Assembly: GCF_024448955.1 (NCBI RefSeq)
Contig: NZ_JAMOIH010000001.1
Coordinates: 124,001 to 188,000 of the forward strand
DNA from: Stutzerimonas stutzeri
Lineage (GTDB): Bacteria; Pseudomonadota; Gammaproteobacteria; Pseudomonadales; Pseudomonadaceae
Reading direction: 5' to 3'
Length of the DNA stretch: 64,000 nt
Shown piece by piece: positions 1 through 64,000 of this stretch (within the stretch, counting starts at the first letter, position 1; each line of letters begins with the position of its first letter). The notes beneath the pieces are model-generated. The model worked only from the letters and a program-made list of their open reading frames with translations. It was not told where the DNA came from and did not search any database. The position numbers and the translations under genes are program-made.

Positions 1-2162
1 AAGCCATACAGGCGCGCCGTCGCGGTCGCGCGGTCATCGTCAGTCACCAGACACCGCCCTTCGCGCCCGCCGGGCTCTATGACGAGCTGCGCGACGTGCA
101 TGCGCTGATCCACGAATACCAGCAGCTCGACGAAGGCGCGGTGCGTGAAAACACGGCCGAACGTATTCGTCGGTTGGCCTTGCAAAGCAAGCTGCTGGAA
201 GACCTTGGCTGGGACGAAGCGCGCATGCGCGCCAATACCGGAGACTTCCTGCTGGCGTTGCATGATTACCTGCACGAGATGGCCCAGGCGAACCTGCCGC
301 TCGGCCTGCACACCTTCGGCGAGCCTGCATCCGCCGAACACCGTCTGGCCACCGTGCTGCAACAGCTGGGCGAGCCCTACCTGCGTGCGCTGGAGCTGAC
401 CGACGACGAGCCGATGGCCGAGGATTTCGCCGGGCTACAGGCCAGCCTTCCCTACCGCACGCTGCAGCGTTATTTGCGCGACGGTGAAAGCCTTGACTCG
501 ATTACCGATACCGAACTGCGCGAGCAGATCGAACGCGCACGCGTGTTGGACGCCCGGCTGACCGACACGGGGGAAATGGAAGCGCTGCTGACCGGTCTTG
601 CCGGCGGCTTCGTCGCACCCGGCCCCGGCGGCGACCCGGTGCGCAATCCGGACGTGCCAAGCGGTCGCAACCTCTACGCCTTCGAGGCCGACAAGTTGCC
701 GACCCGAGCGGCCTATGAGGCAGGCGGCAAGGCGCTGGAGCAACTGCTCGCGAGCTACCGTGATGAGCACGAAGGCGCATTGCCGACGAAGCTCGCCTTC
801 AGCCTATGGTCATCCGAAGCCATGCGCCACCTTGGCATCCTCGAAAGCCAGGTCCTGCACGCACTGGGCGTGCGCCCGGTATGGGATGAGGGAGGACGGA
901 TTCGTACCCTGGAAATCATCCCGGCAGCAGAACTTGGCAGAGCACGCATCGATGTCGTGGTCCAGGTCACCAGCGTCTACCGCGATCAGTTCGACGGCTT
1001 CATGCGGCAATTGGCCGATGTGATGGAGCGGCTCGCCGTGCTGGATGAGCCGGGCAATACGTTGGCCAGCAACAGCCGACGGCTGGCCCAGCGGCTACAG
1101 GATCAAGGAGTCGATGCCGATCGCGCCGAGCGCTTGTCGCACTTGCGTCTGTTCGGTAACGAGCCCGGCGATTATGGCACCGGTGTTTCCCAGCTGACGA
1201 TGGACTCGACACGCTGGGAGAACGATTCGGCCCTCGCCGAGCAGTTCCTCTCGCGGTTGCAATATGGCTACGGCACCGGCAGCTGGGGAGAAAAGATCGA
1301 AGGCCAGAACCTGTTCGCCGAGCAGCTCAAGGGCGTTCAGGCTGCGATCATGGCCCGCTCCAGCGAGCTCAACGGCGTGCTGTCGACCGACCATCCATTC
1401 GAGTTTCTGGGGGGGCTTTCCCTGGCGGTCCGCCATCTCGACGGTGCCAGTCCATCACTCTACATATCGGACCTACGCAAGGCCGAGCCCCGCACGACGG
1501 GCGCGGCGAGCTATCTTGCCAGGGAACTGCGCAGCCGCTACCTGAACCCGCAATGGATCAGCGCGATGCAGCAGGAAGGCTACGCCGGCACGCTAGAGGT
1601 GTTGAACGTCGCCAACAACCTCTGGGGCTGGCAAGCCGCCGATCGCAGCATGGTTCGCGCCGACCAATGGCAGGCCCTGCATGACACCTTCGTAATGGAT
1701 CAGCGCGAGCTCGGCCTCGATCAATGGTTCGAGGCGCACAACCCCACGGCCCAGGCCCAGCTGATCGAACGCCTGGCCGAAGCGATCCGCAAGGGCTACT
1801 GGGATGCCTCCGATCAAACCCGCCGCGAACTGGCCGAACGTTGGCAGGCGCTCACTACCGAACATGGCGCCGATGCCGGCGAGCCGATCACCCGAGACTT
1901 CATCGAACCGATGGCCGCCGGCTACGGCCTCGCGCCAGAAGCCGCCCCAACTGCCGCAACGCCCGCTTCTTCAAGCAACGCGGGCGCGGGCGAGACGGTG
2001 CGCGGCCAGGTGATGCAGGAAGTGGCTGGGCAACCGAACGAAGCGCCGAGCCCATGGCGGCTTCTGCTCGGCATCGCCGCGTTGGCGTCGTGCCTGGTAC
2101 TTGGCGCCCTACTCCAAGCGCTCGCCAACCATCGCGTCGAGCCGGTTTTAAACCCTCAATGA
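1..2162 (+). CDS. CobN-like chelatase subunit, 3' part, with C-terminal membrane anchor (partial)
   Basis: The frame is open from the first base (codons in frame from position 3), so the gene starts outside the window; the GTG at 96 is internal. About 719 residues are visible. They match the C-terminal half of the CobN/BchH large chelatase subunit: the stretch NLYAFEADKLPTRAAYEAG, then VTSVYRDQFDGFMRQL, then GYGTGSWGE. Family members insert Co or Mg into tetrapyrroles with ATPase partners, but no cobalamin gene is next to it. Unlike cytosolic CobN, it ends in a low-complexity Ala/Ser linker and one hydrophobic helix (about nt 2054-2120, LLLGIAALASCLVLGALL), so it is probably membrane tethered. 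An ExbB-like gene follows after 10 bp. This matches what I recall of the Zur-regulated PA1922-PA1925 cluster of P. aeruginosa. The role is probably in metal or metallophore handling rather than B12 synthesis; that is inference. Confidence 0.85.
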   Translation, partial: AIQARRRGRAVIVSHQTPPFAPAGLYDELRDVHALIHEYQQLDEGAVRENTAERIRRLALQSKLLEDLGWDEARMRANTGDFLLALHDYLHEMAQANLPLGLHTFGEPASAEHRLATVLQQLGEPYLRALELTDDEPMAEDFAGLQASLPYRTLQRYLRDGESLDSITDTELREQIERARVLDARLTDTGEMEALLTGLAGGFVAPGPGGDPVRNPDVPSGRNLYAFEADKLPTRAAYEAGGKALEQLLASYRDEHEGALPTKLAFSLWSSEAMRHLGILESQVLHALGVRPVWDEGGRIRTLEIIPAAELGRARIDVVVQVTSVYRDQFDGFMRQLADVMERLAVLDEPGNTLASNSRRLAQRLQDQGVDADRAERLSHLRLFGNEPGDYGTGVSQLTMDSTRWENDSALAEQFLSRLQYGYGTGSWGEKIEGQNLFAEQLKGVQAAIMARSSELNGVLSTDHPFEFLGGLSLAVRHLDGASPSLYISDLRKAEPRTTGAASYLARELRSRYLNPQWISAMQQEGYAGTLEVLNVANNLWGWQAADRSMVRADQWQALHDTFVMDQRELGLDQWFEAHNPTAQAQLIERLAEAIRKGYWDASDQTRRELAERWQALTTEHGADAGEPITRDFIEPMAAGYGLAPEAAPTAATPASSSNAGAGETVRGQVMQEVAGQPNEAPSPWRLLLGIAALASCLVLGALLQALANHRVEPVLNPQ

Positions 2163-2172
2163 ACCGAAATCC

Positions 2173-2652
2173 ATGAACGCACTTGAAACCAGTCTCTACG
2201 AACTGACACGTATTTTTCTCGTACCCGTCCTGCTATTGATCCTGGCCGCGCTGGCCTATGCCTTTCTGGCATTGGGCAGCTTCGCCATGGAGGCCTGGCA
2301 ACGCCGTAACGGCCGTTACCGCTCCGTCCTCGCGGCGCACCAAGCGGCAAACGGTGGCACTAGCGATGACCTCGAACTCTGGATCATGCAACGCCTGGAA
2401 TGGCTGCGCGTGACCTCGCGGAGCGCGCCGATGCTTGGGCTGGTCGCGACCATGATCCCTATGGGCCCAGCCCTGCTGGCATTGACCCAGAGCGATGCAA
2501 AAGGCATCGGCGAGAACCTGGTGGTCGCCTTCTCCTCGGTGATCCTTGCGCTCATCGCAGCGAGCATCACCTTCTTCGTTCTCACCGTTCGGCGCCGCTG
2601 GCTGTTGCAGGAGCTGCGGGTAATCGAACGCGCCGGGGTACAGCACCGATGA
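2173..2652 (+). CDS. MotA/TolQ/ExbB-type proton channel protein
   Basis: A 159-residue membrane protein with three hydrophobic segments: about 14-37, 85-105 and 116-140. The last two contain the family pattern (GLVATMIPMGPALLAL, then NLVVAFSSVILALIAASITF), comparable to TolQ's GLFGTVWGIM and ALIATAIGLFAAI in this window. ExbB/TolQ/MotA proteins form pentameric inner-membrane channels that use ion flow to move a partner. The gene sits 10 bp after the CobN-like gene and overlaps the next gene by 4 bp, so the three are co-transcribed and probably form one complex. It is shorter than ExbB or TolQ (about 230-240 residues). It starts at the first ATG that does not overlap the upstream gene; no strong ribosome site is visible. 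Confidence 0.8.
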   Translation: MNALETSLYELTRIFLVPVLLLILAALAYAFLALGSFAMEAWQRRNGRYRSVLAAHQAANGGTSDDLELWIMQRLEWLRVTSRSAPMLGLVATMIPMGPALLALTQSDAKGIGENLVVAFSSVILALIAASITFFVLTVRRRWLLQELRVIERAGVQHR

Positions 2653-2972
2653 GATTTCTCGACCATGACGAGGACGATGACCCGCTGCTCTCGGTCGTCA
2701 ACCTGATCGACCTGTTCCTGGTGGTGATCGGCATTCTGCTCATCGTCATCGTGCAGAACCCGCTCAATCCATTCAGCCAGGAGAAGATTGTGGTTATCGA
2801 AAATCCGGGCGACGCGAACATGCGCATGCTGATCAAGGACGGCCAGGAGCTGAAGCAATATGAGTCGAATGGGGAAATCGGCGAGGGCCAGGGCGCCAAG
2901 GCTGGAATCACCTATCGCCTGAACGACGGAAGGATGATTTATGTGCCCGAGGAGAATGCATTGGTTAAGTGA
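2649..2972 (+). CDS. DUF2149 protein, ExbD/TolR-like single-pass partner
   Basis: 107 residues. An acidic N-terminus (LDHDEDDDP) is followed by one transmembrane helix (about 17-36, NLIDLFLVVIGILLIVI), then a soluble domain of about 65 residues ending in LNDGRMIYVPEENALVK. The Asp at residue 21 near the start of the helix matches the position and setting of Asp21 in TolR encoded at 21742-22194 (PYIDVMLVLLVIF). That is the proton-carrying residue of ExbD/TolR proteins. The ATG overlaps the ExbB-like stop codon (ATGA), showing translational coupling. DUF2149 is known to occur beside CobN-like and MotA/ExbB-like genes; its function is not established. The ExbD analogy is inferred from the motif and context. 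Confidence 0.75.
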   Translation: MRFLDHDEDDDPLLSVVNLIDLFLVVIGILLIVIVQNPLNPFSQEKIVVIENPGDANMRMLIKDGQELKQYESNGEIGEGQGAKAGITYRLNDGRMIYVPEENALVK

Positions 2973-3112
2973 TTTCTAACCGTGATTTAGGCAAAAGAAG
3001 ACAGCCAAATCCTTTTGAGTCACATCGGTATCGTGCCGACAGCCTACCGGGTAGTCGAACCTTACGCGGGGCCAGGTCGAAAATTTGGCGAACAGCCATT
3101 CCAAACGACCTT

Positions 3113-3125
3113 GTTATATTATAAC
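3113..3125 (+). promoter_or_regulatory. Predicted Zur (zinc uptake regulator) box
   Basis: GTTATATTATAAC is a perfect 13-bp palindrome centred on T3119. It matches the core of the gammaproteobacterial Zur operator (GTTATANTATAAC). It lies 35 bp before the ATG of the DUF1624 gene at 3161 and 140 bp after the end of the DUF2149 gene, so it most likely represses the acyltransferase/porin pair when zinc is sufficient. The match is seen directly; regulation is inference. Confidence 0.75.
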
Positions 3126-3160
3126 TTTTGCGCCCCGCTTTATATCCAGGACGCGCTTAC

Positions 3161-4360
3161 ATGACTAACGCCGCCGCCACGATGCCCGCAGCCGGCACGC
3201 TTTCATCCCTTCATGCCAAGACGCAGGTACGCACGCGGATGCTTGCGATCGATGCATTGCGCGGGCTGGTCATGCTGTTCATGCTCGTCGACCACGTGCG
3301 GGAGACCTTTTTCCTGCACGTTCAGGTAGGCGACCCCATGGATCCGGTCAACACGCCACCTGAGCTGTTCTTCACGCGTATCAGCAGCATGGTCTGCGCA
3401 CCGGTCTTTGTATTCCTGACCGGTCTTTCCGCATGGTTGTACGGGCAATCCCACAGCCGCAGCGAAGTGTCGACGTTCCTGCTCAAGCGGGGCGTATTTC
3501 TCGTGTTCCTCGAACTGACCCTGGTGAACTTCGCCTGGAACGCGACCTTCGTACCGCCGACCCTGTGGTTGCAGGTCATCTGGGCAATCGGCTTGAGCAT
3601 GATCGTACTGTCCGCACTTATCCACATGCCGCGTGCGGCGCTGGCGGTGCTGGGCCTGGTGATCGTAGCCGGCCACAACCTGCTCGATGGCATCGTGCTC
3701 ACAGCGGATTCGCCATTTTTCGAGATCTGGTCGATCCTGCACCAGCGTTCCTTTATCGAAATCACCGAGCACACGCGTGCACGGACCACTTACCCCATCC
3801 TGCCCTGGATCGGTCTCATCGCGCTTGGCTACTGCGCCGGTCCCTGGTTTGCCCGCGATGCCGATCCGGCGCAGCGTGCCCGCCGCCTGTTGATGTGGGG
3901 TATCGGTTTGCTCGCGGGTTTCGTCCTGATCCGCTACCTGAACGTTTATGGCGACAAGCCCTGGAGCGCCATGGAAAACGGCGTGCGCACCTTCATGAGC
4001 TTCATGTCGCTTACCAAATACCCGCCTTCCCTGATGTTCCTGATGCCAACCATCGGCGTCGGCTTTCTGCTGCTCGCCTGGTTTCAGCAACTCGAAGGGC
4101 GTCCCGTGCTGAAGGTGCTTTCGCTGTATGGCGGCGCGCCGATGTTCTTCTACGTCCTGCACCTGCTGGTACTCAAGGCGCTTTACCTGATCGCTGTGCA
4201 GATCTGGGGCCTGAATCAAGGCAACTACTACGGCTTCGATAGCCTCGCCGGTATCTGGCTATGGGCTGTGATGCTGTCGGCAGCACTTTATTTTCCGACC
4301 CGCTGGTTCGCGCAACTCAAGCAGCGCCGTCGCGATATCGCCTGGCTGAAGTACTTCTAA
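3161..4360 (+). CDS. DUF1624 / heparan-alpha-glucosaminide N-acetyltransferase-like membrane protein
   Basis: 399 residues, mostly hydrophobic, with about ten predicted transmembrane segments. The signature RMLAIDALRGLVMLFMLVDH near the N-terminus is typical of the DUF1624/HGSNAT family, which moves acyl groups across membranes. Further features are the conserved 'FFTRISSMVCAPVFVFLTG' helix and the 'PILPWIGLIALGY' loop. The bacterial substrate is unknown. The ATG at 3161 is preferred to an in-frame TTG at 3128 because TTG lies next to the Zur-like box. An OprD-family porin follows 7 bp later, so they form an operon. The pairing with a porin and a Zur-type operator suggests a surface or solute modification linked to zinc starvation; this is inference. 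Confidence 0.8.
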   Translation: MTNAAATMPAAGTLSSLHAKTQVRTRMLAIDALRGLVMLFMLVDHVRETFFLHVQVGDPMDPVNTPPELFFTRISSMVCAPVFVFLTGLSAWLYGQSHSRSEVSTFLLKRGVFLVFLELTLVNFAWNATFVPPTLWLQVIWAIGLSMIVLSALIHMPRAALAVLGLVIVAGHNLLDGIVLTADSPFFEIWSILHQRSFIEITEHTRARTTYPILPWIGLIALGYCAGPWFARDADPAQRARRLLMWGIGLLAGFVLIRYLNVYGDKPWSAMENGVRTFMSFMSLTKYPPSLMFLMPTIGVGFLLLAWFQQLEGRPVLKVLSLYGGAPMFFYVLHLLVLKALYLIAVQIWGLNQGNYYGFDSLAGIWLWAVMLSAALYFPTRWFAQLKQRRRDIAWLKYF

Positions 4361-4367
4361 GACCTCG

Positions 4368-5717
4368 ATGATGAACAGACAATTCGGCTGTTGGATGCAA
4401 GGACTGTCGGTCGCCTGCCTGCCACTGATGGCGTGTGCAGGAGCACAGGAACAGGCAACGGGCTTCGTTGAGGACAGCTCATGGAACCTGCTAAACCGTA
4501 CCGTCTACGACCGGCGTGATTACCGCCACGGTGGGCTCAACGGGGCCGCGCGCAATGCAGCTAAACCGCGCGGCGAGCGCAGTGACCTGGCGGAGGAATG
4601 GGGCTACGGGCTGATGGGCAGCTACGCCTCTGGGTTCACCCAAGGCACGGTCGGCTTCGGCCTCGATGCCCACGCCTATCTGGGGGTAAAGCTGGACAGC
4701 GGTGGGGGTCGCGCTGGAAAAGCTCGCCTGCTTTCGGTGGATGACGAGGGGCATCCCAAGGATGACTATGGGCGCGCTGGTGCAGCGGCGAAGCTGCGTC
4801 TGTCATCCACAGTGCTGAAATACGGCGAGCAGCGGGTGAAGACGCCCGTCTTCGGTTCGTCCGACAGCCGCCTATTGCCCGAAACCGCAACAGGCTGGTC
4901 GGTGACCAGCCAGGAATGGAGTGACCTGACCTTCAACGGCGGTCATTTCACCGAAAGTGCCGACCGCAATGCCAGCAGCCACGAGCGTGGGTTCGTCGTG
5001 AACTACTCCAACGGGAGACAGGGCGACTCGTTCGACTTCCTGGGCGGCAGCTATGACGGCATGGAGCGCCTCGACCTGGTCCTTTACAGCGCACAATACG
5101 ACGAAACCTGGCGGCAGCATTACCTGGGCGGTGTGTACGCATGGCCGATCGATGACGAACAGGCGTTGTCCTTTAACCTGAATCTCTACCGCACACAGGA
5201 CACCGGCGAAGCACGCTCGGGCGCTATCGACAACACGACCTGGAGCCTGATGAGTACTTACTTGCACGGTGCCCATCGCTTTTCGTTGGGCTACCAGAAG
5301 GTGCATGGAGATACGCCGTTCGATTACGTCACCCGCGGTGCCATCTACCTCACTAACGCGGTGGCGCTGTCTGACTTCAACGGGCCGAATGAAGCCTCAT
5401 GGCAACTACGCTATGACCTGGCGATGGCCGCATACGGCATCCCCGGCTTGAGTTTCAGCGCAGCATATATTCGCGGCAGTGGCATCGACGGTAGCGATGT
5501 GGACCCCAGCGGTGGCTATGCCTATTTGGGCTATGGCCGTAACGGACGGCACTGGGAGCGTGACCTGGAAGCCCGTTACGTCGTACAAAACGGGGCCGCT
5601 CAAGGGATGACCTTCAGCGCCCGTTATGCAGTGCATCGGGGCAACACCGATCAGGCGGAATTGGACGCCGACCAGATTCGCTTGGCGGTCGAGTATCCAA
5701 TCCAAGGAACGTTCTAG
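4368..5717 (+). CDS. OprD-family outer-membrane porin
   Basis: 449 residues with a signal peptide of about 26 residues (cleavage near CAGA-QEQ). The mature start 'GFVEDSSWNLLNRTVYDRRDY' and the 'GYASGFTQGTVGFGLDAHAYLGVKLD' type segment are characteristic of OprD porins, as are 'DDYGRAGAAAKLRLS', 'LSDFNGPNEASWQLRYDL' and the C-terminal 'RLAVEYPI' strand. OprD members form 18-strand channels for small carboxylates, amino acids or peptides. It lies 7 bp after the DUF1624 gene, downstream of the predicted Zur box. A second ATG three bases later (4371) is equally possible. The substrate cannot be told from sequence; it is clearly distinct from the OprD at 31326. Confidence 0.85.
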   Translation: MMNRQFGCWMQGLSVACLPLMACAGAQEQATGFVEDSSWNLLNRTVYDRRDYRHGGLNGAARNAAKPRGERSDLAEEWGYGLMGSYASGFTQGTVGFGLDAHAYLGVKLDSGGGRAGKARLLSVDDEGHPKDDYGRAGAAAKLRLSSTVLKYGEQRVKTPVFGSSDSRLLPETATGWSVTSQEWSDLTFNGGHFTESADRNASSHERGFVVNYSNGRQGDSFDFLGGSYDGMERLDLVLYSAQYDETWRQHYLGGVYAWPIDDEQALSFNLNLYRTQDTGEARSGAIDNTTWSLMSTYLHGAHRFSLGYQKVHGDTPFDYVTRGAIYLTNAVALSDFNGPNEASWQLRYDLAMAAYGIPGLSFSAAYIRGSGIDGSDVDPSGGYAYLGYGRNGRHWERDLEARYVVQNGAAQGMTFSARYAVHRGNTDQAELDADQIRLAVEYPIQGTF

Positions 5718-5922
5718 TCCGCAGCGCGGTGAGAGGCTACCGGTCTATCCGAATGCAGACCGCACGGCGGCTCGGCACCGTGAAGAAGCACTATGGCCGG
5801 ATGCCAACCGACACGAAAAGTATGGATGCGATCGTCTCTTAGATGATGGAGTCAGATCGATATAGGCGGCTTCGGCGGTCTGGAATCTGCTTTTTGTCCA
5901 AAACCAGACTCAGAAAAAGAAG

Positions 5923-5956
5923 AAGCCCCGCTACACGCTAAGCGCGGCGGGGCTTT
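5923..5956 (-). terminator. Rho-independent terminator after tRNA-Ser
   Basis: Stem GCCCCGC (5925-5931) pairs with GCGGGGC (5947-5953). Read on the minus strand, the hairpin is followed by a T-rich run (TTCTTCTTTTT), 16 bp beyond the tRNA 3' end. Confidence 0.75.
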
Positions 5957-5971
5957 CAGGTCTTTCAATAA

Positions 5972-6061
5972 TGGCGGAGAGATAGGGATTTGAACCCTAG
6001 GAACAGTTGCCTGTTCAACGGATTTCGAATCCGTCCCGTTCGGCCACTCCGGCATCTCTCC
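5972..6061 (-). tRNA. tRNA-Ser (anticodon CGA)
   Basis: 90 nt on the minus strand, with acceptor arm GGAGAGA/TCTCTCC, discriminator G and encoded CCA. The anticodon stem ACGGA/TCCGT encloses the loop TTCGAAA, giving anticodon CGA (reads UCG). It has a long variable arm as expected for a type II tRNA, and a T-arm with GGTTCAAATCC. It lies upstream of nothing else on its strand and has its own promoter and terminator. Confidence 0.95.
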
Positions 6062-6071
6062 AGCGGCGCGC

Positions 6072-6099
6072 ATCATAGCAGTTCGCAAGCGATTGTCGA
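6072..6099 (-). promoter_or_regulatory. Sigma-70 promoter of tRNA-Ser
   Basis: On the minus strand TCGACA (6094-6099), a 16-bp spacer, then TATGAT (6072-6077). The GC-rich discriminator (GCGCGCC) before the tRNA is typical of stringently controlled stable-RNA promoters. Confidence 0.6.
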
Positions 6100-6204
6100 A
6101 CCCCAGGTAGGTGTTTTTTCGCTCGATATTCAGGGTGTTGCGCTAAACCCCCAACGCTTTTGTCATGGCTGAAGCCGCCATTCCGCGCCAGTCAAAAGCT
6201 GTAA

Positions 6205-7074
6205 TCAGGTCGTCAACCGAGTCAGGGCTTCGCGATATTTGTCTGCAGTCTTCTGGGCGACATCAGCCGGCACCGGAGGCGCTGGCGGCTCCTTGTTCCA
6301 GCCGGTGGACTCCAGCCAGTCGCGAACGAACTGCTTGTCGAAGCTTGGCGGATTGCTGCCTTCCCGGTAGCTATCGGCAGGCCAGAAGCGGCTGGAGTCG
6401 GGCGTCAGCACTTCGTCCATGAGCGTCAGACTGCCGTTTTCATCGAGACCGAACTCGAACTTGGTATCGGCGATGATGATTCCACGGGTTGCGGCGTATT
6501 CGACGGCTGCCGAGTACAGCGCAATGGAGATATCCCGCACTTGGGCCGCCAACTCCTTGCCAATGATGGCCTCACACTGCTCGAAGGAAATGTTCTCGTC
6601 GTGATCGCCGACGGCGGCTTTGGTCGATGGCGTGAAGATCGGCTGCGGCAGTTTGGCTGCTTCCTTCAAGCCGGCCGGCAACTGGATGCCGCAAACGGTT
6701 CCGTTTTTCTGGTATTCCTTCCAGCCGGAACCGACGATATAGCCACGCACAATGGCTTCTACCGCAACCGGCTTCAAGCGCTTGGCGACCACCGCCCGCC
6801 CCTCTACCAACGGCAGCTCTTGCGCCAAGACCACGTCCTCGACCTTGTCACCAGTGAAGTGATTGGGTACAAGAGCGGAAAGCTTCTCGAACCAGAAATT
6901 CGAAATCGCCGTGAGGATCTTGCCCTTCTCAGGTATTGGCTCGGCGAGAATCACATCGAATGCTGAGAGCCGGTCCGTAGCGACCATGAGCATGCGCTTG
7001 TCGTCGATTTCGTACAGATCACGAACCTTCCCGGAATAGATTTTCTTCAGGCTGAGGGCATTGGGAGTAGGCAT
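6205..7074 (-). CDS. purC: SAICAR synthase (phosphoribosylaminoimidazole-succinocarboxamide synthase), long form
   Basis: 289 residues. It ligates aspartate to CAIR in de novo purine synthesis, using ATP. Motifs visible are [48 protein letters not shown] and ADTKFEFG, followed by [12 protein letters not shown]. This is the long Ade1-like type (about 300 residues, as in yeast) rather than the short type of about 236 residues that I associate with this locus in P. aeruginosa. The C-terminus ends normally ([10 protein letters not shown]). A hairpin separates it from bamC upstream, so it probably has its own promoter in the 130-bp gap. Confidence 0.93.
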
Positions 7075-7151
7075 TTCGATTCTCGCGGTTCCGAACCTTC
7101 GTTACGTTGCGCGGGACGGCAGTGTAACGGCAGGCCTGTCATCAAACGAAA

Positions 7152-7178
7152 CAGGCGAAACCGAGAGGGTTTCGCCTG
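7152..7178 (-). terminator. Terminator of the dapA-bamC operon
   Basis: An 11-bp perfect stem CAGGCGAAACC (7152-7162) pairs with GGTTTCGCCTG (7168-7178). On the minus strand it is followed by TTTCGTTTG, 29 bp after the bamC stop codon. Confidence 0.75.
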
Positions 7179-7206
7179 GCTTGGCTGGAGTGGGCTGAGC
7201 GATATC

Positions 7207-8307
7207 TCAGTCCAGGCTGTCCTTGAGCATGTTCAGCACGCGCCGTGCGACGTCGGCTGGCGCGACGGTGTCGAGGTTCTTGTCGAGCGTCACCTGAATG
7301 TTGCCGGCCACATCGCTCACACGGACCTGATAACGCTCCGCACGCGCCTCGATCTCTTCACGGTCGGGCGCCCCGCCGAACAAGCGGGAGAAGAAGCCTG
7401 GCTCGTCGTCCGGATTTTCCGCGCCTTCCGACAGGTTGATGTAGTAGACACCGAGGCTCCGATCCAAATCCTCGACGAGGATGTCACTTGCGGCCAGTGC
7501 TCGGCCCACACTTGACCAGGCACGGTTGAAGTCAGTATCAAGTTGTAGCACCGGAGTGCCGCTGCCCGCTTCGATGAGCGTCACTCGGCTGGGCGCGTCG
7601 AATTCGCGCTCTGCAAGCAGAGAGGCTGAACCGCCCTGCGCTGCGCTGCTGTTTAGACCGACCTGCAGTTCGTCGAGCAGTACCCGATCGAGTTCGGCAT
7701 TGACTGGGGCATCAGGCCAGGCCACGTCAGCATTGCTGTCTGCGGGACGCTGAACGCTGAGCAGCTGGATCTCGCTCGTGTTGCGTTGCACACCCGGTTC
7801 GATACGAACCCGGATGCGGGTTTCTCCGTCGCCCAGCCCAAGGTTGCGCACCAGCGCTGGGGCCAGCTGATCACGCGTCTGCCAGGCCGTAATGAGCTCT
7901 CCCGTTTGCGGGCGCTCTTCGGCAATCTGAAAGCCATTGTCTGTGAAGAACTGTCGCGTCGCAGTCCAGACTTGCGACGGCTCACGCATCGCGACTAGCC
8001 AGCGCGCATCTTCTGACGTCTGCAGGCTGAACTCGCTGGCTTCTTCGGCGACCAGCAACCGTTGCGGGCGCGGCACCTCGTATTCGCCTGTCGCACGGGT
8101 ATCGGGGACCTGCTGGGGGATTGGTAGCAAGGGCTCGATCGGGCGCAACTCACTATCGGCTGGGACCTGCATCGGCGGAACCTGATGGGCCTGGAGATAG
8201 TCGCTACCACGGTCACGGAAATATCCGTCTTCTCCCCACAGCCAGCCACAACCGCTGGTTCCAGAGATGATCAGGGCTAGGGTCGAGAGGCCGGCCAGTC
8301 GCTTCAT
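7207..8307 (-). CDS. bamC: Outer-membrane assembly lipoprotein BamC
   Basis: 366 residues with an N-terminal lipoprotein signal ending in TSGC (Cys20). BamC is the lipoprotein of the BAM complex that binds BamD and helps insert beta-barrels. The unstructured N-terminal stretch (DRGSDYLQAHQVPPMQVP) that wraps around BamD in E. coli is recognisable, followed by two helix-grip domains; the second ends 'VTLDKNLDTVAPADVARRVLNML'. It lies downstream of dapA on the same strand, 40 bp apart, the classical dapA-bamC (dapX/nlpB) arrangement. ATG at 8307 has the ribosome site AAGGA. Confidence 0.9.
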   Translation of the reverse strand: MKRLAGLSTLALIISGTSGCGWLWGEDGYFRDRGSDYLQAHQVPPMQVPADSELRPIEPLLPIPQQVPDTRATGEYEVPRPQRLLVAEEASEFSLQTSEDARWLVAMREPSQVWTATRQFFTDNGFQIAEERPQTGELITAWQTRDQLAPALVRNLGLGDGETRIRVRIEPGVQRNTSEIQLLSVQRPADSNADVAWPDAPVNAELDRVLLDELQVGLNSSAAQGGSASLLAEREFDAPSRVTLIEAGSGTPVLQLDTDFNRAWSSVGRALAASDILVEDLDRSLGVYYINLSEGAENPDDEPGFFSRLFGGAPDREEIEARAERYQVRVSDVAGNIQVTLDKNLDTVAPADVARRVLNMLKDSLD

Positions 8308-8347
8308 GCATGTTCCTTCATTATTAGATCAGTACACCGGATACCGT

Positions 8348-9226
8348 TCAGGCCAGTACACCGGACTGACGCATGGCGTCGCGAAGCGGCTCCTGGCAAC
8401 GCTGGCTGAGCCAGGTCAGCGGCAGGCGAATACCGTCCGACATCAGGCCCATTTCGTGCAGCGCCCATTTCACCGGAATTGGATTGGCCTCGATGAACAG
8501 CGTCTGATGCAGGGGCATCAGCAATGCGTTGATGGCACGCGCCTTCTCCGCATCACCGGCAATGGCGGCAGCGCATAGCTCGCTCATGGCGCGGGGCGCG
8601 ACGTTCGCCGTGACGGAAATATTGCCTTTGCCACCCATCAGCATCAGCTCAACGGCGGTGGCATCGTCTCCGGAGTAGACAAGAAAGTCCTTGCCGACCC
8701 GATCGAGCACTTCCTGGCCACGCTTGAGGTCGCCCGTCGCCTCTTTGATGCCGATGATGTTCGGCACCTTGGATAAACGCTCGACGGTTTCCGGCAGCAT
8801 GTCGCAAGCGGTACGCCCGGGCACGTTGTAGAGAATCTGTGGGATCGCCACGGCTTCGGCGATATGGCGGAAGTGCAAGTACATGCCTTCCTGGGTCGGC
8901 TTGTTGTAGTAGGGCGTGACCAGCAGGCAGGCATCCGCTCCGGCTGCCTTGGCATTTTCAGTCAGTTCGACGGCTTCGCGAGTGGAGTTGGCACCGGTGC
9001 CAGCAATCACCGGAATGCGACCGTTGACTTGATCCACCACCCGGCGGATTACCTCGATATGCTCGGGCACTTCGAGCGTCGCCGACTCGCCAGTGGTACC
9101 CACCGCAACGATCGCATTGGTGCCTTCCTGAAGATGGAAGTCCACCAGTTTGCTCAGGCTGTCCCAATCAAGACCGCCCTGCGCGTCCATGGGAGTGACG
9201 AGCGCCACCATACTGCCTGAGATCAT
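8348..9226 (-). CDS. dapA: 4-hydroxy-tetrahydrodipicolinate synthase
   Basis: 292 residues. It condenses pyruvate with aspartate semialdehyde, the first committed step of diaminopimelate and lysine synthesis. The start [13 protein letters not shown] is the canonical DapA N-terminus. GTTGESATL, the Tyr in [11 protein letters not shown], and the Schiff-base Lys in [10 protein letters not shown] are present. The start at 9226 is chosen over upstream in-frame codons because AGGAG precedes it at 8-nt spacing. It is the first gene of dapA-bamC. The pathway continues with dapD and dapC further along in this window. Confidence 0.96.
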
Positions 9227-9443
9227 GCAACCACTCCTGCCGGAAAAAGAGAGGCGTAATGGTACAAGGCTCCTGAGCGCTTTGCGAGTACGCTGGTTAC
9301 ATCCCACCGTCGGAACGACCGAGCGCCAGCGTTGCGCTTTTCGGACTTACACCGCACACGCATTCCCTCGGGCGGTGCTTTTCGCTAACCTTAGCCATTT
9401 TCGGCTTGGCTGGCCGTCCGATTCATCTTCGCCAGGAACCTGC

Positions 9444-10004
9444 ATGTCCACCCCCTCAGTACCTCGAGAACAGTTTCTCGTCATCAGCGCCATGGGCCGC
9501 AACCCTATGGCGCTCACCAACGTACTTTGCAGAGCGAGCAACGAGAATCGCTGCGCCGTAGTCAGTACGCGCCTGACCCGACATGGCGAATGCTGTGCGC
9601 TGGTCCTAGAGATCACCGGGACCTGGGACGCCCTCGCTCGCATGGAGACGGCGCTACCGAGCCTGGCCAAGAAGCACGACTTCACCACCAACGTGGTGCG
9701 CAGCGAACCATCGGAAACCCGCCCGCAGGCACTCCCTTACGTAGCCTATGTCAGTTCGGTGTACCGTCCGGACATACTCAATGAGCTGTGCCAGTTCTTC
9801 ATCGACCACCGCGTCGAGCTGGAAAACCTCACTTGCGACACCTACCAGGCGCCCCAGACCGGCGGCACCATGCTCAACGCGACGCTGACCGTCACGCTAC
9901 CGGCAGGTACGCAAATCAGCTGGCTGCGTGATCAATTTCTGGATTTTGCCGACGCACTGAATCTGGACGCGCTGATAGAGCCCTGGCGCCCGCAAAATCC
10001 CTGA
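9444..10004 (+). CDS. gcvR: Glycine cleavage system transcriptional repressor-like ACT protein
   Basis: 186 residues with two ACT-type domains: residues about 8-85 (FLVISAMGRNPMALTNVLCRASNENRCAVVSTRLTR pattern) and about 100-180 (YVAYVSSVYRPDILNELCQFF). GcvR binds glycine and inhibits GcvA in enterobacteria; in Pseudomonas the homologue lies, as here, between divergent dapA and bcp. The longer frame upstream is discarded because ATG 9444 has CAGGA upstream and starts a normal GcvR. It is followed 14 bp later by bcp, probably in one operon. Confidence 0.85.
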   Translation: MSTPSVPREQFLVISAMGRNPMALTNVLCRASNENRCAVVSTRLTRHGECCALVLEITGTWDALARMETALPSLAKKHDFTTNVVRSEPSETRPQALPYVAYVSSVYRPDILNELCQFFIDHRVELENLTCDTYQAPQTGGTMLNATLTVTLPAGTQISWLRDQFLDFADALNLDALIEPWRPQNP

Positions 10005-10018
10005 TAAGGAAACAAGTG

Positions 10019-10492
10019 ATGGCCGTAGCAATCGACCAGCCCGTTCCGCCCTTCCAGGCCCAAGCCACTGGCGACACCCAAATCAGCCTCGACACGCTGA
10101 AGGGCAAGCAGGTGGTGCTCTACTTTTATCCCAAGGACAACACGCCAGGCTGCACCACTCAGGGCCAGGGCTTCCGCGATTTGCACCCGGAGTTCAACGA
10201 AGCCAACACGCTGATCTTCGGCGTTTCGCGAGATAGCCTGCGGACACACGAGAACTTCAAGGCTAAGCAGGCGTTTCCTTTCGAGCTCATTAGCGACAAG
10301 ACCGAAGAGCTTTGCCAGCTGTTCGATGTGATAAAGCTGAAGAAGCTGTATGGCAAGGAATACATGGGCGTGGACCGCAGCACCTTCCTCATCGACCGCG
10401 ACGGCGTGCTTCGCCAGGAGTGGCGAGGCGTGAAGGTTCCCGGACATGTCGAAGCCGTTTTGCAGGCCGCTCAAGCACTGCATCGACAATAA
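10019..10492 (+). CDS. bcp: Peroxiredoxin Bcp (thioredoxin-dependent thiol peroxidase)
   Basis: 157 residues. It reduces hydrogen peroxide and organic peroxides. The peroxidatic Cys45 is in YPKDNTPGCTTQ. The E. coli resolving Cys at position 50 is replaced by Gln; another Cys near residue 100 (EELCQLFD) could serve instead, or the enzyme may act as a 1-Cys type. The C-terminal half carries RSTFLIDRDG and a Trp-Arg-Gly motif. GTG at 10016 would add one residue; AAGGA lies upstream of both. It follows gcvR closely and ends in a strong hairpin. Confidence 0.93.
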   Translation: MAVAIDQPVPPFQAQATGDTQISLDTLKGKQVVLYFYPKDNTPGCTTQGQGFRDLHPEFNEANTLIFGVSRDSLRTHENFKAKQAFPFELISDKTEELCQLFDVIKLKKLYGKEYMGVDRSTFLIDRDGVLRQEWRGVKVPGHVEAVLQAAQALHRQ

Positions 10493-10495
10493 GCG

Positions 10496-10519
10496 AAGGC
10501 CGGTAGTACCGGCCTTTCT
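10496..10519 (+). terminator. Bidirectional terminator between bcp and the permease gene
   Basis: Stem AAGGCCGGTA pairs with TACCGGCCTT (to 10516), followed by TCTCGTT. It lies between two convergent genes 31 bp apart. Confidence 0.7.
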
Positions 10520-10523
10520 CGTT

Positions 10524-11600
10524 CTAGCCGACGTCCACCTCCGGGACCGTGGGTGGCCTGCGCGGCCAAGCGTATAGCACCGCCTTGAACAAGGTAGCCA
10601 GGGGGATCGCGAAAAACACCCCCCAGAATCCCCAGAGGCCGCCGAATAACAGCACCGAGCAGATAATGGCCACCGGGTGCAGGTTCACCGCTTCGGAGAA
10701 CAGCAAAGGCACGAGGACATTGCCATCCAAGGCCTGAATGATCGCGTAGGCCACCATCAAGTAGATGAACTGGTCACCCAGCCCCCACTGGAACAAGCCA
10801 ATCAGGGCGATGGGAATGGTCACCACGGTCGCACCGATATAAGGCACCACAACCGAGACTCCCACCAGCAGCGCCAGCAGCGCGGCATAGTTGAGTTCCA
10901 GCGCAGCGAACACCGCATACGACACTACGCCGCAGATCAGGATCTCGATCGCCTTGCCCCGAATGTAATTGGCGATCTGCACGTTCATTTCCTGAGACAC
11001 CTGAGTAATCAACGCACGCTCACGCGGCAGGTAGCCGCTCAACCAGTCGCTTATCTGCTGGCGATCCTTGAGAAAGAAGAACACAAGAATCGGTACCAGG
11101 ATCAGATAGATCATCAGGCTTAACAGCAATGGCAGGCTGGACAACGACGACGTCAGCACCACCTGACCGTAGCGGCCTACCTCGCCGCGCATGAAATCGA
11201 TGCCACGCAGCACCTGCTCTTCGGTAAGCAGCTGCGGGTAGCGCTCGGGCAGAAGCAGCAACAAGGACTGCCATTCCACAAGCATCCGTGGCAGCTCGTT
11301 GAACAGGGTCAGCACCTGCTGCCAGACCAAGGGCGCAAGAAACAGCATGCAAACCGTGAGCGCACCGACGAACAGCAAAAATACCAGCCAGACCGCCACG
11401 AGATGGGGAATCCTGATGCGCTCCAGCGCGCCGACCAATCCCTGCATCAGGTAGGCGAGCACTAGGCCGGCAATGACCGGCGCAAGCATGTCGCCCAGCG
11501 TCAGAACCGCAGCAAAGGCAACCACCAACAGGACAGCCAGGACCACCGCTTCCTCATCGGAGAAATAGCGATGGGCCCAGCTGCGCAATACCTTGAGCAT
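10524..11600 (-). CDS. AI-2E family (PerM-type) membrane transporter
   Basis: 358 residues with about eight transmembrane helices arranged as in the PF01594 family: paired N-terminal helices, a central soluble/helical segment (about 130-200), then the conserved 'VPYIGATVVTIPIALIGLF' and 'NVLVPLLFSEAVNLHPVAIICSVLLFGGLWGFWGVF' regions. Members have been linked to autoinducer-2 export or Na+/H+ antiport, and most remain unassigned. It lies 8 bp after the TusA-like gene, so the two form an operon. A second family member occurs at 40240-41337. Confidence 0.85.
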   Translation of the reverse strand: MLKVLRSWAHRYFSDEEAVVLAVLLVVAFAAVLTLGDMLAPVIAGLVLAYLMQGLVGALERIRIPHLVAVWLVFLLFVGALTVCMLFLAPLVWQQVLTLFNELPRMLVEWQSLLLLLPERYPQLLTEEQVLRGIDFMRGEVGRYGQVVLTSSLSSLPLLLSLMIYLILVPILVFFFLKDRQQISDWLSGYLPRERALITQVSQEMNVQIANYIRGKAIEILICGVVSYAVFAALELNYAALLALLVGVSVVVPYIGATVVTIPIALIGLFQWGLGDQFIYLMVAYAIIQALDGNVLVPLLFSEAVNLHPVAIICSVLLFGGLWGFWGVFFAIPLATLFKAVLYAWPRRPPTVPEVDVG

Positions 11601-11608
11601 ATGCTTCC

Positions 11609-11866
11609 TTAGAGGCTTTCAGCCTTACGCAGCCAGTAGCGATAGAGACCTTCATCCGCCTCTTCGCGTAACAGAGCATGGCCGGACAATCTGGCGAAAC
11701 TACGAAAATCTCGCTGCGAGCCCGGATCGGTCGCGGTAACCTTCAGTACCTGCCCGCTGGCTAGTCGGTTGAGTTCAAGTTTAGCCTTGAGCAGCGGCAT
11801 CGGGCATTCCAGTCCGACCGCATCCAGCTCGGCATCGCAGGTGACAGGCACGGTCTGTTGGGTCAT
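11609..11866 (-). CDS. TusA-like sulfur-carrier protein
   Basis: 85 residues with the TusA/SirA signature: DAVGLECPMPLLKAKLELNRL with the CPxP cysteine near residue 20, then GQVLKVTATDPGSQRDF. TusA proteins carry persulfide sulfur for tRNA thiolation or molybdenum-cofactor enzymes; the Pseudomonas homologue here (PA1006-like, from memory) has been linked to molybdenum homeostasis. The start at 11866 is preferred over ATG 11872 because the ribosome site CGAGGAG would abut the earlier codon. It is first in an operon with the downstream permease and divergent from bepA. Confidence 0.88.
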   Translation of the reverse strand: MTQQTVPVTCDAELDAVGLECPMPLLKAKLELNRLASGQVLKVTATDPGSQRDFRSFARLSGHALLREEADEGLYRYWLRKAESL

Positions 11867-11972
11867 GTTCATCTCCTCGAAAGGAGCGCAGGATACCGAC
11901 CCGCGCCCGCCCCTGGCCAGCCACCCTGGCACAAGGCTACAGTAACGCTCCTGCCTTTATGAGCCAGTCTGG

Positions 11973-13403
11973 ATGAAATTGCTGCGCCCCACCCTGCTGA
12001 CACTGGCGTGCCTGATTGCGCAGCCGGTTATGGCCAATGACCTGCCCTCTCTCGGTGACTCCAGCTCAGGCATCGTCTCGCCAGAGCAGGAGTATCAACT
12101 GGGCCGGGCGTGGCTCAGCCTGCTTCGCGGACAGGTTCCGCAGTTGTCCGACCCGCTGCTGAAAGACTACCTGGAACGCAGCGTCTATCGCCTGGCCGAG
12201 ACCAGTCAGCTGCAAGACCGCCGCCTGGAGTTTGTGTTGCTCGAAAGCCCGCAGTTGAACGCGTTTGCCGCGCCAGGCGGGATCATCGGCGTCAACGGCG
12301 GCCTGTTTCTTCACGCACAGACCGAAGCCGAATACGCCTCGGTACTCGCACACGAACTAGCGCACCTGTCCCAACGCCATTTCGCGCGCGGCCTGGAGGC
12401 GCAAAAGCGTATGCAGCTACCGCTGATGGCAGCGATGCTCGCGGGCGTCGTAGCGGCCGCAGCCGGCGCGGGCGATGCAGGCATTGCCGCGATCGTTTCG
12501 ACCCAGGCTGCGGCGATCCAGGCACAACGACGCTTCTCCCGACAGAACGAACAGGAAGCTGATCGCATCGGCATCGTCAATCTCGAGCGAGCAGGCTACG
12601 ACCCTCGCGCCATGCCGCAGATGTTCGGTCGTCTGATGCGCCAGTATCGCTATGACCAGAAACCGCCCGAATTCCTCCTGACCCACCCGGTTACGGAATC
12701 GCGCATCGCCGATACCAAAAACCGCGCCGAACAGTATCCGGCTGGCGGCGTGCAAGACAGCCTGCGGTATCAGCTGATGCGTGCACGAGTCGACCTTAAA
12801 TTCGAAAGCACGCCCGGTCTCAGCGCCAAGCGCTTCCGAGCCATGCTCAATGAAGACGAAAGCCTGGATGCTGCTCGCTACGGCCTGGCGCTCGCTCAGA
12901 TCAAAAGTGGCCAACTCTCGGACGCCGCCGCCAGCCTGCAACCGCTACTGGCGGAGTCGCCGGATGAGGTCAGCTACAACCTGGCGCAGATCGAGTTGGA
13001 TATTACCGCTAACCGACTGGCAGCAGCACGCGAGCGAACCCAGACCCTGCTCAATCTCTACCCCAGCAGTTACCCGGTACGCCAGACGCATATCGATCTG
13101 CTGATAAAGGAAGACAAGCTGCAAGAGGCCGAGCAAGAGCTGGACAAGCTGGTCGAAGCACGCCCCAAGGACCCGGACATTTGGTATCAGGTTTCGGAGA
13201 TCCGGGGACTTACCGGAAACATACTGGGGCTACACCAGGGCCGAGCTGAATTCTTCGCCCTGGTCGGGGATTACGATCAGGCGATCGAGCAACTGGATCT
13301 CGCCAAACGCCGATCGAGCAATTTTCAGACAGCCGCACGTATCGACGCCCGGCAGAAACAGCTGATCGAAGAGAAGCGAATGATCGAGGAGATGCTGCGC
13401 TGA
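11973..13403 (+). CDS. bepA: Periplasmic M48 metalloprotease BepA with TPR repeats
   Basis: 476 residues with a signal peptide of about 21 residues (PVMA-NDL). The zinc motif HELAH (127-131), with the third ligand in NEQEADRIG, marks the M48 protease domain. Residues about 290-460 form TPR repeats (ARYGLALAQIKSGQLSDAAASLQPLL and onwards). BepA degrades or chaperones stalled LptD and BAM substrates at the outer membrane, fitting with BamC nearby. It is divergent from the TusA-like gene; its stop lies 31 bp from the convergent nadA end. Confidence 0.92.
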   Translation: MKLLRPTLLTLACLIAQPVMANDLPSLGDSSSGIVSPEQEYQLGRAWLSLLRGQVPQLSDPLLKDYLERSVYRLAETSQLQDRRLEFVLLESPQLNAFAAPGGIIGVNGGLFLHAQTEAEYASVLAHELAHLSQRHFARGLEAQKRMQLPLMAAMLAGVVAAAAGAGDAGIAAIVSTQAAAIQAQRRFSRQNEQEADRIGIVNLERAGYDPRAMPQMFGRLMRQYRYDQKPPEFLLTHPVTESRIADTKNRAEQYPAGGVQDSLRYQLMRARVDLKFESTPGLSAKRFRAMLNEDESLDAARYGLALAQIKSGQLSDAAASLQPLLAESPDEVSYNLAQIELDITANRLAAARERTQTLLNLYPSSYPVRQTHIDLLIKEDKLQEAEQELDKLVEARPKDPDIWYQVSEIRGLTGNILGLHQGRAEFFALVGDYDQAIEQLDLAKRRSSNFQTAARIDARQKQLIEEKRMIEEMLR

Positions 13404-13434
13404 GCGTGCAGCAGCTCCCTCGACGACAATGATG

Positions 13435-14493
13435 TCAGGCGTTGCCAGCCTGCTTGATACGCGCAGCCTGAGTGAAATCCAGCATGCGCTTGAGCGGCTT
13501 GACCGCCCGCGGAACCAAGGCTGGATCGACGAATATCTCGTTGCTGCCGGTGCGCAGGCAATGCAGCGTACGCTCGAGCGTGTTCATCGCCATCCATGGG
13601 CAATGTGCGCAGCTACGGCAGGCGGCTCCGCTACCTGCCGTCGGCGCCTCGATAAACGCCTTATCAGGACAAAGCTGCTGCATCTTGTAAAAGATGCCGC
13701 GGTCGGTGGCAACGATGAAAGTTGGATTCGTCAGCGTCTGGGCCGCCTTGATCAGCTGGCTGGTGGACCCAACGGCATCCGCCAGAGCGATCACCGATTC
13801 AGGTGACTCAGGATGAACCAGAACGGCAGCATCCGGATATAACGCCTTCATATCTTCGAGCTGCTTCGCCTTGAATTCTTCATGGACGATGCAGGCGCCA
13901 TCCCAGAGCAGCATGTCGGCTCCGGTTTCACGCTGCACATAGCTGCCGAGATGCTTGTCTGGAGCCCAGATAATCTTCTCGCCGTTGTCCATCAGGCTTT
14001 CGACGATTTCCAGCGCACAACTCGAGGTAACTACCCAGTCAGCCCGGGCCTTCACAGCCGCCGAAGTATTGGCATATACCACGACGGTGCGCTCTGGATG
14101 CTGATCACAAAAAGCCGAAAACTCTTCCACCGGGCAACCGAGATCCAGCGAGCAAGTGGCCTCCAATGTCGGCATCAGCACCCGCTTTTCAGGATTGAGG
14201 ATCTTCGCCGTCTCACCCATGAACTTGACGCCCGCGACCACCACAGTCTGCGCCGAGTGTTCGTTGCCGAAGCGGGCCATCTCCAGCGAATCGGAAACAC
14301 AGCCTCCGGTTTCCTCGGCGAGCGACTGGATCACCGGGTCGGTGTAGTAATGCGCCACGAGCACCGCATTCTGGCGCTTCAACTCGACAGCGATATCGTC
14401 GCGCAATTGGGCTTCCTGCTCGGGCGACAGCGGCTGGGGTTGTTTGGCTGCCAGGTGAGCCTGCACAAGAATGCGTTCGGGTATCTGCGTCAT
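13435..14493 (-). CDS. nadA: Quinolinate synthase A
   Basis: 352 residues. It condenses iminoaspartate with dihydroxyacetone phosphate to quinolinate for NAD synthesis, using a [4Fe-4S] cluster. It shows [34 protein letters not shown], and conserved cysteines in [21 protein letters not shown] and [13 protein letters not shown]. The start ATG at 14493 gives the usual length of about 352. No nadB or nadC lies nearby. The gene is monocistronic and convergent with bepA. Confidence 0.95.
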
Positions 14494-14700
14494 ATTCGCG
14501 GTCCTGCAAAAGCACGTTATTGCATGAAGCGCCGAGTATACCCGGCCAGCCTGTTCAAATCGGACGAGGCGAAAGAGGGAGACAGTGCGAGGTGCAGTCC
14601 GCCGCCCCCTGCCCGCTCAAGGGGCAGGAATACTAGCTGAAGCGTCTGCAAAAGTGAAAGCGAGGGGACAAACGAAGGTGTTAAGGCTCACCCAAATGAA

Positions 14701-14724
14701 AACCGCCGGCATTTGCCGGCGGTT
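14701..14724 (-). terminator. Terminator after the acetate CoA-transferase gene
   Basis: A perfect 10-bp stem AACCGCCGGC, ATTT loop, GCCGGCGGTT. On the minus strand it is followed by TTCATTT, 6 bp after the stop codon at 14730. Confidence 0.75.
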
Positions 14725-14729
14725 ATCGA

Positions 14730-16226
14730 TCACTTGTCTTTGAGCATATGACCGCGTTCTTCCAAATTGATGTGCCAGCTCATGGCTTCGCGCAACATAT
14801 GTGGAGTCTGGCCGCCCTTGTCGCATGCGCCTTCGAAGTACTGGTTCAGCGCATCACGGTACGAAGGATGAACGCAGTTATCGATGATCACGCGGGCCCG
14901 CTCGCGCGGCGCCAGGCCACGCAGATCCGCCAGGCCTTGCTCGGTGACGAGAATTTCCACGTCATGTTCGGTGTGGTCGACATGCGCAACCATCGGTACA
15001 ACACTGGAAATGTTGCCGCCCTTGGCGATCGACTTGGTCACGAAGATGGCCATGTGCGCGTTACGCGCGAAGTCACCGGAACCACCGATGCCATTCATCA
15101 TCTTGGTACCGCCGACATGCGTCGAGTTGACGTTGCCGTAGATGTCGAACTCCAGAGCGGTGTTGATCCCAACGATACCCAGACGACGCACCAGTTCTGG
15201 ATGGTTGGAGATTTCCTGCGGACGCAGCACCAGCTTATCCTTGTACTTCTCCAGGTTGCCGAATACGCGATCGTTGCAGCGCTCGGACAGGGTGATGGAG
15301 CAACCGGAAGCGAACTTCATCTTGCCAGCATCGATCAATTCGAAGGTGCAGTCCTGCAGCACTTCGGAGTACATCACCAGATCTTCGAACGGCGAGTCGA
15401 TCAGACCACATACCACGGCATTGGCGATGTTGCCGATACCCACCTGCATCGGACCAAGGTTCTTCGCCATGCGACCTTCATCGACTTCCTTCTTGAAGAA
15501 TTCGATCAGGTGATTGGCGATGGCCTGGGTTTCTTCGTCTGCTGGCGTGACGGTGGAATAAGAATCCGGCTGCTCGGTAATGACGATAGCGGCGATCTTG
15601 GCCGGGTCGACCGGAATGGCGGCGGTGCCGATACGATCGTCGACCTTGGTCAGCGGGATCGGACCACGGTTCGGACGCTCACCCGGGAAATAGATGTCGT
15701 GCAGACCTTCCAGGTTAAGGTTATGCGCAAGGTTCAGCTCGACAATGATCTTGTCGGCGAACACCGCTAGATTGGCGGAGTTACCGACTGAGGTAGTCGG
15801 GACGATGTGACCCTGCTCGGTGATGCTCACGGCCTCGATGATGGTCACGTCCGGGCGCTTGATTTGGTTGTTGCGCATCTGCTCGACGGTGTGGGAGAGA
15901 TGCTGGTCGATGAACATGACCTCGCCCTGGTTGATCGCCTTGCGCAGAACGGCATCCGCCTGGAACGGTCCACGGCGAGCCAACAAACCGGCTGCGGCCA
16001 TTTTCCCATCCAGGTCGTTACCGAGGCTGGCACCAGTGATGAGACTGATCTTCAGCTTTTCGTCCTTGGCGCGATCGATCAACGCCAAAGGCACTGCTTT
16101 AGCCTCACCCGCACGGGTAAAGCCGCTCATGCCGACGGTCATGCCGTCTTGAATAAGAGTAGCGGCCTCTTCGGCGCTCATGACCTTGCTCTGCAGGGAG
16201 GACAAGCGGATGCGATCAGAATACAT
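14730..16226 (-). CDS. Succinyl-CoA:acetate CoA-transferase / acetyl-CoA hydrolase family
   Basis: 498 residues of the Ach1/AarC family. They move CoA between acyl groups and acetate in acetate or propionate metabolism. It shows SAEEAATLIQDGMTVGMSGFTRAGEAKAVP at the N-terminus, TSVGNSANLAVFADKIIVELN, the probable catalytic Glu (about residue 288) in MYSEVLQDC, and GIGGSGDFARNAHMAIFV. ATG 16226 (MYSDRIRLSS) is chosen; the longer frame has no family similarity. The gene lies between nadA and tRNA-Lys, where P. aeruginosa PAO1 carries a large variable segment including the pqs genes. Confidence 0.9.
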   Translation of the reverse strand: MYSDRIRLSSLQSKVMSAEEAATLIQDGMTVGMSGFTRAGEAKAVPLALIDRAKDEKLKISLITGASLGNDLDGKMAAAGLLARRGPFQADAVLRKAINQGEVMFIDQHLSHTVEQMRNNQIKRPDVTIIEAVSITEQGHIVPTTSVGNSANLAVFADKIIVELNLAHNLNLEGLHDIYFPGERPNRGPIPLTKVDDRIGTAAIPVDPAKIAAIVITEQPDSYSTVTPADEETQAIANHLIEFFKKEVDEGRMAKNLGPMQVGIGNIANAVVCGLIDSPFEDLVMYSEVLQDCTFELIDAGKMKFASGCSITLSERCNDRVFGNLEKYKDKLVLRPQEISNHPELVRRLGIVGINTALEFDIYGNVNSTHVGGTKMMNGIGGSGDFARNAHMAIFVTKSIAKGGNISSVVPMVAHVDHTEHDVEILVTEQGLADLRGLAPRERARVIIDNCVHPSYRDALNQYFEGACDKGGQTPHMLREAMSWHINLEERGHMLKDK

Positions 16227-16368
16227 TTGAGCCTCAAACCAACGGACAATCGGGAGGTCGCAGTCTATTACGTTTAATCTCGGCTGAGTCACAGACGAAG
16301 GTCGTAGTGAAAACACCTTTTATAACTGACGGAAATAACCCGTTTTTCTTGCCGTGAATTGCGAACAT

Positions 16369-16400
16369 AAAAAAACCGGATGACCTAGCGGCCTCCGGCT
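16369..16400 (-). terminator. Rho-independent terminator after tRNA-Lys
   Basis: On the minus strand GCCGGA (from 16399) pairs with TCCGGT (to 16375), followed by a run of seven T. It lies about 22 bp after the tRNA 3' end. Confidence 0.75.
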
Positions 16401-16421
16401 TTCTGCTCCCCAAGGGGAATA

Positions 16422-16497
16422 TGGTGGGTCGTGTAGGATTCGAACCTACGACCAATTGGTTAAAAGCCAACTGCTCTACCAACTGAGCTAACGACCC
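16422..16497 (-). tRNA. tRNA-Lys (anticodon TTT)
   Basis: 76 nt on the minus strand including an encoded CCA. Acceptor GGGTCGT/ACGACCC; D-arm AGCTCAGTTGGTAGAGC; anticodon loop CTTTTAA giving TTT; T-arm GTAGGTTCGAATCCTAC. The position next to queC/queE corresponds to the P. aeruginosa tRNA-Lys known as an integrative-element attachment site; no element is inserted here. Confidence 0.97.
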
Positions 16498-16509
16498 AAT
16501 GCGGGGCGC

Positions 16510-16537
16510 ATGATACTGATTTGATTGATTAAATCAA
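16510..16537 (-). promoter_or_regulatory. Sigma-70 promoter of tRNA-Lys
   Basis: On the minus strand TTGATT (16532-16537), 16-bp spacer, TATCAT (16510-16515), and a GC-rich discriminator GCGCCCCGC before the tRNA, as for stable-RNA genes. Confidence 0.65.
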
Positions 16538-16554
16538 AGTTTTTTTGGAAAAAA

Positions 16555-17229
16555 TTAACGGTAGCGAGTCGGATCCGAAAGGCCGGCCTGCTCAAAACCT
16601 GCGGCTCGCAAACGGCAGCTGTCGCACTTTCCACAAGCACGCCCATCGTCGTCGGCCTGATAGCATGAGACGGTCATCGCATAATCAACACCCAGACGGG
16701 CACCAGCCTGGACGATCTCCGCCTTGCTCAAGTTCTGCAAGGGTGCACGAATGGCAAACCCCTGCCCCTCCACGCCAGCCTTGGTCGCAAGATTGGCCAT
16801 GCGCTCGAAGGCATCGATAAATTCTGGACGGCAATCGGGGTAACCGGAGTAGTCGACGGCATTGACTCCAATGAAAATATCCTGAGCGCCGAGCACCTCC
16901 GCCCAGCCCAACGCCAACGAGAGAAACACGGTGTTGCGTGCCGGCACGTAGGTTACCGGTATGCCTTCCTCCGGCGCCTCCGGCACCTCGATGCTACAGT
17001 CGGTGAGCGCCGAGCCCCCTATCCCATCGAGATTCATGCCGATGACCTTGTGTTCCACCACGCCCAATTGGCGAGCAACCCGCTCGGCAGCCTGCAGCTC
17101 CGCACGGTGACGCTGACCATAATCGAAGCTCATGGTGTAGCAAGCGTAACCTTGCGCTTTGGCCATCGCGACAACGGTCGCAGAATCGAGTCCGCCCGAA
17201 AGGAGGATTACGGCTTTCTTGTCAGTCAT
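16555..17229 (-). CDS. queC: 7-cyano-7-deazaguanine (preQ0) synthase QueC
   Basis: 224 residues. It converts 7-carboxy-7-deazaguanine to preQ0 with ATP and ammonia. The PP-loop motif [13 protein letters not shown] is at residues 5-17, and the C-terminal zinc cysteines appear in [31 protein letters not shown] is a family signature. ATG 17229 (MTDKKAV) gives the usual length. It follows queE by 53 bp on the same strand, so the two preQ0 steps are one operon. Confidence 0.96.
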
Positions 17230-17282
17230 TAGGTTTACCTGTGAAAACTTCGGCTCCAGGACTAAAGCCGCTCCGGCGGACA

Positions 17283-17930
17283 TTAATGGCCGGGCGCATC
17301 GTTCCAGAGAATTTTGTGCAGTTGAAGCTGCAAACGAACCGGAAGATTGTCGCTGACGATCCAGTCAGCCAACGCTCTGGCATCGACTTGCCGATGGCTA
17401 GGCGAAAACAGCACCTCGCCAGCACGAGCATCCAGCCGGTACTCGATAAGCTTGGATACAGCCCAGTCGTAATCTTCGCGTGAACAAATTACGAACTTGA
17501 CCTGATCGTTCCGTGTTAGCTGACCGATGTTCTCGTAGAGATTGCGACCCATCTCGCCCGAGGCCGGGGTCTTCAGATCGACAACCCGGCTTACTCGAGT
17601 GTCGGTATCGGAAATATCCAGCGCACCACTTGTCTCCAGCGAAACTTCATAGCCCGCGTCGCAGAGTTCGCGCAGCAGCGGCAGACAGTTCGGTTGAGCC
17701 AGCGGTTCGCCCCCCGTGACGCAGACGTAGCGAGGCTTATAGGACGCGACCCGCTCGAGAATTGCTTCGAGCGGCATGATCTCGCCACCACTGAAAGCGT
17801 AGGCGGTATCGCAGTAATGACAGCGCAGGGGGCAGCCGGTCAGGCGGACGAACACAGTAGGCAGGCCACTGGTACGGGTCTCCCCCTGCAGCGAGTAGAA
17901 AATCTCGGAAATTCGCAGGGTATTTTGCAT
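17283..17930 (-). CDS. queE: 7-carboxy-7-deazaguanine synthase (radical SAM) QueE
   Basis: 215 residues. A radical-SAM enzyme making 7-carboxy-7-deazaguanine from 6-carboxytetrahydropterin in queuosine synthesis. The cluster motif is [14 protein letters not shown] (C-x3-C-x2-C), with [10 protein letters not shown] and [10 protein letters not shown] further on. The first motif, [14 protein letters not shown], is typical of QueE. ATG 17930 is used because upstream residues are outside the family. First gene of queE-queC. Confidence 0.95.
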
Positions 17931-18000
17931 ATCAGCCACGGGCGTGACGGCTAAACAGGCCATCCGCCTCCGTTGCGGGAAAAGGGCAGCGATTCTAACG

Positions 18001-18028
18001 AAAAAACCCGCTCAATGGGCGGGTTTTT
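18001..18028 (-). terminator. Terminator of the tol-pal-cpoB operon
   Basis: AAAAAACCCGCTCAATGGGCGGGTTTTT: stem ACCCGC/GCGGGT flanked by A and T runs, reading well on the minus strand 25 bp after the cpoB stop codon. Confidence 0.85.
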
Positions 18029-18052
18029 GTTAACTGGCGCCGACGGATCGGC

Positions 18053-18880
18053 TTATCGATTCAGTTGGCGCTGAGCCAACTGCGCAGCCGAGCTGTTCGG
18101 GTAGTCGGCAATAACCTGACGAAGGATCCCGTCAGCCTTGTCACGATTGCCCAGCCGCACCTCGACATCCGCAAGCTTGTACAGCGAGTCAGGAACCTTG
18201 CTGTGCTGAGGATACGTCTGACTGACCTTCGCGAATGCCTGGCCGGCCCCCTGCAAATCTCCCTTGGCGAGATTGACCTCGCCCAGCCAGTACTGTGCAT
18301 TACCGGCATAGGGGCTTTGGGGATATTTACGCAAGAAGGCGGAAAAAGCCTGGCTGGCTTTGTCGAAATCCTTCGCCTTGATCAGATCGAAAGCGGCGTC
18401 GTAGTAAAGCTTTTCCCTTTCGGGATCCACCGACTGACTGTTTGCCTGATCTTGCCCGGACGCATTCGCGGGCGCTTGCACCGAGCCACCGGCGTTACTG
18501 CTGCCCGTGGCTGACGAATTCTGGCTGGCCAAACCGCCTGATGCGGCGTTCGCCAAGCGACTATCCAAATCCTGATAACGCTCCAGGCCCTCCTGTTTCA
18601 GGCGCTGGATCTCATTCTGTTGCACTTCCAGCATACCGCGCAGTTGCGCGATTTCTTCCTGCATCTGCTGCAACTGAACGAAGAGCATGCTCTGCGCCGA
18701 AGACGGAGCCGACGCTCCGCCCCCGACATAGGCACCGCCAGTATCTGCTCCAGAGGAATAGCCCGACTCAGGCACACCGCTTTGGGTTTGCGAGTCATAT
18801 TCGACCACTGGGACTTGAGCCGCCGCGAAAAGCGGAAGACCAAGCGCGATAAGCGTCAGAACGTAACGGTGCTTGAGCAT
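18053..18880 (-). CDS. cpoB: Cell division coordinator CpoB (YbgF)
   Basis: 275 residues with a signal peptide (LIALGLPLFAAAQ). The N-terminal half has a trimeric coiled coil (about 60-105, LQQMQEEIAQLRGMLEVQQNEIQRLKQ). A Ser/Gln/Asn linker follows, then TPR repeats (about 155-275, YYDAAFDLIKAKDFDKASQAFSAFLRKYPQSPYAGNAQYWLGEV). CpoB links Tol-driven outer-membrane constriction with PBP1B septal synthesis. It lies 6 bp after pal, last gene of the operon before a strong terminator. Confidence 0.94.
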   Translation of the reverse strand: MLKHRYVLTLIALGLPLFAAAQVPVVEYDSQTQSGVPESGYSSGADTGGAYVGGGASAPSSAQSMLFVQLQQMQEEIAQLRGMLEVQQNEIQRLKQEGLERYQDLDSRLANAASGGLASQNSSATGSSNAGGSVQAPANASGQDQANSQSVDPEREKLYYDAAFDLIKAKDFDKASQAFSAFLRKYPQSPYAGNAQYWLGEVNLAKGDLQGAGQAFAKVSQTYPQHSKVPDSLYKLADVEVRLGNRDKADGILRQVIADYPNSSAAQLAQRQLNR

Positions 18881-18886
18881 GACTTA

Positions 18887-19393
18887 TTACTTACGCAGCT
18901 CAACGCGGCGGTTCTGAGCCCAGGACTGCTCGTCGTTGCCCATGGCAACCGGACGCTCTTCGCCGTAGGAAACCAGCTCCAGCTGAGCAGGAGAAACGCC
19001 CTGCAGAACCAGGTAGCGCTGAACAGCCTTGGAGCGACGCTCGCCCAGAGCCATGTTGTACTCACGAGTACCGCGCTCGTCGGTGTGGCCTTCCAGAACG
19101 ACACGGTTGCCAGCGGACTTCAGGTCCTTGGCATGAACGTCCAGCGCGCGCATGGCTTCCGGCTTCAAGTCCGAGCTGTCGTATTCGAAGTAGAAAGTAG
19201 TGATAGCGCGCAGAGCGGCTTCTTCGCCACCCATGCTGCCGTCGACAGCACCGCTGTCAGCGCCGTAGCCAGCGTTCGGATCAATGGCGGAGGAACCTTC
19301 GCCAGAGTCGTCGCCACCCTTGGACGAACAACCAACAGCTACGGCCATAGCCAGAGTCAGCGCAGCGAACTTACCGAATTTCAGCATTTCCAT
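18887..19393 (-). CDS. pal: Peptidoglycan-associated lipoprotein Pal (OprL)
   Basis: 168 residues with lipobox AVGC (Cys at about 22), then CSSKGGDD. The OmpA-like domain (about 62-168) contains the peptidoglycan-binding segments [12 protein letters not shown] and [20 protein letters not shown], ending in RRVELRK. It is almost the P. aeruginosa OprL sequence. ATG 19393 ([12 protein letters not shown]) matches that protein; an extra three codons upstream are unlikely. Pal anchors the outer membrane to the wall and is released by TolB. It follows tolB by 49 bp. Confidence 0.97.
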
Positions 19394-19442
19394 GTGTAAC
19401 AACCCCAGTTGTGTTTTTGGTTAGTAAAGCGTTGATACCGCA

Positions 19443-20744
19443 TCAGTTCAGGTAAGGGGACCACGATGGCTCACGGACTTCGCCTTGAGCAGTAGGAAGC
19501 GGGAGCCTAACTCGACCATTGATTGATACGAGCATCAAGACTCCCCGGCCCTGCTGGCGGGTCGCGTAGATTAGCATGGTGCCATTAGGCGCAACAGTGG
19601 GCGACTCATCTAAACTCGTATCTGAGAGTAGCCGTAAATTGCCGCGCTGCAGGTCCTGTGCTGCCACCTTGAAATTGGTATAGCCCTCCTGGCGATGAAT
19701 CATCACCAGCGTCTTTTCATCTGCCGATAGTTTCGGGTTTGCGTTGTAGTTACCAACGAAAGTGACTCGTTCGGCATTATTGCTACCCAGACGCTGCTTG
19801 TAGATCTGTGGCTTGCCCGCACGATCCGAGGTGAAGTAGATAGTCTGACCGTCGGCGCCCCAGAAAGGCTCCGTGTCAATTGCGTAATGATTGGTGAGTC
19901 GCTGCAACTGACGCGATCCAAGATCCATCACGTAAATCTCCGGATTGCCATCCTTCGACAGCACGAACGCCAGGCGATTGCCGTCCGGCGAGAACGCCGG
20001 CGCACCGTTGAGCCCTTCGAAGTTGGTGATTTGCTCGCGACGCCCCGTGTCAATGTGCTGCATAAAGATGCGTGGACGCTTCTGTTCGAACGAAACATAG
20101 GCGATTCGACGGCCATCCGGAGAATAGCGCGGCGACAGAATCGGTTCACGCGATTGCAGCAGAGTCACGGCGCGCGCACCGTCGTAGTCGGAGCGCTGCA
20201 GTGTGTAACGCGTATTGGTTCCGCCGAGACGTTCAGCGGTAACGTAGAGCAAGCGCGTGGAGAAAGCCCCCTTGATGCCCGTCAGCTTTTCGAACGCCTG
20301 ATCAGCCGCGAAATGCGCCATATCCCGCAGCTGATCCTGACCGCCACCCACGGTACCCGTCATGACCTGCTGTTCGGTGGTCACATTGAACACCTCGTAG
20401 CGGATCTGCAGCTTGCCGGCCGAAGGCTCGATGTTGCCGACCATGACGTACTGGGCGCCCAATGCCTTCCAGTCACGAAAAATGATTTCGCTGCCACGAG
20501 TCGGCAGGCTGATCATGTTCTGCTTGGGAATCGGCTGGAAAATACCGGTATTGCGCATGTCATTGCCGATGATTTCTGCCATGTCTTCCGGCAGCACAGT
20601 GCCGCCCTGCCAACCGAACGGCACAACCGCGATCGGAATCGCACGATCGGTACCGCTGGTGACGACAATGTTCTTCTCCTGCGCCACGGCACTGCCCATC
20701 ACGAACAGGAAAAAGACGAAAAAACCTCGAAGGTAATTGATCAC
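19443..20744 (-). CDS. tolB: Tol-Pal system beta-propeller protein TolB
   Basis: 433 residues, periplasmic, with a signal peptide of about 21 residues (GSAVAQ-EKN). The N-terminal domain ([14 protein letters not shown]...[17 protein letters not shown]) is followed by a six-bladed propeller with repeated [16 protein letters not shown] / [15 protein letters not shown] / [15 protein letters not shown] blades that binds Pal. It starts with GTG at 20744, overlapping the tolA stop codon (GTGA), which indicates coupled translation. Confidence 0.97.
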
Positions 20745-21745
20745 AACGCTAGATCCTCAGGCGTAAATGTCATCGTGAACGAGCGATACGGCTGAAACTC
20801 CTGGGCAGAGAGCCCCTGCATTTCGGTCAGCCGACCAATATTTTTTACCGCCGCGACAGCAGAGTTGTCGAAAGGCGCATCACCACTCGAGCGCGAAACG
20901 GTTGCAGCAGTGATGGTGCCATCCGGCAGCATGTTGACCCTGAGCGTTACCGACATGTTGTTCCGGGCCGATGGCGGTCGGGTCCAGCCCTCTGCCGCAC
21001 GCATACGAATCAGGTCATCGAAGTTACCAGCCACCTGATCACCTTGGGTGTCAGCCAGGGCCTGCTGCCGCTCCGTGTCTTCAGACAACAGCTCGGCAAG
21101 TGCTTGTGCCTTCTTGTCCTCAGCAGCCTTGCGGGCAGCCTCGGCTGCTTTCTTCTTGGCTTCTTCGGCGGCCTTTTTCTTCGCAGCCTCAGCTGCCGCC
21201 TTTTTCTTGTCCTCTGCCGCTTTCTTTTTCGCGGCCTCGGCAGCAGCTTTCTTCTTGGCTTCTTCGGCAGCCTTTTTCTTGGCCGCCTCGTCAGCCGCTT
21301 TCTTCTTGGCGATATCCGCCTGTTTTTTCTGTTCGGCTAGTTTCTTGGCTTCTTCGGCTTTTTTCGCCTCCGCGGACTTCTTTGCCGCGTCAGCCTTCGC
21401 TGCTTCGGCCTTTCGAGCCTCGTCCGCCTTCTTTTGTTCCGCTGCCTTGGCGGCGGCCTGTTTCTGCTGCTCGGCCTTGCGCTGTTCCAGCTGCTCAGCT
21501 TCGTACTGCTTGGCCGCCGTTTTCTGAGCCTCACCCGCAATCTTCTGATTCGTCTGAGTCGTAGCTTGGCTCTGAGATTTGAGCTGGTACAAGGTCGCCT
21601 GAACGATGGGCTTGGATGGCGGCAGCTCCGGCGTCATGGCGAAGCTGACGAAGAGCATTCCGAAAATAACGATGTGCAGACCGACCGCCAGAATGGTGGG
21701 CCAGTAGTAGCTCTCCGAGCGTGAACGTTCCAGCTGTTGCATCAA
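20741..21745 (-). CDS. tolA: Tol-Pal system energy transducer TolA
   Basis: 334 residues. One inner-membrane helix (about 15-38, [19 protein letters not shown]), a long Ala/Lys/Glu-rich helical domain (about 60-225, repeats such as [15 protein letters not shown]) spanning the periplasm, and a compact C-terminal domain (about 235-334, [31 protein letters not shown]) that contacts TolB and Pal. The low-complexity DNA repeats here reflect the coiled domain. The start ATG overlaps the tolR stop and the end overlaps tolB, both by 4 bp. Confidence 0.97.
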
Positions 21746-22194
21746 GGCGCCTCGGTGATCAAGCCGACGTTACCGACACCCGCTTCCTGCAGCCCGCCCA
21801 TGGCAGACATCACCGAACCGTAGTCCACCGCCTTGTCGCCGCGCACGAACACCTGAACCTGCTTACCCTGGCTACGGTTCTGGTTCATGATCGCGGTGAC
21901 CGCCTTGGTCATCTCATCCAGTGTCAGGGCCTGATCCTGAACGGTTTCGGTGTCCACTTCGCTCCCGATGTTCCAGAAGTAAGTCTTGTCCGCCTTGATC
22001 GAAATGGTCAGTACTTGAGCATCGTTATCCTGAGGCAGGACTTCGCTGCTGACCTTGGGCAGATCGACCTTTACGCCCTGATTGAGCATCGGCGCGGTCA
22101 CCATGAAGATGACCAGCAGCACCAGCATCACATCGATGTAGGGCACCACGTTCATCTCGGCGACAGGTTTGCGTCTGTTGCGAATTCTGGCCAT
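21742..22194 (-). CDS. tolR: Tol-Pal system protein TolR
   Basis: 150 residues with a single transmembrane helix near the N-terminus (about 18-38, PYIDVMLVLLVIFMV) carrying the essential proton-pathway Asp21. The periplasmic domain includes LPKVSSEVLPQ and a C-terminal 'ADKAVDYGSVMSAMGGLQEAGV' amphipathic segment. It works with TolQ to convert proton flow to TolA movement. It follows tolQ by 12 bp and overlaps tolA by 4 bp. Confidence 0.97.
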   Translation of the reverse strand: MARIRNRRKPVAEMNVVPYIDVMLVLLVIFMVTAPMLNQGVKVDLPKVSSEVLPQDNDAQVLTISIKADKTYFWNIGSEVDTETVQDQALTLDEMTKAVTAIMNQNRSQGKQVQVFVRGDKAVDYGSVMSAMGGLQEAGVGNVGLITEAP

Positions 22195-22206
22195 GGCCTG
22201 GGGGCC

Positions 22207-22899
22207 TCAATCTTCGGTGGTGTGAACTTTGCGATGGAGAATCGCCTGGAACTCATCGGCGAAGGTGTAGTAACGACCGATGAGCATCTCGCCACGCGCG
22301 GAGAAACGGTTGTAGGCGATGACCGCGGGAATTGCGGCGAACAGACCGATCGCAGTGGCGATCAATGCCTCGGCGATGCCGGGCGCGACAGTGGCGAGAG
22401 TCGCCTGTTGCACCTGCGCCAGCCCGCGGAACGAATTCATGATGCCCCAGACGGTACCGAACAGACCGATGTAAGGACTGGTAGAGCCGACGGTCGCGAG
22501 GAACGGCAAACTCTGATCGAGCTTTTCTTCTTCGCGGGAAATAGCGACACGCATAGCTCGGTTCACTGCATCCATTACGGCATCGGGATCGACGCCCTGC
22601 TGTTGGCGCAGACGGGAAAACTCCTTGAAGCCGGCGCGGAAGATCTGCTCGACGCCGGAATCCGGATCGGGATTACTGCCGGCCTGGCGATACAGCTTGG
22701 ACAGGTCGATGCCCGACCAAAAACGTTCCTCGAAGGTGTCCAGCGAACGCTTGGCGGCACGCAGCATATTGCCGCGCTGGAAGATGATGATCCACGACAT
22801 CACCGAGGCCGCCACCAGGATCAACATGACCAGCTGAACCACAAAGCTGGCGTTGCTGATCAGGCTCCACATGGACATATGGTCGACGTTGGGTTCCAC
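22207..22899 (-). CDS. tolQ: Tol-Pal system proton channel TolQ
   Basis: 230 residues with three transmembrane segments: about 18-40, 135-158 and 168-192. The family signature TSPYIGLFGTVWGIMNSF and ALIATAIGLFAAIPAVIAYN are present. The start is GTG at 22899, supported by AGGAG at 9-nt spacing; an ATG seven codons inside has no such site. First Tol gene after ybgC, 2 bp apart. Confidence 0.96.
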   Translation of the reverse strand: MEPNVDHMSMWSLISNASFVVQLVMLILVAASVMSWIIIFQRGNMLRAAKRSLDTFEERFWSGIDLSKLYRQAGSNPDPDSGVEQIFRAGFKEFSRLRQQQGVDPDAVMDAVNRAMRVAISREEEKLDQSLPFLATVGSTSPYIGLFGTVWGIMNSFRGLAQVQQATLATVAPGIAEALIATAIGLFAAIPAVIAYNRFSARGEMLIGRYYTFADEFQAILHRKVHTTED

Positions 22900-22901
22900 G
22901 C

Positions 22902-23345
22902 TTAGTCTCCTACAGGGGGTAGACCCGACTCGATGAAGGCTGTGCGCAGCGCTTCGGGAATAGGTCGGGGTTTCAAACTCTCGGTGCGTACACAGGCCAC
23001 CAGAAACTGCCCTTCACAGAGCAGCAAATTGTCCTTGGCGCGTCGTACCTGCTGCCTGAAATGCAGGCTGGCGCGCTTTATTTTTACAACCTCGGCAGTT
23101 ACCAGTAACTCGTCGTCCAGCCGCGCCGGCGCGTGGTAACGCGCTTCGCTCGAATGCACGACGAAAAGCAGGTCTTCGCCAACCAGTTGCGACTGGGCGA
23201 AACCCAGACTGCGCAACCGCTCGGTGCGGGCCCGCTCCATGAACTTGAGGTAATTGACGTAATAAACGATGCCGCCGGCATCGGTATCTTCGTAGTACAC
23301 CCGACACCGATGAGTGAAGGGTTGAGCATCCGATTCCGCGCGCAT
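22902..23345 (-). CDS. ybgC: Acyl-CoA thioesterase YbgC, Tol-Pal associated
   Basis: 147 residues with a hot-dog fold. The catalytic motif [26 protein letters not shown] is at about residues 14-40. It hydrolyses short-chain acyl-CoA or acyl-ACP thioesters and is linked to phospholipid metabolism. First gene of ybgC-tolQRAB-pal-cpoB, 2 bp before tolQ. Start at 23345 ([10 protein letters not shown]); an in-frame start 9 codons upstream is less likely. Confidence 0.94.
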
Positions 23346-23396
23346 ACTAGAGCCAGGCCCCGTAAATTCCAATCGGGTGGGACAAGAATATTTTCT

Positions 23397-24449
23397 TCAC
23401 TTTGTGTCGCCGTCGAACAGGTCCGCTACTGGCGAATCGCCCAGGCGTTTCGGCAGGTTCAGGCCGAAATGCAGATAGGCATGCCGGGTAACCACGCGCC
23501 CACGCGGCGTACGCATGATGTAGCCCTGCTGGATCAGATAGGGCTCGAGCACATCTTCGATGGTGTGGCGCTCTTCGCTGATGGCGGCGGCCAAATTGTC
23601 GATGCCCACTGGCCCGCCATCGAACTTCTCGATCAATGTCAGCAGCAACCGTCGGTCCTGATGATCCAAGCCGCGCTCGTCTACATCGAGCATGTTCAGC
23701 GCGAGATCCGCTGTACGGCGAGTAATCTCACCATTTCCACGAACTTCCGCAAAATCCCGCACCCGGCGCAGCAGGCGGTTGGCGATACGGGGCGTGCCGC
23801 GAGCACGACGGGCAATTTCGAAAGCGCCTTCGGCCTCGATAGCTAGGCCAAGAATGCCGGCCGAACGGCTGACGATGGTCGCCAGATCGGTCGTGGAATA
23901 GAACTCCAACCGTTGCACGATACCGAAGCGATCACGCAGCGGATTAGTGAGCATGCCCGCACGAGTGGTGGCGCCAACCAACGTAAAGGGCGGCAGGTCG
24001 AGCTTGATCGAGCGCGCCGCAGGGCCTTCGCCGATCATGATGTCCAACTGAAAATCTTCCATCGCCGGATACAGCACTTCTTCAACGATGGGAGACAACC
24101 GATGGATCTCGTCGACGAAGAGCACGTCACCCCGCTCCAGATTGGTCAGCAGCGCGGCCAGATCACCGGGCCGCTCCAGCACGGGGCCGGAAGTACTCTT
24201 GATCGAGACACCCATTTCCTGAGCAATGATATTGGCCAGCGTTGTCTTGCCGAGGCCCGGCGGGCCGAAGATCAAGGTGTGATCGAGGGCCTCGCTGCGC
24301 CCGCGAGCCGCACGGATGAACAGATCCATCTGCTCGCGTACGACCGGCTGGCCGATGTATTCGGCCAGACTCAGCGGGCGGATGGCACGGTCGAATTGTT
24401 CTTCGCGGTCGCGACCAGTGGCGGTAATCAGACGATCGGCTTCGATCAT
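23397..24449 (-). CDS. ruvB: Holliday junction branch-migration ATPase RuvB
   Basis: 350 residues, AAA+ motor. Walker [10 protein letters not shown] (about 63-71), Walker [10 protein letters not shown], sensor 1 VGATTRAG, the arginine-finger region, and a winged-helix C-domain ([40 protein letters not shown]). It forms hexameric rings on RuvA to drive branch migration. It starts 4 bp after the ruvA stop codon. Confidence 0.98.
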
Positions 24450-24453
24450 GTGC

Positions 24454-25059
24454 TTACACCATTCCCTTCAGGGCACGGCGGATCAGATCTTCACTACTCA
24501 AATCGTCTCCCTGTACGGCGGATACGGCACGGCTGGCCTCTTGTGGCTTGAACCCAAGGGAAATCAGCGCGCTGACCGCATCATTCTCGGCGCTTGAGAC
24601 TGCCATATTCGAGCGGGGTTCCACCACCAGAGGTGCGATGGACGGCATGCTCTCCCAGGCTTTGAAGCGATCCTTCAACTCCACCAGCAGCCGCTCGGCC
24701 GTCTTCTTGCCGACGCCCGGAATCTTCACCAGCACGGAGGTATCCTGAGCCTGAACGCAGCGCACCAGTTCGTCCACTTCAAGGCCCGACATCAATGCCA
24801 GCGCCAGCTTGGGGCCGACGCCATTGAGCCGGATCAGTTCGCGAAACAGCTCTCGGTCGCGCTTCTCGGCAAAGCCATACAACAGCTGCGCATCCTCACG
24901 CACCACCATATGGGTGTGCAGCGTCACCGGCTCACCGACAGCAGGCAGGCGGTAGAGCGTGGTCATCGGCACCTCGACTTCATAGCCAACGCCATTCACA
25001 TCCAGTACCAGATGCGGCGGCTGTTTCTCCGCCAGAGTCCCGCGCAAACGTCCAATCAC
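24454..25059 (-). CDS. ruvA: Holliday junction DNA-binding protein RuvA
   Basis: 201 residues. OB-fold domain I ([15 protein letters not shown]), helix-hairpin-helix pair ([16 protein letters not shown] and [20 protein letters not shown]), and RuvB-binding domain III ([22 protein letters not shown]). GTG at 25059 is taken as the start because RuvA proteins begin MIGRLRG and GAGAGGA lies nine bases upstream; the ATG at 25068 would abut the ribosome site. Same strand as ruvC and ruvB. Confidence 0.96.
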
Positions 25060-25124
25060 AGTATCCATTCCTCTCTCGGCTGCATGAGCGCTGTCAGCCA
25101 TTGTCTTTGTTACCCAGCTAGCTA

Positions 25125-25649
25125 CTACAAACGCAAGCGCCCTGCCCTGCGCTTGGCACCGGCCAGCCCGTGCGGGATAAGGCTCTGCCGATGATGCGCA
25201 TGGCACAAGGCGATCGCTAGCGCGTCTGAGGCATCGATCTGTGGTTTTTTCACCAATTTCAGCAGGTGCATCACCATCATCTGCACCTGCTCTTTGTCAG
25301 CACCACCGGTTCCGGCAATCGCCTGCTTGACCTGGGTGGCGGTGTACTCGGCTATCTCCAAACCCTGCTCGGCAGCAGCCACTATCGCGGCGCCTCGGGC
25401 CTGTCCGAGCTTGAGCGCCGAATCGGCGTTGCGCGCCATGAAGACCTGCTCGATACCCATGGTCACGGGGCCATGAAGGCGGATCACCTCGCTGACGCCA
25501 GCGAATACTGCCTGCAGCCGGGCGGACAGCTCACCACTGCCGGTGCGGATGCAACCGGATGCCACATACTCGCAACTGCGGCCGGTATCGCGCACCACGC
25601 CGTAGCCAGTGATGCGAGAGCCGGGATCGATCCCGAGAATGAGGGTCAT
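25125..25649 (-). CDS. ruvC: Holliday junction resolvase RuvC
   Basis: 174 residues. RNase H-like endonuclease with acidic catalytic residues in [14 protein letters not shown] (Asp7), [10 protein letters not shown] (Glu), and the C-terminal [14 protein letters not shown]. It cuts four-way junctions moved by RuvAB. It lies 65 bp upstream of ruvA in the same direction and 174 bp after yebC, separated from it by a hairpin. Confidence 0.97.
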
Positions 25650-25757
25650 GCGGTCGCCATACTGTCTATTTATCCAGCCGCGAGTATAAAGGTACAGTCG
25701 CTGCGAGAGCTACCGGAACAATGCCGACGACCGCACGCATCAAGGCGCACAAAAGAG

Positions 25758-25788
25758 AAGCCGGAAACACCCCAACGGTGCCCGGCTT
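25758..25788 (-). terminator. Hairpin terminator after yebC
   Basis: AAGCCGG(AAACACC) pairs with GGTG(CCC)GGCTT, read on the minus strand and followed by CTCTTTTG. It separates yebC from ruvC. Confidence 0.55.
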
Positions 25789-25823
25789 TCATCTTCGACT
25801 TCTAGCTTCTGGCTAGCGCCCGA

Positions 25824-26570
25824 TCACTCTAGCTGTTCCATAATTTCATCGGAGATTTCGGCGTTGTGGTAGACGTTCTGCACGTCGTCCAGATCTTCCA
25901 GCGCATCGATCAGGCGCAGCACCTTCTGCGCGGTTTCCAGATCGGCGAGCGGCGCGGCAATCGAGGGGATCATGGCGATTTCCGCCTCCTCGCCCTTGAA
26001 ACCGGCCGTACTCAGCGCCTCGTTGACGGCATGGAACTCAGCGAAGCTGGTGGATACCACCGCCGAGCCATCCTCGCCCATTTCCACATCATCGGCACCG
26101 GCTTCCAGCGCGGCTTCCATCAGCGCATCTTCGTCCACGCCCGCAGCAAAGCTGATCTGCCCTTTGCGATCGAACATGTAGGCGACCGAGCCATCGGTGC
26201 CCAGGTTACCGCCGTGCTTGCTGAAGGCATGACGCACTTCGGCCGCGGTGCGATTGCGGTTGTCGGTCATGGCTTCGACGATGATGGCCACGCCACTGGG
26301 CGCGTAACCTTCGTAGCTCAGTTCGACGACATTGTCAGCCTCGTTATTACCGGCGCCGCGGGCGATGGCGCGGTCGATCACGTCTCGCGACATGTTGGCG
26401 ACCAGCGCCTTGTCCACCGCCAGGCGCAGGCGCGGGTTATCCGCCGGAATTGCGCCACTTTTGGCGGCAACTGTCAGCTCACGAATGAGCTTGGTAAAAA
26501 TCTTGCCGCGCTTGGCGTCCTGGCGGCCCTTGCGATGCTTGATGTTGGCCCATTTGGAATGACCAGCCAT
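25824..26570 (-). CDS. yebC: YebC/PmpR family DNA-binding transcriptional regulator
   Basis: 248 residues with the invariant N-terminus [23 protein letters not shown], then [16 protein letters not shown] and [27 protein letters not shown]. Long YebC proteins have been described as transcription regulators (PmpR represses quinolone signalling in P. aeruginosa). Some relatives act as ribosome-associated factors relieving polyproline stalling. It follows aspS on the same strand, the typical Pseudomonas order. Confidence 0.95.
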
Positions 26571-26615
26571 AACTGCCTCCCTCTTCGATCAACTTTTCTC
26601 TTGCTGTAACGCAGA

Positions 26616-26635
26616 AGCCCAGGTTTCCCTGGGCT
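26616..26635 (-). terminator. Terminator-like hairpin after aspS
   Basis: AGCCCAGG pairs with CCTGGGCT over a 4-nt loop; on the minus strand it is followed by TCTGCGTT. It lies 13 bp after the aspS stop codon. No strong T run, so termination may be partial and yebC may be read through. Confidence 0.5.
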
Positions 26636-26647
26636 CCGGCTCTGCGG

Positions 26648-28423
26648 TTATTCGGCTTTAGGCTGCTCGCGCAGGCGAATGTGCAACTCGCGCAGCGCCT
26701 TGGCATCCACCGCACCCGGCGCCTGGGTCATGACATCCGCCGCGCTCTGGGTTTTCGGGAAGGCGATCACTTCGCGAATCGATTGCGCGCCGGTCATCAG
26801 CATCACTAGACGGTCCAGGCCGAAGGCCAGGCCACCGTGCGGCGGGGCGCCGTACTTCAGTGCATCGAGCAGGAAGCCAAACTTCTCGTTCTGCTCCGCC
26901 TCATCGATGCCAAGGATGCGGAATACGGTCTGCTGCATGTCCTTGCGGTGGATACGGATGGAACCGCCACCCAGCTCGGTGCCGTTGAGCACCATGTCAT
27001 AGGCGCGCGATAGCGCCACGCCCGGATTGGCTTCCAGCTCTTCGGGGCTGCACTTGGGCGCAGTGAAGGGATGGTGCAGTGCCGACAGCGATCCGTCGTC
27101 GTTTTCCTCGAACATCGGGAAGTCGACGACCCACATCGGCGCCCATTCGCAGGTCAGCAGGTTCAGGTCGTGACCCAGCTTGATGCGCAGCGCGCCCAGC
27201 GCCTCGGAGACGATCTTGGCCTTGTCGGCACCGAAGAAGACGATATCGCCATCGACCGCACCCACGCGATCGAGGATCGCGTTGAGGTTGGCTTCGGGAA
27301 TGTTCTTGACGATGGGCGACTGCAGGCCTTCGACACCTTTGGCACGCTCGTTGACCTTGATATAAGCCAGGCCCTTGGCGCCGTAGATGCCGACGAACTT
27401 GGTGTAGTCGTCGATCTGCTTGCGCGGCATGCTCGCCCCGCCCGGCACGCGCAGCGCGGCAACACGGCACTTGGGATCGTTGGCCGGGCCGGCGAATACC
27501 TTGAATTCGACATCCTTGAGCTGATCTTCTACATCGACCAGTTCCAGCGGAATGCGCAGGTCCGGCTTGTCCGAGCCATAGCGACGCATGGCTTCTTCGA
27601 ACGGCATGTGCGGGAACTCGCCGAACTCGACGCCCAGCACTTCCTTGAACAGCTTGCGCACCATGCCTTCAGTGATGCCGATAATGTCGGATTCATCAAG
27701 GAAGCTGGTCTCGATGTCGATCTGGGTGAATTCCGGCTGGCGGTCGGCCCGCAGATCTTCGTCGCGGAAGCACTTGGCGATCTGATAGTAACGGTCGAAG
27801 CCGGCCACCATCAGCAGCTGCTTGAACAGCTGGGGCGACTGTGGCAGTGCGAAGAAACTGCCGGGATGGGTACGACTGGGCACCAGATAGTCGCGGGCGC
27901 CTTCAGGAGTAGCGCGGGTCAGAATTGGGGTTTCCACATCGAGGAAGCCGTTTTCATCCAAGTAGCGACGAATGCTGGTGGTGATGCTCGAACGCAGCTT
28001 GAGCTTCTCGGCCATTTCCGGGCGGCGCAGGTCGATGAAGCGATAACGCAGGCGGGTTTCCTCGCCTACGTCGCTATATTCGTTGAGCGGGAACGGCGGG
28101 GTTTCCGCCTCGTTCAGCACTTCCAACTCGTAACCCAGCACTTCGATGGCGCCGGACGCCATGTTCGGATTGCGTGCGCCTTCAGGGCGCAGGCGGACCT
28201 TGCCGGTGATCTTCACGACGTACTCGCTGCGCACCCGGTCGGCGGCTGAAAACGTCTCGGCGCGGTCAGGATCGAACACCACCTGGGCCATGCCTTCGCG
28301 GTCACGCACGTCGAGGAAGATAACCCCGCCGTGGTCGCGGCGGCGATGGACCCAACCGCAAAGAGTGATTTCCTGGCCGTCCAGGCTTTCGTTCAACTGG
28401 CCGCAATAGTGGCTGCGCATCAT
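26648..28423 (-). CDS. aspS: Aspartyl-tRNA synthetase (AspRS)
   Basis: 591 residues, class II synthetase of the bacterial long type with a GAD insertion. OB-fold anticodon domain ([26 protein letters not shown]), motif 2 ([18 protein letters not shown]), and motif 3 ([13 protein letters not shown]). It ends in [12 protein letters not shown] like P. aeruginosa AspS, which is non-discriminating and also charges tRNA-Asn. The start is ATG 28423 or the adjacent ATG 28420 (MMRSHYCG). Confidence 0.98.
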
Positions 28424-28796
28424 GGTGGGGTTCGCTTCTCGTATCTTGGAAATTCGTTGGGTCGCTCGATTCGCGACTGGCAGACGGAGCCCATACAGCG
28501 CTCCACCTGAAATCGATCGCTCATCGGCGCAGAGCCAGAGCTACCGGCAGGCATCAGTACGCGGCTACCCTTACGGCAGACGGGCCGCCCGACACAAGCG
28601 CGGGATTATATCCGCATAATCGCCGCAACGCAGCCGGTGCGACAGCAGCTCTTACCGCAATAGCCAATCTGCATTGAACCCAACACCCACCTGCGCCTTC
28701 CAACGAACAGACCGCTACCGGCGACAGTGCGCCACTCACTGTTCACCGTCGTTTTCTGGCATAACTGTCAGTCAATTCATCCAAAGGGAGAGAACC
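28424..28796 (+). other. Intergenic region between divergent aspS and dps-like genes
   Basis: 373 bp holding the divergent promoters of aspS (minus) and the Dps-like gene (plus). The ribosome site AAAGGGAG precedes the latter. I see no convincing open frame, RNA gene or operator. Confidence 0.5.
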
Positions 28797-29267
28797 ATGG
28801 AAATTAATATTGGTATTGCCGAGCAGGACCGCGCCGCCATCGCAGACGGTCTATCCCGCCTGCTGGCCGACACCTATACGCTTTATCTCAAGACACACAA
28901 TTTCCACTGGAACGTGACAGGTCCGATGTTCAATACCCTGCACACCATGTTCGAGACGCAGTACACCGAACTGGCTACCGCTGTGGATGACATCGCCGAG
29001 CGTATCCGTGCCCTGGGTTTCCCGGCGCCAGGCACCTACGCCGCCTACGCGAAGCTGTCCTCGATCAAGGAGCAGGAGGGCATTCCAACCGCAGAGGACA
29101 TGATCAAGTTGCTGGTTGAAGGACAAGAAGCGGTCGTCCGGACCGCACGTGGCATTTTCCCGCTGCTGGAGAAAGTCAGTGACGAGCCCACCGCCGACCT
29201 TCTGACTCAGCGCATGCAGATTCATGAAAAGACTGCCTGGATGCTGCGCAGCCTGCTTGCCGCCTGA
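28797..29267 (+). CDS. Dps-like ferritin-family DNA/iron-binding protein
   Basis: 156 residues, four-helix ferritin-like fold. Ferroxidase residues are in [12 protein letters not shown] and [23 protein letters not shown], the Dps signature. Dps dodecamers store iron using peroxide and can coat DNA. The start is ATG 28797 with GGGAG 6 nt upstream. The N-terminus is short and not Lys-rich, so DNA binding may be weak. Corresponds in position to P. aeruginosa PA0962. Confidence 0.92.
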
Positions 29268-29295
29268 TACGAGGCGCCAATCTCCGCTACAAGCG

Positions 29296-29323
29296 GGATG
29301 GCCGAAGCACGGCCATTCCTCTT
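29296..29323 (+). terminator. Terminator after the dps-like gene
   Basis: ATGGCC pairs with GGCCAT (29298-29316), followed by TCCTCTT; 28 bp after the stop codon. The T run is short. Confidence 0.5.
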
Positions 29324-29538
29324 GGCATGACACGAAGCTCGCCGCTAACGGCGTGACACCTGCCCTAACTTCCTTCCCGATGCCTCGATGGGCAAGCCAT
29401 TTGAGCACCGCCTTCCTTTACTGTTAAATACGCGCGCGTCGCAGCTTGGGCATTCAATTAAGGCGATCGCATCCCACTCAATTTCCTCCGCCCAAGCCTG
29501 CCGCTTTCTGTCGTGCTATTTAACTGTGAGTCAAAAGA

Positions 29539-30168
29539 ATGCTTAAGATCATCCATGTATTAACGGGCGTTGTTGCCCTGGCGCTGTCATTCGCACCCAG
29601 TCTTACCGGGGCAATGCCCTTGCTGGTACAACCCGAGGCATTGAGCCTGCTGTTTCTAGGTCTGCTGAACGTACAGTTTGCATCCGCTCAGGCGAACAGC
29701 CACGGGCGTAGCCGCCCTGTTCTCCTCGGCGCTTCGGTGCTGCTGATTATTGCGGTTGTGATCCAGACTGCGATCCTGTTGCTTCCCGTCGCTGCCATTG
29801 CGGGACAACCAGCAACCTTGGCCAGCCTAGTTCTCGCCTTCATCGCCGTACTGCTGCAACTGGCTGCGACGCAAACAGTAAATGCACGTACCACCAACCG
29901 CAGCCCATCCTCGCATCGCAGAAGCCAGCATAAGAACGTCACGGCGCCGGCTGTTAGTACCGCCGGGCGTGAAGCAGGCACAGTCAAATGGTTCAACACC
30001 TCGAAAGGTTTCGGCTTTATATCCCGCGATAGCGGTGATGATGTGTTCGTCCACTTCAGAGCCATCCGAGGCGAAGGCCACCGGGTACTGGTAGAAGGTC
30101 AACGCGTCGAATTCGCCGTCATGATGCGCGACAAAGGTCTCCAGGCCGAAGACGTGGTCGCAATCTAG
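29539..30168 (+). CDS. Membrane protein with C-terminal cold-shock domain
   Basis: 209 residues. The N-terminal part (about 1-115) has three or four hydrophobic helices ([68 protein letters not shown]). A basic linker (about 116-145, Ser/Arg/His-rich) leads to a complete CspA-type domain (about 147-209) with RNP1 KGFGFISR and RNP2 VFVHF. Cold-shock domains bind single-stranded nucleic acid; here it would be tethered to the inner membrane facing the cytoplasm. Position equals PA0961 of P. aeruginosa. A weak ribosome site precedes ATG. The 270-bp upstream region may include a leader; nothing certain is visible. Confidence 0.88.
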
Positions 30169-30183
30169 TCAGACCACCGACTT

Positions 30184-30215
30184 CGAACGCCAGAACCAAA
30201 CAGTGCTGGCGTTCG
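30184..30215 (+). terminator. Hairpin between convergent CSD and slyX genes
   Basis: A 10-bp perfect stem CGAACGCCAG (30184-30193) / CTGGCGTTCG (30206-30215) in the 66-bp gap between convergent genes. No T run follows on either strand, so termination is only inferred from position. Confidence 0.45.
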
Positions 30216-30234
30216 TCATCCTGCGCCGCAGCCT

Positions 30235-30441
30235 TCAATAGTGCGGCGGAGGCGCTTCATCCTCCTCGCCCCCCATCCTGCTCTGCATGTCTTCCTGCCG
30301 CCTGGCCAGCACACCCAGCTGCGCCTGTAGCCGCTCAACGGTACGCTGCTGCGCAAACAGCACATCATTCAAGGTTTGGATCGTATCGTCCTGAAAAGCC
30401 AGGCGCGCCTCGAGATCGGTGATGCGTTGTTCTAACTCCAT
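30235..30441 (-). CDS. slyX: SlyX family protein
   Basis: 68 residues, largely one coiled coil (MELEQRITDLEARLAFQDDTIQTLNDVLFAQQRTVERLQAQLG split over residues 1-43) with the family ending DEAPPPHY. Function is unknown; linked genetically to slyD in E. coli. ATG 30441 is chosen because the family starts close to this Met-Glu-Leu. It lies 4 bp after the HIT gene stop on the same strand. Confidence 0.9.
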   Translation of the reverse strand: MELEQRITDLEARLAFQDDTIQTLNDVLFAQQRTVERLQAQLGVLARRQEDMQSRMGGEEDEAPPPHY

Positions 30442-30445
30442 TACG

Positions 30446-30868
30446 TCACTCCGCAAAACGAAAATTGTCAGTGAGCACCAGCTTCAGCTTCTGCCTTATC
30501 GCATCGACCTGCACCTCACTATAGGGAGTGGCCGGCTTATGCCCCCAGACGGGCGCTGGCCAGGCAGCATCACCCCGACGCCGGGCGATCACGTGCATAT
30601 GGAGCTGATTCACCACGTTGCCCAAGGTGGCGACATTCATCTTGTCTGCGCCGAAGGTATCCTTCAGCGTTTCAGCCAGCGCCGTTGCCTCTCGCCATAG
30701 CGCCTGCTGATCCGCCGCGTCCAGTTGAAACAACTCACTGACCTCCTCACGGCGCGGCACAAGAATGAACCAGGGGTAATTGGCATCGTTCATTAGCAGC
30801 AAGCGACACAGCGGAAAATCACCCAGACTCAGCGTGTCCTGCTCCAGGCGTGAATCGAGAACGAACAT
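30446..30868 (-). CDS. HIT-family nucleotide-binding protein
   Basis: 140 residues with the histidine-triad-type motif QLHMHVIARR near residue 95 and the core WFILVPRREEVSEL. HIT proteins hydrolyse or transfer nucleotidyl groups (AMP-amides, dinucleoside polyphosphates); this subgroup has no assigned substrate. The start is ATG 30868 with AGGAG at 8 nt; an ATG at 30886 lacks one. Operon with slyX. Confidence 0.88.
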   Translation of the reverse strand: MFVLDSRLEQDTLSLGDFPLCRLLLMNDANYPWFILVPRREEVSELFQLDAADQQALWREATALAETLKDTFGADKMNVATLGNVVNQLHMHVIARRRGDAAWPAPVWGHKPATPYSEVQVDAIRQKLKLVLTDNFRFAE

Positions 30869-31325
30869 AACGGCACTCCTGTTCATATGGGGAACCGGCA
30901 GCAGCGAAGCCGCGCCGGATCGTCAGATAAGAATACTCCAACGCTCCAGTGCCAGCAGCCGACCAAAGCGCACCAATACGGGACTGCCACCGATGACAAA
31001 GCCCCGCTATAGAGCGGGCCGAGGCGCGCAGCAGTCCGTTTTCCTGCAGCGGGACAGATTTTCATTCTGTGCACGGTTATTGCTTTGCGGTAAAAAGCCC
31101 CACGCGAGGGGGCAGAAAAACGCAAAAAGCTGGAGTAAGCTTGCTGTCGCTAGTTTCCCCAGCTACACAATAGTTCTCGGAAATACATTTCCCAGAGTTG
31201 TTGCAGGTTTCGACCAGCTAGGTAAACAAGGACTGCAATTGAGCTTGTATACCGAAAATAAGATGCCTCTTTCCCGCCACAAGCAGGAAAGCAAGCACCA
31301 ATTTGAACCAAAGGAGCAATCACTC
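30869..31325 (+). other. Long intergenic region upstream of the OprD porin
   Basis: 457 bp between the HIT gene (minus) and oprD (plus). The open frame running into oprD from 30780 is not coding in style. A GCCCC/GGGGC-type imperfect hairpin lies near 31097-31116. The last 100 bp before ATG are A-rich with AAAGGAG. A long, regulated leader is plausible, as oprD in P. aeruginosa is under metabolic control, but no operator can be named. Confidence 0.4.
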
Positions 31326-32594
31326 ATGCAAGTGATGAAGTGGAGCGTTATCGCCCTGGCCGTAGCCGCGGGCACATCCCAAATGGCATTCGCCAGTCAG
31401 CAATCTGAATCTAACGGTTTCGTCGAAGACGCGAAGCTGGATCTTCTGCTGCGTAATACCTATTGGAGCCGGGACTTCCGTGAAGGCGGCATCAATGACG
31501 CTAAGCCATGGGGCCAGGCTTTCATTACAACCTTCGAATCTGGTTTCACTCAGGGCACTATTGGCGTCGGTGTAGATGCCTTCGGCTTGCTAGGCGTGCG
31601 ACTGGACGGCGGCCGCGGACACAATTTCACTCAGATGTTCGAGCTCGAATCTGACGGCCATCCAGACCGTGATGTCGGTCAGGTCGGTGCTGCGATCAAA
31701 GCACAGTTCTCCAACACCGTAGTGAAGTATGGCGACCAGATGCCGATGATGCCGGTCCTTGCGAACGACGACTCGCGCCTGTTACCGCAATCCTTTACCG
31801 GTACACTCATTACCAGCAATGAAATCAACGGACTAGAGCTCAACGCCGGCCGTTTCACTGCGGAAAGCTCTATGGCATCGTCCAGCCGTGACGACTCCGA
31901 ACTGAAGAGCATCGATGTATTTGGTGGCAGCTATCAATTCACAGACGAGCTAAGTGCTTCGCTCTATTTCTCCGATGTCGAAGACACATACGACAAGAAA
32001 TACGCGAACGTTAATTACGTGATGCCGCTGTCTGAAAGCCAAGCTCTGACGTTTGATTTCAACTACTACAAAACTGACGACATCGACCAGCGCTTCCAGG
32101 GCGCAGACGGGGCTGCTGTCGACGACAACACTATTTGGAGCCTGTCGGCAAAGTACAGCGTCGGTGCGCATGCTTTCATTCTGGCCCACCAGCGAGTATC
32201 CGGCGATACAGGATACCTATATGACTACGGCGACGGCGGTAGCGCCATCTGGGTTGCGAACTCCTATCTGTCCGACTTTAACGGAAAAGATGAACGCTCT
32301 TGGCAGGCCAGTTATGAGCTGGACTTCAGCGGCTACGGTGTTCCAGGACTCGCATGGAAAACCGCTTACATCCGCGGCGATAATATTGACGCCGAGTTCT
32401 ATGGCGGCACTGGCGAAGGCACCGAACGCGAAATCTTCAACCAAGTTTCCTATACCGTCCAAAGCGGCCCAGCCAAGGACCTGAAGTTGCGCGCACGCAA
32501 CTCTATCCTGCGCACCAGCACTGAAATCAACGGCTATGTGCCGGATATCGATGAGTGGCGCCTGTTCGTCGAGTACCCGCTGAGCATTCTGTAA
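31326..32594 (+). CDS. oprD: OprD-type outer-membrane porin
   Basis: 422 residues with a 24-residue signal peptide (SQMAFA-SQQ). Characteristic segments are NGFVEDAKLDLLLRNTYWSRDF, ESGFTQGTIGVGVDAFGLLGVRLDGG, LANDDSRLLPQSFTG and YLSDFNGKDERSWQASYELDF; the last strand is WRLFVEYPLSIL. In P. aeruginosa OprD takes up basic amino acids and carbapenems, and its gene occupies the same place (between the HIT gene and proS). ATG 31326 has AAAGGAG upstream. Positionally orthologous to PA0958; specificity in this organism is inferred. Confidence 0.88.
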   Translation: MQVMKWSVIALAVAAGTSQMAFASQQSESNGFVEDAKLDLLLRNTYWSRDFREGGINDAKPWGQAFITTFESGFTQGTIGVGVDAFGLLGVRLDGGRGHNFTQMFELESDGHPDRDVGQVGAAIKAQFSNTVVKYGDQMPMMPVLANDDSRLLPQSFTGTLITSNEINGLELNAGRFTAESSMASSSRDDSELKSIDVFGGSYQFTDELSASLYFSDVEDTYDKKYANVNYVMPLSESQALTFDFNYYKTDDIDQRFQGADGAAVDDNTIWSLSAKYSVGAHAFILAHQRVSGDTGYLYDYGDGGSAIWVANSYLSDFNGKDERSWQASYELDFSGYGVPGLAWKTAYIRGDNIDAEFYGGTGEGTEREIFNQVSYTVQSGPAKDLKLRARNSILRTSTEINGYVPDIDEWRLFVEYPLSIL

Positions 32595-32631
32595 AACCAG
32601 AAATCCAGCTTGTAACTCGATTACAAAAAAA

Positions 32632-32655
32632 GAAGCCCGGCACCCGCCGGGCTTC
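32632..32655 (+). terminator. Terminator after oprD
   Basis: GAAGCCCGGC pairs with GCCGGGCTTC around a short loop, with an A run before and TGGTTTT after. It lies 37 bp downstream of the stop codon. Confidence 0.8.
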
Positions 32656-32759
32656 TGGTTTTAACACCTGTAGTCGTCCGAACGATTCTGTACGCCACCC
32701 CGCAGTCGCCGTACAATGCCGAGCCAAATTTCCCGCTCTGCAAGGACACAACGGCCCTC

Positions 32760-34475
32760 ATGCGCACCAGTCAGTTCCTGCTCTCGACCCTTAAAGAAAC
32801 GCCTTCCGATGCAGTGGTCATCAGCCATCAACTGATGCTGCGTGCAGGCATGATTCGCAAGCTGGCGTCCGGCCTCTACACCTGGATGCCGATGGGGCTG
32901 CGTGCGCTGCGCAAGGCCGAGGCCATCGTTCGCGACGAGATGAACAAGGCCGGCGCACTGGAAGTCCTGATGCCTGCAATCCAGCCCGCCGAGCTTTGGC
33001 AGGAATCGGGCCGTTGGGAGCAATATGGCGCCGAGCTGCTGCGCCTGAAGGACCGCCATGACCGTGAGTTCTGTGTCGGCCCGACTCATGAAGAAGTCAT
33101 CACCGATCTGGCCCGTAACGAGCTGAACAGCTACAAGCAGTTGCCGATCAACTTCTACCAGATCCAGACCAAGTTCCGCGACGAGATCCGTCCACGCTTC
33201 GGCCTGATGCGCGGGCGCGAGTTCATCATGAAGGACGCTTATTCCTTCCATGCGGACCAGCAATCGCTGCAAGAAACCTATGACCGCATGCACCAAGCGT
33301 ACTGCAATATCTTCACTCGCCTGGGGCTGAATTTCCGTCCCGTGCAGGCTGATACCGGATCGATTGGCGGCACCGGCTCGCATGAATTCCACGTACTGGC
33401 TGAATCCGGCGAAGACGACATCGCGTTCAGCGACAGTTCCGATTACGCAGCAAACATCGAGAAGGCCGAAGCCATTCCACGCGAAACGGAGCGCCGCGCC
33501 GCTACCGAAGAGCTGCGCCTGGTCGATACACCGAACTGCAAAACGATTGCTGCGCTGGTCGAGCAGTTTCAGCTACCCATCGAGAAAACCATCAAAACGC
33601 TAGTCGTACAGGGTGTCGAGAAAGGACAGCTGGTTGCACTGGTCGTGCGTGGTGACCATGAACTCAACGAGATCAAGGCGGCGAACCTGGCTCAGGTTGC
33701 CAGTCCGCTGGTGTTCGCTTCCGATGCGGAGATCCGTACCGCCATTGGCGCAGGTCCCGGTTCGTTGGGCCCGCTGAATCTACCGATCAGCTGCGTCATC
33801 GATCGATCGGTCGCACTGATGAGCGACTTCGCAGCCGGCGCCAACCAGGAAGACAAGCACTATTTCGGCGTGAACTGGGAGCGCGACCTGCCCGTGCCGG
33901 AGGTAGCCGACCTGCGCAACGTGGTAGCAGGCGACCCAAGCCCGGATGGCGTTGGCACACTGATCATCAAGCGCGGCATCGAGGTCGGGCATATTTTCCA
34001 GCTCGGCACCAAGTACAGCGAAGCGATGAACTGCAGTGTCATGGGTGAGAACGGCAAGCCGGTCACCCTGACCATGGGTTGCTACGGCATCGGCGTATCC
34101 CGTGTGGTTGCCGCCGCCATTGAGCAGAACTACGACGATCGCGGCATTCTTTGGCCTGAGGCGCTGGCACCCTTCCAGATCGCCCTGGTGCCGATGAAGT
34201 GTGAAAATCAGGCCGTTCGCGAAGCGACTGACAAGCTCTATGCGGAGCTCACCGCCGCTGGCTACGACGTACTGCTCGATGACCGTGACAAAAAGACCAG
34301 TCCCGGCGTCAAATTCGCCGATATGGAGTTGGTGGGCATCCCGCATCGCATCGTCATCGGCGATCGCGGATTGGCCGACGGCACACTGGAATACAAGCAT
34401 CGCCGCGATGCGGAAAGCCAGGCCGTTGCCGCCGCCGACATCCTCGATTTCATCAATTCACGCGCCAGTCGCTGA
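32760..34475 (+). CDS. proS: Prolyl-tRNA synthetase (bacterial type with editing insertion)
   Basis: 571 residues, class II. Motif 1-2 region ([51 protein letters not shown]), the YbaK-like editing insertion (about 225-400, [19 protein letters not shown]...[15 protein letters not shown]), motif 3 ([18 protein letters not shown]) and an anticodon-binding C-domain. Normal length. Same position after oprD as in P. aeruginosa. Confidence 0.98.
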
Positions 34476-34483
34476 CGGACATC

Positions 34484-35431
34484 ATGCACAACCGAAGTGC
34501 TTCACTCTGCGCCACGCTTTGCGTGGCGCTTTTTATGGGTGGCTGCGCCAACCAGCTGCCGCAACGCAGCGAACACGAAGCCCGTACCGAACGCAAACTG
34601 CTCGACCACAGCCTTCGCATCGAAGTGGGAGAACCGCTGCTGGAGCTGCCGCAGCGGCGGATCCGCGTGCTCGACCAGAAGACCTTCGAAGTCACCGATT
34701 TCGAAGTGACCCGCCGTTATGATCGCTACACGCCTTATCAGGCGTGGCGCGAGCTGTACGAGATTCCGCTGGGGGCTGTCGCTGTAGTCGCCGGGGTCGG
34801 CGCCAATGTTCTCAACGTGGCGTTGCTCGGCAACCTGCCGGAAGGCGTCACCCGCGGTTGGATCAGCTACGGCTTTGCCGGTCTCAACCCATTCGTCAAC
34901 GTCGAGTCCAACGGACGTTCGCAGCAGAACCTCGCCAGCCTCGACGAACAGCGCCGCGATACTCGCCTTGAATACTCCAGCCTGCCTTGGGCCGAGCGCC
35001 CCGTGCTGGTCGTTGCCGGCCCCGAAACCCACGAGCTGAGCACTGATCGCAACGGAGTGTTGCGGCTCAACCTGCTCGATGGCTCGTTCGCCGACCAGGA
35101 CATCAGCCAGATCGGTAAGCTCCACCTGCAGGTCGAGGATCCACAGGACGCGACCCGTGCCGACGCGATGCTGCTGGTCAGCCGCAGTCTGCGCGGCAAG
35201 CTGCTCGAAGCCCATGACCTGATTTTCAACGACCTGGAAGGCGATGACGTCAGCCAGTGGGTCCATCGTGTCAAGCGGCTCTCGGAGCTTGGCCTCGAGG
35301 AAGAAGCCAGCGAACTCGAACAGAGCCTGATCGAGCTGACCCGCAACGACCCTGATTTGCAGCAGGAATTTCTTCGCAGCCTGGTGCAGGACGCTGGCCG
35401 CTACGCCAGCGATCCAGGCGAAGACGGCTGA
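34484..35431 (+). CDS. Uncharacterised lipoprotein
   Basis: 315 residues with a lipoprotein signal ending MGGC (Cys21). The region 85-115 contains a hydrophobic stretch (GAVAVVAGVGANVLNVALLGNLPEG). The rest resembles a beta-rich periplasmic domain followed by a helical C-terminal region (VHRVKRLSELGLEEEASELEQSLIELT). No named family is recognised. It sits 8 bp after proS and 6 bp before a lytic transglycosylase, so it may be in the same transcript; an envelope role is inferred. Confidence 0.8.
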   Translation: MHNRSASLCATLCVALFMGGCANQLPQRSEHEARTERKLLDHSLRIEVGEPLLELPQRRIRVLDQKTFEVTDFEVTRRYDRYTPYQAWRELYEIPLGAVAVVAGVGANVLNVALLGNLPEGVTRGWISYGFAGLNPFVNVESNGRSQQNLASLDEQRRDTRLEYSSLPWAERPVLVVAGPETHELSTDRNGVLRLNLLDGSFADQDISQIGKLHLQVEDPQDATRADAMLLVSRSLRGKLLEAHDLIFNDLEGDDVSQWVHRVKRLSELGLEEEASELEQSLIELTRNDPDLQQEFLRSLVQDAGRYASDPGEDG

Positions 35432-35437
35432 TTCATC

Positions 35438-36010
35438 GTGACGCCGCTGCGCTACGTATTGCTACTTATGCTGGTCGTCGCCGGGCCAGTGTCCGCCAAC
35501 GTTCGCCAGGCACCCGAGCCGGAATTGCGCGAACTGATGCAACGCACCGTAGCGGAAGCCGAGAGTTTCCAGGATCGCTTCGAAGCGGAAGTCTGGCTGA
35601 TGGATATGTCGACCCGCCTCAAGCGCTACGTTCCCGATCCGCAAGAACGGTTGACGCTACTGCGACTGGTGCACCAGGAAGCCAGCAAGGCGGGATTGAA
35701 ACCTGACCTGGTGCTTGCGCTCATCCACGCCGAAAGTCATTTCGACCGATTCGCCATTTCCAGCGTCGGCGCGCAAGGCATGATGCAGGTGATGCCGTTC
35801 TGGAAGGCCGAATTGGGGCGCCCGCAAGACAATCTCACCGACAACGCCACCAACCTGCGCTACGGCTGCACCATCCTCAGCTACTACCTGAAAAAGGAAA
35901 AAGGCGACATCAATCGCGCCCTGGCGCGCTACAACGGTAGCCTTGGCAAGAATCACTACCCGGCAAAGGTAATCGGGTTCTGGCAGGACTTCTGGTACGT
36001 GAAGCCCTGA
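35438..36010 (+). CDS. Lytic transglycosylase (SLT domain)
   Basis: 190 residues with a signal peptide (VVAGPVSA-NVR). The SLT domain (about 75-185) has the catalytic Glu99 in ALIHAESHFDRFAISSVGAQGMMQVMPFW and the downstream NLRYGCTILSYYL and ALARYNGS motifs. It cleaves peptidoglycan forming 1,6-anhydromuropeptides. The start is GTG at 35438, 6 bp after the upstream lipoprotein stop. It is soluble periplasmic rather than lipidated. Confidence 0.9.
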   Translation: MTPLRYVLLLMLVVAGPVSANVRQAPEPELRELMQRTVAEAESFQDRFEAEVWLMDMSTRLKRYVPDPQERLTLLRLVHQEASKAGLKPDLVLALIHAESHFDRFAISSVGAQGMMQVMPFWKAELGRPQDNLTDNATNLRYGCTILSYYLKKEKGDINRALARYNGSLGKNHYPAKVIGFWQDFWYVKP

Positions 36011-36105
36011 GGGCAGCTTCAAGCGGCAAGCTTCAGGCTGCAATCGGCAGATAGCGCCACCGGCACTACGCTGTCTGGCTTAGCTCTAAGCTTGAAGCTT
36101 GAAGC
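36011..36105. repeat. AGCTTGAAGC-type intergenic repeat tract
   Basis: The 95-bp gap between convergent genes contains degenerate copies of AGCTTGAAGC and its complement (GCTTCAAGC; CAAGCTTCAGGC; AAGCTTGAAGCTTGAAGCC). The copies can fold on each other and probably act as a bidirectional terminator. A relative lies at 49767-49848. Confidence 0.6.
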
Positions 36106-36561
36106 CTACCTCCCCAACCGTGCGAGATGTTCCTGCAGCCCTTCTGCGGTTTGTTCGCCGACCAATTGTTCACGCACCTTGCCGGACGCATCAATGATGT
36201 AGGTCACCGGTAGCACGGCGCTACGCGGCAGATCCAGGCGTTCGGCCGGGTCGATGCTGAGGACCCGGAATCTAACGTCCAGGTCTTTGGATGCCGCAGC
36301 CAGCTCCTCTCCCTGCAAACCGTCGAAATTGATGCCCAGCACGGTGATGTCCTCATACGCTTCATCCAACGCATTCAACTCGGGAATCTCGACCCGGCAT
36401 GGGCCGCACCACTCAGCCCAGTAGTTGATCAACAGCCATTGACCGTCGAGTTGCTGTGCCGTGACGTCGGTGCCGTGCTGGTCGGGGCCCCAGTCTTCTG
36501 CACACCCAGCCAGCGCCAGGCAGGCGAGCAAACCGAATACACCAACGGAGCGCTTGTTCAT
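36106..36561 (-). CDS. TlpA-like thiol-disulfide lipoprotein
   Basis: 151 residues with lipobox LAGC (Cys20), so attached to a periplasm-facing membrane. The thioredoxin fold has the active site WCGPC (51-55) and the cis-Pro segment AVLPVTYIID. TlpA/ResA proteins reduce periplasmic disulfides, for example in cytochrome c maturation. ATG 36561 has AAGGA upstream; an extension of 12 codons is discarded. It lies 32 bp after the YihY gene on the same strand. Confidence 0.88.
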   Translation of the reverse strand: MNKRSVGVFGLLACLALAGCAEDWGPDQHGTDVTAQQLDGQWLLINYWAEWCGPCRVEIPELNALDEAYEDITVLGINFDGLQGEELAAASKDLDVRFRVLSIDPAERLDLPRSAVLPVTYIIDASGKVREQLVGEQTAEGLQEHLARLGR

Positions 36562-36593
36562 CTTCGTTTCCTTGCAATACTGAATTGTCTCGT

Positions 36594-37814
36594 TCAAACC
36601 CGTCGCGCCTGCAGCCAGTCGGCGACACTGCCACCGAATAGGTTCGCCTGCTCCTTCTGTAGCAGCTCCAGCGACTGTTTCAGCGTCGGGTACCAGGGTT
36701 CGTCCAGCTGCTCCGGCAACGCATGGTTACCCGAGAGCGGCCAGGGATTGGAGCGCAACAGCTGATCGAAGCTGTAATGATTGAGATCGCGACACAGGAC
36801 CCATCCGGACGACCCGGTCCGACAGACGAGTTGTTCCCGCTCGAAGAACTCGAAAATTTCATCCCACTCATCCTCGGGTAGTTGCCAACCGCTTCGATGC
36901 GCATCACGCAAGCGTACCTCGCGCCCAGCCTTTTGGTTTTCGTACAGCACACGCAGCAACCCGAGCATGACCAGAAGACGCGGCACCGAGCGACGCCGCC
37001 ATTGCTGCGACGAAGACATACCGCAAACCAACTCCGCGCCGAATAGCACGATCATCCAGGACAGATAAACCCACAGCAGAAACAGCGGCACCGCGGCGAA
37101 AGCCCCGTAGATCAGCTGGTAGCTGGGAAAATAGCTCACATACAAACCGAATAATTGCTTGGCCGCTTCGAACAGAACCGCCGTGAAAGTGCCACCGACA
37201 ACCGCATGCCGCAACGGCACCCGGGTGTTCGGCACCGCTGCGTAAATCAGCGTGAAGGCGGCGACGCTGAGCACCAGCGGCATCGCCTTGAGTACGGTAC
37301 GGGCGCCAATCAATGCATGAGGGCCGGAGATCAGCGACAAGGATGTGATGTAGGTGCTCATGGCGAACCCCGCTCCGAGCAGCAGCGGACCGAGGCTGAG
37401 GATGGCCCAGTACAGGAGGAAGCTCGAGATACCACGACGTGGCTGTCGCACCCGCCAGATCACGTTGAACGCCTTTTCGATGGTCAACAGCATCATCAGC
37501 GCGGTCGCCATCAGAAACCCCACGCCAAACCAGGTGAGTTGTCTTGCCTGGTTCGTGAAGGCGACCAGATATTCCTGAATGGTTGCGCCCGTGGAGGGGA
37601 TGAAGTTGCGGAAGATGTACAGCTGAATCTGTTCGCCGACACCCTGAAATGCGGGGATAGCCGAAAGCATGGCGAAGGTGACCGTCATCATCGGCACCAC
37701 GGCGAACAGCGTGGTGTAGGTCAGCGCGGCGGCACTGTGCGGGCCACGGTCCGCCAGGAAGCGTTGCACCAGGAAACGGCCGAACTCGACGAAATCACTG
37801 ATCCGTTGCTGCAT
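36594..37814 (-). CDS. YihY/UPF0761 inner-membrane protein
   Basis: 406 residues. About six transmembrane helices in the first 280 residues of the YihY (virulence factor BrkB) type: [77 protein letters not shown]. The remaining C-terminal 130 residues are soluble with a winged-helix-like part ([21 protein letters not shown]). Older annotations as ribonuclease BN are wrong for this family. Start 37814 ([11 protein letters not shown]) has GGGGA upstream. Operon with the TlpA-like gene. Confidence 0.88.
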
Positions 37815-37942
37815 TCCATCCCCTTGTTGGCCGTCGCCGGTCGTCCAAACCGCCTGTCCGCCTGCGTGAGACAACCAGCAGCCTACCTTTGCTCACCGTT
37901 GCTGGCGACCCACGTTTCAGGCCTCGCTGCATTGAAGGTTAG

Positions 37943-39335
<1,393 letters not shown>

Positions 39336-39380
39336 GCTGAGGCGGCATGGGAACGCGGAAGGGAATCGCTGCGCAGTATC

Positions 39381-39516
39381 GGTGGGCTGAAGCCCACCCT
39401 ACAACTGGTACTTTCATCTCACACACGGGCTTTTGGGTGGCTGACGCGGAACGCCGTCCGGCCCACCCTACAACAGGCCCCTCGTCACTCCTCCGTAGGG
39501 TGGGCTTCAGCCCACC
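39381..39516. repeat. Interspersed GGTGGGCT-AGCCCACC palindromes
   Basis: Two strong palindromes, at 39381-39398 (GGTGGGCTGAAGCCCACC) and 39498-39516 (GGGTGGGCTTCAGCCCACC), enclose a larger imperfect copy (half sites near 39434 and 39461). CCCTACAA or GTAGGG flanks mark the outside. They fill the gap between convergent DUF2069 and hda genes. The same unit recurs at 55181-55200. Confidence 0.75.
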
Positions 39517-39538
39517 AGTAGCACTGGCAACCGAATCA

Positions 39539-40243
39539 CTACCAGCCGAGGGTTTGCTTGAGAAACGGAATGGTCAGCTTGCGCTGCGCCTGCAGCGAGG
39601 CCTGGTCGAGTTGATCGAGCAATTCGAACAGCGCACTCATGTTGCGCGCGCCACGGGTGAGGATAAAGCGGCCGACGTCATCCGGCAGGTTCAGGCCGCG
39701 GCGCGAGGCACGCAGTTGCAGCGCGCGCAGCTTGTCCTCGTCGGACAGTTCCTGCAGCTGGAATACCAGCGAGAGGCTCAAGCGCGATTTGAGATCCGGC
39801 AGCTGCACGGCGATTTCCCGCGGTGAGGCACTGGCCGCAAGCAGCAGCCGCCGACCGCTGTCACGCAGCCGATTAAACAGGTGGAACAGCGCCTCTTCCC
39901 ATACGGGATCGCCGGCTATGGCATCCACATCATCCAGGCAGACCAGCTCGCTCTGCTCCAGATTGTCCAGCAATGCCGGCCCGTACTCGGCCACGTCGGC
40001 GAGCGGCAAGTACACCGCCAGCTCGCCGCGCTGCTCAACACGCAAACAAGCGGCCTGCAGCAGATGGCTACGCCCAACACCTGTATTGCCCCAGAGATAA
40101 ATCAACTCATCGGACCAGCCGGCCTCGGGCGAACAGACCCGCTCGACATAGCCCAACGCGGCAGCATTGGCGCCCGGATAGAAGTTGGCGAAGGTGGCGT
40201 CGTCACGAAGACGAATGCCAAGGGGAAGCTGGATGGGTTTCAT
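39539..40243 (-). CDS. hda: DnaA regulatory inactivator Hda
   Basis: 234 residues with the AAA+ domain of DnaA but without its DNA-binding domain. It begins MKPIQLPLGI, containing the clamp-binding QLPLGI-type motif. P-loop GNTGVGRSH, Walker B VCLDDVDAI, sensor FILTRGARNMSALFELLDQLDQASL. Hda with the sliding clamp stimulates ATP hydrolysis on DnaA, ending initiation. It overlaps the upstream AI-2E gene by 4 bp. Confidence 0.94.
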   Translation of the reverse strand: MKPIQLPLGIRLRDDATFANFYPGANAAALGYVERVCSPEAGWSDELIYLWGNTGVGRSHLLQAACLRVEQRGELAVYLPLADVAEYGPALLDNLEQSELVCLDDVDAIAGDPVWEEALFHLFNRLRDSGRRLLLAASASPREIAVQLPDLKSRLSLSLVFQLQELSDEDKLRALQLRASRRGLNLPDDVGRFILTRGARNMSALFELLDQLDQASLQAQRKLTIPFLKQTLGW

Positions 40244-41337
40244 GTCTGGCTAGGTGGGTCGACCGATACGACCGGCGGCTCTGCGTAAAGGTCGGAGAGT
40301 TTATAGAGATCATGCACGTGGCGCAGCAGAACCATGATCACCGCCGCCACCGGCAAGGCCAGCAACACGCCGGTAAAACCGAACAGCTGACCACCCGCCA
40401 GCACCGCGAAAATCACCGCGACCGGATGCAGACCGATGCGATCGCCCACCAGCAACGGCGTCAACAGCATGCCTTCGAGCATCTGTCCGACCGTGAACAC
40501 CGCAGCGACACCCAGCAATGGGTAAGGCTCCAGGCCGAACTGGAACAGCACAGCGATGACTGCCGCGCCGATCCCGACCACGAAGCCCATATAGGGCACA
40601 ATGCTGGCGAGACCGGCCAGCACACCAATCAACAGCCCCAGCTCGACGCCGACCAGCATGAGGCCGGCGGAATAGACCACCGCCAGCGCCAGCATTACCA
40701 GCAGCTGCCCGCGCAGGAACGCGCCTATCACCTCATGGCACTCACGCAACAACGCCATGACCGTCTCTTCCCGGCGCCGCGGTAACAAGGCCCGCAGCTT
40801 GGCCATGATCAGATCCCAATCCCGCAGGAGGTAAAAGCACACCACCGGCACCAGCAACAGATTCGCCAGCCACGCCAGCAGCGCGATGCTGGAAGCCGTC
40901 GCCTGACTGAGAATGACCGCCACCACATCTTTGGTACTGCCGAGATTGGCGGTGAATGCGCTCTTGATCTGGTCGAAGCGCCAGAAGTCTTCGTCAAGAC
41001 CAAACTGCATCTGTACCCAGGGCAGCGCCGTCATCTGCAGCCAATCGAGCCCCACAGGCGCCAATTGATAAAGGTGCATCAGCTGCTTGCCAAGCATCGG
41101 AACCAACACCAGTAGCAGCAACATGCACAGCAAGGTGAAAAGCGCGAACACCAGAATCACGCCCCAGGTGCGGGAAAGCTTCCAGCGCTCCAGGCGATCG
41201 ACCAGCGGATCGCCCAGGTAGGCCAGCAGGATGCCGACCAGAAACGGCGAAAGAATGGGTGATAGCTGATAGACCAGCCAGCCAAGCAGCAACAGTGCCG
41301 CCAGCCATAGCCAGCGGTTGGTATGAGTAATCGTCAT
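40240..41337 (-). CDS. AI-2E family membrane transporter (second copy)
   Basis: 365 residues of the PF01594 family with about eight helices: YQLSPILSPFLVGILLAYLGDPLVDRLE at the start, GIGAAVIAVLFQFG and IGLHPVAVIFAVLAGGQLFGFTGVLLALPVAAVI at the end. It is paired by 4-bp overlap with hda, as in P. aeruginosa. It is clearly divergent from the paralogue at 10524-11600. Substrate unknown. Confidence 0.87.
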   Translation of the reverse strand: MTITHTNRWLWLAALLLLGWLVYQLSPILSPFLVGILLAYLGDPLVDRLERWKLSRTWGVILVFALFTLLCMLLLLVLVPMLGKQLMHLYQLAPVGLDWLQMTALPWVQMQFGLDEDFWRFDQIKSAFTANLGSTKDVVAVILSQATASSIALLAWLANLLLVPVVCFYLLRDWDLIMAKLRALLPRRREETVMALLRECHEVIGAFLRGQLLVMLALAVVYSAGLMLVGVELGLLIGVLAGLASIVPYMGFVVGIGAAVIAVLFQFGLEPYPLLGVAAVFTVGQMLEGMLLTPLLVGDRIGLHPVAVIFAVLAGGQLFGFTGVLLALPVAAVIMVLLRHVHDLYKLSDLYAEPPVVSVDPPSQT

Positions 41338-41459
41338 GGGCTGGACGCCTTGCTCCGTTATTCGAGCCGCAATGCAATTGCTGGCGAAAGGTAAGAATTC
41401 ATGAACCAGCGAGCGTCACATGCAGCGCCCGCCTTGTCAGCATTGATAAAAGCGGCGCA

Positions 41460-42593
41460 TCACCAGCGGTAGCGCAATACCTCGCCCTGATCCGGCTGCA
41501 ACGGTTGCTCAGCGGCAGGCTGGTCCGGCTCCTCGAGCGGGGCCTGGGCATCGATCGGTGGTGCTTCGCTCCCCGAAACCGGCGCGGTCGCATCAATTGG
41601 CGGTGCGTCGGCATCGTTCGTCGGCAACCCGGTATCGACCGGCTGCGCAACGATCTCGTCAGCCGGCACTTCCTGCAAACGTGCCAGGGCCAACTGTGAC
41701 CGCAGCTGATCCGGGCTGGCGTTGAGGCGGTACACCAGTCGATCGCTTTCGACCCGTATCAGGCGAGCGCCGAATGGCTCGAGCAGGCGATCCAGTTCGG
41801 CGAAGCGCTCGACATCGGCACCCAGCACTTCAAGCGTGATTTCTTCGGTCTCGCCCGGCGCCACGCGGTATTGCGGTGCGAGAAACTTGCTGACCGCCAG
41901 CATCACCGCATCGGCCACCGCGGCCCGGCTGTCGCCGCTCGCCTTACCTTGCGTCTGCTTGTCACCAACCCAGAGGCGCCAACTGGCCTCCCAGGTTTCG
42001 CCGGACTGTTTCGCAAGTACCGTCAGCAGGCCATCCGCATCGTAACGTTCCGACACGTCGCGAAGCACCTCAGGCTCTTTCGCCGCGACCGTCTCGGCAG
42101 TGGCCGCGAGCTGCTCGCTCAGATCGGCCAGAGGCAGGCGCAGCGGCAAGCCGCGATGCTGGGCGGCTGCTTGTAGATCGGACGAGCCTTCCTGAGCGTC
42201 ACCGACCAGATGCGTGCCGTTGACCGACTCGCCCAGCCACCAGATCAGGATGCTCGGGCGGTCAGCTCCCCACAACGACAGCCCCGCGGACCGCAGCGCG
42301 CGCTCGGTTGTGACCGGATCGAAGCTCACCACAACGGCATCGCCCTCATAGGCGTAGCGGCTGACCAGCTGCTGCGGATCACTGCGCAGTTGCGCAACAG
42401 CTGCCGTTTCTGGCTCACCCGTAAGACGTAGCACGAGGGTATCGAACGCCTTGCGCAGTGCTTCCTCGCGCTCGTCCGGCTGCTGGCTGGCAACCGGTTC
42501 ACGCACCTTGTATAGATCGCTGAGAGGTGCCGCCATGCCGTGGGCGGAGACGACCACGCAGCAAAGGGCCAAAAGATGGGGAATGAGGCGCAT
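41460..42593 (-). CDS. DUF2066 periplasmic protein
   Basis: 377 residues with a signal peptide (ALCCVVVSAHGMAA-PLS). DUF2066 domain about residues 25-300 (LYKVREPVASQQPDEREEALRKAFDTLVLRLTG at the start). The last 70 residues are a Pro/Ala/Asp/Glu-rich tail (APPIDATAPVSGSEAPPIDAQAP) and look disordered. Function unknown. ATG 42593 is used because the signal peptide begins there. It is divergent from purM, as in P. aeruginosa. Confidence 0.82.
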   Translation of the reverse strand: MRLIPHLLALCCVVVSAHGMAAPLSDLYKVREPVASQQPDEREEALRKAFDTLVLRLTGEPETAAVAQLRSDPQQLVSRYAYEGDAVVVSFDPVTTERALRSAGLSLWGADRPSILIWWLGESVNGTHLVGDAQEGSSDLQAAAQHRGLPLRLPLADLSEQLAATAETVAAKEPEVLRDVSERYDADGLLTVLAKQSGETWEASWRLWVGDKQTQGKASGDSRAAVADAVMLAVSKFLAPQYRVAPGETEEITLEVLGADVERFAELDRLLEPFGARLIRVESDRLVYRLNASPDQLRSQLALARLQEVPADEIVAQPVDTGLPTNDADAPPIDATAPVSGSEAPPIDAQAPLEEPDQPAAEQPLQPDQGEVLRYRW

Positions 42594-42918
42594 GGAAATA
42601 CTCGCTGGCTGGCCAGTCATGGGGAGCCTGCCGGTCATAGGACGACAACCGGGTTCGGCCACGGGGAATCAAGCGCTATACCTTAAACAGGCGTCTGAAC
42701 CGCGGCAACCGCCGCGCTCCGGAGTTGCGCGTCGGGCATCACTACTCTGCAGCGCATCCTGACCGATCCACCCCACGTAACCGCAGGCGGGATGGCCGCT
42801 GTGCGGCAAGCCTGATAAAATCGCGCGCTTTCCGCAGACCGGTCCGGCGCCCTCGCCGCATCGAGACAACAGCCTTGTCCCACCGGTCGCCCCGCACTCT
42901 CCTTCACAGGTCCGGATT
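42594..42918 (+). other. Promoter region between DUF2066 gene and purM
   Basis: 325 bp. A TGATAAAAT sequence at 42813-42821 could be the -10 element of purM. No perfect PurR-type operator was recognised. No open frame in it looks like a gene. Confidence 0.4.
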
Positions 42919-43977
42919 ATGAGCAAGCAACCCTCCATCAGCTACAAGGACGCCGGTGTCGACATCGATGCAGGCGAAGCGCTGGTCGAACGCATCAAGG
43001 GCGTGGCCAAGCGTACCGCGCGTCCTGAAGTCATGGGCGGTCTGGGCGGCTTTGGCGCGCTCTGCGAAATCCCAGCCGGTTACAAGCAGCCAGTATTGGT
43101 CTCCGGAACCGATGGCGTCGGCACAAAGCTGCGCCTGGCACTGAATCTGAACAAGCACGACAGCATCGGCCAGGATCTGGTGGCCATGTGCGTCAACGAT
43201 CTGGTGGTCTGCGGAGCCGAGCCGCTGTTCTTCCTCGACTACTACGCTACCGGCAAACTCAACGTCGATATCGCAGCGACCGTGGTTACCGGCATCGGTG
43301 CCGGCTGCGAACTGGCCGGCTGCTCGCTGGTTGGCGGCGAGACCGCCGAAATGCCTGGCATGTACGAAGGCGAAGATTACGACCTGGCCGGCTTCTGCGT
43401 TGGCGTGGTCGAGAAGAGCGAAATCATCGACGGCTCGAAGGTTACCGCAGGCGATGCGCTGATCGCCCTGCCCTCCTCCGGTCCGCACTCCAATGGCTAT
43501 TCGCTGATCCGCAAGATCATCGAAGTGGCCGGCGCCGATATCGAGAACATTCAGCTCGAAGGCAAACCGCTCACCGAACTGCTGATGGCGCCGACCCGCA
43601 TCTACGTCAAGCCGCTGCTCAAGCTGATCAATGACACCGGCGCGGTCAAAGCCATGGCGCACATCACCGGTGGCGGCCTGCTGGACAACATTCCGCGCGT
43701 ACTGCCTGAAGGCAGTCAGGCCGTCCTCGATATCGCCAGCTGGAATCGTCCGGCGGTGTTCGACTGGCTCCAGGAGAAAGGCAACGTCGACGAGCATGAA
43801 ATGCACCGCGTGCTCAACTGCGGCGTCGGCATGGTCATTTGCGTGGCGCAGGATCAGGTCGAAACCGTTCTCGGCAACCTGCGTGACTCCGGCGAAAGCC
43901 CATGGGTGATCGGCAAGATCGCCTCGGCTGGCGCAGATGCCGAGCGTGTCGTGCTGAACAATCTGAAACAACGCTGA
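42919..43977 (+). CDS. purM: Phosphoribosylaminoimidazole synthetase (AIR synthetase)
   Basis: 352 residues. It closes the imidazole ring: FGAM + ATP to AIR. Motifs: [68 protein letters not shown] and [15 protein letters not shown]. Normal length. Its stop codon shares a base with the purN start (TGATG), so the two are translated together. Confidence 0.98.
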
Positions 43978-44630
43978 TGAGCCTCGGCGCGCCCTGCAAC
44001 GTCGCGGTGCTGATTTCAGGGTCCGGCAGCAATTTGCAGGCCCTGATCGACAGCCTCGGTGAAGATAATCCGGTGCGTATCCGCGCGGTCGTGTCGAATC
44101 GCGCCGACGCATTCGGTCTGCAGCGCGCGCAAGCAGCCGGCATTGCCACTCACGTGGTGCAACACAAGGACTTCGCCGATCGCGAAGCCTTCGACGCCGC
44201 GCTGATCGAGATCATCGATACGCACAAGCCGCAGCTGGTCGTACTAGCCGGTTTCATGCGCATCCTTACATCAAGCTTCGTCCGCCATTACCAGGGCCGT
44301 CTGCTCAATATCCACCCGTCTCTGCTGCCGAAATACAAGGGCCTGGACACCCACCGCCGCGCCCTTGAAGCTGGAGACCATGAGCACGGCTGCAGCGTGC
44401 ATTTCGTCACCGAAGAGCTCGATGGTGGCCCCGTGGCAATACAGGCCAGCCTCAATATCGAGCCCGGCGAAAGCATCGGCGAACTGACCGATCGGGTGCA
44501 CGCAGCCGAGCACATCATCTATCCGCTGGCCGTCCGCTGGTTTGCCGAAGGCCGCTTGCGCCTTGCCGAGCAAGGCGCGATGCTTGACGACATTCAGTTG
44601 CCGGTTTCCGGCCATCCGATACGAATCTAG
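43977..44630 (+). CDS. purN: GAR transformylase (formyltetrahydrofolate-dependent)
   Basis: 217 residues. It transfers a formyl group to GAR in purine synthesis. ISGSGSNLQALIDSL binds the phosphate; catalytic Asn-His-Asp region in LLNIHPSLLPKYKGLDTHRRALEAGDHEHGCSVHFVTEELDGGP. ATG overlaps the purM stop by one base. Confidence 0.97.
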   Translation: MSLGAPCNVAVLISGSGSNLQALIDSLGEDNPVRIRAVVSNRADAFGLQRAQAAGIATHVVQHKDFADREAFDAALIEIIDTHKPQLVVLAGFMRILTSSFVRHYQGRLLNIHPSLLPKYKGLDTHRRALEAGDHEHGCSVHFVTEELDGGPVAIQASLNIEPGESIGELTDRVHAAEHIIYPLAVRWFAEGRLRLAEQGAMLDDIQLPVSGHPIRI

Positions 44631-44638
44631 GAGATCTT

Positions 44639-45349
44639 ATGCGTCGCGCTTTGCTGCTCGCTCTTGCCGTACTGGCCTTGCCGGCCCAGGCCCTGGAGCT
44701 CAAGCCCTTCTCCGCCAGCTACACCGCGGACTGGAAACAAGTGCCTGTCAGCGGTACCGCCCATCGCAGTCTGGAAAAACTCGAAGGCAACACCTGGCAG
44801 CTGGATTTCGAAGCCTCCATGCTGGTGGCCAGCTTCAATGAACGCAGCACCTTTAGCGTCGAGGGCGAAACCCTCATCCCCCAGAAATATCGCCTCAAGC
44901 GCAGCGGCCTGGGTAAAGGCAAAACCATCAAGCACGATTTCGATTGGCAGGCCAAGCAGGTCGTTGGCGAAGACCGTGGCGATCCGGTCAAGCTGCCCCT
45001 CAACCGCGGCCTGCTGGACAAGTCCACCTATCAAATCGCACTTCAGGAGGCTGTAGCGGCGGGCGAAAAAAGCATGAGCTACCAAGTCGTCGATGGCGAT
45101 GAAATCGAAACCTACGACTTCCGTGTGCTCGGCGACGAGCAGGTCAGCACCAAGGCAGGCCGGATCGATGCCATCAAGGTCGAGCGCGTGCGTGATCCGA
45201 CGCAGAGCAAACGCCAGACCATCCTCTGGTTCGCCAAGGACTGGGATTACATGCTGGTCCGCCTGCATCAGGTGGAAAAAGACGGCAAGGAATACCAGAT
45301 CATGCTCGAAGAAGGCACCGTCGACGGCAAAGCCGTGAAAGGTGACTGA
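44639..45349 (+). CDS. DUF3108 periplasmic protein
   Basis: 236 residues with a signal peptide (LALAVLALPAQA-LEL). The body shows the DUF3108 pattern: KPFSASYTADWKQVPVSGTAHRSLEK, then FSVEGETLIPQKYRLKRSGLGKGKTIKHDFDW. The fold is a beta-rich envelope protein of unknown function. AGGAG stands 6 nt before ATG; 8 bp after purN, so transcribed with purMN. Confidence 0.82.
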   Translation: MRRALLLALAVLALPAQALELKPFSASYTADWKQVPVSGTAHRSLEKLEGNTWQLDFEASMLVASFNERSTFSVEGETLIPQKYRLKRSGLGKGKTIKHDFDWQAKQVVGEDRGDPVKLPLNRGLLDKSTYQIALQEAVAAGEKSMSYQVVDGDEIETYDFRVLGDEQVSTKAGRIDAIKVERVRDPTQSKRQTILWFAKDWDYMLVRLHQVEKDGKEYQIMLEEGTVDGKAVKGD

Positions 45350-45406
45350 CTGCCACCGCGCCGGGCAGCCGGCGCGTTATCACCTGCCGTTTCAGCGAAT
45401 CTCACC

Positions 45407-46069
45407 ATGACCTTTCCCCGCGTCTTGCTGCTTGCCCTGCTGCCGGTTTTTGCTGGCTGTCAATCGTTACCCTGGAGCGACGGGCCTCGCAAACAGCCGA
45501 CCGAACGGCTTCAGGGTGAGGTCACACATCGTGATGGGTTGCTGTCGTTGCGCACCTGCCAGGGTGAGCGCCACGTTGCATTGCTCGATGCCGGCGCGAC
45601 CGGGCTACCCGAAGACGCCCAGGCGCTAATGTCCGACAGCGGACAACCGCTGTTTGCCGATGTACGTGGCATGCTGATTTCGCGAGATGGCGATAGGCAA
45701 CTGCAATTGACACAGGTCTATCGCCTGCAGGCCGAAGGTCCTGGCTGCAACGCAGACGAATTCAAGCAATTGACGCTGCGCGCCAGTGGCAACGAGCCAG
45801 GCTGGAGCGTAAGGATCACCACGCACGGCATGCTGCTCGAACGTCCCGGCGAGACGCCGCTGGCCGTGCCGTATCTGGAAGAACAGCTGCCGGGCGGACA
45901 GACCAGTTTCAGCAGCGAGGCCAATGACCAGCGCCTCAATCTCTGGGTAGCGCCACAGCGCTGCGTCGACAGTGCCAGCGGCGCAATCAGCCACCTGACC
46001 GCCGAACTGCGTATCGACGACCAAACCCTGCGCGGCTGTGCCTACTACGGCGGCGCGCGCAACGAATGA
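45407..46069 (+). CDS. Putative lipoprotein (COG3650-like)
   Basis: 220 residues with lipobox FAGC (Cys18). Four other cysteines suggest two disulfides. The segment LRASGNEPGWSVRI resembles the 'GNEPFWSV' motif of COG3650/META-associated lipoproteins, followed by the C-terminal LRIDDQTLRGCAYYG. Function unknown. It follows the DUF3108 gene by 57 bp and precedes dapC by 50 bp. Confidence 0.78.
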   Translation: MTFPRVLLLALLPVFAGCQSLPWSDGPRKQPTERLQGEVTHRDGLLSLRTCQGERHVALLDAGATGLPEDAQALMSDSGQPLFADVRGMLISRDGDRQLQLTQVYRLQAEGPGCNADEFKQLTLRASGNEPGWSVRITTHGMLLERPGETPLAVPYLEEQLPGGQTSFSSEANDQRLNLWVAPQRCVDSASGAISHLTAELRIDDQTLRGCAYYGGARNE

Positions 46070-46119
46070 ATCTATCGAAGCGCGTACTGGCGCGCTTCCC
46101 GACGTTTCGAAGACCGACA

Positions 46120-47316
46120 ATGAATAACGACCTGTCCCTGCTGCAGCCTTATCCGTTCGAGAAACTCCGCGCCCTGCTCGCCGGCGTGCAACCGCCGAGC
46201 GAAAAGCGCGCTATCGCTTTATCGATCGGCGAACCGAAACATCCATCGCCCGATTTCGTTGCCCAGGCGCTGACTACCAGCCTCGATCAGTTGGCCGTAT
46301 ATCCGTCCACCCTCGGCATCCCCGAGCTGCGCGAGTCCATCGCACGCTGGTGCGAACGTCGCTTCGGCGTGGCAGCCGACAGCCTCGATCCGGCGCGCCA
46401 TGTGCTACCGGTCAATGGCACCCGCGAAGCCTTGTTTGCGTTCACCCAGGCCGTCGTCAACCGCAGCGCGGACGCGCTGGTGCTCAGCCCCAATCCGTTC
46501 TATCAGATCTATGAAGGCGCGGCGCTTCTGGCCGGCGCCACACCGCATTACCTGCCCTGTACCGCCGAGAATGGGTTCAATCCGGATTTCGACGCCGTTC
46601 CGGCCGATATCTGGCAGCGCACGCAAATCCTGTTTCTCTGCTCGCCGGGCAACCCCACCGGCGCGCTGGTGCCGCTGGACACGCTGAAGAAGCTGATCGC
46701 GCTGGCCGACGAGCATGATTTCGTCATCGCCGCCGACGAGTGCTATAGCGAGCTTTACTTCAATGAGGAACATCCGCCTGCCGGATTGCTGACCGCATGC
46801 GCCGCGCTGGGCCGTAACGATTTCAAACGCTGCGTGGTGTTCCACAGCCTGTCCAAGCGCTCGAATCTACCGGGGCTGCGCTCCGGATTTGTTGCCGGGG
46901 ATGCGGACATTCTCAAGGCCTTTCTGCTCTACCGCACCTATCATGGCTGCGCCATGCCGGTGCAGACCCAACTCGCAAGCATCGCCGCCTGGAACGACGA
47001 GGCGCATGTCCAGGCCAATCGCCAGATGTACCGCGAGAAGTTCGATGCGGTTCTGGACATCCTCACGCCGGTGATGGATGTACAGCGCCCCGATGGCGGG
47101 TTCTACCTGTGGCCGAAAACGCCCATCGACGGCCAGCAATTCACTCGCGAGCTGTTTGCCCACGAACATGTGACGGTGGTGCCAGGGTCCTATCTGTCAC
47201 GAGAAGTCGACGGCGTCAGCCCTGGCAAGGATCGGGTTCGCATGGCGCTGGTGGCGCCGCTCGCTGATTGCGTCGAAGCAGCCGAGCGCATCCGCGCGTT
47301 TATCGCCACGCTTTGA
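46120..47316 (+). CDS. dapC: Succinyldiaminopimelate transaminase
   Basis: 398 residues, fold-type I PLP aminotransferase. It makes N-succinyl-2-amino-6-ketopimelate / succinyl-DAP in lysine synthesis. Motifs: LSIGEPKHPSPDFV, VLPVNGTREALFAF, FLCSPGNPTGALVP and the PLP-lysine region VVFHSLSKRSNLPGLRSGF. ATG 46120 (MNNDLSLLQPYPFEKL) gives the family N-terminus. dapD lies 1.4 kb downstream on the same strand. Confidence 0.92.
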   Translation: MNNDLSLLQPYPFEKLRALLAGVQPPSEKRAIALSIGEPKHPSPDFVAQALTTSLDQLAVYPSTLGIPELRESIARWCERRFGVAADSLDPARHVLPVNGTREALFAFTQAVVNRSADALVLSPNPFYQIYEGAALLAGATPHYLPCTAENGFNPDFDAVPADIWQRTQILFLCSPGNPTGALVPLDTLKKLIALADEHDFVIAADECYSELYFNEEHPPAGLLTACAALGRNDFKRCVVFHSLSKRSNLPGLRSGFVAGDADILKAFLLYRTYHGCAMPVQTQLASIAAWNDEAHVQANRQMYREKFDAVLDILTPVMDVQRPDGGFYLWPKTPIDGQQFTRELFAHEHVTVVPGSYLSREVDGVSPGKDRVRMALVAPLADCVEAAERIRAFIATL

Positions 47317-47356
47317 AGGCAGAGCCGGAGCCGGACGCGGCGGCGTCCGGCCTCTT

Positions 47357-47503
47357 TCAGGCGACACCTGGCGGAATCATGTCCTTGCCGTAGTCGCGCA
47401 GTTTCTCAAGATTTTCCGGCTTCATGTGCTCCGGAATGTCCGCCGTGATGGGTTCTTCGCGCTCATCATGCTCCCCCACATCGGGCTTTTCGGGCTCGTT
47501 CAT
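47357..47503 (-). CDS. Small acidic hypothetical protein
   Basis: 48 residues, starting MNEPEKPDVGEHDEREEP and ending with KLRDYGKDMIPPGVA. Acidic and Pro-rich, probably disordered. GAGGAG lies 6 nt before ATG 47503, a strong site. It is 10 bp after the next small gene on the same strand, so co-transcribed. No family is recognised. Confidence 0.6.
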   Translation of the reverse strand: MNEPEKPDVGEHDEREEPITADIPEHMKPENLEKLRDYGKDMIPPGVA

Positions 47504-47513
47504 GGCGCTCTCC

Positions 47514-47759
47514 TCAGATTGCGTTCTCTTCCCATATCAGCTCACCGTCGTTGCTGACCTCCCTGACCTTGGTCAGCGCCGCCTCGGCTGCTACTTCAGC
47601 CTCGGACGCGAGGTCGTAATGCCGGCCGTTGGCGACTTTGAATATTCGGGCAGTGTCGTCGGTATCACGAAGCTTCACCGCAATCACCGCCTCGAATCCA
47701 TCATCGGCAGGAACGGCGGACGAAATGGCCTCATGGTTTTCGAAATGCTTGCGTGCCAT
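47514..47759 (-). CDS. Small hypothetical protein
   Basis: 81 residues (MARKHFENHEAISSAVPADD...). A core VIAVKLRDTDDTARIFKVANGRHYDLASEAEVAAEAAL and C-terminal KVREVSNDGELIWEENAI suggest a small beta-alpha protein. Start 47759 is chosen after trimming an unlikely upstream extension. First gene of a two-gene unit with the 48-residue protein. Function unknown. Confidence 0.62.
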   Translation of the reverse strand: MARKHFENHEAISSAVPADDGFEAVIAVKLRDTDDTARIFKVANGRHYDLASEAEVAAEAALTKVREVSNDGELIWEENAI

Positions 47760-47898
47760 ACATGACCTCATCGTTGCGATTGTGAACAATGGACAACGCA
47801 CGGCCTGAAAAAGGTCGAATCGCTTTGCGATCTAGCGGCTGAACCGATGACCGCCGCGGCGACTCCCACTCTTAACAGTGACGCTCAGGAGGCCGGCC

Positions 47899-48231
47899 AT
47901 GCCCATGAATGAAACCTACACAGCCAGCGCACCTTCGCGAGACGAAGTCGACGATCTAGAAGGTTTCACCCTGCTCGAATTCGGTACCGACTGGTGTGGT
48001 CATTGCCGTGCGGCGCAACCGCCGCTGGCTACCGCCATGGCCGGACGTTCACTGCGCCATTTGAAGATCGAGGACGGTCCGGGCCGCCCGCTGGGAAGGT
48101 CGTTTCGCGTCAAGCTATGGCCCACGCTGATTCTCATGCGCCAAGGCGAAGAACTCGGCCGCGTGGTGCGGCCAACCAGCACCCAGGCCATCGAGGACCT
48201 GCTGTGCCAGGCGGACAACTCCGCAAGCTGA
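47899..48231 (+). CDS. Thioredoxin-fold protein
   Basis: 110 residues with the active site WCGHC (32-36) in TLLEFGTDWCGHCRAAQPPL, and the cis-Pro segment KLWPTLILMRQGEELGRVVRP. The His in WCGHC differs from thioredoxin's WCGPC and resembles oxidising thioredoxin-fold proteins such as PDI. No signal peptide, so cytoplasmic. AGGAGG is 6 nt before ATG 47899. It lies 85 bp before the YffB-like gene. Confidence 0.85.
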   Translation: MPMNETYTASAPSRDEVDDLEGFTLLEFGTDWCGHCRAAQPPLATAMAGRSLRHLKIEDGPGRPLGRSFRVKLWPTLILMRQGEELGRVVRPTSTQAIEDLLCQADNSAS

Positions 48232-48316
48232 AGCGTCCAGGCGGCTCAAAGCGGCAGGTTCATGTTCATCGTGGCATAATCCGCGGTCCAGTTTGGCCGG
48301 AGAATGCGGAGCTGTT

Positions 48317-48688
48317 ATGCCCGATCAACACAAAGGACTCTGTCTGTACGGCATCAAGGCGTGCGACACCATGAAAAAGGCCCGTACCTGGCTCGACCAG
48401 CAGGGCTTGAGCTATGAGTTCCATGACTACAAGAGCGCCGGCATCGACCGCGCCCACCTGGAAGCTTGGTGCAATGAACATGGCTGGCAGACCGTACTCA
48501 ACCGTGCTGGCACCACCTTCCGCAAGCTGGACGATGTGCAGAAAGCTGATCTTGACCAAGCCAAGGCCATTGAGCTGATGCTGGCCCAGCCATCGATGAT
48601 CAAGCGCCCCGTCTTCGATTTGGGCGACAAGACGCTGATTGGCTTCAAGCCGGATATTTACGCTGCCGAGCTGGCAGCCAAGAACTGA
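48317..48688 (+). CDS. Spx/MgsR-type ArsC-like reductase (YffB)
   Basis: 123 residues of the ArsC superfamily. The motif LYGIKACDTMKKARTWLDQQG has Cys16 as single active thiol; TFRKLDD and MIKRPVFDLGDKTLIGFKPDIY complete the family pattern of YffB, for which glutathione-dependent reductase activity has been suggested. It lies 42 bp before dapD, the usual neighbour. Confidence 0.88.
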   Translation: MPDQHKGLCLYGIKACDTMKKARTWLDQQGLSYEFHDYKSAGIDRAHLEAWCNEHGWQTVLNRAGTTFRKLDDVQKADLDQAKAIELMLAQPSMIKRPVFDLGDKTLIGFKPDIYAAELAAKN

Positions 48689-48730
48689 GACCCGCTCGCA
48701 GGACGAGCGTGATTGATAAAAGGATTCCCT

Positions 48731-49765
48731 ATGAGCAAAAACCTATTCAGCCTGGCGTTCGGCGTCGGCACACAGAACCGTCAGGGCAGCTGGCTGGAAG
48801 TCTTCTACGCGCAGCCGTTGCTGCAACCGGCCGGCGAATTGGTTGCCGCCATCGCCCCGCTGCTCGGCTACGAAGGTGGCAACCAAGCCATCACCATAAC
48901 CACCAGCCAGGCCGCGCAACTGGCGGATGCGATCAAATCGATCGACAGCACCCAGCACGCACTGCTTACCCGCCTGGCCGAAAGCCAGCGCCCGCTGGTG
49001 GTCACACTGCTTGCCGAAGACGCCGCGCTGGCCTCGACCCCTGAGGCCTACCTCAAGCTGCATCTGATCTCCCATCGCCTGGTCAAGCCTCACGACCTGA
49101 ACCTCGCCGGCATCTTCCCGCTGCTGCCCAACGTCGCCTGGACCAACCAGGGCGCGGTGGATCTGGCCGAACTGGCCGAGCGTCAACTGGAAGCACGCCT
49201 GAAGGGCTACCTGCTGGAAGTCGTCTCCGTCGACAAATTCCCGAAGATGACCGATTACGTGGTCCCGGCTGGCGTGCGCATCGCCGACACCGCACGCGTC
49301 CGTCTTGGCGCCTACGTGGGCGAAGGCACGACCGTAATGCATGAGGGCTTCATCAACTTCAACGCCGGCACCGAAGGCCCAGGCATGATCGAAGGCCGCG
49401 TCTCGGCCGGCGTGTTCGTCGGCAAGGGCTCGGACCTCGGCGGCGGCTGTTCGACCATGGGCACCCTGTCCGGCGGCGGCAACATCGTCATTTCCGTAGG
49501 TGAAGGCTGCCTGATCGGTGCTAATGCCGGTATCGGCATCCCGCTGGGCGACCGCAACACCGTGGAAGCCGGCCTGTACATCACCGCTGGCACCAAGGTG
49601 AACCTACTCGACGAGCAAGGCGAGCTGGTCAAGGTGGTAAAAGGGCGGGACCTGGCGAACCAGACCGACCTCCTGTTCCGCCGCAACTCGCTGACCGGCG
49701 CGGTCGAATGCAAGACTCACAAGTCCGCGATCGAGCTGAACGAAGCGCTGCACGCGCATAACTGA
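48731..49765 (+). CDS. dapD: Tetrahydrodipicolinate N-succinyltransferase
   Basis: 344 residues. It succinylates tetrahydrodipicolinate with succinyl-CoA in the DAP/lysine pathway. This is the long Pseudomonas-type DapD: a distinct N-terminal domain (about 1-170) then a left-handed beta-helix (VPAGVRIADTARVRLGAYVGEGTTVMHEGFINFNAG, GVFVGKGSDLGGGCSTMGTLSGGGN). ATG 48731 has AAAGGA upstream. Confidence 0.95.
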   Translation: MSKNLFSLAFGVGTQNRQGSWLEVFYAQPLLQPAGELVAAIAPLLGYEGGNQAITITTSQAAQLADAIKSIDSTQHALLTRLAESQRPLVVTLLAEDAALASTPEAYLKLHLISHRLVKPHDLNLAGIFPLLPNVAWTNQGAVDLAELAERQLEARLKGYLLEVVSVDKFPKMTDYVVPAGVRIADTARVRLGAYVGEGTTVMHEGFINFNAGTEGPGMIEGRVSAGVFVGKGSDLGGGCSTMGTLSGGGNIVISVGEGCLIGANAGIGIPLGDRNTVEAGLYITAGTKVNLLDEQGELVKVVKGRDLANQTDLLFRRNSLTGAVECKTHKSAIELNEALHAHN

Positions 49766-49766
49766 C

Positions 49767-49848
49767 CGCTTAGCTGGAAGCCATAAGCCGGACGCTGGAA
49801 GCAACCGCGCATCGCTTGGGCTTCCAGCTTCCAGCTTCAGGCTTAACG
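49767..49848. repeat. AGCTGGAAGC-type intergenic inverted repeat
   Basis: Contains AGCTGGAAGCC, CGCTGGAAGC and the complements GGCTTCCAGC and TTCCAGCTTCAGGC, able to form a long imperfect hairpin between dapD and csdA. Sequence kin of the tract at 36011-36105. Confidence 0.6.
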
Positions 49849-49850
49849 CT

Positions 49851-51053
49851 ATGCTTTTGTCTCCCTGGCGTTCCGATTTCCCCGCCCTGGCTGTTCTCGA
49901 AGCCCAGGGCCAGACGTACCTCGATAGCGCCGCCACGGCGCAGAAGCCGCAGGCATTGATCGATGCGCTGACCGGTTATTACACCTGCGGCACTGCCAAC
50001 GTTCACCGCGCTCAGCATCAACCGGCCGAACGTGCCACCCGCGCTTTCGAGGATTCACGGATCAAAGTCGCGCGATGGCTTAACGCAGCCTGCCCTACCG
50101 AAATCGTGTTTACCCGTGGTGCTACCGAAGCGCTCAACCTGCTCGCCTATGGCCTCGAACCGTTGATCGAAGCGGATGACGAGATCGTCGTCAGCGCGCT
50201 GGAGCATCACGCCAACTTGTTGCCCTGGCAGCAGCTGGCAAAACGGCGCAATGCCAGGCTGGTGGTGCTACCGCTGGATCATCGCGGCGTGATCGACCTG
50301 CACGCTGCTGCCAGCCTTATCGGACCAAGAACTCGTCTGCTTGCCGTCAGCCAGCTGTCCAATGTACTTGGGGCCTGGCAACCGCTCGCCGAGTTGTTGC
50401 CACTGGCCAAGGCTCACGGCGCGCTAACGATCGTCGACGGCGCCCAAGGCGTGGTCCACGGCCGGCACGACATGCAGACGCTGGCCTGCGACTTCTATGT
50501 ACTCTCCAGCCACAAGCTCTACGGGCCGGAAGGCGTCGGCGCGCTTTACGGGCGCGGCGAGTCATTGCTCAAGCTCAGGCACTGGCAATACGGCGGCGAG
50601 ATGGTCCGCGTCGCCGATTTCCAGCACGCCGAATTCCATGCCGCACCACTGGGTTTCGAGGCCGGTACGCCGCCCATCGGGGCGGTCATCGGGCTCGGTG
50701 CGACGCTGGATTATCTGTCCAGACTGGACGCAACGGCAGTTGCTGACCATGAACAAGCACTGCATAAACATTTACTGGCGGGTCTCGCGATCCGTGAAGG
50801 CGTGCGACTGCTGGGCGAACCGCAGTTGGCGCTGGCCAGCTTCACCGTGGACGACATTCATCACGGTGATCTGGCGCACCTGCTCACCGAACAAGGCATC
50901 GCCATACGCAGCGGGACCCATTGCGCACAGCCGCTGTTGAAAGCCCTGGGAATCGATGGCGCCATCCGCGTATCGCTCGGGCTGTACAACGACGGCACCG
51001 ATCTGGAGCGCTTCTTCGCAGCACTGGATCAGGCGCTGGAAATCCTGCGATGA
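49851..51053 (+). CDS. csdA: Cysteine desulfurase CsdA
   Basis: 400 residues, group II PLP cysteine desulfurase. LDSAATAQKPQALIDAL at the start; LEHHANLLPWQQLA; PLP-lysine in YVLSSHKLYGPEGVGALYG; the active-site Cys in IRSGTHCAQPLLKALG. It gives persulfide sulfur to CsdE and onward to targets such as the TcdA (CsdL) system. The ATG has only a weak ribosome site. Overlaps csdE by 4 bp. Confidence 0.93.
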   Translation: MLLSPWRSDFPALAVLEAQGQTYLDSAATAQKPQALIDALTGYYTCGTANVHRAQHQPAERATRAFEDSRIKVARWLNAACPTEIVFTRGATEALNLLAYGLEPLIEADDEIVVSALEHHANLLPWQQLAKRRNARLVVLPLDHRGVIDLHAAASLIGPRTRLLAVSQLSNVLGAWQPLAELLPLAKAHGALTIVDGAQGVVHGRHDMQTLACDFYVLSSHKLYGPEGVGALYGRGESLLKLRHWQYGGEMVRVADFQHAEFHAAPLGFEAGTPPIGAVIGLGATLDYLSRLDATAVADHEQALHKHLLAGLAIREGVRLLGEPQLALASFTVDDIHHGDLAHLLTEQGIAIRSGTHCAQPLLKALGIDGAIRVSLGLYNDGTDLERFFAALDQALEILR

Positions 51054-51463
51054 GCGAACTGCCTCCCTCTGCTAGCGAAGCCCTGCTCGGCTTTCAACAG
51101 GCTGCCGGCTGGGAACAGCGCGCGCGGTTGCTGATGCAGTGGGGCGATCGGCTCGAGCCGCTCAGCGAACTCGAACGCAACGAGACCAACCAAGTGGCAG
51201 GCTGCGAGAGCAAGTTGTGGTTGATCGGCGAGCGGCAGGGAAATCTCTTATATTTCCGCGGCACCAGCGAGGCGCGCCTGCTACGCGGGCTACTGGCCGT
51301 TCTCCTAGTGCGCGTCAACGGACTCGACGCTGCTCAGCTGCGGCAGCTCGACATCGCAGAGTGGTTCGATCAGCTCGGCCTGTCGCGGCAGCTATCGCCT
51401 TCGCGCAGCAACGGCATGAACGCAGTATTGGCGCGCATGCGCGAGTTGAGCCGGCAAAGCTAG
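51050..51463 (+). CDS. csdE: SufE-like sulfur acceptor CsdE
   Basis: 137 residues of the SufE family. The sulfur-accepting Cys is in NQVAGCESKLWLIGE; the C-terminus has LSPSRSNGMNAVLARMR, the usual family ending. It takes sulfur from CsdA. ATGA overlap with csdA. Confidence 0.94.
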   Translation: MSELPPSASEALLGFQQAAGWEQRARLLMQWGDRLEPLSELERNETNQVAGCESKLWLIGERQGNLLYFRGTSEARLLRGLLAVLLVRVNGLDAAQLRQLDIAEWFDQLGLSRQLSPSRSNGMNAVLARMRELSRQS

Positions 51464-51482
51464 GTGTATCGTTCTTGCGCTC

Positions 51483-51620
51483 TTGTAAGAGCGAGCTTGC
51501 TCACGATCATGCCGGTTCGACGTAGCAGCGAATCGCCAGCAAGCTGGCTCCTACAGGGCGATCGACGCGCACGATGCTGAGCCCGGACACTGAACTGTAG
51601 GAGCGAGCTTGCTCGCGAAC
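51483..51620. repeat. REP-like palindromic repeats (GGAGCGAGCTTGCTCGCGA family)
   Basis: Three units: 51485-51506 (degenerate, plus orientation), about 51529-51555 (inverted: GCCAGCAAGCTGGCTCCTAC), and 51597-51620 (near-perfect). Alternating orientation is that of BIME-like clusters. They fill the gap after csdE (51464-51719). Confidence 0.8.
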
Positions 51621-51719
51621 ATAGTCGCTCGGTGTGGCAACTGCCATGCAGTACGCCGACCTCTACGGAGGGAGCCGCGTCGCGGGAAGACACCGTTCTT
51701 TCGAGCCGAAATGCAGTAC

Positions 51720-52232
51720 TTACCCAGACTCCCGTGCCGCTGAGCGCCAGGGAAACCAACGCGGCGTTCGTCGGCAGTAATCGCGATACTGCTCACCGAA
51801 CACCGATTCCAGGTAGGGCTCTTCATAACGCGCGATATACACCGCGGCGAAGCGGCTCCAGATCGCCAGCCACACCGCCAGCAGCGGCGAACTGTAGATC
51901 AACATCAGGCCGATCAGCACGAAAGTGCCTGACCACATCATCGGATGCCTGACCAATCCGTACGGGCCGCCTCGCAACAGGGCCTTCGGTCCGGAGAGCG
52001 GGCTGACCGTTCCCTTGCCATGCCGGTACATCATCAGCGCGCAGATAATCGCCAGCAGCCCTCCCAGATTCATCAGCGTGACGCCGGCGTATTTCAGAAC
52101 TGCCAGGCGCGGCAGCTCGATACCCAGTTGCTGTTCCAGTTGTAGAAAGAAACGCGGGAATACATAGAGCACGCCGAACGGGCCAACGATCAGGTAGATC
52201 AGGGTATCGATTTTGCCGAGCAGCTTTTTCAC
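51720..52232 (-). CDS. ICMT/PEMT-like membrane methyltransferase
   Basis: 170 residues with about four helices. The C-terminal signature GGPYGLVRHPMMWSGTFVLIGLMLIYSSPLLAVWL with RYEEPYLESVFGEQYRDYCRRTPRWFPW matches isoprenylcysteine O-methyltransferase/phospholipid methyltransferase families (SAM binding at RHP and EE). Bacterial substrates are mostly unknown. It follows tcdA on the same strand with an 84-bp gap. Confidence 0.82.
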   Translation of the reverse strand: MKKLLGKIDTLIYLIVGPFGVLYVFPRFFLQLEQQLGIELPRLAVLKYAGVTLMNLGGLLAIICALMMYRHGKGTVSPLSGPKALLRGGPYGLVRHPMMWSGTFVLIGLMLIYSSPLLAVWLAIWSRFAAVYIARYEEPYLESVFGEQYRDYCRRTPRWFPWRSAARESG

Positions 52233-52316
52233 TTGTATGGCGTCCGATCCGTCTCAGTCTAGGGACAACAAGCGCAGCGCTCCGGTTCGCCTTCGACGAG
52301 GGCAACAGCTTCAGGA

Positions 52317-53126
52317 CTAGCCTATCGGCGCACGCTCCGCCGGCCGCCGTGCTCCCGCCACCAACTTGTCGACGGCGCGCGCCGCCGCCACCAGACCGAA
52401 GCTGGCGGTGACCATCATCGCCGCGCCGAAACCGCCAGCGCAGTCGAGCTTCACCCCCTCGCCCACAAAACTCTTGCTCTGGCAGACCCCGCCATCCGGC
52501 TTGGGATAGCGCAGCTGCTCGGTGGAGAACACGCAGGGCACACTGTAGGTGCGGCCCGGCGTGCGGGAAAAATTGTATTCGCGCCGCAGCAGGGAACGCA
52601 CCTTGGCTGCCAGCGGATCGTTGAAGGTCTTGTTCAGATCGGCAACCTGGATCTGCGTCGGATCCACCTGCCCGCCCGCGCCGCCCGTGGCGATGATCTG
52701 AATCTTGCGTCGCTTGCACCAGGCGATCAACGCGGCCTTGGCCGGCACGCTGTCGATGCAGTCGATGACGCAATCCATCTGCTCGGTGATGTATTCGGCC
52801 ATGGTGTCGCGCGTGACGAAGTCGGCAACGGCATGCACTACGCAGGCCGGGTTAATCGCCCTGATCCGCGCCGCCATCTCATCGACTTTGGGTTTGCCCA
52901 CGGCACCTTCCAACGCGTGCACCTGCCGGTTGGTGTTGGTAATGCAGACATCATCCAGATCGAACAGACTGATCTCGCCGACCCCGCTACGCGCCAGCGC
53001 CTCGGCCGCCCAGGAACCAACCCCGCCGATCCCGACAACAGCGACATGCGCCGCCGCCAAGCGCTCTAGCCCGGCGGCGCCGTAAAGGCGTGCGATGCCG
53101 CCAAACCGCTGATCGTCGATAGCCAT
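52317..53126 (-). CDS. tcdA: tRNA threonylcarbamoyladenosine dehydratase TcdA (CsdL)
   Basis: 269 residues, E1/ThiF-like. ATP-binding GIGGVGSWAAEALARSGVG, FDLDDVCITNTNRQ, and a pair of catalytic-type cysteines in VCFSTEQ... and VCQSKSFVGEGVKLDC. It cyclises t6A to ct6A at position 37 of ANN-decoding tRNAs. ATG 53126 (MAIDDQRFGG) fits the family; an ATG seven codons upstream is possible. Its partners csdA-csdE are encoded just upstream on the opposite strand. Confidence 0.92.
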   Translation of the reverse strand: MAIDDQRFGGIARLYGAAGLERLAAAHVAVVGIGGVGSWAAEALARSGVGEISLFDLDDVCITNTNRQVHALEGAVGKPKVDEMAARIRAINPACVVHAVADFVTRDTMAEYITEQMDCVIDCIDSVPAKAALIAWCKRRKIQIIATGGAGGQVDPTQIQVADLNKTFNDPLAAKVRSLLRREYNFSRTPGRTYSVPCVFSTEQLRYPKPDGGVCQSKSFVGEGVKLDCAGGFGAAMMVTASFGLVAAARAVDKLVAGARRPAERAPIG

Positions 53127-53643
53127 GTCGATACCCCAGAAGAACATTGCGCGATTATAGGGCTGGTATTCACCTCGATCCCAGCCCGTAACGTCAGCTG
53201 TGACAGCCCTACTGAAAGCTTCGCCCGAGGGCGGGCCTTGTATGTCAAATCTAAGCCTGCGCCACTCTTGCAACAACGACGCCCGCCACTAACGCCAAAA
53301 CCTGCACAAATCCTCTAGGAGGCGCGCGCTCGCGGCGAATGGGCTCAAGATCGTCGCGCGCCTGATTACCATTCGAAAACCGGTGGCGTTCGATAGCTCA
53401 CCGGCAGAGTAGAAACACCTCGCCCCGTGGGCGGGCCTCCTATGCAAACCGAGGCCTGGATCGCTTCCCGCGATAACCACACCCGTCCGAACCGAGGCCT
53501 GCACTACCCCTGCGGTAGACCGCCCCGTTTTAAAAGACATCAACCGATAGCCTGGGCACTCTGCGAAACCATGCTTGGTAATTGTCCCGGTGGCGGCTCT
53601 CGGTCATCCTCCCCACATGAATCGACCCGGCACAGGTGTTGTG
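53127..53643. repeat. Gene-free region with degenerate CG-rich REP-like units
   Basis: 517 bp. Units near 53218-53244 (CTTCGCCCGAGGGCGGGCCT), 53315-53340 (TAGGAGGCGCGCGCTCGCGG) and 53418-53444 (CCTCGCCCCGTGGGCGGGCC) share the pattern seen again at 59615-59705. No open frame appears real. The promoter of the CoA-transferase gene must lie at the 3' end. Confidence 0.6.
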
Positions 53644-54846
53644 ATGAACGAAAAGAAAGAAAACAGCTTGCCGCTGCAAGGCCTCAAGGTCATCGAGATG
53701 GGCCAGCTGATCGCTGGCCCCTTCGCCAGCAAAATGCTCGGCGAGTTCGGTGCCGATGTGATCAAAATCGAGCCGCCAGGTGTCGGTGATCCATTGCGCA
53801 AATGGCGCAAGCTCAAGGATGGCACCTCGCTCTGGTGGCATGTGCAGTCACGCAACAAGCGATCGATAACCCTCGATTTGAAAGCCGCCGAAGGTCAGCA
53901 GATTGTCCGCCAGCTGGTATCCGAGGCCGACGTGCTAGTGGAAAACTTCCGCCCCGGCACCCTCGAAGGCTGGGGCCTTGGCTGGGACGAACTGGCCAAA
54001 CTCAACCCGCGTCTCATCATGCTGCGCATCTCCGGCTACGGCCAAACCGGCCCGTACCGCGACCTGCTCGGCTTTGGCGTAATCGGCGAGGCCATGGGCG
54101 GCCTACGGCATCTGTCCGGCTATCCGGGCCAACCGCCGGTGCGTGTAGGTGTGAGCATTGGTGATTCGCTGTCCTCGCTCTATGGTGTGATCGGTGTGCT
54201 GCTCGCCCTGCAGGAACGCCACCGCAGCGGCAAGGGTCAGGAAATCGATGTTGCGTTGTACGAATCGGTATTCGCCATGATGGAAAGTCTGGTGCCCGAG
54301 TACGACGCCTTCGGCTATATCCGCGAGCCAGCCGGCAGCGCCCTGCCCGGTATCACGCCGTCAAACTCCTACCTGTGCAATGACGGCGCCTACGTGCTGA
54401 TCGCCGGCAATGGCGACAGCATTTACAAGCGGTTGATGACGTTGATGGGGCGCCAGGACCTGGCCGACGACTCGCGTTTCGCCCACAACGACGGTCGCGC
54501 CCAGCATGCCGAACTGATCGATGCCGCCATCGGTGAGTGGACCGCGCGGCACAGTCGCGACGAGGTGATCGAAGCGCTCAAAGAGGCACGCGTCCCGGCC
54601 GGCTATCCGTATACCGCCGCCGATATCGTCAAGGACCCGCACTACCTGACGCGGCAGATGATCGAGCAAGTACAAACCTTCGCCGGCCCGCTCAAGGTGC
54701 CAGGCGTGCTGCCCAAACTCAGCCGCACCCCGGGCCGCATCGGCACCGGAGGCCCTCAGCTGGGTGAACACACCGAAGACGTACTGGCCGGGCTTGGCCT
54801 GACAGACGAGCAAGTCCGCGGGCTGCGCGAGCGCGGGATCGTTTGA
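53644..54846 (+). CDS. CaiB/BaiF family CoA-transferase
   Basis: 400 residues, class III CoA-transferase. LKVIEMGQLIAGPFASKMLGEFGADVIKIEPP, with the conserved Asp region ENFRPGTLEGWGLGWDELAKLNPRLIMLRISGYGQTGPY and the second half GQEIDVALYESVFAMMESLVPEY. These enzymes form a CoA thioester from a carboxylate and another acyl-CoA. The next gene was an HMG-CoA lyase, suggesting a branched-chain or dicarboxylate acyl-CoA route. ATG 53644 follows a GTG that could also start. Confidence 0.88.
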   Translation: MNEKKENSLPLQGLKVIEMGQLIAGPFASKMLGEFGADVIKIEPPGVGDPLRKWRKLKDGTSLWWHVQSRNKRSITLDLKAAEGQQIVRQLVSEADVLVENFRPGTLEGWGLGWDELAKLNPRLIMLRISGYGQTGPYRDLLGFGVIGEAMGGLRHLSGYPGQPPVRVGVSIGDSLSSLYGVIGVLLALQERHRSGKGQEIDVALYESVFAMMESLVPEYDAFGYIREPAGSALPGITPSNSYLCNDGAYVLIAGNGDSIYKRLMTLMGRQDLADDSRFAHNDGRAQHAELIDAAIGEWTARHSRDEVIEALKEARVPAGYPYTAADIVKDPHYLTRQMIEQVQTFAGPLKVPGVLPKLSRTPGRIGTGGPQLGEHTEDVLAGLGLTDEQVRGLRERGIV

Positions 54847-54852
54847 TGCGAC

Positions 54853-54925
54853 TGTTCGCGAGCAAGCTCGCCCCTACGGGATGCGGCCGTCCGCCGCTCT
54901 TGTAGGAGCGAGCTTGCTCGCGAAC
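54853..54925. repeat. Inverted pair of REP units
   Basis: GTTCGCGAGCAAGCTCGCCC (54853-54872) and its reverse complement-like partner GGAGCGAGCTTGCTCGCGA (54905-54923) face each other across 30 bp. They sit between the CoA-transferase and the broken lyase. Confidence 0.8.
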
Positions 54926-54959
54926 CCTACTACCAGACACATGCAAATTCGGAGGGCCA

Positions 54960-55671
54960 ATGACCAAACGCCTCTACATCTAGGACGTCGCCACTCGCGA
55001 TGGCTTTCAGATCGAACCGAACTTCATCCCCACCGAAGACAAGATCGCGTTGATCGATCGCCTCTCCGAAACCGGGTTGGCGAAGATCGAGGTCACCTCT
55101 TTTACCTCGCCCAAAGCCATCCCCAATTTGCGCGATGCCGAAGAAGTCATGAGCGGTATCCGCCGAACGCCAGCAATCGTAGGGTGGGCTTTAGCCCACC
55201 AGCGACTCGCTACCCAACGGGCATCTTATGGCTCCCACGCTCTGCGTAGGAATGCCAATGGGGCGCATCTGCCGTAAAAACTTGAGCAACTGGCCGGAAG
55301 CAGCGTTCACCGCGCACTTCCACAACACACGCGGCATGGGCCTGGCCAACGCCCTGGCTGCGATGCGCGCAGGTATTGACCGCTTCGACGCCTCGCTCGG
55401 CGGCCTCGGTGGCTGCCCCTACGCACCCGGCGCCAGCGGCAATATCAGCACCGAGGAAATGGTGCACATGTTCCAGCGCATGAGCATGGATACCGGCGTC
55501 GATCTGGACAAACTGCTGCCGTGCACCGCTGGCCTGCCGGAACTGGTCGGCCATGACATACCGGGAGCCGCCCTCAAAGCTGGGAAATCGGGACCGTCGT
55601 TATCCGAAGCCGAAGTGGATGCAGGAGGAAGCTGTTCAGTAAACCCAATAGCGGACGCAACGGTTGCTTAG
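54960..55671 (+). pseudogene. Degenerate HMG-CoA lyase family gene
   Basis: The start is intact: ATG 54960 gives MTKRLYI, then an in-frame TAG (54981-54983) where the family has Gln (LYIQDVATRDGFQIE). The reading frame after it continues as DVATRDGFQIEPNFIPTEDK and TGLAKIEVTSFTSPKAIPNLRDAEEVMSGI (to about 55165). Then it meets a palindromic repeat (55179-55200). The rest resumes from about 55285 in another frame: FTAHFHNTRGMGLANALAAMRAG, GGLGGCPYAPGASGN and LPELVGHDIPG. Around 130 central residues, including most of the barrel, are gone. It cannot make a working lyase. The C-terminal piece still has an ATG (55228) and an open frame to 55671. Confidence 0.88.
55179..55200. repeat. GGGTGGGCTTTAGCCCACC palindrome at the pseudogene junction
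   Basis: A 19-bp palindrome of the same family as at 39381 and 39498, with GTA flank. It is followed at about 55226-55256 by another widespread Pseudomonas-type unit (GGCTCCCACGCTCTGCGTAG). The pair stands exactly where the lyase coding sequence is interrupted. Confidence 0.75.
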
Positions 55672-56025
55672 AATGCCGCCTCCCACTGCCTACCTCGGGT
55701 CCCAGCGCTTTGATGCGAGAGACCCGCTTCAAGGCCAGCTGTCTTCGGCCCTGAAAGCCACAGCCAAGCCCGGCTCCACCCAACAGAGCCATCCCTTACT
55801 CAGACGGCTATCTTCGCTGCTCGCTACCTCACGCAGCAGTACCAAACCAGTGATATGCCCCCTTTCGCGGCCTTGAGCCGCTGTGCCAGCACGTCCAGCA
55901 TCCATCGCCGAATCAAGCCGCGGTGATAGCACAAAGCTATTAATGCCATCATAATGGCGCTGCTTTCATGGCGGCGCATACGCTGATGCATGGAAGCAGA
56001 ACGAAAAATCAGAAAGGAATTCATC
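55672..56025 (+). other. Intergenic region upstream of the autotransporter
   Basis: 354 bp. Two small inverted repeats stand in tandem about 85 bp before the start codon: ATAGC-ACAAA-GCTAT (55926-55940) and GCCAT-CATA-ATGGC (55945-55958). A minus-strand frame overlaps this DNA (ends 55824) but matches nothing I know. No tRNA or clear insertion sequence. Confidence 0.45.
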
Positions 56026-58710
56026 GTGAACGCTGTTGCTTTTCGTAAGACTCTACTGGCGATCGCCGTCGCTGGTGCCGCGCTTCCCATCTACGCGCAA
56101 ACACTGACTTTGGATAATGCTGGCCTTGTGAAGGAAAACACGACCTTCCAAGACACAGTAGAGGTTCGAGGATCTTTCACCAGCGCCAATAGTGACGTTG
56201 ACGCTATCGAATTCAACAGCGTCATCTTCAAAAAAGACCTGCTGCTGGAGGCCGCTGTCAACGCCAAGGGCGACAACGCTGACGGTGTCGATCTGAGCAT
56301 GTCCGGTGACGATGAAGACTGGGCTTCCATGGGACCGGCCACTCAGATCTACGGCGATCTGGTCAACAAGGGCACCATTCAGGTGGCCGGTGCGGGCGCC
56401 TCAGGAATCCTCGTCGATCCCGCCATCGTACACGGCAGCCTGATCAACGAAGGAACTGTGCATGTTTCCGGTAACGTGCTGGAAGGCGACGGCGTTCGCG
56501 CAATCGAAATTTCAGGTGATTCGGAAATTCACAAAGATGTGGTGAATACAGCGGACGGTAAAATCATCGCTGAGGGCGCCAATGCAACCGCGATTCAACT
56601 CATGGGCAGCGAAATCGATGGACGCTTGATCAACAACGGCTTGATTCAAGTGACTGGGATTGGCGCAGACGCCATCGATGTCACCACTAACGAGCAACCA
56701 GAGTGGAACTGGAGCAAGCGGGCATCTGTTTCCGCTATCGAGAACCATGGCTCTATCATCGCCAATGGTGTTGATGCCGACGGTATCCAAATCGATGGCG
56801 GCGTTATCGACAGCATCGTGAACACCGGCACCATCGAGGCCGATTCCACCGCGATTGTGATTGGTGACTTCGAAGTATCTGACGCTCGCAAACAGGAGCA
56901 AGAGTACTACCTCAAGATTTACCATGAAGGCGGCCTGATTAGCGGGCAAGACGCCGCTATCAATGCTGAGGGTAACAAGGTCGATCTGGAATGGAGCGGC
57001 GGCAAAATCCAAGGCGATATCCTTGGCCTGGATGGCTATGTCCAGATTACCGACTCCGTAATTTTTGACGGTTCGCGTATTGAAGTTGGCGACGATGAGA
57101 CCGTACGCGTAGGTGTGAATGCCAATCCCGATGAAGGCCACGAAGCGGCGCTAGGTCACATCGAACTGCTCGGCACCCATACTTCGATCGATGGCGATCT
57201 GGTCGTTGCGAAAGATTCGTCTATCGGCCTGAACCTGAGCAATGCGACCGAGGCGACGAAACCGGTGCTCAATGTCACCAAAACCGCCGAGTTTGGACAG
57301 GGCTCCAAGCTGATCCTTCAGGCCAACGGTGCAGATTTCGCTGCTAACGGCTCGTCTTACCGCTTAGTAACGGCACAAGAAATTATCGATAAAGGCTTGC
57401 AGGTCGTCAGCAGCAACCAGTTGCTTAAAGTCAGCGACCTGAAGATCACATCGACCGAGATAGGTGGGGGATTGATTCCCGCCGATGATGACTCAAGCAC
57501 CCCTCCGGTCGATGGCGGTGACGATACGCAAAACCCGCCGACCGATGGCGGAGGAGAGCCGACTACGCCCCCTGCCGATGGAGGGGAAACCGGTATGATT
57601 GACGTGATCATCAAGACGCCAGAGGAATTCAAGGAAACCATCGCGACCGGCGGCGGTTCGCAGAATGCCCAGGCTGCCGGCGTTGCTTTCAGCAAGATCG
57701 CCAGCAAGCTGCCTACCCAAGTGCTGAATGCCTTCGATGGCATTACCGAAACCCAGGCTGCCCGTCTGATTGAACAGACCACCCCGGAAGCCAACGGCGG
57801 TGCAACCCAGGCCGCGACGTCCGGCCAGACACTGGTTAGCAACGTCACCGGCAACCGGACGAGCAGCATTCGCGGTATGTCTTCCGGTGATGCTCTCCAG
57901 GAAACCGGTGTTTGGGTTCAGGCACTGTACAGCGATGCCAACCAGGATCTGCGTGATGGCGTAGCCGGTTACAACGCCTACAGCCGCGGCATTGCCATCG
58001 GCGCCGACGGCAAGCTGAACGATCAGCTGACCCTTGGTGTGGCGTACAGCTTCCTCAGCACCGATGTAAACAGCGAGAACGGCAACGAAACCGAAGTAGA
58101 CGGCCATGCCTTCACGCTCTATAGCGGTTACGAGCTGGGACGTTACTTCGTAGATTCAAGCCTGACGTACGGCGTCAATAGCAATGAAGGCTCGCGCTAT
58201 GTCCTAGGCGAAAAGGCAAAGTCCGACTATGACAGTTCGGTGCTCGGGTTGAACATCACTGGTGGCTACAGCTACTCCATCAGCGACAATCTCGTCCTGG
58301 AACCGCGCCTGGCTGCCCGCTACAGCCGGATCGATATCGATAGCTACCGCGAGAAAAACGCCACTCTGGCATTGGCGATCGAAGATCAACGCTACGAAGT
58401 GATCGAGCTTGGCGCGGGCCTGCGTGTCGCTGCGCAATATCCGCTGGGTCGTGGAACGTTGGAGCCTCAAGCTAAGCTGATGGCCTATCATGACTTCGCA
58501 GCCGATCAAGCCAGCAGCACGTCGGCCTTCGTTCTTGGCGGAACCCCATTCGTGACCAGCGGTGCCAAACCAGCCCGCAATAGCTACGAGGCGGGTATCG
58601 GAGCCGATTACCGACTGGGCCAGTTCACCATCGGACTGGGCTACGACTATGTCGGTAAGTCAGACTTCAATGCCGATACCTTCACCGCGAAGGTACGTTA
58701 CGACTTCTGA
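56026..58710 (+). CDS. Autotransporter with beta-helical passenger
   Basis: 894 residues. A signal peptide of about 24 (LPIYA-QTL) leads to a passenger of roughly 460 residues with repeated beta-helix turns (GDLVNKGTIQVAGAGASGILVD; GSLINEGTVHVSG; GRLINNGLIQVTGIGADAIDV). A Pro/Gly/Asp-rich hinge lies at about 485-523 (STPPVDGGDDTQNPPTDGG). Then comes a linker helix (about 545-590), and the C-terminal barrel domain (about 620-894, GVWVQALYSDANQDLRDGVAGYNAYSRGIAIGADG to the final VRYDF). GTG 56026 is preferred because AAGGA stands 8 nt before it, though ATG 55990 is in frame. Its stop overlaps the start of the hydrolase gene. Function of the passenger is unknown; no protease or esterase motif was seen in it. 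Confidence 0.88.
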   Translation: MNAVAFRKTLLAIAVAGAALPIYAQTLTLDNAGLVKENTTFQDTVEVRGSFTSANSDVDAIEFNSVIFKKDLLLEAAVNAKGDNADGVDLSMSGDDEDWASMGPATQIYGDLVNKGTIQVAGAGASGILVDPAIVHGSLINEGTVHVSGNVLEGDGVRAIEISGDSEIHKDVVNTADGKIIAEGANATAIQLMGSEIDGRLINNGLIQVTGIGADAIDVTTNEQPEWNWSKRASVSAIENHGSIIANGVDADGIQIDGGVIDSIVNTGTIEADSTAIVIGDFEVSDARKQEQEYYLKIYHEGGLISGQDAAINAEGNKVDLEWSGGKIQGDILGLDGYVQITDSVIFDGSRIEVGDDETVRVGVNANPDEGHEAALGHIELLGTHTSIDGDLVVAKDSSIGLNLSNATEATKPVLNVTKTAEFGQGSKLILQANGADFAANGSSYRLVTAQEIIDKGLQVVSSNQLLKVSDLKITSTEIGGGLIPADDDSSTPPVDGGDDTQNPPTDGGGEPTTPPADGGETGMIDVIIKTPEEFKETIATGGGSQNAQAAGVAFSKIASKLPTQVLNAFDGITETQAARLIEQTTPEANGGATQAATSGQTLVSNVTGNRTSSIRGMSSGDALQETGVWVQALYSDANQDLRDGVAGYNAYSRGIAIGADGKLNDQLTLGVAYSFLSTDVNSENGNETEVDGHAFTLYSGYELGRYFVDSSLTYGVNSNEGSRYVLGEKAKSDYDSSVLGLNITGGYSYSISDNLVLEPRLAARYSRIDIDSYREKNATLALAIEDQRYEVIELGAGLRVAAQYPLGRGTLEPQAKLMAYHDFAADQASSTSAFVLGGTPFVTSGAKPARNSYEAGIGADYRLGQFTIGLGYDYVGKSDFNADTFTAKVRYDF

Positions 58711-59573
58711 TGAAAACGAAAAACCTCGGCTCGCATTCGCGAGCCGCCGGTTGGAAACAGGGCCTGGCGCTGCTTATCGGCGCCATGCTCGGTGGTTGCC
58801 AGTCTTCGCAGGAGGCCCTGCGTAGCCTGGCGGCTCACCATAACCATCGGTTGGAAATCATTTCCACCCGGCCCTTTCCCCTGGCATTGAGCACCCCGCT
58901 CAAGCCAATCGCCACATCCCGAATCCGCTTGTACATCGAAGGCGATGGTCACGCTTGGGCGACGCGCTCACAACCGAGCCTGGATCCTACGCCGCGTAAC
59001 CTGCTGGTTGCAGGTCTTGCTTTCGATGACCCAACCCCGAGTTTTTACCTTGCGCGGCCATGCCAGTTTGTAATGGCAGCCGGCTGCCGTCCGGACCTAT
59101 GGACCAACCGCCGCTTTTCCGATGAGGTCGTTATCAGCCTTGAGCACGCACTCGACCAAATCAAGTTGCGCTATGGCAATCGTGACTACGAGCTGATTGG
59201 CTATTCGGGAGGCGCTGCCCTTGCCATGCTGCTTGCGGCTCGACGCGACGATATCGCACAAATCCAGACCCTCGCAGGTAATCTCAGCCCTAACCGATGG
59301 GTGCAACTGCATCAACTCAGCCCTCTGTCGGGCTCCCTTAATCCGGATGATCACCGCGCAGCATTGGCACGAATTCCTCAGAGACATCTGGCAGGTGGCA
59401 AGGACAAAGTAGTCCCGCCCTTATTGTTGCGCAGCTATGTCAGAAGCCTGGAACAGCCTGTTTGCATCGAAAGCGAAGTCATCGCTGACGCTTCTCATGC
59501 AGACGGCTGGGCTCAAGCCTGGCGTGTGTACAGGAATCGCCCGTTACGCTGCGAAAGACGGCAAGTCGATTAG
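58710..59573 (+). CDS. Lipoprotein-type alpha/beta-hydrolase
   Basis: 287 residues with lipobox LGGC (Cys30). The nucleophile elbow GYSGGA (Ser166) and later GKDKVVPP (Asp) and DASHADGW (His) give a complete Ser-Asp-His triad, so an esterase, lipase or peptidase is likely. Four further cysteines could form disulfides, supporting a periplasmic or surface location. The ATG shares its A with the autotransporter stop (TGATG), so both are translated from one mRNA. Substrate unknown. Confidence 0.82.
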   Translation: MKTKNLGSHSRAAGWKQGLALLIGAMLGGCQSSQEALRSLAAHHNHRLEIISTRPFPLALSTPLKPIATSRIRLYIEGDGHAWATRSQPSLDPTPRNLLVAGLAFDDPTPSFYLARPCQFVMAAGCRPDLWTNRRFSDEVVISLEHALDQIKLRYGNRDYELIGYSGGAALAMLLAARRDDIAQIQTLAGNLSPNRWVQLHQLSPLSGSLNPDDHRAALARIPQRHLAGGKDKVVPPLLLRSYVRSLEQPVCIESEVIADASHADGWAQAWRVYRNRPLRCERRQVD

Positions 59574-59614
59574 CCCGCGGCGGGGTTGGCAAAAGCATGC
59601 CAGCAAAACCAAAG

Positions 59615-59705
59615 CTTCGCGCCGAGGGCCGCCCTTCTACAACAAAATCAAAAACCTACGTCCACCGCTTCTGATCTTGTAGGAGGCGCACCCTCGCGGC
59701 GAGTG
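59615..59705. repeat. Inverted pair of CG-rich REP-like units
   Basis: CTTCGCGCCGAGGGCCGCCC (59615-59634) and TGTAGGAGGCGCACCCTCGC (59679-59698) are inverted copies around 45 bp. They separate the convergent hydrolase and polysaccharide genes. Confidence 0.72.
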
Positions 59706-59730
59706 CAGGCGATAGCCTGCCCAAACCACC

Positions 59731-61743
59731 CTACTCCGTCGGCCCCACTTTCCGCTGCTGATAAATCAAATCAACGATTTCACCTTCGGGCACATAACCG
59801 CTCACCACTTCACGCAGCAATACCCGAACCTGCGGATAGTCATCCTGCTCTACAGCTTTAAGCAGTTTCGCCAGCGCACTACGCAGCGCATCCCAGGTGA
59901 AGTACTCCTCATCGGCACGCATGATCATCGGGTGCTCGGTAGGGCTCACGTTGTCGCCGATCAGCAGCTCTTCATACAGCTTCTCACCCGGCCGTAACCC
60001 GGTGAATTCGATAGCGATATCCCCGTGCGGGCTTTTCTCCGAACGCACACTCAGGCCGGACAAGTGGATCAGTTTCTCGGCCAGTTCGGCAATCCGCACT
60101 GGCTGGCCCATGTCCAGCACGAACACATCGCCGCCCTTCCCCATCGCCCCCGCCTGAATGACCAACTGAGCGGCCTCGGGAATGGTCATGAAATAACGGG
60201 TAATCTTCGGGTGCGTCACCGTCACCGGCCCGCCACTGCGAATCTGCTGGTAGAAGCGCGGAATAACCGAACCCGACGATCCCAGCACATTGCCGAAACG
60301 CACCATGGTAAAGCGCGTTTTGTTGACGTGATGCACCGAGTCGCCAGCACCAAAGAGCACCGGTGCTGTTTCTCGGCTCAACGCCTGCAGAATCATTTCA
60401 GCGACACGCTTGGTGCTGCCCATCACATTGGTCGGGCGCACCGCCTTGTCTGTGGAGATCAGCACGAAGTTGGCCACACCCGCCTGCACTGCCGCCTGGG
60501 CCGTGTTCATGGTGCCAAGCACATTATTCAGCACGCCTTCAGCGACGTTGTGCTCCACCATGGGTACATGCTTGTACGCCGCTGCGTGGTAGATCGTCTC
60601 CACCTGCCAGGTGCGCATAACATCCAGTAGGCGGTCGGGATTACGGATAGAACCCATGATCGGCACCAACCGGACCGGCAGCGAAGCCCGCTCGATCGCC
60701 CGCTCCAGTTCGATGTGAATGCTGTAGAGATTGAACTCGCTGTGCTCGAACAGCAGCAGCGTTTGAGGCTTGTTCGACAGGATCTGTCGGCACAGCTCCG
60801 AACCAATCGAGCCGCCCGCTCCCGTCACCATCACCACCTTGCCGCGAATGCACTTCTCGAACAGCGCCTGCTGCGGCGGCACGGCGTCGCGCCCAAGCAA
60901 GTCAGCGATGTCGACTTCCTGAATATCCTCGACCTTGACCTTTCCGCTGGCCAGATCCATAAAACCAGGAACGCTGCGTACATGCAGGGGGAAATGCTCC
61001 AATGTCTCCAGCACCTCACGCCGCCTGCCTCGTGACGCCGACGGAATCGCCAGCAGAATTTCATCCGCTCCCGTCTCGTCGATCATCTGCTGGATATGCT
61101 TGGGCGAATAGACCCGGAGCCCTGCAATCGTGCGGTTGAAGAGATTCGGATCATCATCGATAAACGCAACCGGACGCATCGCGCGTCCCAGACGCAGCGC
61201 TGCAATCAACTGATTGCCCGCCGCACCGGCGCCATAAACCGCAACCTTCGGCAAACCCGCGTCGCGGCCTTTGAACTTAGTGAGCGAGTCCGGGGAAAAC
61301 CAATCACCCATGAAGTACTGGCGCATCACTAAGCGCAAGCCGCCAATCAGGAGCAGGCTCAGCCACCAGTAGTTAAACACCATCGAGCGCGGAATGACCT
61401 TGGGCACATCCGTACGCCAATATACCGCCAGAGACAAAAGCAACGCCGAGAGCGTAACCGCCTTGACGATGGCCATCAGCGCATCGTTGCCGAAATAGCG
61501 CATCACGGCGCGATACATGCCGAAGCGGATGAAGAAAGGGATTGCGATCAGCGGGGCAATACCGAACAACCAAGCATGGCCGCTGAACGGCTCGATATTC
61601 TTGGCGTCACCCAACCGGACTACGAACGCCAACCAAAGCGCAGCCCAGACCAACACCATGTCTGTCGTCACCTGGATTAGCCGCTTGTAGCGCCGCGGTA
61701 AGCGCACCAAACGGGCACGCAGATTCTCAGCCAAGCTCAACAC
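59731..61743 (-). CDS. WbpM/CapD-type UDP-sugar 4,6-dehydratase, membrane anchored
   Basis: 670 residues. The N-terminal 150 residues hold four transmembrane helices, followed by a nucleotide-binding CoA-binding-like domain (PKVAVYGAGAAGNQLIAALRLG) and a C-terminal SDR domain. It has GAGGSIGSELCRQIL for NAD, and the catalytic region STDKAVRPTNVMGSTKRVAEM, in which the usual Tyr is replaced by Met as in WbpM. It converts UDP-GlcNAc to a 4-keto-6-deoxy sugar in O-antigen synthesis. It is the last gene of a minus-strand polysaccharide locus; the gap of 120 bp to the sugar transferase is short. Confidence 0.93.
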   Translation of the reverse strand: MLSLAENLRARLVRLPRRYKRLIQVTTDMVLVWAALWLAFVVRLGDAKNIEPFSGHAWLFGIAPLIAIPFFIRFGMYRAVMRYFGNDALMAIVKAVTLSALLLSLAVYWRTDVPKVIPRSMVFNYWWLSLLLIGGLRLVMRQYFMGDWFSPDSLTKFKGRDAGLPKVAVYGAGAAGNQLIAALRLGRAMRPVAFIDDDPNLFNRTIAGLRVYSPKHIQQMIDETGADEILLAIPSASRGRRREVLETLEHFPLHVRSVPGFMDLASGKVKVEDIQEVDIADLLGRDAVPPQQALFEKCIRGKVVMVTGAGGSIGSELCRQILSNKPQTLLLFEHSEFNLYSIHIELERAIERASLPVRLVPIMGSIRNPDRLLDVMRTWQVETIYHAAAYKHVPMVEHNVAEGVLNNVLGTMNTAQAAVQAGVANFVLISTDKAVRPTNVMGSTKRVAEMILQALSRETAPVLFGAGDSVHHVNKTRFTMVRFGNVLGSSGSVIPRFYQQIRSGGPVTVTHPKITRYFMTIPEAAQLVIQAGAMGKGGDVFVLDMGQPVRIAELAEKLIHLSGLSVRSEKSPHGDIAIEFTGLRPGEKLYEELLIGDNVSPTEHPMIMRADEEYFTWDALRSALAKLLKAVEQDDYPQVRVLLREVVSGYVPEGEIVDLIYQQRKVGPTE

Positions 61744-61863
61744 AACATTATCCTTCCTTTAGACCTGCCAGGCCGCTCAGCCCGTCAACAGACTGAAAGC
61801 CAAACAAACATGACTAGGGCTCGTCTACGCCCAGAGAATACAGGCCTCCAGCGAACTAGGCCG

Positions 61864-62421
61864 TCAGACTTTTCGGACAATCCGATCCCCGGCACCTTTA
61901 CCCGCCACCGTCATGAAGATGTACTTGAAGTAATTCACTAAGGTGAGGGTCCGGATCATTTTCTGGTCCGTTTCCGCCAGCAATTCCGGCGTGGACATAT
62001 CAATCTCGTTCACCTGCGCCAGCCCGGTAATTCCCGGACGAACCTCAAACACCCCGCGCTTGGCACGCTCTTCAGTCAGTTCCTGCTGATTGAACAGCCC
62101 CGGACGCGGCCCCACCAGGCTCATCTCGCCCTTCAGCACGTTCCACAGCTGAGGCAGCTCATCCAGTTTGGTCTTGCGCAGAAAATGACCAAAACGAGTA
62201 ATGGACGCATTGCTGGCCAGATGTGTGGCAACCGAGGCCGTATCCACCCTCATGGTGCGGAACTTGACCAGGGTAAAGGGCTTCTGGTGACGCCCGACGC
62301 GCACCTGCCGAAAGACTGGAGAGCCGGTATCGAACAGGCCGATGATCGTCAGCATCAATAGTATTGGCAAGCCGACTACCAAGCCCAACAGCGAAAAAAC
62401 AAAATCGAAAACTCGAATCAC
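61864..62421 (-). CDS. Initiating sugar transferase (bacterial sugar transferase family)
   Basis: 185 residues. One N-terminal transmembrane helix (VIRVFDFVFSLLGLVVGLPILLMLTIIGL), then GSPVFRQVRVGRHQKPFTLVKFRTM, TRFGHFLRKTKLDELPQLWNVLKGEMSLVGPRPGL and RPGITGLAQVNE: a short monotopic phosphoglycosyl transferase that loads the first sugar-phosphate on undecaprenyl phosphate. GTG 62421 is selected; an upstream extension overlaps the epimerase gene in another frame. 19 bp after the epimerase stop. Confidence 0.92.
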   Translation of the reverse strand: MIRVFDFVFSLLGLVVGLPILLMLTIIGLFDTGSPVFRQVRVGRHQKPFTLVKFRTMRVDTASVATHLASNASITRFGHFLRKTKLDELPQLWNVLKGEMSLVGPRPGLFNQQELTEERAKRGVFEVRPGITGLAQVNEIDMSTPELLAETDQKMIRTLTLVNYFKYIFMTVAGKGAGDRIVRKV

Positions 62422-62440
62422 GGTTTCATCCGGTAATAGT

Positions 62441-63391
62441 TCATGCGGAGCGCTCGAAGCAGCGTTTGAGCCCTTCTTCCACCGTGTAGGGTGGCTTCCA
62501 ATCCAGCAGCTCGCAGGTCTTGCTGATATCCACTTGCAACGAACCGAGCAGCCGTTGTGCCATCGCTTTTTTGCCGAGCAATGTAGCACCAAACTGGAGC
62601 ATGCAAGCAGGTACTGGAATCAACCGCGCGGGCTTACCCATTGCCGCTCCCAAGCCACGAAGCAACTCGGTAGTAGAAAGGTCCACGCCGTCGCTAGCCA
62701 GCAGCACCTGATTGGCGGCAGCTGGATGATCGATACATCGGATAATTAGATCAACCAAATTGTCGATACTAACCAAGGAACGCTTATTGTGTATGGCACC
62801 TAATGGGAGCGGAATACCTTGCTTGACCAGATTGATCATACTAGCGAAGTTGCCTTTTACATTTGGCCCGTAAACGAGCGGAGGGCGTATGATCACTACC
62901 TCCATTCCCGTAGAAAGAGCGAGAGAGCTCAGAGCTCGCTCCGCTTTGCTCTTAGAAACCCCATATGGATCGGTAGGGGCTGGGCTATCACCCGCAGTAT
63001 AGCGTTCGCCAGGTTTGGTCCGTTCGCCATTAACCTTAATTGAGCTAAGAAAGATGAACCGTCGAGCTCCTGCCTCGGCAGCCTGTCGAGCCAAATTTAA
63101 GGTGCCCTCCAAGTTGACCGTTTCGAAATCGGGTAATGCTCCAGAGCCATGAGCGCCCAGCATAGGCGTTTGTGCGGCACAATGTACTACAACAGATACA
63201 TTAGCAAGTGATTCATAACGCTGCGAGTACCTCAAATCGCCAATATATATAGGGACAACCCCAGCTGGCAGATTATTGCTGACATCCCGAACGCCAGCTA
63301 GAACCTGAACGCCGGACGTTTCTAACAACTTACATAAGATCGCGTATCCTACAAAACCCGTTGCGCCAGTTACCAAAACTTTATATGTCAA
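62441..63391 (-). CDS. NAD-dependent epimerase/dehydratase
   Basis: 316 residues, extended SDR. Gly motif VLVTGATGFVGYAIL, catalytic Ser in LSSIKVNGE and YxxxK in YGVSKSKAE. Sequence and position next to the sugar transferase suggest a UDP- or undecaprenyl-PP-sugar C4 epimerase (Gne/Gnu-like). It starts with TTG at 63391, overlapping the glycosyltransferase stop by 11 bp. The coding sequence is noticeably more A+T-rich than genes to its left. Confidence 0.87.
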   Translation of the reverse strand: MTYKVLVTGATGFVGYAILCKLLETSGVQVLAGVRDVSNNLPAGVVPIYIGDLRYSQRYESLANVSVVVHCAAQTPMLGAHGSGALPDFETVNLEGTLNLARQAAEAGARRFIFLSSIKVNGERTKPGERYTAGDSPAPTDPYGVSKSKAERALSSLALSTGMEVVIIRPPLVYGPNVKGNFASMINLVKQGIPLPLGAIHNKRSLVSIDNLVDLIIRCIDHPAAANQVLLASDGVDLSTTELLRGLGAAMGKPARLIPVPACMLQFGATLLGKKAMAQRLLGSLQVDISKTCELLDWKPPYTVEEGLKRCFERSA

Positions 63392-64000
63392 GCTCCGCTC
63401 CTAGCGTTCGATAAATATTCAAATGTTGCTGGACCACATTTTCGACAGTGAATTCACGCTCAGCAAGCTCGCGCGCGGCTCTTCCCATACGCTGGCGCAA
63501 CTGAGGATTTTCGACTAACTTCTGAATCGCGTCCGCCAACGCTTCAATATTATATACGGGCACAAGAAGGCCAGTTACACCAGCCTCGATAGCATCACGG
63601 CAACCGGGAACATCGGTTGTAACCACAGCGCGACCACAAGCAGCAGCTTCCATTAAGACTTTTGGCAGGCCTTCACGATAAGAAGGCAGTACTACAATGT
63701 GCGAATCTGCAAATATCTCTGCAATATCTGTACGGTAACCCAGACACTCGACTATACCTTCCTCCCGCCATTTTTCCAATTCACCGCCTTGAATACTGCT
63801 AGGATTACCAAGATCTATACTGCCCAAAAGCCTAAATCTCGCATTTACACCGCGAGCATGTAGCATACGCACAGCCGATACAAATTCGACCACACCTTTA
63901 TCACGCAACAATCGGCCCGCAAATACGACGGCAGGCTGACCATAACTCTCGGATTTGAAGCTATATTCAGCGAGATTGACACCTGAACCTTTTATTAGTA
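63381..64000 (-). CDS. GT4 family glycosyltransferase (partial)
   Basis: The frame is open to the window end; about 206 C-terminal residues are visible. GT-B C-domain signatures: IKGSGVNLAEY, VVFAGRLLRDKGVVEFV, and the nucleotide-sugar Glu motif SYREGLPKVLMEAAACGRAVVTTDVPGCRDAI. It would add a sugar in O-antigen or exopolysaccharide assembly. Codon use is AT-shifted, as common for such loci. The start lies beyond the window. Confidence 0.92.
   Translation of the reverse strand, partial: LIKGSGVNLAEYSFKSESYGQPAVVFAGRLLRDKGVVEFVSAVRMLHARGVNARFRLLGSIDLGNPSSIQGGELEKWREEGIVECLGYRTDIAEIFADSHIVVLPSYREGLPKVLMEAAACGRAVVTTDVPGCRDAIEAGVTGLLVPVYNIEALADAIQKLVENPQLRQRMGRAARELAEREFTVENVVQQHLNIYRTLGAELDI

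Follow-up and report, generated by a model that had tools for sequence, protein, structure and literature searches.

Why does Stutzerimonas stutzeri carry a CobN-like chelatase gene directly in front of genes for an ExbB-like channel and a DUF2149 protein, and what might such a set of proteins do? The material was a 64,000-nucleotide stretch of NZ_JAMOIH010000001.1 (the window) from a genome of 4.35 Mb. The operon is cut by the window edge. The CobN-like frame is open across positions 3-2162 (stop codon, 2160-2162) and extends upstream to an ATG lying 1,726 bases ahead (L002:7275, window coordinate -1725). The features are as follows.

-1725 to 2162 (L002:7275-11162), + strand: whole CobN-like gene, 1,295 amino acids
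1..2162, + strand: 3' part of that gene (residues 577-1295), a class I chelatase homologue predicted to be exported and anchored (PF02514, 999 bits)
1392..1403, + strand: H1040..E1043 of LSTDHPFEFLGG, aligned to HmuS His-1209/Glu-1212
1998..2015, + strand: conserved linker motif V-x-G-Q-V-M ahead of the anchor
2061..2117, + strand: C-terminal transmembrane anchor predicted by hydropathy, residues about 1263-1281
2173..2652, + strand: ExbB/TolQ/MotA-fold stator-type subunit, 159 amino acids (PF01618, 27.5 bits; cut-off, 22.9)
2649..2972, + strand: DUF2149 protein, 107 amino acids (PF09919, 98.9 bits)
3113..3125, no strand assigned: perfect Zur-box-like palindrome GTTATATTATAAC ahead of the next operon
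3161..4360, + strand: HGSNAT-like membrane acyltransferase, the first gene after the second Zur box, in the neighbouring operon (PF07786, 52.1 bits)
4368..5717, + strand: OprD-family porin, gene two of the neighbouring operon (PF03573, 470 bits)

The sequence-only reading had placed an ExbB/MotA-like channel gene within 10 bp of the CobN-like gene and a DUF2149 gene behind it with a 4-bp overlap, and both the coordinates (a 10-bp gap, then a shared ATGA) and Pfam agree. The whole operon has the order rpmE2-TBDR-cobN-exbB-DUF2149, where a TonB-dependent receptor (TBDR) gene and rpmE2 precede the CobN-like gene. By profile searches, the operon opens with rpmE2, which encodes a type B L31 protein, and a CobW-type GTPase gene is divergent. 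The signal peptide, the receptor, rpmE2, one of the two Zur boxes and the CobW-type GTPase lie mostly outside the window, upstream. The receptor scored 422 bits with the CirA model and at most 229 bits with B12-receptor models, all of these under their cut-offs.

Is this protein the CobN of cobalamin synthesis? The sequence-only reading had noted no cobalamin gene nearby, and this extends to the genome for the two functions searched, CbiC/CobH and CobT (PF02570, TIGR01651), which had no match anywhere in it. The ChlI/D-hybrid model TIGR02442 gave only 20-28 bits against a cut-off of 779. Of the aerobic B12 pathway and the CobST partners expected beside CobN, these searched members were not found, and the protein has a predicted signal peptide and anchor where CobN is cytosolic and unanchored. 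Thus, with CobT and CbiC/CobH missing, the protein is hardly a B12 cobaltochelatase, despite the name of NCBI's model.

Relatives were then compared. The Zur-type rows come from the best 80 of 378 relatives and are therefore kin of the window by choice; not all of the 80 loci are titled Proteobacteria, L175 being a MAG titled as a cyanobacterium. One relative (L116, 1,096 aa) fell under the length limit, so that 79 kin and the window made the 80 rows used for linker and charge counts. For residue and head-methionine counts, four rows from the order survey were added (84 rows, 81 distinct). The 39 canonical CobN rows represent 31 distinct sequences, and the 30 canonical anchor controls are the loci of the best-scoring PF02514 matches in the order survey, with flanks of about 1.5 kb.

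The N-terminus of the CobN-like protein is of the Sec type (MPSWIRIGAALIALAGWGAAAFA). A signal-like start was found in 81 of 82 Zur-type rows and in none of the 39 canonical rows. N-terminal hydropathy alone separates the groups less well than this signal rule: a threshold of at least 1.6 takes in 76/77 kin but also 14/30 canonical proteins, and one of at least 2.2 takes in 57 of 77 kin and 0/30 canonical proteins. At the other end, a hydrophobic stretch (window-19 hydropathy of at least 1.0 in the C-terminal stretch) is present in all 79 kin with readable tails and in none of the 30 cobalamin-type CobN proteins; the linker and hydrophobic helix that the sequence-only reading regarded as foreign to cytosolic CobN, and whose absence from homologues would have told against it, are thus a constant trait of the kin as far as the anchor goes. 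The mean net charge is -0.9 before the helix and +2.6 after it. The linker motif V.G[QR]x[LMVI] occurs in 68/80 Zur-type rows and 5/5 marine rows, and in 0/12 canonical/BchH-like and 0/3 HmuS-like rows. Since a Sec signal is combined with a C-terminal anchor, the body of the protein should be periplasmic. Export, retention in the inner membrane by the C-terminal helix and a periplasmic body are well supported as predictions from the sequence. The earlier idea of a membrane-anchored, chelatase-like machine is therefore kept in its anchor and gene coupling, but is refined in its location: because the CobN-like protein carries a Sec signal, the machine should work on the periplasmic side, together with an outer-membrane receptor.

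What is the pair behind the chelatase homologue? The AlphaFold2 model of the ExbB-like subunit is confident (pLDDT, 94.9; pTM, 0.84), and Foldseek matched it to ExbB, TolQ or flagellar stator chains in 48 of the 50 rows listed (best E, 0.012). The ExbB profile gave one chance match only against PDB sequences, and the support came from the fold search. Judged from this model and Pfam, the subunit is of the MotA/TolQ/ExbB fold. The DUF2149 protein has one transmembrane helix with an invariant aspartate, Asp21 (window 2709-2711), found in all 33 rows; its C-terminal part is modelled as beta strands at low confidence (pLDDT, 63; pTM, 0.31). A comparison with ExbD gave no clear link: hhalign gave 1.6% with shallow profiles (seven ExbD rows; Neff, 2.0 and 2.5). 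A search against PDB sequences gave no match at E 10, and Foldseek with the pLDDT 63 model gave no fold match (best E, 0.34). Since no profile or fold ties it to ExbD, it is named here by its ExbD position only.

In 78 of the 80 closest fetched loci, the ExbB-like gene lies next to the DUF2149 gene, both misses being contig ends. The pair stays by cobN in 78/80 with either receptor type, and the receptor class changes in eight loci. A trio not conserved together would have spoken against the sequence-only reading, and this was not seen. In four loci (L066, L068, L070, L083), the order is exbB-DUF2149-cobN with a divergent receptor. DUF2149 lies beside CobN in 26 of 29 places (25 of 28 genomes). 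Nine of the 15 neighbour-gene clusters listed were identified: CobW-type (12/80 loci), Fur-family (6/80), receptors, ABC, LysR, SDR, Usp and DUF3526; none of the nine is a gene for making or handling tetrapyrroles. Two of the other six are probably antisense frames.

By sequence, the best solved relative of the CobN-like protein is HmuS (PDB 9d26, 436.8 bits), and the N-terminal signal and C-terminal membrane helix are also as in HmuS. The counterparts of HmuS H538 in HFG(T/A)HG and its partner E577, namely H537 and E576, are present in 84/84 Zur-type rows. LSTDHPFEFLGG stands where HmuS has LSLDHxxEFMGG and is thus a near, not exact, motif match that retains the H1209/E1212 pair; H1040 and E1043 are each present in 80/84 Zur-type rows and in 0/39 canonical CobN rows. 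The second histidine also occurs in two of three BchH-like rows. The neck histidine H260 shows the same distribution (80/84; 0/39), but the following residue is M or L in 81/84 rows, where HmuS has His254-Gly-Arg. In the alignment, the Gly-Arg of HGR, Gln1198 and Trp1202 of HmuS are without counterparts in the CobN-like clade. The domain IV insert stretch has a median of 64 residues with one methionine, and is not a methionine-rich insertion; three HmuS-like rows have 246 residues there with only two methionines. No HmuT gene is present in the operon at this locus, where 10 bp separate cobN and exbB. With these residues not kept, HmuT not in the operon and the insert short, the ligand may differ from that of HmuS. 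In the head (Met79-Gly80 in HmuS), there is no column of conserved methionine, Met79 lies outside the aligned stretch, and Met-Gly occurs within residues 31-160 in 10/84 rows. However, Met-Gly is also absent from the first 330 residues of all three HmuS-like rows from this order, so the missing methionine says nothing for zinc, and the idea that losing Met79 would suit a redox-inert metal was dropped. In the tree, for which 27 of the 79 kin rows were used, the CobN-like clade is not joined to the HmuS-like rows. The label hmu was rejected for loci L081, L082 and L093-L096, whose motifs are those of another clade (here GRHS).

Is zinc the metal? A perfect GTTATRNNATAAC occurs at two places in the genome, window 3113..3125 and L002:4895-4907. 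The latter precedes rpmE2-TBDR-cobN-exbB-DUF2149, and the two operons are adjacent. Shuffles gave an expectation of 0.01 perfect matches in the 64-kb window. With up to one mismatch, the pattern has eight matches per strand in the whole genome and the backward control has 27; the control exceeds the pattern, so that weight is given to the perfect sites and their positions alone. One-mismatch palindromes lie ahead of ZrgA and another TBDR, and a Fur-family gene sits with the znuCB and znuA genes. In the kin, sites with up to one mismatch number 44 in 81 kb upstream versus 20 in 1,381 kb elsewhere (about 37-fold denser), while the reversed pattern gives 1 versus 14; 41 of 74 loci have a site and 33 have none at this threshold. 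A one-mismatch site also stands ahead of the receptor in L071, an HmuS-like locus. In Pseudomonas aeruginosa, PA1922-PA1925 is a Zur-regulated, zinc-repressed operon (PMC4542158, PMC9431628), and its genes go up 45- to 147-fold when znuA is mutated (PMC4542158). With a Zur box at its promoter, the S. stutzeri operon looks like a member of the predicted Zur regulon, and its zinc link is well supported at the level of sequence. The earlier proposal of zinc or cobalt limitation tests is borne out on the zinc side by these boxes.

With slightly less than even confidence, I propose an HmuS-like machine that salvages zinc under Zur control, in which a periplasmic de-chelatase, perhaps driven by a stator, strips zinc from a tetrapyrrole. 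Its substrate, catalysis and energy coupling, including ion-driven action on the chelatase and removal of metal, are deduced from HmuS homology and gene coupling. In view of the boxes and of the P. aeruginosa operon, zinc starvation very probably lifts Zur repression of the operon. The receptor would take a metal-tetrapyrrole or a similar metal chelate into the periplasm. There, the CobN-like protein, whose exported and membrane-held topology is strongly predicted, would bind the complex between His537 and His1040; the conserved residues suggest that the ring is protonated and the metal leaves. The reaction would be that of CobN/ChlH run in reverse, as HmuS does on heme, and the regulation points to Zn(II) as the most likely metal. 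Proton-motive force could reach the anchored chelatase through a ring of the ExbB-like subunit, with DUF2149 standing in for ExbD; this motor would replace the AAA+ ATPase of CobNST/ChlHID. The released zinc may pass to ZnuABC. The general form, that a class I (de)chelatase present in Alpha-, Beta- and Gammaproteobacteria uses a proton-driven ExbB-type stator via its own anchor in place of an ATP-burning AAA+ motor and, when zinc is scarce, extracts it from tetrapyrroles in the environment, is put forward only tentatively and is rather more likely to fail than to stand. Among the points against the main reading, the ExbB/DUF2149 pair could serve the receptor instead, the tree does not join the clade to the HmuS-like rows, and none of the nine identified neighbour clusters (of 15 listed) makes or handles tetrapyrroles.

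The pair has in fact been guessed to energise the receptor, for PA1922/PA1924 as well as for HmuR/HmuU/HmuV (PMC4542158, PMC12583661); the CobN-like protein would then be a linker in the manner of TonB, or would carry metal in the periplasm without catalysis. In favour, 78/80 loci have a receptor upstream, and the genes form one run with it. However, the genome already has four ExbD matches, the stator genes stay with cobN despite the changed gene order or receptor class, and the catalytic His and Glu are retained; this explanation is unlikely, though a real contender. A heme de-chelatase serving iron like HmuS, with coincidental Zur control, would suit the best match among solved structures and the shared bis-His and neck His, but the protein lacks the HGR motif, Trp1202 and the long insert, and Zur boxes stand in front of the operon, so that this reading is improbable.

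A further reading is salvage of corrinoids or cobalt, in which cobalt stripped from imported corrinoids would stand in for zinc, as it can in certain enzymes. CobN homology agrees with this, and a higher cobalt content of znuA mutant cells is reported (PMC4542158). Against this, the receptor favours the CirA model over the B12-receptor models, albeit below every cut-off, and Zur control points to zinc. The ring cobalt of corrinoids is also hard to take out, and there is perhaps a slim chance of this reading. A periplasmic enzyme that inserts zinc into a tetrapyrrole or another carrier would agree with the class I fold, which is that of insertases, but no carrier gene is among the nine identified of the 15 neighbour clusters listed, the operon is expected to be on at zinc shortage, and the bis-His is as in a de-chelatase; I consider it very improbable. 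For CobN of B12 synthesis speak the NCBIfam model NF004644 (2,025 bits; cut-off, 1,248) and a P. aeruginosa pathway table naming PA1923 cobN2 (PMC7857532). It is hardly credible with an exported protein, no match for CbiC/CobH or CobT, a ChlI/D hybrid far under its cut-off and an active-site His and Glu unlike those of CobN.

Under the zinc-salvage reading, the PA1922-1925 zinc operon has a concrete mechanism that can be tested, and bacteria might obtain zinc from metallated tetrapyrroles. If the general stator-driven form is true, stators would have a client of a new kind and heme piracy a counterpart for zinc. The zinc-salvage reading also raises the question of what powers HmuS-type de-chelatases, which have the same ExbB/DUF2149 pair. 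The NCBIfam name cobaltochelatase subunit CobN is corrected for this family, and the results speak against a published remark that Zur control of the operon is seemingly unique to P. aeruginosa.

Precedents for the arrangement are hmuSTUV of Bacteroidota and PA1922-1925. In the gut-bacterial precedent, HmuS acts on heme as a de-chelatase that removes the metal. The hmuYRSTUV system likewise has an exported, anchored CobN-like protein, a receptor, an ExbB-like HmuU and a DUF2149 protein HmuV, and H538/E577/D1208/H1209/E1212 and the neck H254 have counterparts here. It differs in that HmuY and HmuT are not in the S. stutzeri operon, whose CobN-like protein lacks the long insert of domain IV, has other pocket residues and shows no Gly-Arg behind its neck His; the setting is iron for hmu and Zur here. 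Compared by gene content and description, PA1922-PA1925 has the same receptor, CobN-like, ExbB/ExbD-type and DUF2149 genes in one operon; the PAO1 table adds a methyltransferase, PA1921, while rpmE2 heads the S. stutzeri operon. The CobN subunit of CobNST and the Mg-chelatase subunit ChlH/BchH have the same class I chelatase fold, and H537 is the His common to the superfamily, but they are cytosolic, unanchored and partnered by AAA+ ATPases (PMC7689651), and D..Q replaces H..E in most CobN rows. With the ExbBD, TolQR and MotAB stators, the system shares the stator fold of the ExbB-like subunit and a one-helix partner with an invariant Asp. It differs from them in that neither profiles nor predicted folds relate DUF2149 to ExbD, and in that the client here is apparently a chelatase.

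The window starts within its CobN-like gene, and the rest of the operon was read on L002, a stretch reaching upstream (subtracting 9000 from an L002 position gives the window position). Of the named loci, that of Stutzerimonas stutzeri SD25545 is nearest, at 94% identity.

Features of the operon and its surroundings
L002:3137-4663, CobW-type GTPase (PF02492; COG0523), divergent from the operon
L002:4895-4907, Zur-box palindrome GTTATGATATAAC, heading the operon
L002:4956-5213, rpmE2 (type B L31; NF002462, 125 bits)
L002:5312 (likely ATG) to 7273 (stop), TonB-dependent receptor
L002:7275-11162, CobN-like gene, 1,295 aa
Window 2173-2652, ExbB-like gene
Window 2649-2972, DUF2149 gene
Window 3113-3125, second perfect Zur box, followed by an operon that encodes an HGSNAT-like acyltransferase and an OprD porin

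Judging from gene spacing, the five genes from rpmE2 to DUF2149 are probably co-transcribed. The 4.35-Mb genome has two places with a perfect GTTATRNNATAAC, one ahead of each of these operons. Counted per strand, four perfect matches were seen, while shuffling predicts 0.01 per 64 kb, or about 0.7 strand-matches per genome. With one mismatch allowed, there are 8 matches per strand genome-wide and 27 for the backward-read pattern. Thus, the weaker sites mean little by count. One-mismatch palindromic boxes lie before another TonB-dependent receptor (L003:148-2190) and a ZrgA-type zinc-uptake protein (L004:1854-2423). A Fur-family gene found together with the znuCB and znuA genes would be Zur, judged by its place. 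In summary, rpmE2-TBDR-cobN-exbB-DUF2149 is very probably a zinc-starvation operon. The porin operon (window 3113-5717) is putatively zinc-regulated as well; among the kin loci, which are the best 80 of 378 relatives, only L101 has the acyltransferase-porin pair at that place.

Is the zinc control common among the relatives? In the kin loci, 44 Zur sites with at most one mismatch fall in the 81 kb lying 1.7-2.8 kb before cobN, and the other 1,381 kb hold 20 (0.54 versus 0.014 per kb). Perfect sites number 20 there and 5 elsewhere, while the reversed pattern gives 1 and 14. Such a site, with at most one mismatch, is present in 41 of the 74 kin loci with enough sequence and lacking in 33. In the order survey, all four Zur-type loci have a site before the receptor. 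The search found none in the 12 canonical or BchH-like loci and none upstream of the receptor in five marine-type (L065-L068, L070) and six GRHS-clade loci (L081, L082, L093-L096); of the three HmuS-like loci, L071 alone carries a site at that position, with one mismatch. Six kin loci (L110, L111, L124, L151, L161, and L176) share a cluster of like genes, of which Pfam assigns the one in L110 to the Fur family of regulators; this is consistent with zur linkage. A close kin locus, L175 (56% identity), comes from a MAG whose title names the cyanobacterium Kaiparowitsia implicata, which would mean transfer or a misbinned contig.

The P. aeruginosa counterpart is known from several reports. Loss of znuA raises expression of PA1921-PA1925 by 15- to 147-fold, according to a study that leaves their role to be determined (PMC4542158). 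The PA1922 promoter is bound by Zur without a need for added zinc (PMC8531726), and PA1922, PA1923, and PA1925 are raised in zinc-depleted cells with p-values of 0.038 to 0.29 (PMC11761036). Zur control of PA1922 was described as seemingly unique to P. aeruginosa, based on a 150-bp search (PMC10393844). The Zur boxes in other kin speak against this uniqueness; in the window's operon, the box precedes rpmE2, about 400 bp ahead of the receptor.

The N-terminus of the CobN-like protein reads as a Sec signal, and a lenient signal rule is passed by 81 of 82 Zur-type rows but by none of 39 canonical (cobalamin-type) CobN rows. All 79 readable kin tails have a hydrophobic stretch within the final 60 residues (window-19 hydropathy of at least 1.0; 63 pass at 1.6), as against 0/30 in canonical CobN (highest 0.48). 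Net charge is higher after this C-terminal helix than before it in 76 of 80 rows and lower in none, and 68 of 80 have a V-x-G-Q/R-x-L/M linker motif just ahead of the helix. Signal, anchor, and charge bias together point to a body that would be periplasmic with a short cytoplasmic tail. That the protein is periplasmic and anchored is nearly certain.

NCBIfam names the protein a cobaltochelatase CobN (NF004644, 2,025 bits). Despite this name, it is hardly a cobalamin enzyme. Its gene is the sole PF02514 match in a genome of 99.99% completeness (the tool's figure). A genome profile search that covered CbiC/CobH, CobT, and the ChlI/ChlD hybrid gave no match for the first two and only 20-28-bit pieces for the hybrid model, against a cut-off of 779.

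DUF2149 is present in 28 of 194 genomes of the order, at 29 places, and a PF02514 gene lies within about 2 kb at 26 of them (25 genomes). The exceptions are G067, a 4.8-kb contig that carries the receptor; G109, under Pfam's cut-off; and G161, where DUF2149 is an orphan in a genome without a CobN match. The orphan DUF2149 gene at L078:8004-8315, in a genome without a PF02514 match, has no ExbB-like gene seen beside it. The ExbB-like and DUF2149 genes are same-strand neighbors in 78 of 80 kin loci, and the remaining two stop at a contig end. The receptor is upstream in 78, the other two loci starting at the CobN gene; 70 receptors are like the window's and 8 are of a longer type, recognized by Pfam. 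Gene order changes to exbB-DUF2149-cobN, with a divergent receptor, in L066, L068, L070, and L083. Since the stator pair stays with the chelatase when receptor type or gene order changes, the chelatase would be its client; that the stator acts on the chelatase is put at even chances.

Other CobN-like clades were found. GRHS-clade proteins are about 1,450 aa long and carry the motifs xxGRHS and N/DDxFD; 5/6 have a C-terminal helix and 4/6 a detected ExbB-like gene, and the clade possibly uses a third metal or substrate; in L093 the CobN-like protein is unanchored and is followed by a many-helix protein. The anchored marine type, which includes L065 from the window's own genus, lacks the neck His and replaces DH..E by DD..Q. 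L071, L072, and L077, in the window's own order, encode HmuS-like proteins that show the HGR and LSLDH/ISLDH motifs, with a many-helix gene where HmuT would be; L072 matches HmuS 9d26 at 1,082 bits. PMC13227078 describes P. gingivalis HmuS as probably periplasmic and membrane-anchored and HmuV as without homology to known families, and the hmu operon with DUF2149 is among the iron-responsive genes in PMC10434189. No literature linking PA1923 to HmuS or proposing a stator-driven chelatase was found among the matches listed in open-licence papers, judged mostly by title, abstract start, and term counts.

Among solved structures, HmuS 9d26 is the best match (436.8 bits), followed by M. tuberculosis CobN (378.5). 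In a tree of 59 rows, made with a quick method and flagged by the program for long branches and uneven composition, Zur-type and marine rows group with support of 100. HmuS-like, GRHS, BchH-like, and canonical CobN rows fall outside this group, and support drops to 30 for the Zur-type label alone. According to PMC12583661, HmuS takes iron out of heme, H538A abolishes the removal, and H538 is faced by H1209 with E1212 behind it. HmuS H538, E577, D1208, H1209, and E1212 correspond here to H537, E576, D1039, H1040, and E1043. The neck His H260, H1040, and E1043 each occur in 80/84 Zur-type rows and 0/39 canonical rows. Counting against an HmuS-like reaction are the substitution of Q1198, W1202, and the Gly-Arg in HGR, the short domain IV stretch, and the presence of the second His in 2/3 BchH-like rows as well. 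In the head, where HmuS has its heme ligand Met79, Zur-type rows show no conserved Met; the three HmuS-like rows are also without Met-Gly, so this speaks neither for nor against loss of the ligand. Catalytic de-chelation is slightly favored for the CobN-like protein; zinc as the metal is a balanced guess, and a tetrapyrrole carrier may equally prove right or wrong.
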